Origin: Chloroflexota bacterium
Lineage (GTDB): Bacteria > Chloroflexota > UBA6077 > JACCZL01
DNA length: 50,986 nt
Assembly: GCA_020850535.1 (NCBI GenBank)
Contig: JADZEM010000125.1
Location: 1-50,986, forward strand
Direction: 5' to 3'
Shown here: positions 1 to 50,986 of the stretch, one piece after another
How the letters are laid out: every line of letters begins with the position of its first letter
Position numbering within the stretch: the stretch's first letter is position 1
Program-made: the position numbers and the translations under genes
Notes under the pieces: generated by a model
Databases searched by the model: none
Seen by the model: the letters and a program-made list of their open reading frames with translations, nothing else
What the model was told of the DNA's origin: nothing

Positions 1-205
1 ATGTTGATGTCGTCGTGCCGCCGCGTCGGGGCTTGAAAGCCCCGCCTACCATCCTGCAGTCGCTGCGCGACGCTCCAGGCTCGCCAGCCCCGGCCGTTCC
101 CGACGGCCGTCGCGCAGCGACGGCGTGACTGTAGGCGGGGACTTCAGTCCCCGACCGCCCGTTCCATGATGCTCCGGGTACACCAATGTACAGGCAATCG
201 CCCTG
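1..205. repeat. Compound palindromic repeat (MITE-like), left end outside window
   Basis: The first 45 bases match, in inverted orientation and with about one mismatch over 33 nt, the right half of the intact MITE at 41331-41438. The right end at 190-205 carries the family terminus GCAATCGCCCTG. Inside, 26-50 and 130-155 are inverted copies of a GGGG-CTTGAA-CCCC type hairpin, and 59-72 pairs perfectly with 108-121, so 26-155 could fold into one long cruciform. This looks like a MITE whose central hairpin was enlarged or invaded by a second palindrome. No open frame here looks real. Confidence 0.7.
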
Positions 206-223
206 AGCGACGTTCCCAAGACC

Positions 224-253
224 TTGCCGGATCGGGTCGCAACTGCCTATACT
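224..253 (+). promoter_or_regulatory. Promoter of tRNA-Glu
   Basis: A -35 like TTGCCG (224-229) and a -10 TATACT (248-253) are 18 bp apart and end 22 bp before the tRNA. The tRNA-Gln gene has the same arrangement, including an identical -10 and 18-bp spacer, which supports a vegetative sigma-70 type promoter. Confidence 0.65.
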
Positions 254-275
254 CACGTTTGCCGCAAGTGCACCT

Positions 276-352
276 GCCGCGTTCGTCTAGCGGCCCAGGA
301 CACCGCCCTCTCAAGGCGGAGACCACGGGTTCGAATCCCGTACGCGGTACCA
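276..352 (+). tRNA. tRNA-Glu (anticodon CTC)
   Basis: This is a full cloverleaf. The acceptor arms GCCGCGT and ACGCGGT pair over seven positions (first pair G-U). The anticodon stem CCGCC/GGCGG carries loop CTCTCAA, giving anticodon CTC for GAG codons. The T arm contains GGTTCGAATCC. The 3' CCA is encoded (350-352). A promoter precedes it and a strong terminator hairpin follows. The cognate glutamyl-tRNA synthetase gene lies 6 kb downstream. Confidence 0.97.
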
Positions 353-354
353 CC

Positions 355-389
355 GAGGCCCGAGCACATGCTCGGGCCTCAACTGTTTT
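355..389 (+). terminator. Intrinsic terminator of tRNA-Glu
   Basis: The perfect stem GAGGCCCGAGC/GCTCGGGCCTC has a 4-nt loop and is followed by AACTGTTTT. It starts two bases after the CCA end and should separate the tRNA from tatA. Confidence 0.85.
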
Positions 390-489
390 CACGCAGCGAG
401 GGTGTCGGCCGCCCGCCCGCTTCGGCCTGCCAGCTTTGGCGGCTTCGGCTGCCGTGGCAGTATCCTTCTCCCTGCTGAGGAGGGACATG

Positions 490-669
490 ATGCCGCAGCT
501 TGGCCTCTTCGAGTTCCTGATCATCCTCGTGATATTCATGATCTTCTTCGGCGCCGGGAAGCTCGGCGATCTCGGCGGGGCAGTCAACCGGGGCATCCGT
601 CTCTTCAAGGAGAACGCCGGCTTCGGTGCGTCCGCGAAGAAGGACGACGACAAGCAGTTGAAGGCCTAG
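490..669 (+). CDS. tatA: Sec-independent protein translocase TatA
   Basis: This is a 59-residue TatA/E-type protein. It begins with a short periplasmic segment and one hydrophobic helix (about residues 6-20). The conserved FFGAGKLGDLG hinge follows, then an amphipathic helix (about 27-40) and a charged Lys/Asp tail. This order is diagnostic for the subunit that forms the twin-arginine translocation pore. AGGAGGG at 478-484 precedes two adjacent ATGs (487 and 490); the second has the better spacing and was chosen. mobA follows after 7 bp, a sensible pairing because molybdoenzymes are typical Tat cargo. Tat-like signal peptides occur in the window at 29820 and 39428. No tatC is present here. 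Confidence 0.92.
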   Translation: MPQLGLFEFLIILVIFMIFFGAGKLGDLGGAVNRGIRLFKENAGFGASAKKDDDKQLKA

Positions 670-676
670 CCTCGGG

Positions 677-1318
677 ATGTCGTCGACGCCAGTCGAATCG
701 CTGACGCTCGCGATCCTGGCCGGTGGCCGAGGCTCCCGGATGGGCGGCGTGGATAAGGCGTCGCTGGTCGTCGGCGGGCGCACGCTGCTGGAGCGCCAGC
801 TTGCGACGGCCGGCCCGTTGGCATCCGAGATCATCATCGTGGCGAACGACGACGTGCTGGCCGGCGACAGCCGCTATCGCGTGATTCGCGACCCTGACCC
901 GCATGCTGGCGTCTTGCCCGCCCTGCTGGCGGCGCTCGACGCGGCCACCGCGCCGGCCCTGCTCCTGCTCGCCTGCGACATGCCGTTCGTGCACCGCTCG
1001 GTCTGCGAGCTGCTGCTGGAGCTGCTGGAGCACCACGACGCCGTCGTGCCGGACGTTGGCGGCCACCTCCAGCCGATGCTGGCGGCCTACCGCGTCGAGA
1101 GCTGCCGCGCAGCCATCCGGGCGGCGCTCGAGCGGGGCGACCGCCGTATGATCTCCTTCCTGGACGATGTCTCCTCGTTCACGGTCTCCGAAGCAGCGTT
1201 GGCGATGGTGACCAACAATGTCGAACGCTCCTTCTTCAATGTGAACACCCCCGAAGACCTGGCCGCGGCCCAGGAGATCTACGCCGAGACACTGCACGCC
1301 TACGGGCTGCGCGGGTAG
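677..1318 (+). CDS. mobA: Molybdenum cofactor guanylyltransferase (MobA family)
   Basis: This 213-residue nucleotidyltransferase of the MobA/GT-A fold attaches GMP to molybdopterin to make the bis-MGD cofactor. The N-terminal signature LAGGRGSRMGGVDK (about residues 13-26) is the GTP-binding loop with its conserved Lys. A LACDMPF motif (about 98-104) supplies the metal-binding Asp. The C-terminus NVNTPEDLAAAQ is typical for MobA and related CTP/UTP transferases. The ATG start has no clear Shine-Dalgarno; it sits 7 bp after tatA and is probably translated from the same message. A MobA-like MocA (CTP transferase) is the main alternative. Confidence 0.87.
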   Translation: MSSTPVESLTLAILAGGRGSRMGGVDKASLVVGGRTLLERQLATAGPLASEIIIVANDDVLAGDSRYRVIRDPDPHAGVLPALLAALDAATAPALLLLACDMPFVHRSVCELLLELLEHHDAVVPDVGGHLQPMLAAYRVESCRAAIRAALERGDRRMISFLDDVSSFTVSEAALAMVTNNVERSFFNVNTPEDLAAAQEIYAETLHAYGLRG

Positions 1319-1329
1319 CCGCTCGTTCG

Positions 1330-1359
1330 TTGCGGGGCCGATTCTGGCCCTGATAGCAT
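1330..1359 (+). promoter_or_regulatory. Candidate promoter of the ileS-lspA-rluD-gltX operon
   Basis: TTGCGG (1330-1335) and TAGCAT (1354-1359) lie 18 bp apart, the same spacing as the tRNA promoters in this window. About 100 nt of leader follow. I saw no T-box specifier or GGTGGNACC antiterminator signature in that leader. Confidence 0.4.
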
Positions 1360-1464
1360 TCGCGAAAGCGCCGCTTCCCGGGCGTTCGATGTCCCGTGTC
1401 CTGTATCGGCGTCTGCTCCTGATCCGCCTCTCTGCGGACCCTCGGCCCGGAGGATGGTCGCCTC

Positions 1465-4400
1465 GTGTATCAGCCAGTTCCTAGCTCCGTCGATTTCCCG
1501 GCGCTCGAGCGCGACATTCTCGCATTCTGGGAGCAGTCGCGGGCCTTCGAGAAGCTTGTCGAGAAGAACCAGCACGGCCCGCGCTGGTCGTTCATCGACG
1601 GCCCGATCACCGCGAACAACCCGATGGGCGTGCACCATGCCTGGGGCCGTACCTACAAGGACGTCTACCAGCGCTACTACGCCATGCAGGGGTATCACCA
1701 GCGGTACCAGAACGGCTTCGACTGCCAGGGCCTCTGGGTTGAGGTCGAAGTCGAGAAGCAGCTCGGCTTCAACTCCAAGCGCGAGATCGAGGAGTACGGC
1801 CTCGACAAGTTCTCCGAGGAGTGCAAGGCCCGCATCCTCCGCTATGCCGACGTGATCTCGAAGCAGTCGGTCAGGCTCGGCCAGTGGATGCACTGGGACG
1901 ACTCCTACTACACGCACACCGACAACAACATCGAGCACATCTGGCACTTCCTGAAGACGTGTCACGAGAAGGGCTGGCTCTACAAGGGCTCGCGCTCGAT
2001 GCCCTGGTGCATCCGCTGCGGGACCGGCCTCTCCCAGCACGAGCTGGTCGGCACCGACTCGTACCGCGAACTGACCCACACGTCGGTCTACCTGGCGCTG
2101 CCCATCGTCGGCCGGCCGGGCGAGCACTTCCTGGTCTGGACGACGACCCCCTGGACGTTGCCGGCCAACGTGGCGCTGGCGGTAAACCCCGAGCTTGAGT
2201 ACGTCAAGATCAGGCAGGGCGACAGCGTCTACTACCTCTCCCCGAAGACGACCGGCTTCCTCAAGGGCAAGTACGAGGAGCTGGACCGCGTGTCTGGGGC
2301 GGACCTTGTCGGACTGACCTTCCGCAGCCCGTTCGAGGAGCTGGCGGCGCAGGCGGGCGTCGCGCACCCGGTCATCGCCTGGGAGGACGTCGGCGAGGAA
2401 GAGGGCACGGGCGTCGTCCATATCGCGCCAGGCTGCGGCGCGGAGGACTATGAGCTGTCGAAGACGCGCGGCATCGCCGTCATCACGCCGATCAACGAGG
2501 CCGGCATCTACGTCGATGGCTTCGGCGAGCTGTCCGGCCACAGCATCCGCGAGACCAACCCGGCCATCTTCGACAGCCTGAAGTCGAAGGGGCTGCTCCA
2601 CACGACCCAGGAGTACCAGCACCGGTATCCGTGCTGCTGGCGCTGCGGCGAGGAGCTGGCGTTCCGGCTGGCCGACGAGTGGTTCATCAGCGCCGACGAG
2701 ATCCGCCCGATGATGAAGGCGGCGTCGGACGCCGTGAACTGGGTGCCAGCATCCGGCGGCAAGCGGATGGACGACTGGCTCAACAACATGGGCGACTGGA
2801 ATATCAGTCGGAAGCGGTACTGGGGGCTGCCCCTGCCGTTCTACCCGTGCGCCTGCGGCAAGCTGAACGTGATCGGGTCGCGGGCGGAGCTGAACGCGCG
2901 CGCCACCGGCGGCCTGGACGGTCTCAAGGAGCTGCACCGGCCGTGGATCGACGACGTCAAGATCCGCTGCGAGCAGTGCAACGGCGAGATCAGGCGCGTC
3001 CTCGAAGTCGGCGATGCGTGGCTCGACGCCGGCATCGTGCCGTTCTCGACGCTCAACTACCTGCACAAGCCTGACGAGTGGGCGCAGTGGTACCCGGCCA
3101 ACTTCATCACCGAGATGCGCGAGCAGATCCGGCTCTGGTTCTACAGCATGCTCTTCATGAGCGTGACCCTCAAGAACCAGTCGCCGTATCAGAGCGTGCT
3201 CGCCTTCGAGAAGCTGATGGACGAGAGCGGCAAGCCGATGCACAAGAGCCTCGGCAACGCCATCTGGTTCGACGATGCTGCCGAGCGCATGGGCGCGGAC
3301 CCGATGCGCTGGCTGTACTGCGCGCAGAACGTCCAGTCCAACCTGAACTTCGGGTTTGGGCCAGCCGAAGAGGTCAAGCGGAAGCTGCTGGTGCTCTGGA
3401 ACGTCTACAGCTTCTTCGTGACGTACGCCCGCATCGACGGGTTCAACCCGAAGAACGGCGTCCCGTCGCTGGCCGAGCGCTCCCTGCTGGACCGCTGGAT
3501 CATCTCGCGCCTCAACAGCGTCATCGGGGAGGTCCGGCAGGGACTGGACCGGATCGACGCGGCCGGGCCGACCCGCGTGGTGCAGGCGTTCATCGACGAC
3601 CTCTCGACCTGGTACGTGCGGCTCTCGCGGCGGCGCTTCTGGCGCGCGGCCGACGACGGCGACAAGCGGGCCGCGATGGCGACCCTCCACGAGGTGCTGA
3701 CCACGCTCTCGCGGGTGCTCGCGCCGTTCCTGCCGTTCCTCTCCGAGGCGCTGTACCAGAACCTCGTGCGGGCGCTCGACAGCAGCGCGCCGGAGAGCGT
3801 CCACCACACGGAGTATCCGACCGTCGATCGGGCGGCCGTCGACGTGGCGCTGGAACGGCAGGTGGAAGTCTCCCGGCGGCTGGTCGGGCTGGGGCGGGCG
3901 GCCCGGGTCCAAGCCAGCATCAAGGTGCGGCAGCCGCTGGCCCTGGCGCGCGTCGGCGCGCCGGCCGACGCTCCGGTCCTGCCCGTCGAGCTGCGCGAGG
4001 AGATCGAGCGCGAGCTGAACGTGGAGCAGGTGGTCCTCGGCGGCGACGTGAGCGACGCCGTCGCGCACGTGGTCCAGGCGAAGCCGGCCCTGATCGGCCC
4101 GCGCCTCGGCAAGAAGGTACAGGACGTGATCAAGGCCCTCCGCAACGGCGAGCAGACCGTCCGTTCGGATGGCTCCGTCGAGGTGGCCGGCGAGATGCTG
4201 ACGCCCGACGAGGTGACCATCACGACGAAGGCGAAGGCCGGCTTCGCAGCGGCCGAGGCCGACGGATACACCCTGGTGCTGGACACGCGGCTCACACCCG
4301 ATCTGCTCCAGGCGGGTCTCGCCCGCGAGCTGGTGCACCGCATCCAGACGATGCGGAAGGATGCCGGCTTCGAGGTCGAGGATCGGATCGTCACGCACTT

Positions 4401-4596
4401 CGCGGCGGACGGCGAGCTGGCCTCGGTCTTCGAGCGGTTCGGCAACTACATCAAGCAGGAGACGCTGTCCGTCTCGCTGGCGGCAGACGGCGATGGCAGC
4501 GATGGCAGCGATGGCGGGCACGACTGGAGCGGCCAGATCGAGGGCGAGTCGGTCAGCCTGCGAGTTGCGCGCGCGGCGACGGCGACGCGCTCGTGA
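1465..4596 (+). CDS. ileS: Isoleucyl-type class I aminoacyl-tRNA synthetase with MHKS in place of KMSKS
   Basis: This 1043-residue synthetase of the IleRS/ValRS group charges tRNA-Ile in the cytoplasm. The first signature (HIGH) is HHAWG at residues 57-61. The CP1 editing domain carries VWTTTPWTLPANVALA, and two zinc-ribbon-like motifs occur (WCIRCG near 181, CCWRCG near 390). The second signature, normally KMSKS, reads PMHKSLGN with M592-H593-K594-S595, so the first Lys is lost. The anticodon-binding domain and an IleRS type-2-like C-terminal domain (ARELVHRIQTMRKDAGFEV) follow, and the length fits the type-2 class. The start is GTG with GGAGG at 1449-1453. Its stop codon overlaps the lspA start. 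A second, canonical ileS elsewhere in the genome cannot be excluded. Confidence 0.85.
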   Translation: MYQPVPSSVDFPALERDILAFWEQSRAFEKLVEKNQHGPRWSFIDGPITANNPMGVHHAWGRTYKDVYQRYYAMQGYHQRYQNGFDCQGLWVEVEVEKQLGFNSKREIEEYGLDKFSEECKARILRYADVISKQSVRLGQWMHWDDSYYTHTDNNIEHIWHFLKTCHEKGWLYKGSRSMPWCIRCGTGLSQHELVGTDSYRELTHTSVYLALPIVGRPGEHFLVWTTTPWTLPANVALAVNPELEYVKIRQGDSVYYLSPKTTGFLKGKYEELDRVSGADLVGLTFRSPFEELAAQAGVAHPVIAWEDVGEEEGTGVVHIAPGCGAEDYELSKTRGIAVITPINEAGIYVDGFGELSGHSIRETNPAIFDSLKSKGLLHTTQEYQHRYPCCWRCGEELAFRLADEWFISADEIRPMMKAASDAVNWVPASGGKRMDDWLNNMGDWNISRKRYWGLPLPFYPCACGKLNVIGSRAELNARATGGLDGLKELHRPWIDDVKIRCEQCNGEIRRVLEVGDAWLDAGIVPFSTLNYLHKPDEWAQWYPANFITEMREQIRLWFYSMLFMSVTLKNQSPYQSVLAFEKLMDESGKPMHKSLGNAIWFDDAAERMGADPMRWLYCAQNVQSNLNFGFGPAEEVKRKLLVLWNVYSFFVTYARIDGFNPKNGVPSLAERSLLDRWIISRLNSVIGEVRQGLDRIDAAGPTRVVQAFIDDLSTWYVRLSRRRFWRAADDGDKRAAMATLHEVLTTLSRVLAPFLPFLSEALYQNLVRALDSSAPESVHHTEYPTVDRAAVDVALERQVEVSRRLVGLGRAARVQASIKVRQPLALARVGAPADAPVLPVELREEIERELNVEQVVLGGDVSDAVAHVVQAKPALIGPRLGKKVQDVIKALRNGEQTVRSDGSVEVAGEMLTPDEVTITTKAKAGFAAAEADGYTLVLDTRLTPDLLQAGLARELVHRIQTMRKDAGFEVEDRIVTHFAADGELASVFERFGNYIKQETLSVSLAADGDGSDGSDGGHDWSGQIEGESVSLRVARAATATRS

Positions 4597-5147
4597 GCTG
4601 GCTGGACCTCTTCGGCGGCGACCGCTCCGAGCAGCCGGCCGGCCTGTTCTCGCGGCGGACGCTCACGTTCGCCGCGACGGCGCTCTCGGTGATCGCTCTG
4701 GACCGTTGGACGAAGCAGCTGGCCATCGATCACCTGCTGGAGTCCGGCGTCCGCTCGATCCCGCTGCTGGGGGACATCGTCAAGCTGACCTACGTCGAGA
4801 ATCGAGGCGCGGCGTTCGGCGTGCTCCAGAACCAGACGGCATTCTTCGTGCTGGTCGGCGTGATCGTGATCTCGGTCATCATCGCGTCGTACCGGTACAT
4901 CCCGGAGCCGTCCTGGATCTTGAACCTCTGTCTCGGCCTTCAGATGGGCGGGGCCATCGGCAACCTGATCGACCGCATCCAGGTCGGCTACGTGGTCGAC
5001 TTCATCGACTTCACCTACTGGCCGGTCTTCAACATCGCGGACTCGGCCATCTGCGTCGGCGTGGCCGGGCTGGCCTACAGCGTCCTGTTTCCGCCCCGCC
5101 GGCACCTCCACGACCACGCGCCCGACCCGCGAGCGTCCGATGCCTGA
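4593..5147 (+). CDS. lspA: Lipoprotein signal peptidase (signal peptidase II)
   Basis: This 184-residue integral membrane aspartyl protease removes signal peptides from prolipoproteins after lipid modification. Four hydrophobic segments are visible. The motif ENRGAAFG (around residue 70) and the two catalytic aspartates, D127 in GNLIDR and D150 in FNIADS, are all present. The GTG start overlaps the ileS stop (GTGA), a translational-coupling arrangement, and the 3' end overlaps rluD by 8 bp. lspA next to an rluD-family gene is a very common bacterial arrangement. A likely substrate in this window is the solute-binding lipoprotein at 29820. Confidence 0.95.
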   Translation: MSWLDLFGGDRSEQPAGLFSRRTLTFAATALSVIALDRWTKQLAIDHLLESGVRSIPLLGDIVKLTYVENRGAAFGVLQNQTAFFVLVGVIVISVIIASYRYIPEPSWILNLCLGLQMGGAIGNLIDRIQVGYVVDFIDFTYWPVFNIADSAICVGVAGLAYSVLFPPRRHLHDHAPDPRASDA

Positions 5148-6381
5148 TCGACTGCCCGTCAAGCCCGTGCATTTCACCCGCGCCAACGGCATCGAGCACT
5201 TCGAGGTGCCGCCCTACGCCAACCGGATGCGGCTGGACGCCTTCCTCGGCAAGTACGGGGAGGGACGGTCGCGGACCGAGTGGGCGCGGCTGATCGAGGA
5301 TGGCTCGGTCACGGTTGATGGGCGAAGGCTGCGTCCGGGGGACCGCGTCGCGACCGGTCAGCGGGTTCAAGCGGTCACCCGACCGCCCGTGCAGATCGAG
5401 CGTCCACAGCCGGCCGCCCAGATCCCGCTCACCATCGTCTACGAAGACCCGGCCATGATCGTGGTGAACAAGCCACCGGGGCTGGTGGTGCATCCCGCCC
5501 CCGGCCACGACGACGGTACCCTGGTCAACGCCCTGCTGGCTCGGTTCCCGGACCTGGACGATCCCAGCGGCGAGCATCGCCCGGGCATCGTCCACCGGCT
5601 CGACAAGGACACGTCCGGTCTGCTGGTCATCGGCCGGACGACGGCCGCGATGGCGGCCCTCCAGCACCAGTTCAAGGAGCGGCTGGCCGAGAAGCACTAC
5701 CTGCTGCTGGTGCAGGGCGACATCGCGGAGGCCGAGGCCGCCATCGAAGCGCCCATCGCCCGCGACACGCGTGACCGCAAGCGGATGGCCGCCCGGTCCT
5801 CAGGCCGCGAGGCGCGCACCGGCTTCACTGTGCTGGAGCGCTACGGCGACTTCACCCTGGTGGACGCCGACCTCCAGAGCGGACGCACCCATCAGTTGCG
5901 CGTCCACTTCCAGTTCATTGGGCACCCGGTGGCTGGCGACCGCACCTACGGCAATGGGCGCGGCCCGAGCGGTCTGCGTCGGCAGTTCGTCCACGCCTGG
6001 TCGATGCGAATCCAGTCGCCGCACGACGGCGAGGAGCGGCGGTTCTTCACCGCGCTGCCCGGCGATCTTCGCTCGCCACTCGAACGGCTGCGCTCGATTC
6101 GCGGCTTCGGCCCTGAGACGCTGCCGCCGTCCGTACTCGGGGGCAAGAATCCGCCGTCCATCGCCGGTGGCGAGGTCGTGCCGGTGCCCGGTCAGCCGGG
6201 TCGGTCGACCGTCTCGCCCGACACTCGGCCCCCAGCGTCGGCCGGCGGGCGCGCTGGCGGCGCGAAGCGCTCGCCCAGAGCCTCCGGCGGCAGCTCCGCC
6301 CCCAGCCAATCTGCCGGCGACCGGCGGCCTCCCTGGAGCCGTTCGGCGGCACCCCGTCCGAAGCGAGGCCCACGCCCATGA
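5140..6381 (+). CDS. rluD: RluD-family 23S rRNA pseudouridine synthase with long basic tail
   Basis: This 413-residue protein isomerises uridines in large-subunit rRNA. An N-terminal S4 RNA-binding domain (about residues 25-85) is followed by the RsuA/RluD catalytic domain with VNKPPGLVVHPA and the active-site motif HRLDKDTSG, where D155 is the nucleophile. LQSGRTHQLRVH and GDRTYG complete the family motifs. Usual RluD proteins end near 320-330; here about 80 extra residues rich in Pro, Ser, Gly and Arg follow position 333, a disordered and strongly basic tail. The start overlaps lspA and the stop overlaps gltX (ATGA), so all four genes look co-translated. RluC-type specificity is possible. 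Confidence 0.92.
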   Translation: MPDRLPVKPVHFTRANGIEHFEVPPYANRMRLDAFLGKYGEGRSRTEWARLIEDGSVTVDGRRLRPGDRVATGQRVQAVTRPPVQIERPQPAAQIPLTIVYEDPAMIVVNKPPGLVVHPAPGHDDGTLVNALLARFPDLDDPSGEHRPGIVHRLDKDTSGLLVIGRTTAAMAALQHQFKERLAEKHYLLLVQGDIAEAEAAIEAPIARDTRDRKRMAARSSGREARTGFTVLERYGDFTLVDADLQSGRTHQLRVHFQFIGHPVAGDRTYGNGRGPSGLRRQFVHAWSMRIQSPHDGEERRFFTALPGDLRSPLERLRSIRGFGPETLPPSVLGGKNPPSIAGGEVVPVPGQPGRSTVSPDTRPPASAGGRAGGAKRSPRASGGSSAPSQSAGDRRPPWSRSAAPRPKRGPRP

Positions 6382-7850
6382 CCGCAGATTCGTCCGACCA
6401 CGCGGGGCTGGTAAGGCTCCGCATCGCCCCGTCGCCGACCGGCGATCCGCACGTCGGCACGGCGTACATCGCCCTGTTCGACATGGCGTTCGCGCACCGT
6501 CACGGCGGCCAGTTCATCCTGCGGATCGAGGACACCGACCGCAATCGTTACGTCGACTCGTCCGAGCAGAACATCTTCGGGATGCTGCACTGGCTCGGGC
6601 TGAGCTGGGATGAGGGTCCGGACATCGGCGGGCCGTACGGCCCCTACCGCCAGTCCGAGCGACTGGACACCTACACGGTCTACGCCGACAGGCTCATCGC
6701 CGAGGGGCACGCCTACCGCTGCTGGTGCTCGCCCGAGCGCCTGGAGCGCATCCGCAAGGAAGCTCAGGCCCGCAAGGAGCCGTTCAAGTACGACCGCCTC
6801 TGCCTGGGCAAGTCTGAGGAGGAGCGGCGTGCGCTTGGCGAGGTGTCCGAGCGGCCGGTCGTCCGGATGCTGGTCCCCGACGACGGCGTGACCGGCTTCG
6901 ACGACCTGATCCGGGGTCGCATCGAGTTCGAGAACCGGCTGATCGACGACCAGGTGCTGCTGAAGTCGGACGGCTACCCGACCTACCATCTCGCGGTGGT
7001 GGTTGACGACTTCATGATGAAGATCACCCACATCACGCGCGGTGAGGAGTGGATCTCCAGCACGCCGAAGCACGTGCTGCTCTACCAGTGGCTCGGCATC
7101 CCAACGCCGAAGTTCGCGCACTTCCCGCTGCTCCGCAACGAGAACCGCAGCAAGGTCTCCAAGCGCAAGAACGAGTGGGCGACGCTGAGCTGGTTCCGCG
7201 ACCAGGGCTTTCTGCCCGAGGCGCTGCTCAACTTCCTGGCGCTGATGGGCTGGTCGATGCCGGACGGCCGCGAGGTCTTCAGCCTTGACGACTTCATCCA
7301 GAACGTCGATCTCGACCGCATCAGCCCGACCGGCCCGATCTTCGACCTGAACAAGCTCGACTGGCTCAACGGCCACTACATCCGCCAGATGTCGCTGGCA
7401 GAGCTGGCGGAGCGCGTGCGGCCGTTCCTGGAGCGGGCCGGCATCGTCCCGAACGATCCGCCGCTCGAGGCCGTCCTGCCGCTGATCCACGAACGGCTGA
7501 AGCGGCTCGGCGAGGCCCCGGAGCTGCTCTCGTTCTTCTACGCCGACGCGCCGACCTACCAGGACGCGCTGCTGGTGCCGAAGGGGCTGGACCGGGCGGT
7601 CGCCGCCTCGCTGCTCGCTGACGCCACCGCCGTCATCCGCGACGCCCCGTCGTTCGAGCACACAGCGCTGGAGGCCAGCCTGCGGGAGCTGGCGTCCGCG
7701 CGCGGGGTGAAGACGGGCCAACTGTTCATGACGCTGCGCGTGGCAAGCACCTTCAGCAACGTCTCGCCGCCCCTGTTCGAGACGATGCAGGCGCTGGGCC
7801 GCGAGCGCGTGCTGAGTCGGCTGGCACTGGCGCAGCGCCGCCTCACGTAG
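6378..7850 (+). CDS. gltX: Glutamyl-tRNA synthetase
   Basis: This 490-residue class Ib synthetase attaches glutamate to tRNA-Glu, and often also to tRNA-Gln in bacteria without GlnRS. The N-terminal APSPTGDPHVGTAYIALF holds the HIGH-type signature, and LRIEDTDR is the conserved glutamate-site motif. The KMSKS equivalent is KVSKRKN starting at K259. A helical anticodon-binding domain fills the C-terminal third, and the length is normal. The start codon overlaps the rluD stop (ATGA). Both tRNA-Glu(CTC) at 276 and tRNA-Gln(CTG) at 10149 lie close by. No transcription terminator is obvious downstream. Confidence 0.96.
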   Translation: MTADSSDHAGLVRLRIAPSPTGDPHVGTAYIALFDMAFAHRHGGQFILRIEDTDRNRYVDSSEQNIFGMLHWLGLSWDEGPDIGGPYGPYRQSERLDTYTVYADRLIAEGHAYRCWCSPERLERIRKEAQARKEPFKYDRLCLGKSEEERRALGEVSERPVVRMLVPDDGVTGFDDLIRGRIEFENRLIDDQVLLKSDGYPTYHLAVVVDDFMMKITHITRGEEWISSTPKHVLLYQWLGIPTPKFAHFPLLRNENRSKVSKRKNEWATLSWFRDQGFLPEALLNFLALMGWSMPDGREVFSLDDFIQNVDLDRISPTGPIFDLNKLDWLNGHYIRQMSLAELAERVRPFLERAGIVPNDPPLEAVLPLIHERLKRLGEAPELLSFFYADAPTYQDALLVPKGLDRAVAASLLADATAVIRDAPSFEHTALEASLRELASARGVKTGQLFMTLRVASTFSNVSPPLFETMQALGRERVLSRLALAQRRLT

Positions 7851-7927
7851 CGCTTCAGGAAGCACCGTGAAGGTCACCGGCCTGGAGACCCTGCACGCCG
7901 GCCCGTCCCCATCCGCAGGCGTCCAAC

Positions 7928-8366
7928 GTGATCGTCGATTTGCCCCGAATCCGTGGATTGGCAGCCGGTGACGGCGCATTTTGCGATGTGTTTGCCGTCG
8001 AGTGGGTCACGATCCCTGCGAAAGTCGCCAGCCTCGGCTATCTGGATCTGGTAGCTCCGATCACACCTGGTGGAAGTCGAGACTCGGTGCCACGCACGGA
8101 TTTGGGGACGGACTCATCAGGGCCGACAGGCAGCATGCACGGTCAGCTCCGACGACCACGGTCGGCTGGTCACCAGCGATCTACACGAACGCGACGACGG
8201 GATCTACGAGCTCAATCGTCCACTCCAGAGCCGACGTGGATTCTGCCTTCCTTTGGTCTGGGGCGATCACGAAGCCATGACCCCAAAAGGGCATCGCCCG
8301 AGTGCCCTCGTTCAAAATGCGCCTGGTCCGCCGCCGATGAAGGTCTGCCAGGGCGTAGCGCAATGA
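7928..8366 (+). pseudogene. Possible frameshifted remnant of an unknown gene
   Basis: No intact gene fits 7851-8649. On the plus strand two consecutive frames read like protein: about 7928-8052, containing EWVTIPAKVASLGYLDLV, then after a shift near 8052 a second frame to about 8366 containing SSDDHGRLVTSDLHERDDG and LPLVWGDHEAM. Joined, they could be one decayed gene. I do not recognise the family. Codon usage looks coding but the evidence is weak. Confidence 0.25.
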
Positions 8367-8581
8367 TCCAGAACCTGGAACGGCACGGTCACCGCTCCAG
8401 GCGCGAGCCGACGTACGTAGAATGCTACAGAAGCTTCGTTGTGTCCCAGGGTGAACGTCGTGTTCCCCACCAAGCCCTGCGACGAGCCAATATCGACCAC
8501 GGCGTTCGTGAACGTCCCAAAGGCGAGCCGCTCCAGTCGATCCGATGTACCGCCCGGATTGTCGATACTCACCGTTGTGTG
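8312..8581 (-). pseudogene. C-terminal fragment of a secreted-type repeat protein
   Basis: The minus-strand frame ending with TGA at 8312-8314 encodes about 88 residues, including ERLAFGTFTNAVVDIG, FYVRRLAPGAVTVPFQVLD and the end FIGGGPGAF. This has the regular beta-rich look of C-terminal domains of extracellular Chloroflexi proteins. No start or upstream part is present, because the frame runs into the neighbouring VOC gene on the other strand, so it is most likely a truncated relic. The family assignment is from memory and uncertain. Confidence 0.4.
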
Positions 8582-8649
8582 CGGCGCCGGGTGCTTTCTC
8601 GTGCCGACAGGCCGATCCGAGGCCGCCCACTCGCCGTTCGGAGGTAGCA

Positions 8650-9063
8650 GTGCCCGCGATGCTGTACAGCGTTGACTTTGACTGTGAACGGCCGTCACGC
8701 TTGGCCAGATTCTGGGCGGACGCGCTCGGCTACGTGATGAGACCGTATGACGACGCGGAGATCGAGCGCCTGCGCGCCAAGGGAATCGATGACATCGCCG
8801 ACGATCCGATCGTGGTCATCGACCCGCCGACAGTGGGCGCGCCGCCGTTCTTCTTCATCAAGGTGCCAGAGCCGAAGACGACCAAGAATCGACTGCATCT
8901 CGACATCCTAGCCGAGACCTCGTTGGAAGCAGAGGTCCGTCGCCTGGTTGGGCTCGGGGCGCAAGTGCTGGCGACATACAATGAAGACGGTGAGCACTGG
9001 ACGACCTTGCTGGACCCGGAGGGTAACGAGTTCTGCGTTGTGGTGAGCAGCGCGTCCGGCTGA
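8650..9063 (+). CDS. VOC (glyoxalase/bleomycin resistance) superfamily protein
   Basis: This 137-residue protein has the paired beta-alpha-beta-beta-beta modules of the vicinal oxygen chelate fold. The N-terminal module is YSVDFDCERPSRLARFWADALGY. The middle KNRLHLDILAE and the C-terminal LLDPEGNEFCVV are the usual metal-site or pseudo-metal-site strands of the Glyoxalase_6 subgroup. GGAGG at 8640-8644 sits 5 bp before a GTG at 8650, so this start was chosen over longer frames. VOC proteins of this subgroup have varied or unknown substrates, and nothing nearby indicates one. The gene stands alone between decayed DNA and a convergent gene. Confidence 0.85.
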   Translation: MPAMLYSVDFDCERPSRLARFWADALGYVMRPYDDAEIERLRAKGIDDIADDPIVVIDPPTVGAPPFFFIKVPEPKTTKNRLHLDILAETSLEAEVRRLVGLGAQVLATYNEDGEHWTTLLDPEGNEFCVVVSSASG

Positions 9064-9145
9064 GCTTTCCCTTGGTGTGCGTCGCGCCCACGCTGGGCCG
9101 GGCGGCAGCTGCGGGGCCGGCTCGAAATGCGACCTCGAGCGGTAA

Positions 9146-9916
9146 CTACGGTGCGGGCTGCGGCTCAGGGGAGGGCGACGATGTCGGTGTGGCCAGCGGC
9201 AGCAGGCCCGGCGACGGTGGAGGTTCGAGCCCCAACGCTCGGATCAGGCCACGACTGAGCCTGTCCTTGTCAGCATACTCTTCAGGAGTGACGTAAAGTC
9301 CCTTGCTCACCGTCTCGCAGACATGTCGGCCAGGCTCACACATAGCTTCTTGGCCAGCGACATGAGTTGTGATTGACGGCCACACAAAGAGACTCTGAAT
9401 TGTCTCGGGGGAGACAATAAACACGAACAGCCTGAACGGGCTGATACGGTCACTTGGTCCACTTTCGCCGGCCACGCCGATGTTGGACCGATCGATCCCT
9501 GGACGCAGAATCGGCGAATCGAGCGGGCACTCCAGGCCGAGCAGAAGGGGGGCAGGAGTCAATCGGCGCGCCGCCCATTCGGGATAGGCGGCCTCGACCT
9601 CGGCCAGGGCCGCGAGGAGCTGGTCCTGCTTCTGATCGGCGGACAACGTCCCCGTTCTGTCGCTGATGCAGATGCCGAACTGCGTGCGCGACGCGACCCG
9701 GTACGGCCCGCCGAACTGGGCCAGGGGAGCCGCCGAGATCGGCTCCGGACTCGGCGTGACCACGACGGCGATGCGCGCAAGGTCCACGGCGGGGTACGGC
9801 AAGCTGCTGGCCGTGCTGGTCGAGGAGACCGCCACCGCGATCACCACGCCGACCAACGTGACCAAGGCAACCAATCCGGGGCGACCCATGACAAGACGTC
9901 GGCGAAGCGTCATCAT
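9146..9916 (-). CDS. Hypothetical exported or membrane-anchored protein
   Basis: This 256-residue protein has a short basic N-terminus and one hydrophobic segment (about residues 11-33), either a signal peptide or an anchor. A mixed extracellular domain with four to six cysteines follows (for example FGICISDRTG, LGLECPLD, AMCEPGRHVCETV), then a Pro/Ser-rich tail ending in repeated SPxP units. The Cys pattern suggests disulfides outside the membrane. I do not recognise the family. Two adjacent ATGs start the frame, with AGGAG directly upstream; the second (9913) may be the true start. The gene is convergent with the VOC gene. Confidence 0.65.
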   Translation of the reverse strand: MMTLRRRLVMGRPGLVALVTLVGVVIAVAVSSTSTASSLPYPAVDLARIAVVVTPSPEPISAAPLAQFGGPYRVASRTQFGICISDRTGTLSADQKQDQLLAALAEVEAAYPEWAARRLTPAPLLLGLECPLDSPILRPGIDRSNIGVAGESGPSDRISPFRLFVFIVSPETIQSLFVWPSITTHVAGQEAMCEPGRHVCETVSKGLYVTPEEYADKDRLSRGLIRALGLEPPPSPGLLPLATPTSSPSPEPQPAP

Positions 9917-10107
9917 CTCCTATTGCGAGCTGTGTTTGATTGAACGCCCAGCGCGCCGTCTGGCAGACTGGCTCCTGGCCCAGCGCTGGCCGCTCATGGA
10001 TTCGGGGTACCGTTGGTAAGCGAGAATGATGTGAGGTCTCGCGGTCAATGTGCGGCACCGTAGCTGGCTCGTCAACCCCTGGGCGACAATCCTCCAACGT
10101 CCAACGT

Positions 10108-10137
10108 TTGTCAGACTGCGCCCGGGCAGCGTATACT
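10108..10137 (+). promoter_or_regulatory. Promoter of tRNA-Gln
   Basis: TTGTCA (10108-10113) and TATACT (10132-10137) are 18 bp apart and end 11 bp before the tRNA. The -10 and the spacing match those of the tRNA-Glu promoter. Confidence 0.7.
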
Positions 10138-10148
10138 GTCTGAGCCGA

Positions 10149-10222
10149 TGCCGAATGGGGTAATGGTAGCCCGGCTGACTCTGGATCAGTTAGTCTAGGT
10201 TCGAGTCCTAGTTCGGCAGCCA
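10149..10222 (+). tRNA. tRNA-Gln (anticodon CTG)
   Basis: The acceptor arms TGCCGAA and TTCGGCA pair perfectly. The anticodon loop CTCTGGA gives CTG, reading CAG codons. The D arm GGGGTAATGGTAGCCC and T arm GGTTCGAGTCC are normal. Discriminator G and encoded CCA end at 10222. It has its own promoter and terminator. Confidence 0.97.
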
Positions 10223-10224
10223 GC

Positions 10225-10256
10225 AGGCCGCTTCACAGCTGTGAAGCGGCCTTTTG
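10225..10256 (+). terminator. Intrinsic terminator of tRNA-Gln
   Basis: The perfect 14-bp stem AGGCCGCTTCACAG/CTGTGAAGCGGCCT is followed by TTTT. It directly follows the tRNA. Confidence 0.9.
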
Positions 10257-10296
10257 CTGTCCTCCCGCAGAGCCGTCGGTCCTCTCTGGACAGCAA

Positions 10297-10328
10297 ACGC
10301 CCCCGGCCGTCGTGACAGCCGGGGGCGT
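10297..10328 (-). terminator. Intrinsic terminator of the minus-strand ugd operon
   Basis: Stem CGCCCCCGGC/GCCGGGGGCG lies 26 bp beyond the ugd stop. On the minus strand it is followed by GTTTGCTG. It faces the tRNA-Gln terminator and closes the nine-gene minus-strand operon. Confidence 0.75.
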
Positions 10329-10353
10329 GGTCTGGAATCCTGAAGGGGGCAGC

Positions 10354-11715
10354 CTACGCCGAGACGGCTTCCTTCGCGCTGGCGTCCGTCGAGGCGTCGC
10401 CGGCGCCGTTGCCGTTCCCGGTCGCGCCGCGACCGATGCAGATGTAGGTCAGGCCAGCGTCCGCCATCGCCTGCTGATCGTACAGGTTGCGGCCATCGAC
10501 GAAGATCGGCCGGCTCATGACGGAGCGCAACTGTGCCAGGTCGAGTTGTTTGAACTCGTTCCACTCCGTCAGGAGCACCACGGCATCTGCGCCCTGGGCC
10601 GTCTCGTAGGCGTCCTGGCAGTACTTGACGTTCTTGAGCGCGCCTTCCTGGGCCTTCTCCATCGCGGCCGGGTCGTAGACCTGGATCTTCGCGCCCTCGC
10701 CCTGGAGCAGGTGGATGATCTCGATGGCCGCCGCCTCGCGGAGATCGTCCGTGTTCGGCTTGAACGCCAGCCCCAGGATGCCGATGCGCGTCTCGTCGAG
10801 CTTGCCGAGGGCGGCCCGCAGCTTCAGCACGACGCTGCGCCGAGCATCGCGGTTGATCTGGAGGACGGTCCGCAGCAACTGCGGATGGCAGCCGGCGAGA
10901 TCGGCCATGTGCGCCAACGCCTGCACGTCCTTGGGGAAGCACGAGCCGCCGAAGCCGACGCCAGCGCTCAGGAAGGCCGCGCCGATCCGGGCGTCGAGGC
11001 CCATGCCGCGCGCCACCTGGGTGACGTCCGCGCCCATCTTCTCGCAGATCGACGCGATCTCGTTGATGAACGAGATCTTCGTCGCCAGGAAGGCGTTCGA
11101 GGCGTACTTGATCATCTCGGCGGTGCGAAGGTCGGTGATCACGACCGGTGCGTTGAGCGCCCGGTACAGGCCAGCCACCTTCTGCGCCGCGGTCGGATCG
11201 TCCGCGCCCAGCACGATGCGGTCCGGATTGTTGAAGTCGGCGATGGCCGCGCCCTCGCGCAGGAACTCCGGATTCGAGACGACGGCGGCGGCAACCTTGC
11301 CGTAGCGGTCCAGCCGCTCCTGGACCCAGTCGCCGGTGCCGATGGGCATCGTGCTCTTGTTGACGACGATGGCCGGCGTCTCGAGATGCTCGGCGATGGA
11401 CATGGCCGCCGAGCGGGCGTAGGTCATGTCGGCCTCGCCGGCGGCGCCGGGCGGCGTGTTGACGGCAACGAAGACGAACTCGGTGCCCTTCAGGCCGTCA
11501 GCGTAGCTGGTCGTGAAGGAGAGGCGTCCCGCGCGCACGTTGCGCTCTACCACCTCTTCGAGACCCGGCTCGTAGATCGGGATGCCGCCGTTCCGCAGAG
11601 TCTCGACCTTGCGCGGGTCGATATCGATGCACGTCACGTTGTTGCCGAGGTCGGCAAAGCACGCGCCGGTCACCAGCCCGACGTATCCTGTCCCTACAAC
11701 GCTTATCGTGGCCAC
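10354..11715 (-). CDS. ugd: UDP-glucose 6-dehydrogenase
   Basis: This 453-residue cytoplasmic enzyme oxidises UDP-glucose (or a related UDP/GDP-sugar) to the uronate with two NAD molecules. The N-terminal Rossmann motif VVGTGYVGLVTG, the KSTMPIGTG loop and the active-site GGSCFPKD (Cys259) are present, and the C-terminal UDP-binding domain follows. The start is GTG at 11715, which has GAGGTG about 8 bp upstream and gives the canonical N-terminus; a 21-residue longer reading is unlikely. It is the last gene of the membrane glycosyltransferase operon, suggesting that a uronic acid or a sugar derived from it feeds that system. A GDP-mannose dehydrogenase is less likely. Confidence 0.93.
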   Translation of the reverse strand: MATISVVGTGYVGLVTGACFADLGNNVTCIDIDPRKVETLRNGGIPIYEPGLEEVVERNVRAGRLSFTTSYADGLKGTEFVFVAVNTPPGAAGEADMTYARSAAMSIAEHLETPAIVVNKSTMPIGTGDWVQERLDRYGKVAAAVVSNPEFLREGAAIADFNNPDRIVLGADDPTAAQKVAGLYRALNAPVVITDLRTAEMIKYASNAFLATKISFINEIASICEKMGADVTQVARGMGLDARIGAAFLSAGVGFGGSCFPKDVQALAHMADLAGCHPQLLRTVLQINRDARRSVVLKLRAALGKLDETRIGILGLAFKPNTDDLREAAAIEIIHLLQGEGAKIQVYDPAAMEKAQEGALKNVKYCQDAYETAQGADAVVLLTEWNEFKQLDLAQLRSVMSRPIFVDGRNLYDQQAMADAGLTYICIGRGATGNGNGAGDASTDASAKEAVSA

Positions 11716-11822
11716 CCTGTTGTCACCTCGAATCTTACAGCTGCGAAAGGATCGATCTGCCGTGACCGTGGGCGCCACCGGAGCGCCGGAAGCGGCCTGA
11801 GATTATACACCCGTGCAACGGG

Positions 11823-12830
11823 CTACTCGGAAGACGAACTGCCGCGACCCTGCGCCGCCGCTTCGGACACGACAGGATCACCTTTGCGCGACTCGACTCG
11901 GCCACGCGCAAGGCCGCGAAATGAGAGGTCTTCCCGAGTCAGCAATGCCAGCCCGGCCACCACCACCGGGAGCAGCAGCGCGGCATGCGTCACCGCCGTG
12001 TACGCCACGGCCTTGACGGTGTCCACACCGAACGCTTCCGTCAAGACACTCTGGAGCGCCAGGTCGAACGTACCGACGTAGCCGGGGGCGGACGGCAGCA
12101 CCGTCACGAGGTTCGCCACCACCATGCCGGCCATCAGGCCAAGCCACCCGGCGTTCAAGTCCAGTGACTCGGCCAGGAAGGCGTAGAGGCCCAACTCGGC
12201 CACCCAGCACAATATCGACAGCGGCACGATCTGCAGGACGGCCCGGCCATCTTCGAGCACCCGCAGGCCGTCCACAATCGAGGCAGCCAGCTTGCCGAGC
12301 TTCGGGTGCAGGCGCGTCGCCAACCCGATGCCGAAGCCGAACAACGCTTCGAGCAGCGACTTCGGCGTGACGGCGACGATCAGCAGGCCGACCGCGCCAG
12401 CCGTCGCCACGCTCGCGCCGGTGATCGCGAGCACCAGCACCCAGCCCTGGATCGGCGCCAGCAGCAACACCAGCGTCAGCAGGCCGCACAGCGCGAAGAC
12501 GTCGAGCAGCCGCTCGATCAGGATGGTGGCGAGGCTCGACGCGATCGGCACATCGTGGGAGCGCTTGAGCAGGAAGGTCCGCACCAGCTCGCCCAGGCGC
12601 AGCGGCAACGAATTGTTGACCGCGAAGCCGATCAAGATCACGCTGAACAGCCGCCAGGTTCCCACCGTCGCAAACGGCGACATCAGCAGCTTCCACCGCC
12701 ACGCCCGCAGCCAGACCCCGACGAAGTAGACGCCGATGGCCGGCACGATGTAGACCGGGTTCGCGTTGGTCAGCTCGGCCAGCAGCGCTCGTGGGTCGCC
12801 CGAGAGACTCAGGAAGATCCCGAACAGCAC
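11823..12830 (-). CDS. Flippase-like LPG_synthase_TM (UPF0104) membrane protein
   Basis: This is about 335 residues with roughly eight membrane helices of the lysylphosphatidylglycerol synthase TM/AglD-type family. Family motifs visible are LRAWRWKLL, NNSLPLRLGELVRTFLL (the conserved PxRxGExxR loop), ATILIERLLDV and PSAPGYVGTFD. Members without the soluble synthase domain sit in polyprenyl-sugar pathways and are thought to move or present lipid-linked sugars. The reading frame continues 13 codons upstream to a CTG at 12869 that overlaps the previous stop; the GTG at 12830 would shorten the first helix, so the true start may be upstream. The C-terminus is Arg/Ser-rich. It is a paralogue of the genes at 12866 and 21050. 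Confidence 0.85.
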   Translation of the reverse strand: MLFGIFLSLSGDPRALLAELTNANPVYIVPAIGVYFVGVWLRAWRWKLLMSPFATVGTWRLFSVILIGFAVNNSLPLRLGELVRTFLLKRSHDVPIASSLATILIERLLDVFALCGLLTLVLLLAPIQGWVLVLAITGASVATAGAVGLLIVAVTPKSLLEALFGFGIGLATRLHPKLGKLAASIVDGLRVLEDGRAVLQIVPLSILCWVAELGLYAFLAESLDLNAGWLGLMAGMVVANLVTVLPSAPGYVGTFDLALQSVLTEAFGVDTVKAVAYTAVTHAALLLPVVVAGLALLTREDLSFRGLARGRVESRKGDPVVSEAAAQGRGSSSSE

Positions 12831-12865
12831 CAGCCCGAAGGCGATGCCGATGAGCGACCGGGCGT

Positions 12866-13933
12866 TCAGGAGCGGCCCCCCGTCACGGCGACCTCAGGGC
12901 TGGCGTTGCCGTCGCCATCGCTGTCGGCATCACCGTCACCCGACTCGCGCGAAGCCGCCGCGACCGAGCTGAGCGACAGGTGTTCGCGGCCGAAGAAGAC
13001 CAGCCCGATGGCCGTCACCAGGATGTACTGGATCAGGTGCGCGACGATGGCGACGGCCAGGGCTGGCTCACGCGGGACACCCCAGACTCCCAGCGCGGAG
13101 ACGGCGAAGAACTGGAACGTCCCGACGTACCCGGGGGCGGCCGGCAGCATGATGCCGAGGTTGACGACCACCAGCATGAAGGCGCAGGCCGCTGCCAGTT
13201 GTCCGGGCGACAGTCCCAGGTTGAACGCGCTGGCGACTGCGTAGTAGGCGGCCCACTCGACCGCCCACACCACAACCGACAGCAGCGTCGTGGCCAGGAC
13301 AACCGACGGGCGGCGCATCGAGCTGAGGCCGCTGACGAACGCGCCGAACGCCCCGACCGCGAACGTACCGATGCGGGCCGGCAGCGGGCGCGCGACCAGC
13401 TCCACCATGCGCGCCACCAATTCGTGGCGAAACAGGAGCACGGTGACGCCGACTGCCACGCCTACAAACAGCACAGTGGCGATCCATTCGACCTCCTGGC
13501 CCCAGCCCGGCAGATCGATGGACATCGAGAGCAGCAGGATCACCGCAACCAGCGCGAGCCCGTCGAAGACCCGCTCCAGGAAGACGCTCGCCAGGACAAA
13601 CGTCTTCCGCAGGCCGGTCTGGCGGCGCAGTAAGTAGGCCCGTGCGAACTCGCCGAGGCGGGCCGGCAGCAGATTGTTGGTGGCGAAGCCGATCATCAGG
13701 ACGCCGAACAACGCTACCAGCGTGCCGGTCGGCGCTCCCGCCAGGATCGCTCGCCAGCGCACCGTTCGCACGACGTACCCGACGAACCAGAGCAACAGGG
13801 CGGGCAGCACCAGAACGTAGTTCGCCGTCGAGAGCGCAGCCGCCAGTTGCCCGAAGTCCACCTGACGGAACGCCAGCACCAGGAAGATCAGGGTGACCGC
13901 GATGCCGACGTACCGCCCCTTGCCGCGCATCAT
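12866..13933 (-). CDS. Flippase-like LPG_synthase_TM (UPF0104) membrane protein
   Basis: This 355-residue multi-helix protein is paralogous to its downstream neighbour. The same landmarks occur: VRTVRWRAIL, NNLLPARLGEFARAYLL, ASVFLERVFDG and PAAPGYVGTFQ. The tail (about residues 325-355) is acidic and Asp/Gly-rich (GDGDADSDGDG), unlike its neighbours, and resembles a calcium-type or low-complexity stretch. Two adjacent ATGs begin the frame. It lies 64 bp downstream of the Agl23-NHL gene and overlaps the next gene by a few bases, so it is co-transcribed. A role in handling lipid-linked sugars is inferred from context. Confidence 0.86.
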   Translation of the reverse strand: MMRGKGRYVGIAVTLIFLVLAFRQVDFGQLAAALSTANYVLVLPALLLWFVGYVVRTVRWRAILAGAPTGTLVALFGVLMIGFATNNLLPARLGEFARAYLLRRQTGLRKTFVLASVFLERVFDGLALVAVILLLSMSIDLPGWGQEVEWIATVLFVGVAVGVTVLLFRHELVARMVELVARPLPARIGTFAVGAFGAFVSGLSSMRRPSVVLATTLLSVVVWAVEWAAYYAVASAFNLGLSPGQLAAACAFMLVVVNLGIMLPAAPGYVGTFQFFAVSALGVWGVPREPALAVAIVAHLIQYILVTAIGLVFFGREHLSLSSVAAASRESGDGDADSDGDGNASPEVAVTGGRS

Positions 13934-13997
13934 GGGCGTACCCCGCGCAGTTCCGCTCGCACCTGCTCAGACGCCCCGATCCGACGCCGCGCGGCGG

Positions 13998-16940
13998 TCA
14001 GGGTGTCCCTCCGGCGCGGCGGATCCACACGGTTCCGCCGCTGCTCTCGGCTACGTAGAGTGAGCCATCCGGACCGACCGCGATGCCGGTCGGGAAGCCG
14101 AGGCGAGTCGCGGGATCCGGCTGCCGCTGAAGCGGAGTCACCTGGGCCTGGGCGTTCGCCTGATGGACCTCGTTCTTCTCCGGCAGGGTGAAGTACACCA
14201 CGCCGTTCGGCCCGGCCGCGAGGTACGGCTTGTTGGCGATGCCGCGCCCTTCCCAACCTTGCACCGGCAAGGCCGAGATCGGCGCGCCGTTGAAATCGAG
14301 GCGCTGGATGCGTCCGTTCCAGGCATCCGCAACCAACAGGGCATTGCCATCAATGGCCAGCCCGACTGGCTCGTTGAGCTTGCCCGGCTCGTTGCCCGCG
14401 CCCCCGAACGTCCGCACGAACGAGCCATTCAGATCGAACACCTGAATCCGCTTGTTGCCGGTGTCGGTCACGTAGAGCAGGTTGTCAGGGCCAACCGCCA
14501 GCGAGCGCGGCCCCCAGAAGCGGCCCGTCGCCGCCTGCGGATCGCGGCTCGTGTCCACCAGGCCGCCCCAGGCCGCCACGAAGCGGCCGTCTGGCGTGAA
14601 CTTCTGGATACGGTGGTTCCAGGTGTCAGCCACGAAGACCTCGCCCGTCGGCGCGACGGCGATGCCCCACGGCTCGTTGAACTCACCGTCGCCGGCCCCG
14701 CCCCGGCCCCAGGTTGTGACCAGGGAGCCGTCCGGGTTGAAGACCGTCACGCGGTTGCCGCGTCCCTCGCTGACGTAGACCCGCCCATCCGGTCCCACAG
14801 CCACACCCTTCGGCTCCACAAGCTGCGGCTCGCCGGCCGGGTTCACGCCGAACAACTGCGTCGCGGCATCAAGCTGCTCGGCGACCGTGTTGCGCGGCAC
14901 GTTCGGCGCGGGCGCGGTGGCCGGGCGGGCCGCCGCCGGGTTCGCCGGCGCGATCGTCGAGGCCGGGCCGAGGTTTTGCACGTCCTTACGAACGTACAGG
15001 TAGAACTCCCGTGCACCGAGGATATTCAGCGGCTCGCGGTAGAGCAGGAACTTGAGGAACTTGGCCCGCGAGATCGGGTCGATCAGGCTGGTGACGATGT
15101 TCGACGGCTCACGCTGCCAGTTCTTGTAGTCCTCGGGGAACCACCAGTTCAGGCGGTACTTCTGGCCGACGTAGTCACCCAGTTGATCCTTGATCGGATC
15201 GACGTTCGGGGCCATCACCAGGATGACCGGGTACTCCTTGAGGTTGATGTCCGGCCCGATCGTCTTCGAGTAGTAGCGCCGGTTCTTGTAGTCGCGCAGG
15301 TACCACTCGAAGGGCCACGAGACGGCCTCGTGCACGACGTTCTGGCCGTTGACCTGCTCGGTGTAGCCGTTGTCCATCAGGATCCGCAGCTCCTCGCGCT
15401 GACCCGTCTGGAAGCCGATCCGCTCGATCTCGCGGAACACCCAGGGGACGTCTGGCGAAGACTGGACGTAGACCAGCATCTCTACAGGGATGTCGCCATG
15501 CTTGTACACGACCATCCACGACGTACGGATGTAGAACGCGCCCAGCACGATCAGCGCAACCAGGACCAGCGGCGCGCTCACCGTCACCTTGCGGGCGACG
15601 CCGAGGTAGGTGACGGCGACGATGGCCGCCACCGCAAAGCCGACCAGCGTGTACCGCTCGAGGGTCAGCGCCTGCGTCTGGACCTGACTGAGCGCCTGCG
15701 CGGCTCCGAGCGCCAGGAACGCGATGACCGTCAACACCGCGCCGAGCGCGAGGCCAGCGACCAGCAGCGACTGCCGCGAGAAGAGCTGACGCCAGTTGAC
15801 GCGCTCCGTCCAATCTCCGAGCCAGCGTGCGCCCAGCAGGACGAGCGGCATCGCGACGTGCGGCAGCAGCCACGGCATCTTCTCGCCGGCCCAGGAGTAG
15901 ATCACGAAGTTGCCAGCGAACCAGTACGCCAGGAACCAGCCGAACAGCGACCGCCGGAACCAGGCCGTGCAGACCGCCGCCACCGCGAAGATGAACGGCA
16001 GGAACTCGTACAGGCCGATCAGCAGGACGTAGTAGTACATCGGCTGGCCGCCGCGCTGCACGTCGTGCTGCTCGATCCAGTAGGCCAGCGCGCCGATGGA
16101 CCCGGAGTACAGGCCGCCGCACGGCGACCCCGAGAAGCGACGATCTCGCAGGCAGCTCCACCAGCTGGTCGGATCGCCGATGTTGGTGAAGAAGGTCGTG
16201 AAGAGCAGCGTGTAGATGACGAAGAAGATCCCCAGGCACTCGATCCAGGTGCGGACCTTGATCGCTTTGAGGGCGACCCACACCTGGGGCCACAGCGAAT
16301 GGAGCGGGCCTGACAGCCAGAGCAGCACGAAGTACGTCACGAAGACGAAAACGTGGATGTAGGTCGCCTCTTTGTCTGCGAAGGCGCAGATCAGCGAGAA
16401 GCTGCCCCAGTACAGCCAGCGATTCTGCTGCGTCCGGATCCACCCGAAGATGCCGACGACCATCCCGAGCGTCAAGAACGCGAGGTAGATATCCTCGCGC
16501 ATGAAGCGGGAAAAGTAGAGGAACGCCGGGGAGACCGTGAACAGGAGCGAGGCGATCAGTGCGCCGCGCTTGCCCAGCTCATGCCGCAGGAAGAACGGCA
16601 GGATGATGATGCCGGTCCCGTGGATGATCGCCATCATGCGGGCGGTGACGTTGCTGTCGCCGAAGAGGAAGTACAGCAGGGCCGGGAAGTGGAACTGATA
16701 CGGCCCGTGCATGAGCGGATCGTGGATGTACCCGCGTCCGACGTACAGGTACCACGAGTACACGGCGTGCAAGCTCTCGTCGTGGTGAAACGCGCGCGAG
16801 CCAACGTCGTAGAAGCGAAGGGCCAGCCCCGCGATCGCCAGGATCAAGTAGGGCAGGAAACCGGCCCACGGCTGGAAGGAAAGCCGGGGAAGGGCGGCCG
16901 GTTGAGAGGCGGATAGCGGGCGTTCTGCTACCTGGACCAT
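13998..16940 (-). CDS. Agl23-like (TIGR03663) membrane glycosyltransferase fused to an NHL beta-propeller
   Basis: This is a 980-residue two-part protein. Residues 1 to about 500 form a GT-C/PMT-like membrane domain with about a dozen helices. It has an early acidic motif FHHDESLHAVYSW and the nearby PLMHGPYQFH, as in TIGR03663 proteins, which accompany YYY-domain proteins in Chloroflexi and archaea. A soluble segment of about 160 residues follows, then an Ala/Pro linker (about 660-690) and a propeller of about six NHL repeats (for example PKGVAVGPDGRVYVSEG, PWGIAVAPTGEVFVAD) to the end. The propeller should lie outside the membrane. The catalytic role is inferred; the propeller may bind glycan or partner proteins. 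Confidence 0.82.
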   Translation of the reverse strand: MVQVAERPLSASQPAALPRLSFQPWAGFLPYLILAIAGLALRFYDVGSRAFHHDESLHAVYSWYLYVGRGYIHDPLMHGPYQFHFPALLYFLFGDSNVTARMMAIIHGTGIIILPFFLRHELGKRGALIASLLFTVSPAFLYFSRFMREDIYLAFLTLGMVVGIFGWIRTQQNRWLYWGSFSLICAFADKEATYIHVFVFVTYFVLLWLSGPLHSLWPQVWVALKAIKVRTWIECLGIFFVIYTLLFTTFFTNIGDPTSWWSCLRDRRFSGSPCGGLYSGSIGALAYWIEQHDVQRGGQPMYYYVLLIGLYEFLPFIFAVAAVCTAWFRRSLFGWFLAYWFAGNFVIYSWAGEKMPWLLPHVAMPLVLLGARWLGDWTERVNWRQLFSRQSLLVAGLALGAVLTVIAFLALGAAQALSQVQTQALTLERYTLVGFAVAAIVAVTYLGVARKVTVSAPLVLVALIVLGAFYIRTSWMVVYKHGDIPVEMLVYVQSSPDVPWVFREIERIGFQTGQREELRILMDNGYTEQVNGQNVVHEAVSWPFEWYLRDYKNRRYYSKTIGPDINLKEYPVILVMAPNVDPIKDQLGDYVGQKYRLNWWFPEDYKNWQREPSNIVTSLIDPISRAKFLKFLLYREPLNILGAREFYLYVRKDVQNLGPASTIAPANPAAARPATAPAPNVPRNTVAEQLDAATQLFGVNPAGEPQLVEPKGVAVGPDGRVYVSEGRGNRVTVFNPDGSLVTTWGRGGAGDGEFNEPWGIAVAPTGEVFVADTWNHRIQKFTPDGRFVAAWGGLVDTSRDPQAATGRFWGPRSLAVGPDNLLYVTDTGNKRIQVFDLNGSFVRTFGGAGNEPGKLNEPVGLAIDGNALLVADAWNGRIQRLDFNGAPISALPVQGWEGRGIANKPYLAAGPNGVVYFTLPEKNEVHQANAQAQVTPLQRQPDPATRLGFPTGIAVGPDGSLYVAESSGGTVWIRRAGGTP

Positions 16941-17018
16941 CGACCGTTCACGTGGCGGAGGAGTCGGCGCAACCGGCTGGTCTAACCGCCCCGTGCGACG
17001 CCAGAAATGTTCGCATGC

Positions 17019-18764
17019 CTAGCTGCCTGCGGGCTGGATCACGACTATACCATAGGGCCGAAGCGTCACGAGCGATCCCCGGTTGACGATCCACTTCCAG
17101 ACGCGACCCGGCTGAAGGGTCAGCGACTGCCAGTCGCCGCTGTAGCCAACGATCCAGCGGGTCGTCTTGGTGTCCGGCGGCACGCTGGCCGGTGGCTCAG
17201 CCAGCAGGCGCGGCCCGGACTCGTCCGGGCCGACGGCGTAGCGGATGGTCGGGATATCCCGCAGCGACCACTCGACCAGCGGTCGAATGGATGGATCGAC
17301 GGGGATCTGCCCGCCCGGATCGGCTCGGTACCACTTCAGCGCCAGCTCGCGGACCACGCGGATATCGCTCGTCACAATCGACTGCTCGATCAGGTGGCCC
17401 CGGTCGTCGGACCGTGCGTCGAGCATCCGCATCATGCCGGCGGTGTTGCAGATCCCGAGCAGCACGAAAAGCCAGGTCGCGAAGGCTGCCCCGGCCTGTG
17501 CGCCGCGCACCAGATTGAACGCCAACAGGCCGGCCAGCAGCAGGCCGGCCACCAGCACGACGCTGGCAGAGCTCCAGGGCGAGGCGTTCGCCTGAATGCC
17601 GGCATTGACCTGGAAACCAGCGGTCACCACCGGCACCAGCCCGACGAAGCCGAGCAGCGTGGAGCGCAAGTTGCCAGCCTCGATCTGCCAGCGCCAGAGC
17701 CGCCACAGGCCAAATCCTGCCAGGAACGCGGCCGGCACGATGGGCTGCACGAGGTAGCGGATCTCCGGCATCCGCATCAGCGACGCCAGCGTCAGCGAGA
17801 CCAGCAGCCAGGTTCCCAGGAATCGGATGGTGCGCGGGTGGGCGCGGTACGCGGTCAGGCCGAGCAGGGCCAGAATCAGCAGGCTGCCGTCCAGCATCCC
17901 GACCAGCAGCGGCGCGGTCAGGCCAGCCCCCCGCGCGATCTCCGTCGTCCAGCGGGTCAGCGGATCGAAGAGGCCGGCCTGGATACCCTGTGGGTTCATA
18001 AGGTAGCGCGTCGAGAGCAAGACGCCCGTGCCGATACCGATGGCCAGCACCAGCCGCGCGTGTTTGCCGACCGGCCCCCACCACGCCGACCGCCCGAACA
18101 GGTCGCCCTCAGCAATCGCGTAGGCCAGCACGAGGCCAAGCAGTCCCACCACGAACGAGGTGTCCAGCCCGAGTCCGACGAACGCGCTCACCACGCCGGC
18201 CGCCAGCCAGCCGCGCTCGTAGGCGATGCCGAAGCGCCACCAGGAGATCGCGGTCACCGTCAGACAGAGCAGCGTCGGAGCGGCCGGCGACAGCGTTCGG
18301 CTGGAGTTGAGCAGCAGCGATGAGAGCAGCAGCGCGACCGACGACAGCAGGCTCCACCAGCGCCCGAGCACCGAGCGCAACAGCAGCGGCGTCAGCACCA
18401 GTCCGACGCCCGCGAGCGCCGGCACGAGCCGAGCCTGGGTCTCGCCCTCGCTGAACAGCCCGAACACCAGCGAGGTCAGGTTGGTCAGGATCGCGCCGCC
18501 CTCGTAGGCGACTCGCCCCTCGTGCAGCAGCGTGTAGGCGTCGACCGCTCGGCGTGCCTCGTCGAGGTTGAGCGGCGCCCAGCCCAGCAGCAGCAGGCGC
18601 GACACCAGGGTCAGGCCGATCACGGCTGCCCAGGCCACCGCCTCTTCGAGCGAGCAGCCCCAGGCCGCCAGCCGCCCGAAGACGGCATCCTCAAGCTGGC
18701 TTCCGAACGATGGCGGCGACACGACATCGCTCTCCGCCGCCGACAGGGTCGTCTCCTGACTCAC
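17019..18764 (-). CDS. GT39-like (PMT family) membrane glycosyltransferase
   Basis: This 581-residue GT-C-fold candidate has a cytoplasmic N-terminus of about 40 residues and then 11-12 predicted helices. The first outside loop holds WAPLNLDEARRA, giving the Asp-Glu pair that PMT-like enzymes use for the lipid-phosphate sugar donor. The C-terminal 150 residues look like a soluble external domain (KWYRADPGGQIPVDPSIRP and onward). The GTG start overlaps the stop of the YYY gene (GTGA). It probably transfers a sugar from a polyprenyl phosphate donor to an extracytoplasmic acceptor. Donor and acceptor are unknown. Confidence 0.75.
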   Translation of the reverse strand: MSQETTLSAAESDVVSPPSFGSQLEDAVFGRLAAWGCSLEEAVAWAAVIGLTLVSRLLLLGWAPLNLDEARRAVDAYTLLHEGRVAYEGGAILTNLTSLVFGLFSEGETQARLVPALAGVGLVLTPLLLRSVLGRWWSLLSSVALLLSSLLLNSSRTLSPAAPTLLCLTVTAISWWRFGIAYERGWLAAGVVSAFVGLGLDTSFVVGLLGLVLAYAIAEGDLFGRSAWWGPVGKHARLVLAIGIGTGVLLSTRYLMNPQGIQAGLFDPLTRWTTEIARGAGLTAPLLVGMLDGSLLILALLGLTAYRAHPRTIRFLGTWLLVSLTLASLMRMPEIRYLVQPIVPAAFLAGFGLWRLWRWQIEAGNLRSTLLGFVGLVPVVTAGFQVNAGIQANASPWSSASVVLVAGLLLAGLLAFNLVRGAQAGAAFATWLFVLLGICNTAGMMRMLDARSDDRGHLIEQSIVTSDIRVVRELALKWYRADPGGQIPVDPSIRPLVEWSLRDIPTIRYAVGPDESGPRLLAEPPASVPPDTKTTRWIVGYSGDWQSLTLQPGRVWKWIVNRGSLVTLRPYGIVVIQPAGS

Positions 18765-21028
18765 TGGCTCTCCACCACGTAGACCGTCGTGCCGCCGCGA
18801 CTGTACGCAGCCGTCAGCAGGCGATCCAGTCTGGCCTGCGCTTCGCCACCATATTTTGCGCGTTCGAGGTCGCCGAAGAACACGTATCGTACGCGGTACT
18901 GGTGGGCCAGCCGCAGCAGCTCATCGCGGTTCTCGGTCCGGTAGATGATGTCCACCGCCTGCTGACGCGGACCGTACTCCGGATTGTCGCCGCGCCACTG
19001 CGACTCGTGCCCGGCCCAGCCGATGATCGTCGGCAGGCCGCTGAACGTCGAGACCCGGGCGTGCTCGGTGTAGGAGCCGCCGACCGCCTCCACCACTACC
19101 GGGCGGCCCTGAGCGTTTTCGCGCAGCCACTCGATTGCACGGTAGTCGGCGTTCGAGCCGCGCTCCAGGAAGCGGTCGCCCATCAGAGTGGCGTCGCCGC
19201 GGAATCCGTTCGACTTGGTCCAGGTGGCCCCGAGCGGATACGCCAGCCCCGGCGTGACGACCGCCACCACGACGCACACCACAACCACCCGCCATCCCCT
19301 GCTCGTGCCAGCCGTGCGCCAGACCAGCCCAAGCCCGGCCGCCGCCGCCACCGCGAGCATCAGCCAGACGTGGTAGTGAAACTTGAAGACGGTGTTCATG
19401 CGCGATCCGAAGACGTCGCGCAGGAAGATGATCTCGACGCCCACCAGGATGCAGAGCGCCCAGAGCATCAAGAGGCCGCAGAACATCGCCGAGGGCGGCC
19501 CTCCCCCGCTTCCCGATGACGCCGGCAGTCCACCCACGAGGTACGGCCATGCCGCACCGAACAGCACCAGCAGCACTCCGAGCAGCAGCGCCATCGTCGG
19601 CTGCTCCAGCAGGCTCAGGCCGACCAGCACGATCCCGAGGGCCACCGTGATCCGCCCCAGCCTGACCAGGCGGTCACCACCGTCCGGCAACGGCCGGCTC
19701 GCCAGCCAGAACCCGAACAGCAGCGTGACCAGCAGCGTCGGGCCGAAGAGGATCAGCATCGAGATCAGCGGCGTCCGCTCGGCGACGATCCCCAGGCCAA
19801 GCGACTGCGACTGGTAGCCCACGAAGTATGGCGCCGCGAGCAGTGCCGCCAGCACGACCGGCAGCGCGAGGGCCGGCAGCCGCCCGAGAAACCGCTGGCG
19901 GGTCGGGCTGCGCCGCCACGCGTCGGCCACCAGCGCCAGCCCGAACATCCCCCAGAACGACGGCACGTCCCAGGTGCTGGCGGGGATCAGCGTCGCCAGT
20001 GCGAGGCCGCTCGTGCCGAGGTACGGCAGATCGGGCAGATCGTCCGAGTCGAGCCAGCGGCTGACGGCCAGCCCGAGGATCAACAGGCCGAACGGCATGG
20101 CCGAATAGTGCGGGTGCAGGTCGCCGAGGATGAACGAGAAGTACGGGAACTCGGTGATCCCGTCAGGCTGGATGTTGGCGATGACGCGGGACGACCGCCA
20201 CCACCAGCCCCCGTCCACCGGCAGCCACGTCGGGCTGACATTCGGCACGAGCCCCTTCACGGCCACCGCCGACCAGAAACCGGGGCTGCCCCAGCCGCGC
20301 GCCGCCAGCAATTCGAGCGCCCCGACCAGGTTCCCGACGACCACCGTCAGCGTACCGCCGAGCAGGCCAAACAGGTAGGCGGCTGGCGAGAACACGGCGC
20401 CGTCCGCCGTCTCGCCGCGCGCCGAGGCGACCAGCCCATAGACGATGCACAGCGCCGAGCTGAAGCCGCCGGCGAACACCAGGATCATCGCCATGCTGTA
20501 GGCGAGTGGCCCGGGCGAGCCGGCGATCTTGCCGGGCAGGCCCACCAGCAGATACCCCAGGTAGTAGTAGGGCATCGCGTAGCCGGAGAGCCACATGTCC
20601 TCGGCGGGAAGCGTGGTCGTGCGGAGCAGCGCGTTCAGGAACGCGTAGTCCATGAACTTCTCTTGCCCGACCATGTCGGCGTTGTAGGCGCGCACGAACG
20701 TGGCAAGGCCGAAGATCACCAGGAGGGCGGCCTCTTCAGCGGCGATCAGGCGCCACCGCGCTCGCAGCAGGGCCATCGTCTCACGCCACCACGCACCCCA
20801 CAGGACGCCGCCCACCGCCACGCCGATAGCCCCGACTGTCGGCCCGACATACGAGGTGAAGCCGAGCAGCGCGGTCAGGTAGGCCAGCCAGCCGACCACG
20901 ACGATGCCGAGGGTGCGGCTCAGGCCGTACCCTCGGTCGGGCAGGCCGGCGAAGACCCGCACGGCCAGCGGCAGCGCCGCCACGCCGAGCGCCACGAACA
21001 CCACGAACCAGAAAAGCGCTGCGATCAT
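18761..21028 (-). CDS. YYY-domain (DUF2298, Chlor_Arch_YYY) membrane protein
   Basis: This 755-residue, extremely hydrophobic protein is the stand-alone form of the family. Diagnostic motifs are AMPYYYLGY near residue 150, EFPYFSFILGDLHPHY near 295 and RMNTVFKFHYHVW near 535. About 16 helices are expected. A C-terminal domain with SNADYRAIEWLRENA and YTEHARVSTFSGLPTIIGW faces outside. The His-rich GDLHPH motif is likely part of an active or metal site. The family is of unknown reaction and is known from Chloroflexi and archaea together with TIGR03663 proteins, as here. It is translationally coupled to the downstream GT39-like gene. Confidence 0.88.
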   Translation of the reverse strand: MIAALFWFVVFVALGVAALPLAVRVFAGLPDRGYGLSRTLGIVVVGWLAYLTALLGFTSYVGPTVGAIGVAVGGVLWGAWWRETMALLRARWRLIAAEEAALLVIFGLATFVRAYNADMVGQEKFMDYAFLNALLRTTTLPAEDMWLSGYAMPYYYLGYLLVGLPGKIAGSPGPLAYSMAMILVFAGGFSSALCIVYGLVASARGETADGAVFSPAAYLFGLLGGTLTVVVGNLVGALELLAARGWGSPGFWSAVAVKGLVPNVSPTWLPVDGGWWWRSSRVIANIQPDGITEFPYFSFILGDLHPHYSAMPFGLLILGLAVSRWLDSDDLPDLPYLGTSGLALATLIPASTWDVPSFWGMFGLALVADAWRRSPTRQRFLGRLPALALPVVLAALLAAPYFVGYQSQSLGLGIVAERTPLISMLILFGPTLLVTLLFGFWLASRPLPDGGDRLVRLGRITVALGIVLVGLSLLEQPTMALLLGVLLVLFGAAWPYLVGGLPASSGSGGGPPSAMFCGLLMLWALCILVGVEIIFLRDVFGSRMNTVFKFHYHVWLMLAVAAAAGLGLVWRTAGTSRGWRVVVVCVVVAVVTPGLAYPLGATWTKSNGFRGDATLMGDRFLERGSNADYRAIEWLRENAQGRPVVVEAVGGSYTEHARVSTFSGLPTIIGWAGHESQWRGDNPEYGPRQQAVDIIYRTENRDELLRLAHQYRVRYVFFGDLERAKYGGEAQARLDRLLTAAYSRGGTTVYVVESQ

Positions 21029-21049
21029 CGGACGACCACAGCGGGCAGC

Positions 21050-22102
21050 TCAGTGGGCCTCGGGGGCAGCCGACTTGGCCCGCGACACCAGATCGCCGAG
21101 GCGGCGTCCGCTGGTCCGACCGACCTCGCCACGCAGCAGGTAGTACGCGCCGCCGATGATGAAGATCCCGAAGACCACGGCATGCTCGACCACGGCGGCG
21201 GCGGTCGCCAACTCGTCGCGCGCGCCAGCCGTCAGCCCCTGGATCGTGAACAGGGCGAGCGTCGCCACGAACACCCCGTGGAAGACGCCGACGTAGCCAG
21301 GGGCGCTGGGAATCGCCATGCTCAGGTTGGTGGCGACCAGCACCAGCAGCGTCATCTGGAGCAGCTCGTAGGCGGATGACCCCGTGATGCCGACGGCCAC
21401 CAGCGACAGCGTCACCGTCGAGGCCGAGATCGACCACTGGACGATGGTCCAGAAGATCACCCAGAGCAGGGTGACCGGCTTCTGCGCGAACGCCAGACCG
21501 TCGAGGAACGCGTTCAGCAGCCCCGAGACGCCGATCTTCGCCAGGATCGGGATGCGCGCCTCGAACCAGAGCGCCAGGCGCGTCGCCAGCGGCCGGGCAG
21601 CCAGCGCGAAGACGATCGCGCCAATCGCGATGAGCAGTCCGATGCCGCTCAGGTAGGCGGCATAGCGGGCCGACTCCGGCAGGTCGGGGAAGATCAGCCC
21701 GAGCAGGAACAGCAGCAGGCCCATCGTCCCGAGGTCGATGACCTTTTCGATGAGGACGGTCGCCAGGGTTGTGCTGGTGTTCGCCTTCTCGATCTGCGCC
21801 GCCACGAACGCCCGCACGACCTCGCCAGCCCGCAGCGGCAGCACGGTGTTGACCATGTAGCCGATGTACAGGGCTTCGTGGAGGCCGCTGATCCGCATCG
21901 CCTGGGGATTCGGGAAGAAGTGACGCCAGCGGACGGACTTCGTCCACATGGCAGCGAACACCGTCAACGCGCAGACGAAGACCGCCAGCGGGTTCGCCCG
22001 GCTGAGGGCGTCGAGGACTTCCCACGGGTTGACGACGTAGAACAGCATCACGGTGGCGAGGATGCTGATAAGAATGCCAACGAGGACGCGAGGGTCCGTC
22101 AT
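21050..22102 (-). CDS. Flippase-like LPG_synthase_TM (UPF0104) membrane protein
   Basis: This 350-residue protein is the third paralogue in the operon. Family landmarks are WTKSVRWRHFF, NTVLPLRAGEVVRAFVA, ATVLIEKVIDLG and PSAPGYVGVFHG. It is shorter in low-complexity tail than the two at 11823 and 12866. It sits between the two YYY-domain genes, 21 bp before the stand-alone one and 37 bp after the fusion. GGAAG precedes the ATG. The repeated pairing of this family with YYY/GT39 genes argues that each membrane enzyme may use its own lipid-sugar partner, an inference from layout only. Confidence 0.88.
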   Translation of the reverse strand: MTDPRVLVGILISILATVMLFYVVNPWEVLDALSRANPLAVFVCALTVFAAMWTKSVRWRHFFPNPQAMRISGLHEALYIGYMVNTVLPLRAGEVVRAFVAAQIEKANTSTTLATVLIEKVIDLGTMGLLLFLLGLIFPDLPESARYAAYLSGIGLLIAIGAIVFALAARPLATRLALWFEARIPILAKIGVSGLLNAFLDGLAFAQKPVTLLWVIFWTIVQWSISASTVTLSLVAVGITGSSAYELLQMTLLVLVATNLSMAIPSAPGYVGVFHGVFVATLALFTIQGLTAGARDELATAAAVVEHAVVFGIFIIGGAYYLLRGEVGRTSGRRLGDLVSRAKSAAPEAH

Positions 22103-22139
22103 CTTCCGTCCAACAGGTCGAGCAACGATCGAGTGCGAT

Positions 22140-25100
22140 TCAGGGCCGAGCGACCCGGTAAATCGTCACGCTGCCCTGGCGATATACGACCTCAAATCCG
22201 TTGTCAACCAGACGCTCGAACTTGGCGAGGCCAGCGGCCGGGTAGTATGCCCGTTCCAGCCCACCCACGACGATGAAGCTGATGTCATAGCGGTCGATGA
22301 TGCTCCACATCGCCTGGGTGTCGGTCGTCTCATAGAAGCGACCCACGTCGCGCTGTCGCTGATCGACCCGCTCGACGTAGCCCGCACGCTGCTGCTTCTG
22401 GTGCCAGTCCCAGCCGAGCACGGCGGGCAGGCCAGTGTAGATCGAGTAGCGCGCGCCCCAGTGGTACAGCGGCGCGATACCCTCGACGATCACCGGCGAG
22501 CCTTCGATGTGGGCCATCATCCAGCGGATCGCGTCGTAGTCGGAGGGCAGGTCAAGATCCTTGTCGCGGTCGCGGTAGGCGGCCGCGGACATGTACTCCA
22601 TGCCGTCCAGCGACATCGGAAGCTGTTCGAAGCGGTTCGGCACCTTGGTGCGGGTGGCCAGGACCGGGTACACCGCGCAGGACGCGGCCAGCAGCACAGC
22701 CACCGTCAGCCAGGCGTAGCGGGCACCGCTTCGCACGGACTCGGGCGTGATCAGCTCGGGCGCGGCGGCGTGCGGCTCACGCTCGGCGGCCAGCCCGAGT
22801 GCGCTGACTGGAGCCAGGCGCAACTGGAACAGGGCACGGAAGACCAGTACCGCCGCCGGCCCGGCCAGGATCGAGAGCAGGATCCAGGCTTGCAGGAAGA
22901 ACTTGAAGACCGTGTTCATCCGACCGACGTCGCCTTTGACGCTCAGGATCTCCGGGAACGCGAACGCGCCAAGCGCGGCCAGCAGGATGCCGCAGACAAA
23001 CGCGATCTCCCGCGAGGTCCGGCGGTAGAGCGCCAGCGCACCGGCGAGCGCGCCGGACAGCACCAGCAGGCCGACGGTTCCGTAGCCGACGCTCCAGAGC
23101 GCCAGCATCGCCAGCAGCACGGCCATCGCCGCCGACGACACCTGCCCCTCGCCGCGCAGCGTGATGGCCGGCGCGAACGTTGCGAGATACTGACTGCCTG
23201 GGGCCGGCGCGCGGAACAGGAACCGGCCCTCGACGGCACGCGCCACCAGCGCCGAGCGAGCCAGCGTGTAGACGACCCAGCTCAGCACGACGAAGAGCAG
23301 CGCGCCGTTGATCAGCAGGAACTGCCCGGGCCGCGTTGGCGTCGGCGTCTTGACGACGCCCGAATAGAACAGCTCGTAGCGGGCCAGGAACGGCGCGAAG
23401 AGGATCGAGGAGAGGACGTAGGCGGCGGCCAACGCCCCGCCGGCCCCCGCGGCCGCGCCGAGCCAGGAGGTCCACTTCCCAGGCCGCGCGGCGATGAACG
23501 CCATCAGCCCGACCATCGCCAGGTAGGTCGGCAGCTCCCAGGTATTGGTGGTCCGCAGCGTGCCGATCAGCAGGCCGGCCAGGGCCACCAGCGCCAGCGG
23601 GCGGACCATCCCGAGCAGCGCGGCGCGCCGCGTGTCGGCCCGCGGCAGCCCCGGGAACGCCTGGATCTCGGGGCGCAGCAGCCGGACGGCCTGGAGCGCC
23701 ACGGCCACCACCAGCACCTGAAGCGGCATCGAGATCATGTGTGCGTGGAGGTCGCCGTACAGGAACGTGAAGTACGGGAACTCGTGGATCGGCCCCGGCT
23801 CCTCTGGCCCGATGAACCGGGTGCTGCGCCAGAAGTCAAATGAGAGCCGATTGCCCCCCGTCACCATGGCTGCCAGCCCGAACAGCGCCCGCGACAGGCC
23901 GGTGACCAGCGGCAGGCCGCTCTGGATGCCGTCGCCGCCGGCCTTCCAGAGCACTTCGAGCAGTTGGAGAGCGCCGTCCAGGTTGCCCAGCAGCACCACC
24001 GTCACGGCGGACAGCGCGCCGGCGACGACCGCGCCGCGCGTCAGGCCGCGCCGGCCGCCCGGACCGCTGACAATCGAGAGCGCCACGCTGAACGCGCCGC
24101 CCGCCGTCAATGCGAAGATGGTGGAGACGGCGAGGTTGTAGGCGATGTGCGGCGGCACGCCGGTCAGGTGGATCAGCGCTGCCACCAGCACGAAGCCGTA
24201 GTAGTAGTAGTTGATGAACCCGCCAGCGAACCACGGATCGTAGGGCGGGAACGAGGGCGTCTTCACCACGGCGTTGAGGTAGGCGAAGTCCATCGGCTTC
24301 TCGCCGCCGTAGTTCGGGTGCCAGAGGTCCGGGTTCGACATCCGCACCAGCAGGATCACGACGAAGCTCACCAGGAACGCCAGCTCGACGGTCAGCAGGC
24401 GCGGCCAGACGGTTCGCAGGTCGGCGGCGAAGGCGTGCCAGCGCGTCCGGAGCACGATCAGCGATCCGAACGCCATCAGAAGCAGGGCTACGATCAGCAG
24501 GCCCCGCCCCCAGGTTCCCAGTCCGACGCTCGCCGCCAGCCACCCGATGTAGGCGACCAGCACCAGCCCAAACGTGCGGACCACGCCGTACCCCCGGTCG
24601 GCGAGGCCGGGCAGCAGCAGCCAGCACAGCGGGTAGGCGACCAGCCCGAGGATGGTCACGACCAGCAGCCAGATCGGCAGCGCCAGGGAGGTGGTCGAGC
24701 CGTCCAGCGTGAACATCTCCGACCACGTCCCGCTGTCCTGGACGTGCTCCCACTCGCGGGCGGAGAGCAGCAGTCCCTTGCGGGCCGTCGCCTCAACGGG
24801 CTTGGTCCGCTCGACGTTCTCCAGCGACACGCCGGCGAAGATGTCGCGCACCTGGGCGACCTGGAACCGCTGCGACTTCTTGAAGATCAGCACCGTCGGG
24901 TGGTCGTAGACGGTGAAGTCCTCCTGCGCGCCGCTCGAATCGAGCGTGACCCCGAACAGGTTCGGGTGCGAGTCGAACTTCGCCACGAGGTCGAACCCAA
25001 GGCGACCGTCGAACAGCGCGCGGTAGTATTCGATGGTCGCCGGGTACCGCTTCGGCAGACGCGGGATCGAGCCGTACAGCCGGTTGCTGGCAAGGATCAG

Positions 25101-26705
25101 GTAGTCGACCTGTTCGAGGTTCGCCACCACCTTGCGGATCTTGTCCGGGTTGTCGTCGTCGTACAGGTTCATCGAGACGTCGGTGAATTTCGGCTCGAAG
25201 CCGCGCAGGCGCAACGGCAGCGAATCGTCCCAATGCTCGACGCCGAGGGCCGAGCCCCGCGGGATGTTCGCGTAGATCCACTCGGAGGCCGCGATGCGGG
25301 TGTTCGGCCGGTTGTAGATGTTGACGAACGCCAGCGCGTAGAGGCCGGTCAGCAGCAGCACGACCGCCGGCAGCCCGACTCGCACCAGTGCCTGGAGGCC
25401 GGCTGGCGCACGCACCCTCGCAACGAACCTCGGCAGCGCCTGCACCAGCAGATACGCCGACAGCACCGCCAGGACGGGGTAGGCCGGCAGGAAGTAGCGC
25501 ATGAACTTGGCGAACTGGAAGCCGAAGTAGCCGAGGTTGATCGCCGCCCAGACCACCAGCAGCAGATGGATGCTGTGCTGCTTCCAGCGGACCATCTGGA
25601 GGCCCGCGACGACCATCCCGGCCAGGGCGGTCAGCCCGGCGGCCGGTCCGAAGCCCCACAGCACCATGTTCGTCAGGGCGAAACGCGGGTTCGGCGTGTT
25701 CGCCCACTGGATCATGAACGGGACTTCGATCTCGCCCGAGCTGATCTTGACCCAGCGGTTCAGATCCTCGAATCGGAACAGGTTCGGGAAGATCCCAAAG
25801 AAGCTCGGCCCGGCGAAGCTGTACGGCTCCCCAACGCGGTACGTCAGGAACGAGACGAGGCCACAGATCATCAGCAGGACGGCCATCTCGGAGATCGTGC
25901 GGCGGGTCCGCTCGCCGGGCGACGGGATCGCAACGGCCAGCAGGACGACCGGAGCCAGCAGCGCCGCGCTGAGCTTGGTGGACAGCGCCAGCCCACAGGC
26001 GAAGCCGAGCAGGATGACGTTGAGGTAGCCGCCCCGCAGCCAGACCCGGTAGGCGGCGTAGATCGCCAGCGTCGTGGCGAACGCCAGGAACGTGTCCACG
26101 GCGAAGAAGTGCGACAGTTGGATGTGCGTCACGGTCGTCGCCAGGAGCGCGGCGGCCACCAGCCCGACGGCGCTGCTGTAGAGCATCCGGCCGATCAGAA
26201 AGACCAGCAGGACGGTCCCCACGTCCGACAACGCCGAGAGCCACCGCCCGACAAACGACACGTTGTCGTAGCTCGCCATGTCGAGACGGTCGGCCACGAA
26301 GCGCGCCACGAACAGCGGCGCCATGCCGTAGGCGAACGCCTCCTGCTTGTTGTTGTACGGGTTGAGCGTCGAGCGGCGCGTGTCGAAATAGTCCAGCGGG
26401 TTGGCAGGGAACCGGATCGCGCTGGCGACGATCGCCATGAACCGCTCGTCGGGGTGCAGGTGGTGCCCGTCGTCCCAGTTGACGTTGTAGAGGCGCAGGC
26501 CGCCGGCAAAGAGCAGGATCAGCAGCAACGCCAGCAGGGTGACCGCGCCGCGGCGCACACGGGCCAGCAGCGACGCGCGCAGAGTGGCCGCCGGCGTAGC
26601 GTCAGGGATGGGCGCGTCGTCGTGCTCCCGAGCGGGAGCTGCGAGCGCCTCTGGCTCGCCGACCGGCTCGGCGTCAGCGTCGGATCTCGGTGAGTTGACC
26701 GTCAC
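22140..26705 (-). CDS. GT39-like glycosyltransferase / YYY-domain (DUF2298) fusion
   Basis: This is a 1521-residue fusion. After an acidic cytoplasmic lead, residues about 45-680 form a PMT/GT39-like module with the donor-site motif DDGHHLHPDERFM and an external loop domain. Residues about 680-1520 form a YYY module with FINYYYYGF (about 835), FPYFTFLYGDLHAH (about 980) and RMNTVFKFFLQAW (about 1260), and a C-terminal external segment (SDYDAIRWMMAHIEG). The N-terminal mannosyltransferase-like fusion is a known second class of YYY proteins. The GTG start lies inside the 3' end of the upstream gene. Both modules probably act on the same lipid-linked glycan at the outer face; the chemistry is unknown. 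Confidence 0.88.
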   Translation of the reverse strand: MTVNSPRSDADAEPVGEPEALAAPAREHDDAPIPDATPAATLRASLLARVRRGAVTLLALLLILLFAGGLRLYNVNWDDGHHLHPDERFMAIVASAIRFPANPLDYFDTRRSTLNPYNNKQEAFAYGMAPLFVARFVADRLDMASYDNVSFVGRWLSALSDVGTVLLVFLIGRMLYSSAVGLVAAALLATTVTHIQLSHFFAVDTFLAFATTLAIYAAYRVWLRGGYLNVILLGFACGLALSTKLSAALLAPVVLLAVAIPSPGERTRRTISEMAVLLMICGLVSFLTYRVGEPYSFAGPSFFGIFPNLFRFEDLNRWVKISSGEIEVPFMIQWANTPNPRFALTNMVLWGFGPAAGLTALAGMVVAGLQMVRWKQHSIHLLLVVWAAINLGYFGFQFAKFMRYFLPAYPVLAVLSAYLLVQALPRFVARVRAPAGLQALVRVGLPAVVLLLTGLYALAFVNIYNRPNTRIAASEWIYANIPRGSALGVEHWDDSLPLRLRGFEPKFTDVSMNLYDDDNPDKIRKVVANLEQVDYLILASNRLYGSIPRLPKRYPATIEYYRALFDGRLGFDLVAKFDSHPNLFGVTLDSSGAQEDFTVYDHPTVLIFKKSQRFQVAQVRDIFAGVSLENVERTKPVEATARKGLLLSAREWEHVQDSGTWSEMFTLDGSTTSLALPIWLLVVTILGLVAYPLCWLLLPGLADRGYGVVRTFGLVLVAYIGWLAASVGLGTWGRGLLIVALLLMAFGSLIVLRTRWHAFAADLRTVWPRLLTVELAFLVSFVVILLVRMSNPDLWHPNYGGEKPMDFAYLNAVVKTPSFPPYDPWFAGGFINYYYYGFVLVAALIHLTGVPPHIAYNLAVSTIFALTAGGAFSVALSIVSGPGGRRGLTRGAVVAGALSAVTVVLLGNLDGALQLLEVLWKAGGDGIQSGLPLVTGLSRALFGLAAMVTGGNRLSFDFWRSTRFIGPEEPGPIHEFPYFTFLYGDLHAHMISMPLQVLVVAVALQAVRLLRPEIQAFPGLPRADTRRAALLGMVRPLALVALAGLLIGTLRTTNTWELPTYLAMVGLMAFIAARPGKWTSWLGAAAGAGGALAAAYVLSSILFAPFLARYELFYSGVVKTPTPTRPGQFLLINGALLFVVLSWVVYTLARSALVARAVEGRFLFRAPAPGSQYLATFAPAITLRGEGQVSSAAMAVLLAMLALWSVGYGTVGLLVLSGALAGALALYRRTSREIAFVCGILLAALGAFAFPEILSVKGDVGRMNTVFKFFLQAWILLSILAGPAAVLVFRALFQLRLAPVSALGLAAEREPHAAAPELITPESVRSGARYAWLTVAVLLAASCAVYPVLATRTKVPNRFEQLPMSLDGMEYMSAAAYRDRDKDLDLPSDYDAIRWMMAHIEGSPVIVEGIAPLYHWGARYSIYTGLPAVLGWDWHQKQQRAGYVERVDQRQRDVGRFYETTDTQAMWSIIDRYDISFIVVGGLERAYYPAAGLAKFERLVDNGFEVVYRQGSVTIYRVARP

Positions 26706-29319
26706 GGAGGAGCCACCATCGATGTTCGGGGTAGCGCGTCAGGAGTCGCCAGCTCTCGATCTCGCCGAGGTCACGCGCATAGACAACTGTACGATCAAGC
26801 GCGGGCGTGTTGGCGAGAAACACCGAGCCGTAGGCTTGCCAGTTTGGCCAGTCTGAAGTAACGAAAACCACTGCCTGTTCGAGCCCGGCCTGTTCGACGA
26901 GTTGCAGATTTTGCCGGCTGACGCCGTTATAGTCACGGTAGGCCAGGATGATCTCGGGCAGGTAGCCGACGACGTTGATGGCGAAGAGCAGCGTCAGCAG
27001 GACGGCCGCGAAGACGACGCCGCTCAGACCCTGCGCCCGAACGCCGACCGGACCGGCAACGCTCCGCGCGGCGGGCGACTCATCCGAGGCCGGCGACGCG
27101 ACCGGCGACGACCCGGCGGCCTCAGGTTCGCTCGCGGCGTCGCTCGTGCGCCCATCGGCGCGGGCCAGCAGCAGGACGCCGCGTGCCGTCAGCAGCGCCA
27201 GCGCGCCGACCGCCTCGAACGCGAAGCGCGGCCCGTAGATGATGCCGTCAGACCAGTACAGCAGATGCGCCGCGCCCAAACCGAGCGCCGTCATCAGAAA
27301 GAGGCGGTCCCAGCGGTTGGCGGGGCCGAGCACGAACGGCACGGCCGCCAGCGCCAGCGTCAGGTAGCTGGGCCAGCCGTACAGGTGGCGCAAGAGCACG
27401 GCGGTGTTGGCCCAGGCATTCCCGAGCGCATTGGCGAGATCGTGGCCGCCCCGGGTGCCCACGTTCGGACCGAACCCGATCCGGTCCACCTCCGACCAGA
27501 GCGAGAGCGGCGGCAGCATGGCGCTCCCGCTGAGCTGGCCGTTCACGAAGGCCGCGTAGAACACGCCGGGCGCAGCTGCGAAGGCGAAGATGGCCGCCCG
27601 CACGACGACCGGGCGCAGCGGCTGGCCGCGACCTGACAGCACCAGCACCAGCATCATCGGGACGCCGATGCCACCCGCCGCCAGTGGCCGGGTCAGCACG
27701 AGGCCGCCCATCGCCAGCCCCGCCAGCATCCACCCGAGCGAGCCCAGCAGCCCACGCTCCGCGCCGTAGAGGGCCGTCGCGACGCCGAGCGTCAGCACGA
27801 CCGTCAGCAGCAGCGCGGCGGGGTGGGCCAGCATGTCGCCCGAGAGCATCAGCAGGAACGGCGAGAAGAGCAGCAGCACGCCTGCCAGCAGGCCGGCGAC
27901 CGTCCCGTAGGTGGCCCGGCCCAGCACCACGATCAGCCCGAGCGCCAACCCGGACATCAGCGGCGATACCAGCCAGGGTGCGCCGTACTGCATGCCGTAC
28001 GCCAGCAGCATCGACTGGCCCGGCGGCAGCACGCCGAACCAGCGGCCGTCCGCCGTCGCCGCCACGTACGCCTGCTCGAAGAATTCGGGGAGGATCGGCG
28101 CTTGCGCCCAGAGGCCGCCGCCGGCGATCACCTGGGCCTGGAAGAGGTAGGCGATAGACTCGACGGTGTGCGGAACGCCGTCGAGCAGGCCGAGCGCCAC
28201 CACCGACGTGAGGAAGGTGGTGACGGTCCCGATCAGTACGGCCGCCACCAGCGTGACCACCACGCCAACCGGTTTCGGGAAGCGGGCCGCCGTCACGCGG
28301 GTCGGCAGGGCCAGCAGCCGTGAGGCCGCGACCAACGTCAGCGCCACCAGCCAGACGCGTCCGATCTCGCGGAGGAGCGTCTGCGTCCAGCCAACAACCG
28401 AGCGGCGGAACACGAACGGGCCGCCGACCAGGATGTCGGCCGGTCGGTCTGGCGGGCGGACCTGGACGGCGAAGTACCGGCGATCCGGCGCGGCCACGAC
28501 CTCGACCACCGTGCCCGGATCCTCGCCGTGCAAGGTCACCTTGACCTGCGCCGATGGCCGCGCGATATCCGCCAGAACGGCGTACCGGTTGGTGAAGATC
28601 TCCGGGCTGTTGACCGTGACCGTCGCATCGGCGGCGCGGCCAACGGTCCAGGCATCAGCGCTGCCGCTCAGGCGGGGCGGCCCCGCCGCACGGTCGGAGT
28701 GCCACAGGCCCTCAACGGACGGCACCAGGTCCGAATCGTTGGCGTCCACCACCCGCAGCGACGACAGGCCGCCGCGCATGCCGCCGACGAGCCACTCGTT
28801 GAAGCCGGCCAGCAGGGGGACGCTGTCGGCGATCCACGGTGCGGCGACCGGCCGTTCCTCGACTGCGCCGACCTCGACCGTCAGCCGGTTGAGCGGACTG
28901 TCGATGCCGGCCGTCGTGGCGGCGAGGCGCACGCCGTTCAGCGTCACCTCAAGTTGCTCCGGCGTCCGCTGGATCGTCAGCAGGGACGATTCGGAGACGG
29001 CCCAGCCAAGCAGCAGCATCGCCGCGCCGTTGACGACGACGAAGCGCAGCAGCAGCAGCCGTTCCTGGGCGAACAGCGCATAGGCGGTGAATATGACGCA
29101 GCCCACTGCCAGGAGCAGCAACGCCAGCCAGTCCGCCACCACCGACAACGCCAGCAGGCCGGACAGGACGCCAAGCCCAGCCGCCAGCCTCCTGGTGCGG
29201 ACGCTGGTATCATCGGGCGTAAGCAGCGCGGCGAGGGTTGGTTGCGCCAAGCTATGCGCTCGCGAACCGGCGTGCCCGGGTCGCGGGCCTGGGATGGGAG
29301 CAGGAGCTCGTGGAATCAC
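26674..29319 (-). CDS. Large GT-C-like membrane glycosyltransferase candidate
   Basis: This is about 881 residues and the first gene of the minus-strand operon. Two or three N-terminal helices (about 45-110) precede an outside beta-rich domain (about 115-310, including SPEIFTNRYAVLADIARP). A polytopic module then starts with DGVPHTVESIAYLFQAQ (about 377), resembling the first loop of PMT/ArnT-like enzymes, and ends in a short soluble tail (SDWPNWQAYGS). The last 32 bp overlap the YYY fusion. The start is uncertain: GTG at 29319 would overlap the divergent gene at 29310, and TTG at 29250 is a reasonable alternative. Function is inferred from fold and neighbours. Confidence 0.7.
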   Translation of the reverse strand: MIPRAPAPIPGPRPGHAGSRAHSLAQPTLAALLTPDDTSVRTRRLAAGLGVLSGLLALSVVADWLALLLLAVGCVIFTAYALFAQERLLLLRFVVVNGAAMLLLGWAVSESSLLTIQRTPEQLEVTLNGVRLAATTAGIDSPLNRLTVEVGAVEERPVAAPWIADSVPLLAGFNEWLVGGMRGGLSSLRVVDANDSDLVPSVEGLWHSDRAAGPPRLSGSADAWTVGRAADATVTVNSPEIFTNRYAVLADIARPSAQVKVTLHGEDPGTVVEVVAAPDRRYFAVQVRPPDRPADILVGGPFVFRRSVVGWTQTLLREIGRVWLVALTLVAASRLLALPTRVTAARFPKPVGVVVTLVAAVLIGTVTTFLTSVVALGLLDGVPHTVESIAYLFQAQVIAGGGLWAQAPILPEFFEQAYVAATADGRWFGVLPPGQSMLLAYGMQYGAPWLVSPLMSGLALGLIVVLGRATYGTVAGLLAGVLLLFSPFLLMLSGDMLAHPAALLLTVVLTLGVATALYGAERGLLGSLGWMLAGLAMGGLVLTRPLAAGGIGVPMMLVLVLSGRGQPLRPVVVRAAIFAFAAAPGVFYAAFVNGQLSGSAMLPPLSLWSEVDRIGFGPNVGTRGGHDLANALGNAWANTAVLLRHLYGWPSYLTLALAAVPFVLGPANRWDRLFLMTALGLGAAHLLYWSDGIIYGPRFAFEAVGALALLTARGVLLLARADGRTSDAASEPEAAGSSPVASPASDESPAARSVAGPVGVRAQGLSGVVFAAVLLTLLFAINVVGYLPEIILAYRDYNGVSRQNLQLVEQAGLEQAVVFVTSDWPNWQAYGSVFLANTPALDRTVVYARDLGEIESWRLLTRYPEHRWWLLRDGQLTEIRR

Positions 29320-29633
29320 CCCGTTTCGAACGAGTCTGTCGCACAGCGAACTCCGAAGCGTACCTGATCGTCGACGGCGAGGATGAGGAGGTCGTCGGGC
29401 GGGTCGATCTGCACTACACCAGCGGCCCGACCTACGGCGTCCTGATCGTCGAGCGAGACCTCTCCGAGTCCGACATCCTGGAGCTGCGAAGCGAGATCGA
29501 CGACGAGCTGGTGCAGACTGCCGATATCTCCCGAGACGATTTCCTGCTTGCCGTGTACCAAGGCCAGCCTGTTCGCCCCGAGCCGTTCACCGACGAAGAC
29601 ACCGAGCTGCCCATGGGCGACGCCCTCCCCTGA
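29310..29633 (+). CDS. Small conserved hypothetical protein
   Basis: This is 107 residues, acidic, with no membrane segment or Cys. The pattern ESPRFERVCRTANSEAYLIVDG, then GRVDLHYTSGPTYGVLIVERDLSE and an amphipathic helix ILELRSEIDDELV, suggests a compact alpha/beta cytoplasmic protein. A GTG start with GGAG 3 bp upstream (29303-29306) fits better than the longer frame from 29238, which would overlap the divergent operon further. It shares the divergent promoter region with the glycosyltransferase operon. I do not recognise a named family. Confidence 0.7.
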   Translation: MESPRFERVCRTANSEAYLIVDGEDEEVVGRVDLHYTSGPTYGVLIVERDLSESDILELRSEIDDELVQTADISRDDFLLAVYQGQPVRPEPFTDEDTELPMGDALP

Positions 29634-29754
29634 GCGGCGGGCAGGACGATCCTAGCACACCCGCGCCTCCAGGGAAGGTACGTCAGCGGCTCGATTCCAT
29701 CGAATTGAGCGGAGCGCGGTCGGGCCTGTGCTACGCTTTCCCCACCGAGAGCAG

Positions 29755-29778
29755 GGGCGTGTCTTCCTGGGCACGCCC
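29755..29778 (+). promoter_or_regulatory. Leader hairpin before the ABC importer
   Basis: GGGCGTG/CACGCCC forms a 7-bp stem with a 10-nt loop, 41 bp upstream of the substrate-binding protein start. TACGCT at 29732-29737 could be the -10. No T run follows, so it is more likely a leader structure than a terminator. Confidence 0.3.
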
Positions 29779-29819
29779 GCTGCAATGGTCCTGGTCTTGA
29801 AACTCTGGTGGAGGACGGA

Positions 29820-31619
29820 ATGCGCTCCACGATTGGCCGACGTCGTCTCCTGATGGTGCTGGCCGGCGCGTCGCTCGGGCTGGCCGCCTGCTCGTCATCT
29901 CAACCCGCTGCGCCCGCCAAGCCTGCCGAGCCAGCGGCCCCCGCCAAGCCCGCCGAGCAGAAGCCGGCCGCTGCCGCGCCTGCCGCCGCGTCGCCGGTCG
30001 CGGCGGGTGCCTCGCCTGGGGCGGCTGCGTCACCAGGGACCGGGCCGGCCGCCAGCGGCGGCGCCGCCCGGCCAGCCGGAACGGTTGCCGGCGGCACGTT
30101 CGTGATCGCCAGCATCGGGCCGCTGCCGCGCACCGTCCACCCGTACCCGAACAGCGCCGACTACAGCAGCGGCTGGGTGGAGGTCGCCAAGCTGATCTAC
30201 GGCGGCGGCCTGCTCGACCAGGACGCCAACTCGCTGGAGTACGTACCCTACTCGGTGAAGGAGTGGAGCGTCTCGCCAGACGGCAAGACGTTCACCTTCA
30301 AGCTGCGCGACGATCTCAAGTGGAGCGACGGCAAGCCGATCATCGTTGACGATTACCTGTTCGCCTATCAGGAGGCCGTCAAGGAAGAGAACGATTTCGT
30401 CGGCCTGGAAGACCTGGAGCGCATCGAGTCGTTCACGTCGCCCGGGCCGGGCACGCTGGTCGTGACGCTCAAGGAGCTGTTGGCGAAGGACGTGGCTATC
30501 GGCGTGGCGACGGGCGTCTCGCCAGTGCCGAAGCACGTCTGGCAGGGCAAGTCCTGGACGGACGGCGTCGCCAACCCCGAGATCCTCAAGCCGACGGTCG
30601 TCTCGGGGGCGTACCTGCTCAAGGAGCTGAACACGGCCGAGGGCGCAACCTTCGAGCGCAACCCGAGCTGGTTCAAGGGGCAGGCCAACTTCGAGAAGAT
30701 CGTGATCAAGCCGGGCCAGCAGCCGACGGTCGCCTACGAGCTGCTCAAGAGCAATCAGGCCCAATGGGCGCCGGCCATTCCGCCGTCCCAGTACACCGAG
30801 GCCAAGCAGAACCCCCAGCTCAACATGTACGAGTGGAGCCCGGCCAACGGCCTGTACCGCGTGCTCGAGTTCAACCTCAAGCACGAATTGCTCAAGGACA
30901 AGAAGGTCCGCGAGGCCCTGGCGCGTACCATCAGCCGCGAAGACCTGATCCAGGTGGCCGAGAACGGCCTGGGTCAGCCGCAGTACAGCTTCCTCAACCC
31001 GGCGAACACCAAGTGGTACAACCCGAACGTCGAGAAGTACGAGTTCGACCTGAGCAAGTCGAAGTCGCTGCTCCAGGAGGCTGGCTTCAAGCTGAACGGC
31101 AGCGCGCTGGCCGGCCCGAACGGACAACCGGTCCGACTCGGCGTGCTCTATCCCGTCAGCAGCACGCCGCGCGGGAAGATCGCGGCCTACCTTCAGCAGC
31201 AGTGGAAGCAGCTCGGCATCGAGGTCGAGGTGAAGGGGTTGGACGCTAACGCCTACTTCGAAGAGGCCAAGAAGAAGAACTTCGACGTGTCGCTCGGGTC
31301 GTGGGGCGGCGGGAGCATCGACCCCGACCTCTCGTCCAAGGGCCAGATCCTGAGCACGGGCCAGCAGAACGTGACCAGCTTCGCGAGTGAGAAGGTCGAT
31401 CAGCTGGTCAAGGCGGCGTCGGTCGAGCTTGACGATGCGAAGCGCAAGCAGATGTACTTCGATCTCCAGAAGCTGGTCGTGGACGAGCTGCCGTCGATGT
31501 ATCTCTACTCGGCCACGTCGTTCAGCCCGATGACCAAGAAGGTGCTGGGCGTCCAGCCGACGAAGTTCGACAGCCTGGACGTCAACGACGGGCTGACGCG
31601 CTGGGCGTACGCGCAGTAG
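29820..31619 (+). CDS. Family 5 extracellular solute-binding lipoprotein (peptide/nickel type)
   Basis: This 599-residue lipoprotein captures substrate for the ABC importer encoded downstream. The N-terminus has an RRR motif and hydrophobic core followed by the lipobox LAAC with Cys24, so Sec or Tat export and LspA processing are expected. A linker of about 70 residues rich in Ala and Pro leads to the SBP_bac_5 fold (TFTFKLRDDLKWSDGKPIIVDDYLFAYQ, EALARTISREDLI, IDPDLSSKGQ). GGAGG at 29809-29813 and ATG at 29820 set the start. Permease genes follow after 12 bp. Dipeptide, oligopeptide, glutathione, nickel or sugar specificity cannot be told apart from this sequence. Confidence 0.93.
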   Translation: MRSTIGRRRLLMVLAGASLGLAACSSSQPAAPAKPAEPAAPAKPAEQKPAAAAPAAASPVAAGASPGAAASPGTGPAASGGAARPAGTVAGGTFVIASIGPLPRTVHPYPNSADYSSGWVEVAKLIYGGGLLDQDANSLEYVPYSVKEWSVSPDGKTFTFKLRDDLKWSDGKPIIVDDYLFAYQEAVKEENDFVGLEDLERIESFTSPGPGTLVVTLKELLAKDVAIGVATGVSPVPKHVWQGKSWTDGVANPEILKPTVVSGAYLLKELNTAEGATFERNPSWFKGQANFEKIVIKPGQQPTVAYELLKSNQAQWAPAIPPSQYTEAKQNPQLNMYEWSPANGLYRVLEFNLKHELLKDKKVREALARTISREDLIQVAENGLGQPQYSFLNPANTKWYNPNVEKYEFDLSKSKSLLQEAGFKLNGSALAGPNGQPVRLGVLYPVSSTPRGKIAAYLQQQWKQLGIEVEVKGLDANAYFEEAKKKNFDVSLGSWGGGSIDPDLSSKGQILSTGQQNVTSFASEKVDQLVKAASVELDDAKRKQMYFDLQKLVVDELPSMYLYSATSFSPMTKKVLGVQPTKFDSLDVNDGLTRWAYAQ

Positions 31620-31631
31620 CGGAGGGCGGCG

Positions 31632-32567
31632 GTGGGCAGGTTCGTGGCGCGGCGGCTGGTCCAGTCGGTCATCCTGGTGTTCGCCGTCATGACGCTGTCG
31701 TTCTTCCTGATTCGCCTGACGCCGGGCGGTCCTGACGCGGCGCTCATGCAGAATCCTCGCCTCTCGCCAGAGACGATTCAACGGATGCGGGAGCGGTTCG
31801 GCCTCAACGATCCGCTCCCAATCCAGTATCTGAAGTGGCTGCGGAGCGTCGTCGAGCTTGACTTCGGCCGCTCGTATGCCTATCAGGTGCCCGTGATTAC
31901 GATCATCGCGGAGCGGGCCTGGCCCACGTTTCAGCTCAGTGCCCTCAGCTACGCCTTCGGTCTGCTGGGAGTGCCGCTCGGCGTGTACGCGGCCAGCAAG
32001 CGCGGCCGGCTTCCCGACACCGTCGTGCGAGTGATGACCGTGGTGGGCACCTCGGTGCCCACATGGTGGCTGGCGCTCAGCCTGATCGTCTTCATGAGTG
32101 GCGCGATCAACTGGTTTCCGAACGGCCAGGGAGATGGAACGCTCGGTAGCTGGCTGAAACATGTGACGATGCCGGCAATCCTCCTGGGGCTCGGCGGCCT
32201 GATCACGTTTACGCGCTTCGTGCGCTCGGAAGTTCTCGAAGTCCTCGGGCAAGACTACGTGCGGACGGCGCGCGCCAAGGGACTCCCCGAACCTGATGTT
32301 CAGCGCTGGCACATCATGCGAAACGCGCTGATCCCCGTGGTGACATTGCTTGGATCGCTGCTGCCGGCCTTGATTTCTGGATCGGTCATCACCGAGACGA
32401 TCTTCAACTGGCCGGGCATGGGGCGGTTGTTCATCGAGGCAGCGTCCACCCGTGACTACCCCTTGCTGCTCGGTATGCTGCTGATCGGCACGGTCCTGAC
32501 GATCATCGGCACGCTGCTGGCGGACATCGGCTACGGGCTGGTCGATCCGCGCGTGCGCTACACATGA
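31632..32567 (+). CDS. ABC transporter permease, DppB/OppB type
   Basis: This 311-residue inner-membrane permease of the binding-protein-dependent family has six expected helices. The N-terminal RRLVQSVILVFAVMTLSFFLIRLTPG and the ATPase-contact EAA loop, VRTARAKGLPEPDVQRWHIMRNA, are typical of DppB. SVITETIFNWPGMGRL is another family hallmark. The start is GTG, preceded by GGAGGG at 31620-31625, directly after the binding protein. The 3' end overlaps the second permease (ATGA). Confidence 0.95.
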   Translation: MGRFVARRLVQSVILVFAVMTLSFFLIRLTPGGPDAALMQNPRLSPETIQRMRERFGLNDPLPIQYLKWLRSVVELDFGRSYAYQVPVITIIAERAWPTFQLSALSYAFGLLGVPLGVYAASKRGRLPDTVVRVMTVVGTSVPTWWLALSLIVFMSGAINWFPNGQGDGTLGSWLKHVTMPAILLGLGGLITFTRFVRSEVLEVLGQDYVRTARAKGLPEPDVQRWHIMRNALIPVVTLLGSLLPALISGSVITETIFNWPGMGRLFIEAASTRDYPLLLGMLLIGTVLTIIGTLLADIGYGLVDPRVRYT

Positions 32568-33532
32568 GCGCGCCGCCGAAGTCCGGTCGCGTGGCGGCGG
32601 CCCGCACGGCGCCGGGCAGCGTCACGGCGTCCCGCGCCGACGCCCCGCTCACCAGCAGGCCGTCCTGCGGCTTCCTGAGCAGCTCGTTGCGGAAGTTCCG
32701 CGAGGACCGCTTGAGCATGGTCTGCCTGGCGCTCTTTACAGTCATCGTGGCGATCACCATCTGCGCGCCGCTGATCGCCACATACGTGCTGGGGACCACG
32801 CCCGATCAGTTCATGCGGACGCCTGAGGGCCGCATCGCGACGCTCAGGCCGCCCGGACCGGGTTACCCGCTCGGCACCGACGAGCTTGGCCGCGACAACC
32901 TGACCCGCCTGATCTACGCCGGTCGGGTCTCGCTGACGGTCGGCTTCCTGGTGGCGCTGGTCTCGCTGGCCATCGGCACGCCGCTGGGGCTGGTGGCTGG
33001 CTACTACGGTGGCAAGATGGACGACGTCGTCAACGCGCTCGTGCAGTTGGTCATCAACATCCCGTCGCTCTTCATCCTGATCATCCTGTCGGTGATCTTC
33101 ACGCCGGGCGTGATCGGGCTGGCGATCATCTTCGGGCTGTTCTACTGGCCAGCCACCACGCGGCAGGTGCGCGGGACGGTCCTCTCGCTGCGAAATCGAG
33201 ATTATGTCGACGCGGCCCGCGTGATGGGCGCCAGCGACGCCCGGATCCTGGCGCGGCACATCCTGCCGAACGTGATCTCGGTGGTGACAGTGGTGGCCGG
33301 CTTCGACGTGGCCTCCGCGATCCTCGGCGAGTCGGCGCTGAGCTTCCTGGGCTTCGGGGTGCCGGTCCCGCTCTCAAGCTGGGGCAACATGCTGAGCGGC
33401 TCGCAGGACACCTTCCGCAGCGCGCCGTGGCTGGTCTACCCGCCGGGTCTGATGATCCTGTTGACGGTGCTGTGCGTGTTCCTGATCGCGGACGGCCTGC
33501 GCGACGCGTTCGACCCGAGGCTGCGGTCATAG
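32564..33532 (+). CDS. ABC transporter permease, DppC/OppC type
   Basis: This 322-residue partner permease has an N-terminal cytoplasmic region of about 45 residues, then six helices. It shows the DppC hallmark YPLGTDELGRDNLTRLIYAGR and the EAA loop DYVDAARVMGASDARILARH. The overlap with the upstream permease implies coupled translation and a 1:1 heterodimer. The two ATPase genes (DppD/DppF types) that normally follow are missing. Instead a GGCAGT-rich stretch and an unrelated kinase gene come next, so the ATPases must be elsewhere or shared. Confidence 0.95.
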   Translation: MSAPPKSGRVAAARTAPGSVTASRADAPLTSRPSCGFLSSSLRKFREDRLSMVCLALFTVIVAITICAPLIATYVLGTTPDQFMRTPEGRIATLRPPGPGYPLGTDELGRDNLTRLIYAGRVSLTVGFLVALVSLAIGTPLGLVAGYYGGKMDDVVNALVQLVINIPSLFILIILSVIFTPGVIGLAIIFGLFYWPATTRQVRGTVLSLRNRDYVDAARVMGASDARILARHILPNVISVVTVVAGFDVASAILGESALSFLGFGVPVPLSSWGNMLSGSQDTFRSAPWLVYPPGLMILLTVLCVFLIADGLRDAFDPRLRS

Positions 33533-33559
33533 CTGGCAGTCGGCAGTAGGCGGCAGGCA

Positions 33560-34810
33560 GTGGACCAGGCTCGACGTTCCGAACCGTTCGTGTCGAACGT
33601 CGTCAACGGCCTGGGCGAGCGCGGCGCGGCGTGGCTCGACGCGCTGCCGACGGTGCTGGCGTCGCTGGCCGAGCGCTGGGGCCTCACGCTCGGGGAGCCG
33701 TTCGACCTGTCGTTCAACTACGTCTGCCGGGCGACCGTTGATCCGCGAGGGCGGCGGTCCGCCGCCAGTCGCCGCGTTGACCCCGAATCACCTGCCATCC
33801 CGAGCGGAACAAGCCTGCGAGTGGAGTCGAGGGATCTTCCTTTGCACGACCAGGAAGATCCCTCCACTTCGCTCGTACCTCGCCGCGGTCGGGATGACGG
33901 CGGGGAGCTTGGACCTCGTGTCGCTTGCCCTGAGCGTGCCGAATGGGGTCGGGATGACGAACGAGCGTCACGCGCACCTCGGTCTTTTGCTGACCCAGCC
34001 CCCCGGCCGGCTGCGCGGCGCAACAATCAGCGTCGCCGACATCATCTCCGACGCGGAGAGGGGGTGGCGTTCGACGAGGGTGAGGCGGTGCTCAAGGTCG
34101 GGCCGTGGGGCGCGGAGAACGTCCAGGAGATCCGCGCGCTGCGCCTGTACGCGGGGCGGGGGGCCTGCCGCCTGCTGGAAGCGGACGAAGACGTCGGAGC
34201 AGCACTGCTGGAGCGGGTACGGCCGGGCCGGCGGCTGCGAGACGTGGTGACCGACGACGACGCAGCGACGCGCATCGCGGCCGGGTTGATGCAGCGGCTC
34301 TGGATACCAGCCGGCGAGATCGCCGACACGAGGGGGCTGCGCCCACTGGCGTCCTGGTTCACGCGGGCGTTCGCGCGGCACCGGGCCGAGTACGGCGGCG
34401 CCGGGCCATTTGCCCCAGGCCTGTTCGAGGCGGCTGAGCGCATCGCTGGCGAGCTGCTCGCGTCCGCGCCGTGCGAGGTGCTCCTCCACGCCGACCTGCA
34501 CCACGAGAACATCCTGACCGGTGAGCGCGAGCCGTGGCTGGCCATCGACCCGAAAGGCATGCTCGGGGATCCGGGCTACGAGGTTGGACCGTTCCTGCTG
34601 AATCCCGACCCGCAGGCCAGCCCGCCAAAGGACGGCCCGCGGCTCCATCGCCGCCTGGACCTCTTCGCCGAGGCGCTCGCCTACGACCGCGAGCGGCTGC
34701 GCCTCTGGGGCGTCGTGCACGCGGTGCTGTCGGCTTGCTGGAGCGCAGAAGATGGCGGCTCGGGCTGGCAGAACGCCATCACGGCAGCCGAGCGCCTGCT
34801 CGAACGGTGA
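33560..34810 (+). CDS. APH(6)/hydroxyurea-type kinase interrupted in frame by a palindromic repeat
   Basis: This 416-codon frame resembles the aminoglycoside/hydroxyurea antibiotic resistance kinase family (PF04655), which phosphorylates small hydroxylated compounds. Residues 1-59 (ERGAAWLDALP, RWGLTLGEPFDLSFNYV) and 173-416 (GEAVLKVG with Lys179, HADLHHEN with catalytic Asp312, IDPKG) match the family. About 110 residues between them are foreign, encoded by a repeat insertion at roughly 33738-34075 that happens to keep the frame open. The insert falls in the N-lobe sheet just before the ATP-binding Lys, so activity is doubtful and the gene may be a pseudogene. The GTG start lies in a GGCAGT-rich stretch. 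Confidence 0.82.
   Translation: MDQARRSEPFVSNVVNGLGERGAAWLDALPTVLASLAERWGLTLGEPFDLSFNYVCRATVDPRGRRSAASRRVDPESPAIPSGTSLRVESRDLPLHDQEDPSTSLVPRRGRDDGGELGPRVACPERAEWGRDDERASRAPRSFADPAPRPAARRNNQRRRHHLRRGEGVAFDEGEAVLKVGPWGAENVQEIRALRLYAGRGACRLLEADEDVGAALLERVRPGRRLRDVVTDDDAATRIAAGLMQRLWIPAGEIADTRGLRPLASWFTRAFARHRAEYGGAGPFAPGLFEAAERIAGELLASAPCEVLLHADLHHENILTGEREPWLAIDPKGMLGDPGYEVGPFLLNPDPQASPPKDGPRLHRRLDLFAEALAYDRERLRLWGVVHAVLSACWSAEDGGSGWQNAITAAERLLER
33738..34075. repeat. Palindromic repeat inserted in the kinase gene
   Basis: Arms 33819-33841 and 33852-33874 (cores GAGGGATCTTCCT and AGGAAGATCCCTC) form a hairpin. The outer arms CATCCCGA (33796-33803) and TCGGGATG (33889-33896) extend it. The right arm, 33853-33897, recurs at 35596-35640 with about three mismatches in 45 nt. 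The boundaries are set by where kinase homology stops and resumes, so they are approximate, and no clean target duplication was found. Confidence 0.75.
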
Positions 34811-34843
34811 CGGACAGACTCCGATCTACCCTCGAGCGCGTGC

Positions 34844-34849
34844 TACGCT
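34844..34849 (+). promoter_or_regulatory. Candidate -10 of a leaderless thpR transcript
   Basis: TACGCT lies only 9 bp before the thpR ATG, and no Shine-Dalgarno is present. This is the spacing expected for transcription starting at or next to the start codon. No good -35 is visible. Confidence 0.35.
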
Positions 34850-34858
34850 TCTCGGGCT

Positions 34859-35425
34859 ATGCCTGAGCGAACTGCGCGCCTCTTCGTCGGGATCGACCTG
34901 GACGCGGTCTGGATGGCCGGCCTGACCAGCGCCGCCGACATGCTGCGCGAGCCGGTCGGCGACCGTGCGCGGTTCGTCAGGCCGGAGCTGTATCACGTGA
35001 CCGTGGTCTTCCTGGGCGACCAGAGTGAGTCTGACCAGGAAGCGGCCGGGCAGGCGCTCCGCGAGACCGTGGCCCAGTCCGCCCCCTTTGAGCTTCACAT
35101 GGCTGGCATCCAGCATCTCGGCGGCCACGAGCACGGCGCGCTGGTGGCCGCCCTCCAGGATCCATCAGGCGACCTGCAGCGGCTCCGTCAGCGCCTGGAC
35201 GAGGCCCTGCGCCGGCGGCGCGTCCGCTTTGACGCCAAGCTGCTGACGCCGCACATCACGCTGGCGAGGCCGAAGCGGCGGTCAGGCCCGCTGCCGATTG
35301 CCCCGATGGACCTCTCGGACGCGCCGCCGCTTCGGGTGAACGCCGTCAGTCTCTTGCGCAGCTTCCTCCAGCCGACCGGGCCGCGCTATCAGTCGCTGAT
35401 GAAGCTGCGACTGACGGGCGGATAG
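34859..35425 (+). CDS. thpR: RNA 2',3'-cyclic phosphodiesterase (2H family, LigT/ThpR)
   Basis: This 188-residue two-histidine phosphoesterase opens 2',3'-cyclic phosphate ends of RNA and in vitro can join tRNA half-molecules. Both catalytic HxT motifs are present: YHVTVVFLG with His46/Thr48 and PHITLARPK with His132/Thr134. The N-terminal LFVGIDLD and the C-terminal SLLRSFLQPTGPRYQ are standard for the family, and the length is normal. It begins 48 bp after the kinase gene and probably has its own promoter. No RNA-repair partner lies nearby. Confidence 0.93.
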   Translation: MPERTARLFVGIDLDAVWMAGLTSAADMLREPVGDRARFVRPELYHVTVVFLGDQSESDQEAAGQALRETVAQSAPFELHMAGIQHLGGHEHGALVAALQDPSGDLQRLRQRLDEALRRRRVRFDAKLLTPHITLARPKRRSGPLPIAPMDLSDAPPLRVNAVSLLRSFLQPTGPRYQSLMKLRLTGG

Positions 35426-35439
35426 CCGCTGCCCCAACT

Positions 35440-35699
35440 GCAAGACGGCCCTCACCCCCCGACCCCCTCCGCTAAGCCCCGACGACGCTGCACGACCCGC
35501 GCAACGTGCAATCGCCCTGGAAGCGTCGGGAGTCGCCTCGACAGTCGGCGTGCGGACGCTCCAGATGGCGTGGAGGGATCCTCGGGGGCGTGTGAGGAAG
35601 ATCCCTCCGCTCCGCTCGTGCCTCGCCGCGGTCGGGATGACGAGTGGGAGAGTGACGCAGGCTCGCTACGGTCCGGATGACGAGTACGCGTGTCCCCCG
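35440..35699. repeat. Intergenic mosaic of dispersed repeats
   Basis: The 274 bp between thpR and the lactonase gene hold three repeat pieces and no gene. First is a GGCCCTCACCCCC fragment (35442-35470). Second is a half-copy of the MITE family ending in GCAATCGCCCTG (35479-35519), lacking its left arm. Third is a second copy of the palindrome inserted in the kinase gene (35572-35643). The clustering suggests a preferred landing site between convergent genes. Confidence 0.7.
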
Positions 35700-36785
35700 T
35701 CAGCCGACGCTCGGGGCGAAGATCGTGCAGACGGCGTTGGTGAACGTCAGTTGCGGTCCGGTCGGCGTCAGCGCGCCGGTGTCCTGGTCGATGCTGAACA
35801 CGACCGCGTTGTCGCTGTCCTGGTGCACGCAGACCAGGAACCGGCCACCCGGCTCGATGTTGAAGTTGCGGGCGACCTGCCCGAGCGTCGGGGCGTGGCC
35901 GGCCAGCGTCATCCGGCCCGTCGCCTGATCGATGGCGAAGATCACGATATCGTCTGACATGGTGCCGGAGCCGCGATTCGACCCGTAGACCCACTTCCCG
36001 CTCGGATGAACGATCACCTGGGCCGTCCACTTCCGGCCGGTCCAGCCGGGCGGCAGGGTCGACTCGGTGTGCAGCTCCTCGAACACGCCGCGCTCGGCGT
36101 CCCAGGCGAGGGCCGTCATCTCGGCGCTCAGCTCGTTGATGACGTAGGCGAACCGGTTGCTCGGGTGGAAGGCGATGTGGCGCGGACCCCGCCCCCGTGC
36201 GAACTGGATGTACGGTGGATCGTTCGGCGTCAGCGTGCCGTTCGCGGTATCCAGGCTGTAGACGTAGGTGCGGTCGAGGCCGAGATCGTTCACCACGACC
36301 CACTTGCCGGACAGGTCGAACGGGCACTGGTGCGCCTTCGCCTGGGTCTGGTCTGGATGGGGACCGGGCACCTCGCCCTCGTGCTTGCGGACGTCGGTCG
36401 GCGCACCCAGGCTGCCGTCCTCGTCGATCGAGACGACACAGACCGCACCGCCCGAGTAGCTGGCCCCGACGACGTACTTCCCGCTCGGATCGACGCTGAT
36501 GTGCGACACGCTGCTGGTGCCCGTCGGCGAGCTGTTCAGTGGCGTCAGTTGCCCTGAGGCAGCATCAACGGCGAACGCCGCGATAGCGTCGCCGTCGACG
36601 GCGGCGTACAGGAACCGCTCGTCAGGGCTGAGCGCGAGCCACCCGCGACCCGGGATGTCGTTGCCACCGATGTCGGTCAGGACGCCAGTCTCGGTGTCGA
36701 GGGTGGCGATGAAGATGCCCCGGCCCCGGCTGCTGCTGCCGAAGTAGGTGACCAGGGGCCGAGCATCAGGCTGTGCGGCTGTCAT
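35700..36785 (-). CDS. Lactonase-family (6-phosphogluconolactonase-like) beta-propeller
   Basis: This 361-residue cytoplasmic protein has the YbhE/Pgl-type seven-bladed propeller fold and no signal peptide. Each blade repeats a pattern such as HISVDPSGKYVVGASY, HIAFHPSNRFAYVINE and VIVHPSGKWVYGSNRG. The family includes 6-phosphogluconolactonase of the pentose phosphate pathway and lactonases of other sugar acids. No zwf or gnd lies nearby, so the substrate is not fixed. GGAG precedes the ATG. It is divergent from the PhyH-like dioxygenase gene, sharing a 192-bp intergenic region with a tandem repeat. Confidence 0.88.
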   Translation of the reverse strand: MTAAQPDARPLVTYFGSSSRGRGIFIATLDTETGVLTDIGGNDIPGRGWLALSPDERFLYAAVDGDAIAAFAVDAASGQLTPLNSSPTGTSSVSHISVDPSGKYVVGASYSGGAVCVVSIDEDGSLGAPTDVRKHEGEVPGPHPDQTQAKAHQCPFDLSGKWVVVNDLGLDRTYVYSLDTANGTLTPNDPPYIQFARGRGPRHIAFHPSNRFAYVINELSAEMTALAWDAERGVFEELHTESTLPPGWTGRKWTAQVIVHPSGKWVYGSNRGSGTMSDDIVIFAIDQATGRMTLAGHAPTLGQVARNFNIEPGGRFLVCVHQDSDNAVVFSIDQDTGALTPTGPQLTFTNAVCTIFAPSVG

Positions 36786-36888
36786 GGCTGCTCCTTGGCG
36801 AGTGGCTGGCGGCCCGAGCAGGCGGAGAACGCCAGCGCCAGCCCGTCACGGAACGATATACCGGGCGGCGCCGCGCGGCAATCGCCTA

Positions 36889-36918
36889 TCATCCGAGCCT
36901 GTCTCATCCGAGCCTGTC
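36889..36918. repeat. Tandem 15-bp repeat in a divergent promoter region
   Basis: TCATCCGAGCCTGTC occurs twice head to tail with no spacer (36889-36903, 36904-36918), 60 bp before the PhyH-like gene and about 100 bp from the lactonase start. A related TCATCGAGCCTGTC occurs at about 39377-39390 upstream of the cupredoxin gene. It may be a regulator site or a small dispersed repeat. Confidence 0.5.
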
Positions 36919-36977
36919 GTGCACGGTGCAATCTGGCGTCTGCGCGGCGACCGTTCTGGAGAGGGAGGGAAGATCCC

Positions 36978-37955
36978 ATGGCGGTACTGACCGCGATCAA
37001 GAAGCGAGCGCTTCGGTACGCTCGCGCAGCCGGAGTGCCGGGCACGCTGACACCGGAAGCGATCTTCCAGGACGGCAATGAGAAGGAACGGACGGCCTTC
37101 TTCAACGCGGCCATCGCGAAGAATCGGGCCGGCTACGATGCGCGCGTCCGCCTGAAGGATGAGCTGGCCGGCGTAGCAGCGGCCCATCCGGACGTGGCCC
37201 AGGGCGGGCTGCACCTGCCGGAGATCCCCTACGAGAAGGGGATCATGGCCGCCCGGCCGGAGGGCTTCGCGCTGCTCGACGAGGCCATCGCCGAGGCCCG
37301 GCAGGCGTTCGCCGCCTACACCCCGGGCACGGCCCACTCGAAGCGTGAGAAGGACAGCCTGGAGGGCGTCGCGCGGCCGGACCGCTCATACGAGTCCGCG
37401 ATCAACCGGCTGGCGATGCATCCCGAAGTGCTGCGGGTCATCTCCAACTACATGGGGATGCTGCCGCTGCTCTACCGGATCAACATCCTCTACTCGCCCA
37501 ACAACCAGACCATTGAGGCGTCGTCCCAGTTCTACCACCTCGACCCCGAAGACGTGATCATGGCGAAGATCTTCATCTTCGTGGAGGACGTAGACGAGGA
37601 CACCGGGCCGACCACCGCCCTGCCGGCCGACCGCTCGGGGCTGGTCCGCGGCGCCATCACCTACCGTAAGGGGCGCGTGCCCGACGACGTCGTCGAGCGG
37701 TACGGCGGAAAGGAACACATCGTGCAGTGTACCGGTGAGGCCGGCACGATGGCGTTCCTCGACACCTGCCGGTGCTTCCATATGGGAAGCCGCGAGGCCG
37801 GCAAGCCGCGCTTCGCCATCATGATCCAGTACCAGTCGCCGTACGCCGCGAGCTTCCCGCTCGAGGGACCACTCGGGACTATGCCGATTGGCGGCAGGGC
37901 GATCCCGCCTGAGCCGTCAGAGCTTCAGGAGTACTTGCTCGGGCTGAAGCGCTAG
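36978..37955 (+). CDS. Phytanoyl-CoA dioxygenase (PhyH)-like Fe(II)/2-oxoglutarate oxygenase
   Basis: This 325-residue protein has a double-stranded beta-helix oxygenase core. The facial triad is visible as YHLD (His187, Asp189) and CFHMGS (His268), with Arg278 in KPRFAIMIQY as the likely 2-oxoglutarate ligand. An N-terminal helical region of about 150 residues is longer than in the smallest members. Such enzymes hydroxylate varied small molecules; the substrate is unknown. A strong GGAGGGAGGGA (36959-36969) precedes the ATG at 36978, so longer in-frame readings were rejected. Confidence 0.75.
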   Translation: MAVLTAIKKRALRYARAAGVPGTLTPEAIFQDGNEKERTAFFNAAIAKNRAGYDARVRLKDELAGVAAAHPDVAQGGLHLPEIPYEKGIMAARPEGFALLDEAIAEARQAFAAYTPGTAHSKREKDSLEGVARPDRSYESAINRLAMHPEVLRVISNYMGMLPLLYRINILYSPNNQTIEASSQFYHLDPEDVIMAKIFIFVEDVDEDTGPTTALPADRSGLVRGAITYRKGRVPDDVVERYGGKEHIVQCTGEAGTMAFLDTCRCFHMGSREAGKPRFAIMIQYQSPYAASFPLEGPLGTMPIGGRAIPPEPSELQEYLLGLKR

Positions 37956-37986
37956 CGCGGGGCCCGGATCGGGGTGTACGGCCCGC

Positions 37987-38041
37987 TATAATGCTGACGG
38001 AGGGGCCACCGTAGGCAGCCAGAATTGGCGACGGTGGTCCC
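37987..38041 (+). promoter_or_regulatory. -10 element and structured leader of the FAD oxidoreductase gene
   Basis: A perfect TATAAT sits at 37987-37992. A stem 38002-38012/38031-38041 (GGGGCCACCGT with ACGGTGGTCCC, one G-U pair) has an 18-nt loop and lies in the expected 5' UTR, about 40 bp before the start codon. It has no T tail. It could be a leader hairpin affecting translation or an operator palindrome. Confidence 0.5.
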
Positions 38042-38079
38042 GTCCCATGTGTGCCGCTCAGCGGTTCCGGAGGGGGCAA

Positions 38080-39297
38080 GTGGCGGAGAGACCGAAGCGG
38101 TTCGTCATCGTCGGCAACGGCGTGGCGGGCACGACCTGCGCCGAGACCCTACGCAAGAACGACGCAGACTGCGAGATCATCCTGCTCGGCGATGAGCGGT
38201 GGCCGCTGTACAACCGCGTGGCGCTGCCACCCTACATCAAGGGAAAAGCCACCCGGCAAAAGGTCTTTCTGCGGACCGTCGAGCAGCACGTGCAGCGCGG
38301 GATCGACCTGCGCCTTGAGACTCGCGTCGCCAAGGTCAACGCCGACGAGCAGACGGTCCTCCTCACGGATGGCAAGGAGCTCCCGTACGATGCGCTCCTG
38401 GTGGCGACCGGTGGGCGGCCGAACCACCTGCGGGCGCCCGGCGCTGAGGGCGCAAAAAACGTCTTCAACTTCCAGTACTTCGACGACGCCGAGGCGATCC
38501 TCGACGCGATGAGTCGCTCGAAGTCGGCGGCCGTCACGGGCGGCAGCTACATCGCCTACGAGCTGGCTGAGGGGTTCCGCGAGGCCGGCCTGGAGGTCTT
38601 CTGGCTGCACCGTGGGCCGCACTTCCTGCGTCGCATCCTCGATCCTGAGGGCGGCGCGCTGGTGGACGACATCGCGAAGGATCACGGCGTCACGATGGTC
38701 TACAACTCGACCATCGAATCGTGCGAGCGCGACAACGGCCTGGTGAAGGCCATCACCGACTCGAATGGGCAGCGGTTCGGCGTGGACATGATCGGGGCAG
38801 GCCTCGGCGTGCGCCTGAACGTCGAGCTGTTCAATGACCTGCCGGCCGGGATTCGCAGCGGCGTCGTCACCAACGAGTATTTGGAGACCGGCGTCCCGAA
38901 CGTCTACGCGGCCGGGGACATCGCCGAATTCTTCGACGTGACCATCGACCAGCACAACATCCTGGGGACCTGGGGCAACTCCATCGGGCATGGCAAGGCG
39001 GCGGCCCTGAACATGCTGGGGCAACGGACCGTCTACGAAGACATCCCGATGTACTCCAGCACGCTGTTCAACTCGTACATCCGCGTCATCGGACTGACGC
39101 CCGACAGCGGGGCGAACCTCGAATCGTTCGAGCACCTGAACGCCCAGAGTCGCAGCTACCAGCGTCTCTTCTTCCTGGAAGGGCGGTGCGTGGGCGCGGT
39201 GCTGATCGGCGACATGCGGTTCCGCCAGCGGATTTTCGCGGCGATCAGGAGCCGCGAGGTCATCGCTCCGGACGACCGACGACAGCTGCTGGCGTAG
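38080..39297 (+). CDS. NAD(P)/FAD-dependent oxidoreductase
   Basis: This 405-residue flavoprotein belongs to the pyridine nucleotide-disulphide oxidoreductase type-II group. The FAD-binding VIVGNGVAGTTCAE opens the protein. RVALPPYIKG follows, then LLVATGGRP, a second dinucleotide region (AAVTGGSYIAYELAEGF) and the FAD ribityl motif VYAAGDIAEF. It resembles NirB N-terminal and rubredoxin/ferredoxin reductase-like enzymes but carries no extra cluster domain and no redox CxxC. The electron partner is unknown. The GTG start at 38080 has GGAGGGGG a few bases upstream; an 11-codon longer form was rejected. Confidence 0.88.
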   Translation: MAERPKRFVIVGNGVAGTTCAETLRKNDADCEIILLGDERWPLYNRVALPPYIKGKATRQKVFLRTVEQHVQRGIDLRLETRVAKVNADEQTVLLTDGKELPYDALLVATGGRPNHLRAPGAEGAKNVFNFQYFDDAEAILDAMSRSKSAAVTGGSYIAYELAEGFREAGLEVFWLHRGPHFLRRILDPEGGALVDDIAKDHGVTMVYNSTIESCERDNGLVKAITDSNGQRFGVDMIGAGLGVRLNVELFNDLPAGIRSGVVTNEYLETGVPNVYAAGDIAEFFDVTIDQHNILGTWGNSIGHGKAAALNMLGQRTVYEDIPMYSSTLFNSYIRVIGLTPDSGANLESFEHLNAQSRSYQRLFFLEGRCVGAVLIGDMRFRQRIFAAIRSREVIAPDDRRQLLA

Positions 39298-39427
39298 CTG
39301 GAGCCGTCCAGACCAGGAGGACGGCGAATCCTCAGATTCGTGTGATCCGACCTCGATCCGCTGGCGTACCCCTCTCATCGAGCCTGTCGCATTGGGCGGC
39401 AGGTCAGGAGACAGGGGGTTTCCAACG

Positions 39428-41098
39428 ATGCACCACACACCACGCCTTCGGGTCACCGGTCTGTTCCGCGCGTGGAGTCTCGACCGCCGCGCCATGCTGC
39501 GGCTGGCCGCCGCTGGCGCGCTCGCCGTATCCGTCTCGTCGGCCTCATGGGGCTGGGCGCTCGCCAACCCGGCCGCCCCGACGACCACCTCCAACGTCGT
39601 CCGCTTCGCCGGGTCGGGCGCACACGGCGTCCATGCGCCTGCCGCGTTCTACGGCATGACCGACGCTCCGGCCGCTGGCCTGCGCGTCACCCTGAACAAC
39701 CTGTTTGCCGAGCATGTGTACCTCGCGGCACGGGCCACCAGCGGGGCCATCGGCAACCGCCCGGCCGAGTTCGAGGCGGCCGCGGCAGCACTCGACGCCA
39801 ACTCGGTCGACATCTCGAAGGCCATCGGACTGGCGTATGGCCCGGACGCTGAGGCCGCCTTCCTGCCGCTCTGGCGAGCGCACATCGGCATGGTGGTCGA
39901 GTACACCCAGGGCAAGGCCACGAAGGACGAGGCGAAGCAGCAGAAGGCCGTCAACGACCTCGTCCAGTACACCCAGGATTTCGGCGCGTTCCTGAGCAGC
40001 GCCAACGAGAACCTGCCGAAGGACACCGTGGCGATGCTCGTCAAGGATCACGTCCTGACCCTGAAGGACGTCATCGACGCGCAGGCCGAGGGCAACCAGG
40101 ACAAGGTCTACGAGACGCTGCGCACGGCGATGGCGCACATGCAGATGGTGGCCGACCCGGTCGCGGACGCCACGGCGAAGAAGTTCCCTGACAAGTTCGG
40201 GGGTCAGGCCATCACGCCGGCCTCGAGCCTGCGGGTGACCCTCAACTACCTGCTGGCCGAGCACGTGTTCCTGGCGGCAAGCGCCACCGGCGGCGCACTC
40301 GGAAACCGCGAGGCCCAGTTCAAGGCAGCGGCGGCCCAACTGGACGCCAACTCCGTCGATCTCTCGAAGGCGATTGGCTCGGCGTACGGCCCGGAGGCCG
40401 AGGCCGCGTTCCTGCCCCTGTGGCGCTCGCACATCGGCATGGTGGTCGACTACACCGTGGGCAAGGCCACGAAGGACGACGCGAAGCAGACGAAGGCCGT
40501 CAACGACCTCGTGGGCTACACGGCCGACTTCGGGGCGTTCCTGAGCAGCGCCAACGAAAACCTGCCGAAGGATGCTGTGGCCGGGCTGGTCAAGGATCAT
40601 GTGCTGACGCTCAAGGACGTCATCGACGCCCAGGCGGCCGGCGACGCGAAGGCGCAGTTCACGGCGATTCGGATGGCCGGCCATCACATGAGCATGATCG
40701 CCGACCCACTGGCTGAGGCCACGGCAGTCAAATTCCCCGACACGTTCAACAGCATGGCCTCCGAGCCGATGCCGGCGAACTCCGGCCATATGATGCCGGC
40801 CGGCCAGTCGATGACGACCGCGCCGATGGGCGCGTCCATGCAGCAGCCGGGGCAGGCGGCGGACATCAAGCAGTTCGCCTTCGCGCCGAAGCAGCTGGAG
40901 GTGCCGGTCGGGACGACCGTCACCTGGACGAACCAGGATGCCATCCAGCACAGCGTCACGGCGTCGGACGGTTCGTTTGACTCGGGCCTGTTCACCCAGG
41001 GTGGCACGTACGCCCACACCTTCGACGCGCCGGGCGCCTACACCTACGTCTGCTCGCGGCACGGCTCGATGATGGGTACAGTGGTCGTGACAGGCTGA
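39428..41098 (+). CDS. Exported protein with two tandem helical domains and a C-terminal cupredoxin
   Basis: This is a 556-residue Tat-type precursor (DRRAMLRLAAAGALAVS). Two homologous all-alpha units start at residues 85 and 268, a period of 183 residues, each beginning LRVTLN-LxAEH and containing NENLPKD and LTLKDVIDAQA. Their conserved His/Met/Glu residues could bind metal. A Met-rich linker (about 430-478) leads to a plastocyanin-like domain (479-556) with type-1 copper ligands His508 and C-x2-H-x2-M (Cys542, His545, Met548). It probably acts outside the membrane in copper handling or electron transfer. An anti-sigma/ECF sigma pair follows and may control it. I cannot name the helical family. 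Confidence 0.82.
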   Translation: MHHTPRLRVTGLFRAWSLDRRAMLRLAAAGALAVSVSSASWGWALANPAAPTTTSNVVRFAGSGAHGVHAPAAFYGMTDAPAAGLRVTLNNLFAEHVYLAARATSGAIGNRPAEFEAAAAALDANSVDISKAIGLAYGPDAEAAFLPLWRAHIGMVVEYTQGKATKDEAKQQKAVNDLVQYTQDFGAFLSSANENLPKDTVAMLVKDHVLTLKDVIDAQAEGNQDKVYETLRTAMAHMQMVADPVADATAKKFPDKFGGQAITPASSLRVTLNYLLAEHVFLAASATGGALGNREAQFKAAAAQLDANSVDLSKAIGSAYGPEAEAAFLPLWRSHIGMVVDYTVGKATKDDAKQTKAVNDLVGYTADFGAFLSSANENLPKDAVAGLVKDHVLTLKDVIDAQAAGDAKAQFTAIRMAGHHMSMIADPLAEATAVKFPDTFNSMASEPMPANSGHMMPAGQSMTTAPMGASMQQPGQAADIKQFAFAPKQLEVPVGTTVTWTNQDAIQHSVTASDGSFDSGLFTQGGTYAHTFDAPGAYTYVCSRHGSMMGTVVVTG

Positions 41099-41131
41099 TG
41101 CGGATCGTCGGGGGTACATCGCGCTGACAGG

Positions 41132-41159
41132 CCTGCCTCGCTCGGGGGAGCGAGGCAGG
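41132..41159 (+). terminator. Terminator-like hairpin after the cupredoxin gene
   Basis: CCTGCCTCGCTC/GAGCGAGGCAGG is a perfect 12-bp stem with a GGGG loop, 33 bp after the stop codon. There is no T run, so it may stop transcription weakly or protect the 3' end. Confidence 0.6.
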
Positions 41160-41330
41160 TCGGCCGCTCGCGCCCGAACCCCCCGGACGTGAGCGGCAGC
41201 ACGGACTCCGGCGCTCATCGCCCCGCGATGCCAGATCCCCAGGGTGTTCCCTCCCTCGCCCTGGCCCGCGCGGGTCGGCAGCGGTGTGATGAGCGCAGGG
41301 AGTCCGTGTTGCCATCTCGGGGGCGGTGCG

Positions 41331-41438
41331 CAGGGCGATTGCATGTTCGCTGGTGTTCCCGAAGCGCGACGAGGCGCGCAGTCGGGGCTTGAAAGCCCCG
41401 ACGCGGCGGCACAACGACATCAACATGCAATCGCCCTG
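41331..41438. mobile_element. Intact 108-bp MITE with target duplication
   Basis: The element has perfect 17-bp terminal inverted repeats, CAGGGCGATTGCATGTT (41331-41347) and its complement (41422-41438). Its centre is the palindrome GGGGCTTGAAAGCCCC. It is flanked immediately on both sides by the direct repeat GGGCGGTGCG (41321-41330 and 41439-41448), a 10-bp target site duplication. It has no coding capacity, so a transposase elsewhere must have moved it. It ends 70 bp before the anti-sigma gene. Partial relatives lie at 1-205, 35479-35519 and 43083-43128. Confidence 0.88.
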
Positions 41439-41508
41439 GGGCGGTGCGGATGTCCGAAGCGAGCGTCCGCGACGATGGTGTAGCATCAGGTGGGGCGGGA
41501 GCGGGATC

Positions 41509-42243
41509 GTGGAGCGCAGCACCGACACGCGAATCTACGGACAGCCGGCGGCGGATCACACATCGGACGCCGAGAGTCTGGCTGGCCTGTATGCGTTCGG
41601 GGCGCTGGACGGGGCCGATCTCGCGCGCTTTGAACGGCACCTGGACGGCTGCGGGCGCTGCGCCGAGGTCGTCGACGGCGATCTGGAGATCGTCTCTGCC
41701 CTCAGCCTGACCGCGCCCGCGGTCGAGGCGTCGGACGGATTCAAGGAGCGGCTGCTGGCCCGCGCGGCTGAGGAGCTGGCCGCCGAAGCGCACGACGATG
41801 CGGTCGCACGCGTGCCCTTTCGGGGCCGCCGCGCCGAGACCGCGCGTCTGGCGTGGCTGCTGCCACTCGCAGCCATCCTGCTGGCATTGCTGGCTGGAGC
41901 GGCGGTGCTGAGTCGGCAGATCGCGGCAGTGCAGCCGGTCGCCACCGTTGCGCTGGAGAACCACGCAACTGGCGGCCAGGCGAACGTGCTGGTGCGGCCA
42001 GATGGCGAGGGCGTCATTCAGCTGGCCGGCTTCGAGAACCTGAGCGACGGGCGGGTCTATCAGGCCTGGGTGATTCGGCCGAACGCGCAGCCGGTGGCGG
42101 TCGGGTCCAGCAGCAGCGGCAACGGGGCGCTGGTGCTCGGGCGCGAGGTGCGCGGCACGCGCGTGGCCGTGACGCTCGAACCGGGGCCGGGTGCGACGGT
42201 CCCCTCGGTGCGACCGTTCGTCATCGGGGACGTGCCGCTGTGA
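41509..42243 (+). CDS. Zinc-finger anti-sigma factor (RskA-like)
   Basis: This 244-residue single-pass membrane protein binds and silences an ECF sigma factor. The N-terminal anti-sigma domain has the HxxxCxxC zinc motif at His44, Cys48 and Cys51 (HLDGCGRC). One membrane helix lies at about residues 115-137. The outer domain contains GRVYQAWVIRPNAQPV, typical of the anti-sigma-K factor RskA C-terminus. GTG at 41509 was chosen because it starts the conserved region; the long upstream frame runs into the MITE. The gene precedes its sigma partner, the reverse of the usual order, and the MITE insertion lies in its promoter region. Confidence 0.88.
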   Translation: MERSTDTRIYGQPAADHTSDAESLAGLYAFGALDGADLARFERHLDGCGRCAEVVDGDLEIVSALSLTAPAVEASDGFKERLLARAAEELAAEAHDDAVARVPFRGRRAETARLAWLLPLAAILLALLAGAAVLSRQIAAVQPVATVALENHATGGQANVLVRPDGEGVIQLAGFENLSDGRVYQAWVIRPNAQPVAVGSSSSGNGALVLGREVRGTRVAVTLEPGPGATVPSVRPFVIGDVPL

Positions 42244-42312
42244 TCGAGCCGTGTGAGCAGACGGCGCGCACGACTCACCGGACAGGGTCAGGATGCCACG
42301 CCGCCGGCACGG

Positions 42313-42876
42313 ATGCCGGATCGCCAGAGGATCGGAACGCCGGTGACGACCATTCCCGCAACTGAGCAGCCAGGGACGGAGCTCGGGACGCTGGAGGCGG
42401 TGTACGAGGAGTACCATCGCCAGGCGCTCGGCATCGCCGTGCGCGTGCTCGGCAATGTAGCCGAGGCCGAAGAGGTCGTGCAGGAGGCGTTCCTGGCCGT
42501 CTGGCGGATGCGTCACACTTTCGACGCGACGCGCGGCTCAGCGAAAACCTGGGTGCTGACCCTGGTGAGGAACCGCGCCATCGACGTGGTCCGGGCGCGG
42601 CAGCGGCGGCCGGTCCAGCCACTCGACGAGCGCGTGGATCCACCCGACTCGACGGACGTGCCGCTGCAGGCCGCGTTGAACGTCGATGCCGAGCGCGTGG
42701 CGGAAGCGTTGCACCGGCTGCCGCCCGAGCAGCGCGTGGTGATCGAGCTGGCCTACAGCTCGGGCCTGAGCCACACCGAGATCGCCGCGAAGCTGAGCCT
42801 GCCGATGGGGACCGTCAAGGGCCGGATCAGGCTGGGGCTGGACCGGCTGCGGATGGCGCTCGGGGTTCCTCGGTAG
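42313..42876 (+). CDS. ECF-type RNA polymerase sigma factor
   Basis: This is about 187 residues with region 2 (VYEEYHRQALGIAVRVLG, EEVVQEAFLAVWRMR) and region 4 (LPPEQRVVIELAYSSGLSHTEIAAKLSLPMGTVKGRIRLGLDRLR), joined by a short linker. It lacks region 3, which is normal for ECF factors of the SigK/RpoE kind. ATG 42313 was chosen; GTG 42253 (20 codons earlier) and GTG 42343 (10 later, with AGAGGA upstream) are alternatives. It lies just after the anti-sigma gene. Likely targets are envelope or copper-stress genes such as the cupredoxin gene upstream, an inference from position. Confidence 0.92.
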   Translation: MPDRQRIGTPVTTIPATEQPGTELGTLEAVYEEYHRQALGIAVRVLGNVAEAEEVVQEAFLAVWRMRHTFDATRGSAKTWVLTLVRNRAIDVVRARQRRPVQPLDERVDPPDSTDVPLQAALNVDAERVAEALHRLPPEQRVVIELAYSSGLSHTEIAAKLSLPMGTVKGRIRLGLDRLRMALGVPR

Positions 42877-43140
42877 CGCCTGCGCCCCTCACCCGCGCCC
42901 GGTCATCGTCCGTCAGGTTGGAGGCCATCACCCCCAGCCCAGTCAGGCCACCGGGCCTGTGCGCGGGAGAGGGGGAGTCCATCTGAGGCCTGTGTATCTC
43001 CCCTCTCCGCATCGGAGAGAGGCCGGGGTGAGGGCCTCCAGCGTGTCGGACGAAATACGCGGCTATTTCGTCAGTCTTCAAGAAGCCCCGACACGGCCGC
43101 TGGTGCCGTTCATCATACAATCGCCCTGCGCGTCCTTCTG
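42877..43140. repeat. Intergenic palindromic repeats between converging genes
   Basis: No gene is visible in the 387 bp between the sigma factor gene and the DUF350-like gene. An inverted pair, GCCCCTCACCC (about 42885) and GGGGTGAGGGCC (about 43024), frames a stretch with CCCTCTCCG-type sub-repeats. A small hairpin GACGAAATA/TATTTCGTC follows (about 43048-43071). A half-copy of the MITE family ends at 43128 with CAATCGCCCTG. This combination resembles the mosaic at 35440-35699. Confidence 0.6.
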
Positions 43141-43148
43141 ATGAAGAA

Positions 43149-43180
43149 ACGGGAGACGGGCCCCGCGCTACGTCTCCCGT
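43149..43180 (-). terminator. Terminator of the minus-strand envelope gene cluster
   Basis: The perfect 10-bp stem ACGGGAGACG/CGTCTCCCGT has a 12-nt loop and, on the minus strand, is followed by TTTCTTC. It lies 84 bp beyond the DUF350-like stop codon. Confidence 0.75.
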
Positions 43181-43263
43181 GCGTCACCAGGAGCGTGTTG
43201 TGGACGGAGCTGCCTGCGGCGAGAGCGCAGTCGGCTCCGACGCAGGGCGTACGGTTGTGCTTC

Positions 43264-43725
43264 TCAGAAGATCCGGAAGACGACCAGCAGCGACACGCCC
43301 AGGTAGGTCAGGCCGGAGACGGCGGCGACGCTGGTGTTGTGGTCGCGCCGCAGCTCTTCGAGCAGGCGGGCGGGCGTCAGGCCGAACAGCAGCCAGTTGA
43401 CGGCGTACAGCAGCACGAACGAGACGATCTGCCCGTAGATGACCCAGGCCAACATGAACGTGACGCGCTCGGCCAGCGTCGGATCCCACACGGGCGTGAT
43501 GCTCTGCCGATTCGCCACGCCGACCAGCGCGCACACAGCCGCGAACAACGCTCCGGTCAGCACGCCGTAGCTGGCGCTGTCCTGCTCGACGACTTGCCGC
43601 CGGATGCTCGGCCAGCTCTCTTTCAGGATCAGCATCGACGACACAACCGAGAGTATCAGCGAGACGGCCGCTCCGAAGAGCACCATGCCGGTCGTGTAGA
43701 GCAGGTCGTTGATCCAGACGTCCAT
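43264..43725 (-). CDS. DUF350-like four-helix membrane protein
   Basis: This is 153 residues with four predicted helices arranged as two similar halves. Each half ends in a charged turn plus a small-residue helix: WPSIRRQVVEQDSASYGVLTGAL and ARLLEELRRDHNTSVAAVSGL. This internal duplication and the (E/D)-x-x-(S/N) turn are characteristic of the DUF350 family, whose function is unknown and which is often encoded beside DUF4178-type proteins and methyl- or aminopropyltransferases in envelope-stress loci. Here a membrane methyltransferase and an anchored hypothetical protein lie upstream on the same strand. The family assignment is from pattern only. Confidence 0.65.
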   Translation of the reverse strand: MDVWINDLLYTTGMVLFGAAVSLILSVVSSMLILKESWPSIRRQVVEQDSASYGVLTGALFAAVCALVGVANRQSITPVWDPTLAERVTFMLAWVIYGQIVSFVLLYAVNWLLFGLTPARLLEELRRDHNTSVAAVSGLTYLGVSLLVVFRIF

Positions 43726-43819
43726 GCGATGTGTGCTCCCCTGGTGCGTACGGTAGGCCTCGGTTGGGCCGGTCGGAGGGTGTCAGCGAGATGATAGGAA
43801 CGGCGGGGTCGTGCCAGCG

Positions 43820-44503
43820 TCAGGGCCAGGGCAGTCCGGGGATCAGCGCCGAGGTGCGCGCGCGGTACGCATCGTACTCGGGAAACGCCGCTGACAGCAG
43901 CGACTCCTCGTAGCGCAGCCGGACGATCTGCGCCGTGACAAACAGCAGGTTCAGCGCCACGACAGTGGGTGAGAATCGGAGCCAGATCTCGCCAAGCGTG
44001 ATCAGGACGCCGCCGAGGTAGATCGGGTGGCGCACGTAGCGGTAGGGGCCGGTCGTCACGAGCTGGCGCGCCTGCGGCAGGAGGCTGAAACTCCGTCCGA
44101 GGTGGATGACGCTCCAGAACGCTAACGCCGTGCCGGCGAGGCTGAGTCCGAGCGCCGGGGCCAGCGCATCCGGCTGGGTGACCGGCTGTCCCACGCTCAG
44201 CCCGAGCGCGTCGATGGCGAGCGCCGTGGCAAGCACCGCCCGCCAATCGTGGCGGCTGGCGAGCGGCGGCGGCTTGCGCCAGTAGGTCGCAAGCTGGAGG
44301 CCGATGTACGCCGCCGCGACGACGGCCAGCGCCGTTTCGAGGTCGATGCGCGGCTCGCGCCAGACCGGCCAGTCAGCGCGCACCTGCCAGACGAGCAGCC
44401 CGGCGAAGTAGACGATGGGACCGGCCGCGACGACGCCCCGCGCAAGCGCCCTGCGCCAGCCTTGGCGTGGGCGGGCTGGCGTGGCGACGGGCGGCGTCGC
44501 CAT
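43820..44503 (-). CDS. ICMT-like (isoprenylcysteine methyltransferase family) membrane methyltransferase
   Basis: This is about 227 residues with five or six helices. The C-terminal half carries the family signature: LVTTGPYRYVRHPIYLGGVLITLG, then RYEESLLSAAFPEYDAYRARTSALIPG, which forms the SAM-binding pocket and catalytic His/Arg/Glu cluster in ICMT/PEMT-like enzymes. Bacterial members methylate small or lipid substrates that are mostly unknown. ATG at 44503 was chosen because the longer frame enters the neighbouring gene. The neighbour ends 47 bp upstream, so the two may share a transcript. Confidence 0.88.
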   Translation of the reverse strand: MATPPVATPARPRQGWRRALARGVVAAGPIVYFAGLLVWQVRADWPVWREPRIDLETALAVVAAAYIGLQLATYWRKPPPLASRHDWRAVLATALAIDALGLSVGQPVTQPDALAPALGLSLAGTALAFWSVIHLGRSFSLLPQARQLVTTGPYRYVRHPIYLGGVLITLGEIWLRFSPTVVALNLLFVTAQIVRLRYEESLLSAAFPEYDAYRARTSALIPGLPWP

Positions 44504-44550
44504 CGCCGACGGCCCCTGCACCTCACCGACTCCAGCGTTCGGGCGCGGCG

Positions 44551-45381
44551 TCAGATGTGGTGAACCGTGAGGTCGCTGAGCTTGATCGGCTCGATCTCGA
44601 GCAGGAAGACGTACGCGCCGACCTCGACCATTCGCACGAGCCACCCGCTGGGGTCGAGGCGCACCGTCATGTCGGAGTAGTTGACGCCGTTCGGGTTGGC
44701 GGCGCTGACCGGCAGATACCCCTTGCCCGGCTCCGATTCGAGCAGTGCGAGGCGGCCCTCGTAGCGGGCGGCGATGATGGCGCCGTCCTCGTAGGGCGGC
44801 AGGTGGATCGGCAGCTCGCCGGCCCCGCTCTCCTTGTACCGGATCCGCTCCTGCCGCAGCTGCTCGATGATCTGCCCGGCCCGGAAGTCGCCGACCGGAT
44901 CGTCGGGCATCAGCGCGCGCCCGAGGTACGCGACGGCGGCGGTCGGCGAGTCTCCCTCGATGACGATGGTGTTGGCGCTCGAGCCGCCGCCTTCGACGGT
45001 GCAGTAGCGGAACTGGAAGTTGCCGGCCACGTCGACCGTCTGGACTTCGCCCACCTGGACGATGAGCCCTTCGATGTCGAAGCCGCGCGCGCCCCAGAAC
45101 GAGGGATCGCTGGTGGCGATGGTGAACGCCTCGCCCGAACGGATGACGCCGGTGACCCGCTCGATCTCGCGGGCCTCGTTCGTCTGGTCGGGGTCCATGC
45201 TCCAGCGGGCCTGGGGGCGCGGTCCACGCCCACCGGCCTCGTCGTTCTTGCCGCTGTTCATGTTCAATTTGATCACCCGTCGGATACGGCTTGGAAGCTC
45301 CGACTGGCTGGTCGCCAGGTAGATGACGATGCCAATGATGGCGACGAGGACGACCAGGAAGACGAGGGTTCCGGCGTTCAT
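44551..45381 (-). CDS. Hypothetical membrane-anchored protein (possibly DUF4178-like)
   Basis: This is 276 residues with one N-terminal helix (about residues 4-24, LVFLVVLVAIIGIVIYLA), a basic segment, and a beta-rich domain with two similar stretches. It contains FDIEGLIVQVGEVQTVDVAGNFQFRYCTV and WLVRMVEVGAYVFLLEIEPI. The ATG at 45381 has GGAGGAGG directly upstream (45383-45390). Its location next to a DUF350-like gene and its beta-barrel-like repeats suggest the DUF4178 group, but this is a guess from context. It probably acts at the inner face or outside of the membrane depending on topology, which the sequence does not settle. Confidence 0.7.
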   Translation of the reverse strand: MNAGTLVFLVVLVAIIGIVIYLATSQSELPSRIRRVIKLNMNSGKNDEAGGRGPRPQARWSMDPDQTNEAREIERVTGVIRSGEAFTIATSDPSFWGARGFDIEGLIVQVGEVQTVDVAGNFQFRYCTVEGGGSSANTIVIEGDSPTAAVAYLGRALMPDDPVGDFRAGQIIEQLRQERIRYKESGAGELPIHLPPYEDGAIIAARYEGRLALLESEPGKGYLPVSAANPNGVNYSDMTVRLDPSGWLVRMVEVGAYVFLLEIEPIKLSDLTVHHI

Positions 45382-45508
45382 CCGCCTCCTCCGAGTGCGC
45401 CAGATTGATGCGTGGGCCAGCGGGGCGTGCCGACGAGCGTCACCAAGGACGCGGTCGGCCGCCAACGCTGTAGGTGCGTGAGGTGGAGCCCGAGCGTAGT
45501 GTTGTCCA

Positions 45509-46762
45509 TCAGCGCCTGCCGCCGCCGCTCGAGCCGCTGGACCGGCTGGGCGACGAGCCGGACGAGGATGGGCGCGTCGAGCCCTGGGATGGGACGCTTG
45601 GTCTGGTGGTAGTCTGGCTGCCGCTGCTGCTCGAACCGGTGCCGGTCGAGGTGCGCGGCTGCGTTGAGGTATTCGCGCCGCTGCTGCCGGGTGCTGTCGA
45701 CGGCTGGCCCTGCGATGGTGCGACGGCGTCCGATGGCCGCGAACTGGAGCTGCTGCCGCTGCTGGTGTTCGGGCCGGCTCCGGTCACGCCGGTCGAACCA
45801 CTGGGACGGGTCGAGCCCTGGCCGGGTGTGGTCGGCTTTTGCTGGGTGACGGTCTGGCCGCTGCGGCTCGAAGACGGCGGATCCGAGACACGGTAACTTG
45901 AGGATGGAGCGTTGCTCGGACTGCTGATGATGACCGGCGGGGACGAGTAGCCCCACATCGGCGGGTTGCGCCAGAGCAGGTACATCAGCAGCGCGTCGCT
46001 GGCGTCGAAGCCGCTGCCCTGGTGAGAGACGACACGCTCGCCGCGTTCGTTGATGTAGCCGGCCGTTTCGCCAGAATTCAGCTCGTTGGCGTTCAGCGGG
46101 CGCGGCTTCTGCATCCCCTGGGCGAGCAGCATGACGCTCTGCGGGAAGAGCTGCCCGCCCTGAACGTCGAAGGTGATGTTCTCTTCGGCCTGGAACGTGC
46201 TGCCGGCCGGCGGCGTCACCGACAGCGAGTACGATCCGCGCGGCACGTTCTCGAAGCGATAGTTGTAGGCGGCCTCGCCGGCGGCGTCGGCCGGTACTTC
46301 CGTCGACGTGGTCGTCAGGGTCTGGCCGTTCCCGCGCAGGGTCAGCGTGGCGCTGGCCAGAGTCACGAGCGTGCGGTCGGCGTTGAGGCCCTTGACCTGC
46401 CCCGCGACCGACCCGGTCGCCGTGGGGCGTCCGCAGACTGCCCCGATGAAGACGATGCCGATCAGCATCGCGCCGAGCGTGTAGATCAGGTTGACGGGCA
46501 ACCCCAGAAAGCGGGGCCCGCCGGTGAAGAAGGACCCCGGTCCGCGACGCTGGCGACCCTGGTTCTCGTTGCCGAACGGGTAGCCGCCAAACGGTGCATC
46601 ATGCTGGCCGGGCCGTCCTGACCACCCTTGCTGTGAGGTGTGACCAGCCCTCTCGTCGTCGGTCGGCTGAAACCCGCCGCGTGACGCGCCCTGCGCTCCG
46701 CCCGGCCCGGATCGCGACGGGCGACGTGCGCCGCTCGGGTACTCGTCGGAGTCTCGGTTCAT
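45509..46762 (-). CDS. Single-pass membrane protein with a carboxypeptidase-regulatory-like domain and Ser/Thr-rich tail
   Basis: This is 417 residues. A Gly/Arg/Ser-rich cytoplasmic part (1-85) precedes one helix (about 90-110, NLIYTLGAMLIGIVFIGAVC). A beta-sandwich domain resembling CarboxypepD_reg/SpaA-like modules follows (about 115-215, SVAGQVKGLNADRTLVTLASATLTL, YRFENVPRGSYSLSVTPPAGS). A middle region (INERGERVVSHQGSGFDASDALLMYLLWRNPP) leads to about 130 residues made almost only of Ser, Thr, Pro and Gly, ending in GGGRR. The tail is a natural target for O-glycosylation by PMT-like enzymes such as those at 17019-29319, which is speculation. No named family. Confidence 0.72.
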   Translation of the reverse strand: MNRDSDEYPSGARRPSRSGPGGAQGASRGGFQPTDDERAGHTSQQGWSGRPGQHDAPFGGYPFGNENQGRQRRGPGSFFTGGPRFLGLPVNLIYTLGAMLIGIVFIGAVCGRPTATGSVAGQVKGLNADRTLVTLASATLTLRGNGQTLTTTSTEVPADAAGEAAYNYRFENVPRGSYSLSVTPPAGSTFQAEENITFDVQGGQLFPQSVMLLAQGMQKPRPLNANELNSGETAGYINERGERVVSHQGSGFDASDALLMYLLWRNPPMWGYSSPPVIISSPSNAPSSSYRVSDPPSSSRSGQTVTQQKPTTPGQGSTRPSGSTGVTGAGPNTSSGSSSSSRPSDAVAPSQGQPSTAPGSSGANTSTQPRTSTGTGSSSSGSQTTTRPSVPSQGSTRPSSSGSSPSRSSGSSGGGRR

Positions 46763-47067
46763 GGTGGCTTGATGATCGCCTTCTGGCCGCCTGCGCGGGT
46801 CAGACTCGGCTGAGTGTGACGGACGGCCGTAGTATCGAGGGCGTGCGCCACAGGGCGTCGAGCGCCCGCTCAGCCCCTGGCGATGGCGCTTGCCCCTCGG
46901 CTCTCAGTATGCCATCCGTGTCGGTGCGCTCCACAGGAATACTGACATTCCGGTCACGTTTTCATGCACTACTCATGTTCGGAACGATCTGCCGTGGAGC
47001 GCGAGGGGGTGTTCTGTCGAGCAGCGTCCGGCAATCCTGACGGTCCTGCTACAATCCGGCAGGATCA
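46763..47067 (+). other. Intergenic region with the tRNA-Lys -10 element
   Basis: There is no gene in these 305 bp. TACAAT at 47050-47055 is 12 bp before the tRNA and is the likely -10; the matching -35 is poor. The 417-codon gene reads away on the minus strand, so its promoter should also be here. No other structure was recognised. Confidence 0.5.
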
Positions 47068-47139
47068 GGGGGCGTAGCTCAACGGCAGAGCAGGGGCCTT
47101 TTAAGCCCAAGGTTCAGGGTTCGAATCCCTGCGCCCTCA
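47068..47139 (+). tRNA. tRNA-Lys (anticodon TTT)
   Basis: The acceptor arms GGGGGCG and CGCCCTC pair (one G-U). The loop CTTTTAA gives anticodon TTT. The T arm is CAGGGTTCGAATCCCTG. The anticodon stem has one G-A mismatch at its outer end. Unlike the other two tRNAs here, CCA is not encoded exactly (the sequence after the discriminator is CCCACC), possibly because of integration at this site. It is followed by an integrase gene. Confidence 0.93.
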
Positions 47140-47174
47140 CCCACCAGATAGGAACTGGCTCAATCCCTTGGCTT

Positions 47175-47213
47175 CGAAAAGTACCTTTGCTCAGACGAAG
47201 CAAGAACTTTTCG
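47175..47213. repeat. Inverted repeat between tRNA-Lys and integrase
   Basis: CGAAAAGT (47175-47182) pairs with ACTTTTCG (47206-47213), and inside it TTGCT (47187-47191) pairs with AGCAA (47199-47203). It lies 36 bp after the tRNA and 28 bp before the integrase stop, so it may be an integrase arm-binding site, part of the attachment site, or a terminator for the integrase gene. Confidence 0.5.
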
Positions 47214-47241
47214 GAGGGTGGGGCAAAGGTTTTTCTCTCCC

Positions 47242-48180
47242 TCAGATCGGCGAGAAATTCGGCATCTGCCGCGCCGCCTCGGTCTGGCGGGCCCGCCCGA
47301 GGTAGCGGCGGGTCATGACGTTCGTCGAGTGCCCGAGCATCTCCTGCACCAGCGCCGCTGGCGCGCCCTTGACAAGAGCCGTCTGGGCGAACCCGTGGCG
47401 GAAGAGATGCCAGTGCAGGCGAGCGATCCCACTCCGCGCCCGCAGCCGCCGCATGATCGACTGGCCGCCCCAGTAGTGGAGCGGCCTGCCGTCGGCCTGG
47501 AGCCAGAACTGGTCGGACAGGCCGATGCCGGGCCGCAGCCGCAGATACTCCTTCACGTACTTGAGAGCCGCCGGGGACAGGCGCGCCATACGCTCCTTGT
47601 TCCCCTTGCCACGGATGAACCGCAGCTCGCCGCTGACGCGATCGAGGCCGTCGAAGGGCAGCTCCAACACCTCGCGGAAGCGCAGGCCCGTGGCGATGTA
47701 CGTCCCGACCAGCGCCCGATCGCGGATGTCCTCATATGTCGGCCGATCGTAGCTGGCGAGCACCTGCTCGATCTCCCGCTCGGTCAAGATCTCGGCCGGC
47801 TTCTCCGGCGGGGTGATGCGTGGCACTTTCATGAGGAGATCACGGGTTGTCAGCTCCAGGTGCTTGTAGATGTACTTGGAGCTGAAGACCTTGAGCGACC
47901 CGAGGCGGCTGGCGATGCCGTCCTCGGACCGGCCGATGGTTCGCTGCTCGTTCACCCAGGCGTTGACCAGGCCCGGCGTGACCGAACCCAGCACCTGCTC
48001 CTCGCCCTGCCGGTCGAGAAAGCGGATGAAGGCGAGTAGCGAGGCGTTGTACTTGATCACGGTGTCGGGTGAGGTCGGCTGAGCCCGGCCTCGCAGGTAG
48101 TCCACGTAGTCGCGGCGCAGCCGATCGAGCGACTCCTCAGCGTACTCGTGTTCAACCCAGACGGTTGGCGGATGGCGCAT
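47242..48180 (-). CDS. Tyrosine recombinase / phage-type integrase
   Basis: This 312-residue site-specific recombinase has an N-terminal SAM-like core-binding domain (about 15-115) and a catalytic domain. The catalytic residues are all visible: Arg167 in TGLRFREVLEL, Lys in GKGNKERM, His258-x-x-Arg261 in HLFRHGF, His284 in MLGHST and Tyr293 in TRRYLG. ATG 48180 with GGAGGAG directly upstream gives a normal family length; an in-frame ATG at 48450 with GGAGG 9 bp upstream would add 90 residues. It lies 102 bp downstream of tRNA-Lys and in convergent orientation, so that tRNA is the likely attB/attL. It presumably catalyses integration and excision of the element. Confidence 0.92.
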   Translation of the reverse strand: MRHPPTVWVEHEYAEESLDRLRRDYVDYLRGRAQPTSPDTVIKYNASLLAFIRFLDRQGEEQVLGSVTPGLVNAWVNEQRTIGRSEDGIASRLGSLKVFSSKYIYKHLELTTRDLLMKVPRITPPEKPAEILTEREIEQVLASYDRPTYEDIRDRALVGTYIATGLRFREVLELPFDGLDRVSGELRFIRGKGNKERMARLSPAALKYVKEYLRLRPGIGLSDQFWLQADGRPLHYWGGQSIMRRLRARSGIARLHWHLFRHGFAQTALVKGAPAALVQEMLGHSTNVMTRRYLGRARQTEAARQMPNFSPI

Positions 48181-48744
48181 CTCCTCCTGCTTTCGAGTCT
48201 GGACCGCCCGGTCCGCCCTCATTTCACCACATTCCGCCGGAGGTGTCGAACGCCTCCCTTCGCTGCTCGCAGTCGCCGGTGAGCGAGCGGCGGCCGTCGA
48301 GACGGACCGCCGTTCATTGGTGACGCGGCCTTCCTGTCCGTGAGCGGTGTGCCGGTTGCCTGACCGCTCGACTGGACCTGGTGCGACACTGTCGTGGAGC
48401 AGGTCGAGATCGTGGTCGGCGCCGTTGGAGTAGGTGAATCGGGACGACATCGATCCCAACCTCCCGGGGTTTGGGCGCCGCTCGACCGCACGGTGGCGAC
48501 GGCCGCCTGGAATGTCTGCCGACCGGCGTGCCGTACTGGCCTGAGCGTTACGTCCTGTGTCTCACGGTACCGATGGACGATTTCACCAGAGTTACTTGCG
48601 AGCTACTTCCCGGCTACCGGCCGATGCATCAGGCGACCGAGGGGCCAATTCCTGCGGACATGACTGGATTGCGGAGCGATCCGCCACTCCTGGTGAGCCA
48701 GCATGAGTTCGCGAGCGGTCCTGACCGTCTGGCGGTGGACGACT
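48181..48744. other. Non-coding or unassigned stretch inside the integrative element
   Basis: These 564 bp separate the integrase and the replication-relaxation gene. Part of it (48181-48450) may encode an N-terminal extension of the integrase. I could not find a convincing excisionase-like small gene on either strand. Confidence 0.4.
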
Positions 48745-50724
48745 TCAACGATCGACCTCGGACCGACGCTCGCCGCCCGTCTGTGCGGGGGTGTTCTCGA
48801 TCCAACGGCGCCGCCGGTCGAACGGCGCGTCGGGCTCGCGCCAGATCGGGCCGAGCAGACCGTCAGGGTTGTTGGGATCGTCGAAGATGCGCCAGGTCGC
48901 CGTGAGGAGCAGCGGTAACCGCGTGTACCGTCCGACCGAGGCCGCTCGCGCTGCCCTGGCGAAGCGCCGCTCGGCGGCGTTACTCGTCGTGACGACCAGC
49001 ACGATCGGGAAGTACGGATAGTCGCGTCTGAAGCGCCCGGTCTCCAGGTACTCGTAGTAGGCGTTGAGCTTCCGCACGAGGCGACGACCGCCGGACGTGC
49101 CGCGGTCGTACTCCAGGAAGAAGTGACACAGCTGGCCTCCGCGTCGATAGACTCCGTGCCCATCGGGGCGTACGCGTCCGCGACCGCAGGCGCCCGGGCC
49201 GTCCCACAGGACAAGGTCGTCGCCACCCTGTGTGATGCCGCGAGCGGCAGAGCTCTGCAGATGGGTGAAGACGGCGTTCGCCCCGAGCGTGTGGGTCAGG
49301 TTCTTGACCAGGCTCTGGCGGTCCCCGATCGGCTCGGCGGGTCCGCCGCCGGCGAGCCCCTCCACCTCGACCGCGACGCTGAGCGGGAAGCCGAGGCGGG
49401 ATGCTGCGAGCCGCAGGCCATCAACCGTCAGCTCCGCCAGTTCGAGGGTCACGCCACGACTGGTGTTGGCGGGGAGCAGGCGCGCCAGTCCCCGACGAAT
49501 CAGGTCATCACGCCGCTGACGCGTGCGGCTCGTCGACCAGCCGAGCGTGGTTGCGACGCCGTGGAGTGGCAGGAACGGATGGCGACTCACCACATCGAGC
49601 ATCTTCGCATCAGACGGCATGAGATCGAGCGCCAGACGCCCGAGTCGAGCCGCCAGCGTTCGAGGTCGGGCCACGTTCGTGGCCAGGTCCCCGACCGGCC
49701 GTGGGATTGCGGCGTCGGGGCTGCGGACCACCAGGCGAGGCGTCTGGGGCAGCTCCGCAGAGTCGACGGATGAGGCAGGCTTGAGCTTCTCGACGTCGAA
49801 CAGCTTCTCCAGGTCGGGGTCGAGCGTCGTCCACCGCGCGATCCAGGCTCTGAGCGGCGCATCTCGCCGGCTCCTGGCGATGTCCTCGAGAAGCGCCTCC
49901 CAGGCTCCTGCCCGCCGGCTGTCGGTGGCGATGACGAGCCGCGAGGCGTCGCCGACGGCCCGTCGAAGCGCATGGAGCTGATGCAGCATCGGCCGATAGA
50001 TCCGCAGGTGGGACGTGCCGAGATCGGGGATGAGCAGGTAGCTTGCACCCTGGTCATCCCACGCAAGCGAGGCGTGCGCCGGCAGCTCCAGCCTGGACGG
50101 TGCCTTCGCGGTGGGGCGTTGAAAGCAGCGACGGCACGGTTGCTCCCAGCTGAGCAGGCGTGGCCATCCAGGTCCGGCCCTCGCGAGCGCGCCGAGCAGG
50201 TGATAGCTCGCCAGGAGCGTCGGCAGGCCCGGTAACCGACCCAGTAGGTCGGATCCACGGGCCCGAAATCGCCGGGCAATCTCGACCGGATCGCGCCGGT
50301 CGCCGACCGCGACGGTGGCCAACCCGAGGTCGGTGATGTAGAGGAGGGCCGGGCTGTATCGCGGCTGGATCAACGGACGAACCTCGCCGACCAGCCCGGC
50401 AGCACGCAGCCGAGCGAGCCGACGGTAGACGGCTGCTCCACCACAAAGTCCGCCCAGCTGCTCGAGCAGCGTGACGGTGGCGAATGGCACGCGGATCAGG
50501 GTCGTCAGGGTGTCGCGCTCGGCCTGGGTGAGCCCGGCTGCGGCCCGCTCCGCGTCACGCCAGACAGGTCGCCGCGCGACGCTGATTGCACGCGGCGCTG
50601 TGCCATGACTCAGGCAGCGCTTTTCGGCCGTGGCGGCGGTGGCCCGCAAGACGGCCGGCGCGACGGTGTGCGTCGTGCTCGTCTCGTCGAGATCCCCCGC
50701 TCGCCGCGGCTGGCCACCATCCAT
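48745..50724 (-). CDS. Replication-relaxation family protein
   Basis: This 659-residue soluble protein resembles the Replic_Relax family (PF13814) found on plasmids and integrative elements. A winged-helix-like region (about 65-130, LTQAERDTLTTLIRVPFATVTLLEQLGG) and a second helix-turn-helix region (about 370-420, ATTLGWSTSRTRQRRDDLIRRGLARLL) flank a middle domain. The C-terminal domain carries FFLEYDRGTSGGRRLVRKLNAYYEYLETG, the conserved nuclease-like E-x-D/K pattern of the family, followed by FPIVLVVTTSNAAERRF. It probably acts on element DNA during replication or transfer. Two 22-bp iteron-like repeats lie just upstream of its start. The exact start (ATG 50724) is uncertain. Confidence 0.78.
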   Translation of the reverse strand: MDGGQPRRAGDLDETSTTHTVAPAVLRATAATAEKRCLSHGTAPRAISVARRPVWRDAERAAAGLTQAERDTLTTLIRVPFATVTLLEQLGGLCGGAAVYRRLARLRAAGLVGEVRPLIQPRYSPALLYITDLGLATVAVGDRRDPVEIARRFRARGSDLLGRLPGLPTLLASYHLLGALARAGPGWPRLLSWEQPCRRCFQRPTAKAPSRLELPAHASLAWDDQGASYLLIPDLGTSHLRIYRPMLHQLHALRRAVGDASRLVIATDSRRAGAWEALLEDIARSRRDAPLRAWIARWTTLDPDLEKLFDVEKLKPASSVDSAELPQTPRLVVRSPDAAIPRPVGDLATNVARPRTLAARLGRLALDLMPSDAKMLDVVSRHPFLPLHGVATTLGWSTSRTRQRRDDLIRRGLARLLPANTSRGVTLELAELTVDGLRLAASRLGFPLSVAVEVEGLAGGGPAEPIGDRQSLVKNLTHTLGANAVFTHLQSSAARGITQGGDDLVLWDGPGACGRGRVRPDGHGVYRRGGQLCHFFLEYDRGTSGGRRLVRKLNAYYEYLETGRFRRDYPYFPIVLVVTTSNAAERRFARAARAASVGRYTRLPLLLTATWRIFDDPNNPDGLLGPIWREPDAPFDRRRRWIENTPAQTGGERRSEVDR

Positions 50725-50743
50725 GCCGTCAACCTAGCAATCA

Positions 50744-50787
50744 CCAGGTACTTCTCGGTTACATGGGAGGTACGCCAGGGTTACATG
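50744..50787. repeat. Two tandem 22-bp iteron-like repeats
   Basis: Units 50744-50765 and 50766-50787 share AGGTAC near the start and GGTTACATG at the end (17 of 22 positions identical). They lie 20 bp upstream of the replication-relaxation gene start. They are likely binding sites for an element-encoded replication or regulatory protein. Confidence 0.65.
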
Positions 50788-50860
50788 ACAGGAAATCAGG
50801 CGTGACCGGCGAGGTAGCCGGTCTCTTGCGGGCTCTCTGAACTGTCTCATGCACCGGAAG

Positions 50861-50986
50861 TGTCCGTGGCCAAGTTAAAGTCCCCAGTGGTGGCCACGAA
50901 AAGTCCCCGCCTCGCGATTGAATGAGCCGGCCGGAGGGCCCCGCCGGTAAGCGATGGTGAACGTGCGAAGGACACCACGCTGACCG
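50861..50986 (+). mobile_element. Possible left end of an IS21-family insertion sequence
   Basis: GTGGCCAAGTTAAAGTCCCC (50866-50885) and GTGGCCACGAAAAGTCCCC (50890-50908) are tandem variants of a motif typical of the multiple transposase-binding repeats at IS21 ends, with TGT at 50861 as the candidate tip. The istA gene would start beyond the window. The identification rests on motif memory. Confidence 0.5.

Follow-up and report, generated by a model that had tools for sequence, protein, structure and literature searches.

In-frame dispersed palindromic repeats in the beta2-beta3 turn of an APH(6)/hydroxyurea-type kinase gene of a Chloroflexota bacterium

In-frame insertions of palindromic DNA into protein-coding genes are best known from Rickettsia and from scattered REP-bearing genes. 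The Rickettsia palindromic elements (RPE; Ogata et al. 2000/2002) are dispersed palindromes of about 150 bp that lie in frame in genes of otherwise conserved proteins and are predicted to be compatible with the fold, and nearly half of them are intragenic, according to the summary in PMC10969869. REPs show a 3'-biased placement, between convergent or tandem genes and almost never between divergent ones; intragenic REP clusters encoding 43-82 aa are on record, two Xanthomonas species have REPs at much the same place in recB, and the CGTC repeats have no dedicated transposase (PMC3733652). The literature that we searched, with partial coverage, held no report of such an in-frame repeat insertion in Chloroflexota.

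Here we describe a kinase gene interrupted in this manner, within a window of 50,986 nucleotides (the whole stretch of DNA analysed, to which all coordinates refer). Its features are as follows.

33560 to 34807, + strand: open reading frame of an APH_6_hur-family kinase including the insert, 416 aa, GTG start, stop codon at 34808-34810
33560 to 33736, + strand: N-terminal part of the kinase, up to and including beta2 (...SFNYVCRAT59), by orthologue alignment and a positive coding signal in the kinase frame
33737 to 34069, + strand: whole insert, 333 bp or 111 codons, open in the kinase frame and absent from orthologues, with the codon signal lost from about 33740 to 34055
33737 to 33795, no strand assigned: left flank of the insert, holding the short palindrome GGCGGCGGTCCGCCGCC, with only short, chance-level matches in the loci of other copies
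33796 to 33961 (approximate), + strand: element 1, a dispersed palindromic repeat with hairpin arms at 33818-33841 / 33852-33875 and a 3' module GCTTGCCCTGAGC..GGTCGGGATGACGA
33962 to 33989, no strand assigned: 28-bp spacer between elements 1 and 2, barely covered by genome matches of either repeat
33990 to 34064 (approximate), + strand: element 2, a second dispersed repeat (CCTCACCCCCC...CTGCGCGGCGCAA...CATCATCTCC...GGAGAGGGGG), by genome matches and alignment of 11 other copies
34070 to 34807, + strand: kinase from beta3 (F171 DEGEAVLK179) to the C-terminus, by Pfam profile, orthologue alignment and kinase residues
35595 to 35650, + strand: second, partial copy of element 1

The original prediction, of a palindromic repeat lying in frame in an APH(6)/hydroxyurea-type kinase gene, is borne out by the Pfam profile, the orthologue alignment and the repeat matches. 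PF04655 (aminoglycoside/hydroxyurea kinase) matches residues 175-399 of the ORF with an E value of 1.6e-51 and a score of 175.5 bits, far above the gathering score of 27, which places the protein in the family, and orthologue N-termini align with the first 59 residues. Kinase homology thus comprises residues 1-59 and 171-416, edges that refine an earlier placement near 60 and 173. The catalytic residues are complete: K179 (the beta3 Lys), D312 and N317 (HxDxxxxN) and D330 (the second Asp) are present and invariant across 74 sequences, and 36 of the 37 positions conserved in at least 85% of orthologues are retained. What sets this kinase apart from its family is the foreign 111-residue loop and a score of 149.8 bits against the NCBIfam APH_6 equivalog cut-off of 325, so the label of a resistance-type kinase, given to it previously, is not supported.

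Between T59 and F171, the insert matches no kinase, and its limits, formerly drawn at 33738-34075, now fall at 33737-34069. Scanned with codon-usage log-odds trained on the long ORFs of the window, the kinase frame scores positive up to about 33740, negative inside the insert and positive again from about 34055; the loss and return of the signal in one frame indicate a coding gene interrupted by non-coding-type sequence with the frame kept. As had been claimed, the frame stays open throughout: the 333 bp are divisible by three and stop-free, so the gene could encode a kinase bearing a surface loop of 111 residues that is rich in arginine and predicted to be disordered (an example of the encoded peptide is DLPLHDQEDPSTSLVPR). 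The open frame on its own is weak evidence, since dinucleotide shuffling of the insert leaves 18% of the shuffled sequences open as well; by these shuffles an open frame together with a multiple-of-three length has a chance of about 0.18 x 1/3 and could be luck. An Rfam search of the window returned three tRNAs only, and a known RNA family was rejected for the insert. At the two junctions only an ambiguous short match (CGTT) was seen by eye, and we do not claim a target-site duplication.

The insert is a composite of two unrelated repeat families side by side, with about 85 bp outside both. Element 1 holds the inverted arms noted at the outset, 24 nt long and 88% complementary, and its RNA fold of -89.2 kcal/mol has z = -5.1 against 200 shuffles. 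Its edges were placed by alignment of 29 other copies, and the layout runs from a CGTCATCCCGAGCGGA-type start (TGCCATCCC in the kinase copy) through the central hairpin and GGTCGGGATGACG to the module GCTTGCCCTGAGCGTGCCGAATGGGGTCGGGATGACGA. Across copies the dispersed repeat measures 110-175 bp. Searched against its own genome by blastn, the insert gives at least 97 matches, nearly all within 33788-33969, a lower bound because 40 of 348 first-look candidates were scored; a two-box pattern finds 31 exact matches in the genome and none in a reversed control. Part of the insert thus recurs, as first noted, and not by chance. The kinase copy is diverged from its relatives, with 75-89% identity. 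A further occurrence in the window had been reported at 35596-35640; it is real and extends over 35595-35650, 56 nt that are 89% identical to 33852-33907, between convergent LigT-like (34859-35425, +) and lactonase-like (35700-36785, -) genes, named by Pfam.

Nearly all other copies of element 1 that we examined are intergenic, mostly 3' of genes. Neighbours of 57 distinct copies are convergent in 26 cases, tandem in 26 and divergent in 1, with 4 at contig edges. The kinase copy is itself scored as tandem because its 59-codon N-terminal part falls under the gene caller's threshold, and short gene fragments beside other copies could be missed in the same way. Long ORFs span some of these copies (L075, L100 and others), which were considered as further intragenic cases and set aside when neighbouring-gene calling placed them between genes. 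In the orientation of the kinase copy, 11 of the 87 frames of the 29 other copies are open, compared with two of three in the kinase copy, a more informative contrast than the shuffles of the insert.

Element 1 recalls the GTAG/CGTC REPs in several respects. Its copies typically start CGTCAT and end ATGACG, a CGTC tag with AT after it (CGTCATCCCGAG at the start and CGGGATGACG at the end of family copies; the 5' end of the kinase copy reads TGCCATCCCGAG), its placement between convergent or tandem genes with one divergent case is similar, and no RAYT was found for it. Y1_Tnp (PF01797) has no match in the genome, whereas five control genomes are positive; a RAYT-driven REP was rejected on this result, which agrees with the lack of a dedicated transposase in CGTC repeats, and a mobilising enzyme is presumed. 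In contrast to element 1, with its 110-175 bp and 24-nt-arm hairpin, a CGTC REP is a 20-40 bp unit with an 8-9 bp stem and a CCA tail, and the 111 aa of this insert exceed the intragenic REP clusters on record. Some other copies (L037, L040, L041, L049 and others) belong to larger units whose ends look like imperfect terminal inverted repeats (TAGTGG..TCAGTCG / ..GACGAGCCACTA; TAGTGG...CCACTA), and such units are possibly MITEs with element 1 as their interior. A regular-expression search for full-length units of this kind gave no match, and the kinase copy, unlike them, lacks such ends.

Where the original prediction saw a single palindromic repeat, element 1 stands; missed was element 2, an unrelated dispersed repeat that makes up roughly the last 75 bp of the insert. 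It has at least 44 matches in its own genome, the best 88% identical over 66 nt, again a lower bound, with 40 of 198 first-look candidates scored. Another element-2-like palindrome, CCCCTCTCCG-CATCGGAGAGAGG..GGGGTGAGG, occurs in the window at 42998-43037.

Structure prediction, proposed at the start as a check, was run with AlphaFold2 on a 74-sequence alignment and yields a confident kinase with a disordered loop; confidence in the core comes partly from the alignment and is no proof of folding. Most of the kinase reaches a pLDDT of at least 90, and residues 81-120 and 127-168 stay below 50. In the model beta2 spans 54-60 and beta3 175-180, so the insert occupies the beta2-beta3 turn of the N-lobe, a turn that in the general kinase fold lies on the outer edge of that lobe. 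The loop, foreseen as 110 residues just before Lys179, is thus present in the sequence with 111 residues and is now assigned to the turn of the beta2-beta3 hairpin. Foldseek gives LicA choline kinase, APH(3') and related kinases as the best solved structures.

Orthologues were sought with a protein query that fused the two kinase parts and left out most of the insert, and matches were found in 83 of the 400 genomes of the phylum that were scanned; no sister species nearer than about 59% identity was present among the genomes searched. None of about 95 orthologues carries the window's insert, and the segment from beta2 to the Lys measures 9-11 residues in nearly all of them by HMM alignment. 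The insert would have been a conserved domain had the family shared it, the outcome named beforehand as fatal to the idea; its absence from every aligned orthologue rules out a conserved accessory domain.

When the longer beta2-beta3 loops of orthologues were read at the DNA level, in-frame dispersed repeats emerged in the same turn of four distant kinases of f20, a Chloroflexota family other than that of the window's genome: L012 (G033), L186 (G336), L161 (G100) and L178 (G331). The inserts of G033, G336 and G100 are a CCCTCTCC..GGAGAGGG repeat, with palindromes of the CCCTCACCCC..CCCTCTCCC-GGGAGAGGGG type that on translation read PSPPAPLPEGEG in G033, SPSPLAPLPKGEG in G336 and, the palindrome being reversed there, EPSPSGRGQGEG in G100. 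Whole-genome counts of the palindrome pattern are 7 in G033, 67 in G336 and 78 in G100 (controls 0), and the window's genome has 151 matches (control 3). By eye, the inserts of G033 and G336 have the ends of element 2, CCTCACCCCC...GGAGAGGGG, with orientation and reading frame unchanged, and the G033 insert shares with element 2 the codons CCA GCC CCx ... GGA GAG GGG. The G331 insert is a different repeat, with matches at five further places in its genome. These inserts add about 8-20 residues, compared with the heavier load of 111 in the window kinase.

On the kinase tree, the insert-free G045 and G128 genes join that of G033 (support 84/91) and the insert-free G296 gene joins that of G331 (93/94), and the G336 gene falls outside that clade (97/96); several deep forks are weak. 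With insert-free genes as the nearest relatives of the G033 and G331 genes, the four insertions were probably independent events.

Other irregular loops were noted among the orthologues. For the insert in the L159 (G247) loop, blastn finds no further copy in that genome, and it was not counted as a repeat insertion; mildly long loops in L010, L011 and L150 are kept apart from the four repeat-bearing cases. In a second kinase loop, at about profile positions 152-159, L178 carries a dispersed repeat that is 94% identical over 50 nt to another site in its genome; palindromic inserts in the second loop (GAGTCAGCCAGCTTGCTGGC...GGAGCAAGCTCC...) also occur in L161 and L175. Kinase homology in L016 (G002, of the same family as the window's genome) crosses three reading frames around the same loop as the window's insert, which suggests frameshifts by decay or sequencing error. 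The L186 kinase lies at both ends of a single-contig genome (G336:C1 2265-3230 and 3964916-3965881), probably an untrimmed circular overlap.

We propose, with a probability of roughly 70%, that non-coding dispersed palindromic repeats entered a normal APH_6_hur kinase at the permissive beta2-beta3 turn and were tolerated there, in the manner of the RPE and the intragenic REPs. The insertion, the identity of the repeats, the frame, the intact catalytic residues and the independent-looking repeats in the same turn of orthologues were all established computationally. In the most likely course, palindromic repeats that are mobile or prone to copying landed by chance; insertions that kept the frame in the permissive turn would have survived, and those elsewhere or out of frame would have been lost. 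A stepwise order, element 2 first and then element 1 beside it, is plausible. The insert would persist because additional residues are tolerated in this turn, away from the catalytic core, and the protein would be made and active.

The alternative with the most in its favour, if unlikely, is that the repeats recently disabled the kinase and that the open frame and intact catalytic residues reflect the short time elapsed. A large, arginine-rich insert without coding signal, predicted to be disordered and built from repeats that are intergenic elsewhere, would fit such inactivation, and a hairpin of -89 kcal/mol could hinder transcription or translation. However, the length is divisible by three and no stop is present, even though most element-1 copies have stops in this orientation, and 75-89% identity to relatives gives no pointer to a very recent arrival. 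The first reading of this locus left open whether repeats create protein segments or silence the gene; the site in the beta2-beta3 turn, with repeats there in four distant orthologues too, favours tolerance over silencing.

That the insert has gained a function in this lineage, as a loop for regulation or binding, seems improbable. The frame is kept open and the same turn is repeatedly extended in other lineages, but the insert lacks coding-type codon use, AlphaFold2 confidence over it is low, and the inserts of different lineages stem from unrelated repeats. Slighter still is the prospect that dispersed repeats caused a wrong join within the kinase gene during assembly. The assembly is rich in repeats (227 contigs, 4.58% estimated contamination), yet complementary kinase halves flank the insert in order, in one frame and with nothing missing, which is not the product of a chimeric join through a repeat.

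Insertion of a dispersed palindrome into a conserved gene with the frame kept is common to the RPE and the kinase insert. The kinase insert differs in phylum and repeat sequence, in that nearly all copies here are intergenic, and in being a composite of two families. The kind of event is already known; what this case adds is the phylum, a composite of two families, a length of 111 residues and the recurrence in one loop across five genomes.

This recurrence, in which one enzyme family carries repeats of several families at one turn in five genomes of the phylum, is the interesting part of the finding. Tentatively, and at somewhat less than even odds, the beta2-beta3 turn may have taken up mobile palindromic repeats again and again across Chloroflexota, with one superfamily (CCTCACCCCC...GGAGAGGGG) having entered it in at least three genomes, including the window's, each time in one orientation and one reading frame, and such repeats may repeatedly give working enzymes new flexible loops. 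The turn offers a natural experiment on where in a protein mobile DNA is tolerated and on whether repeats can seed new protein segments.
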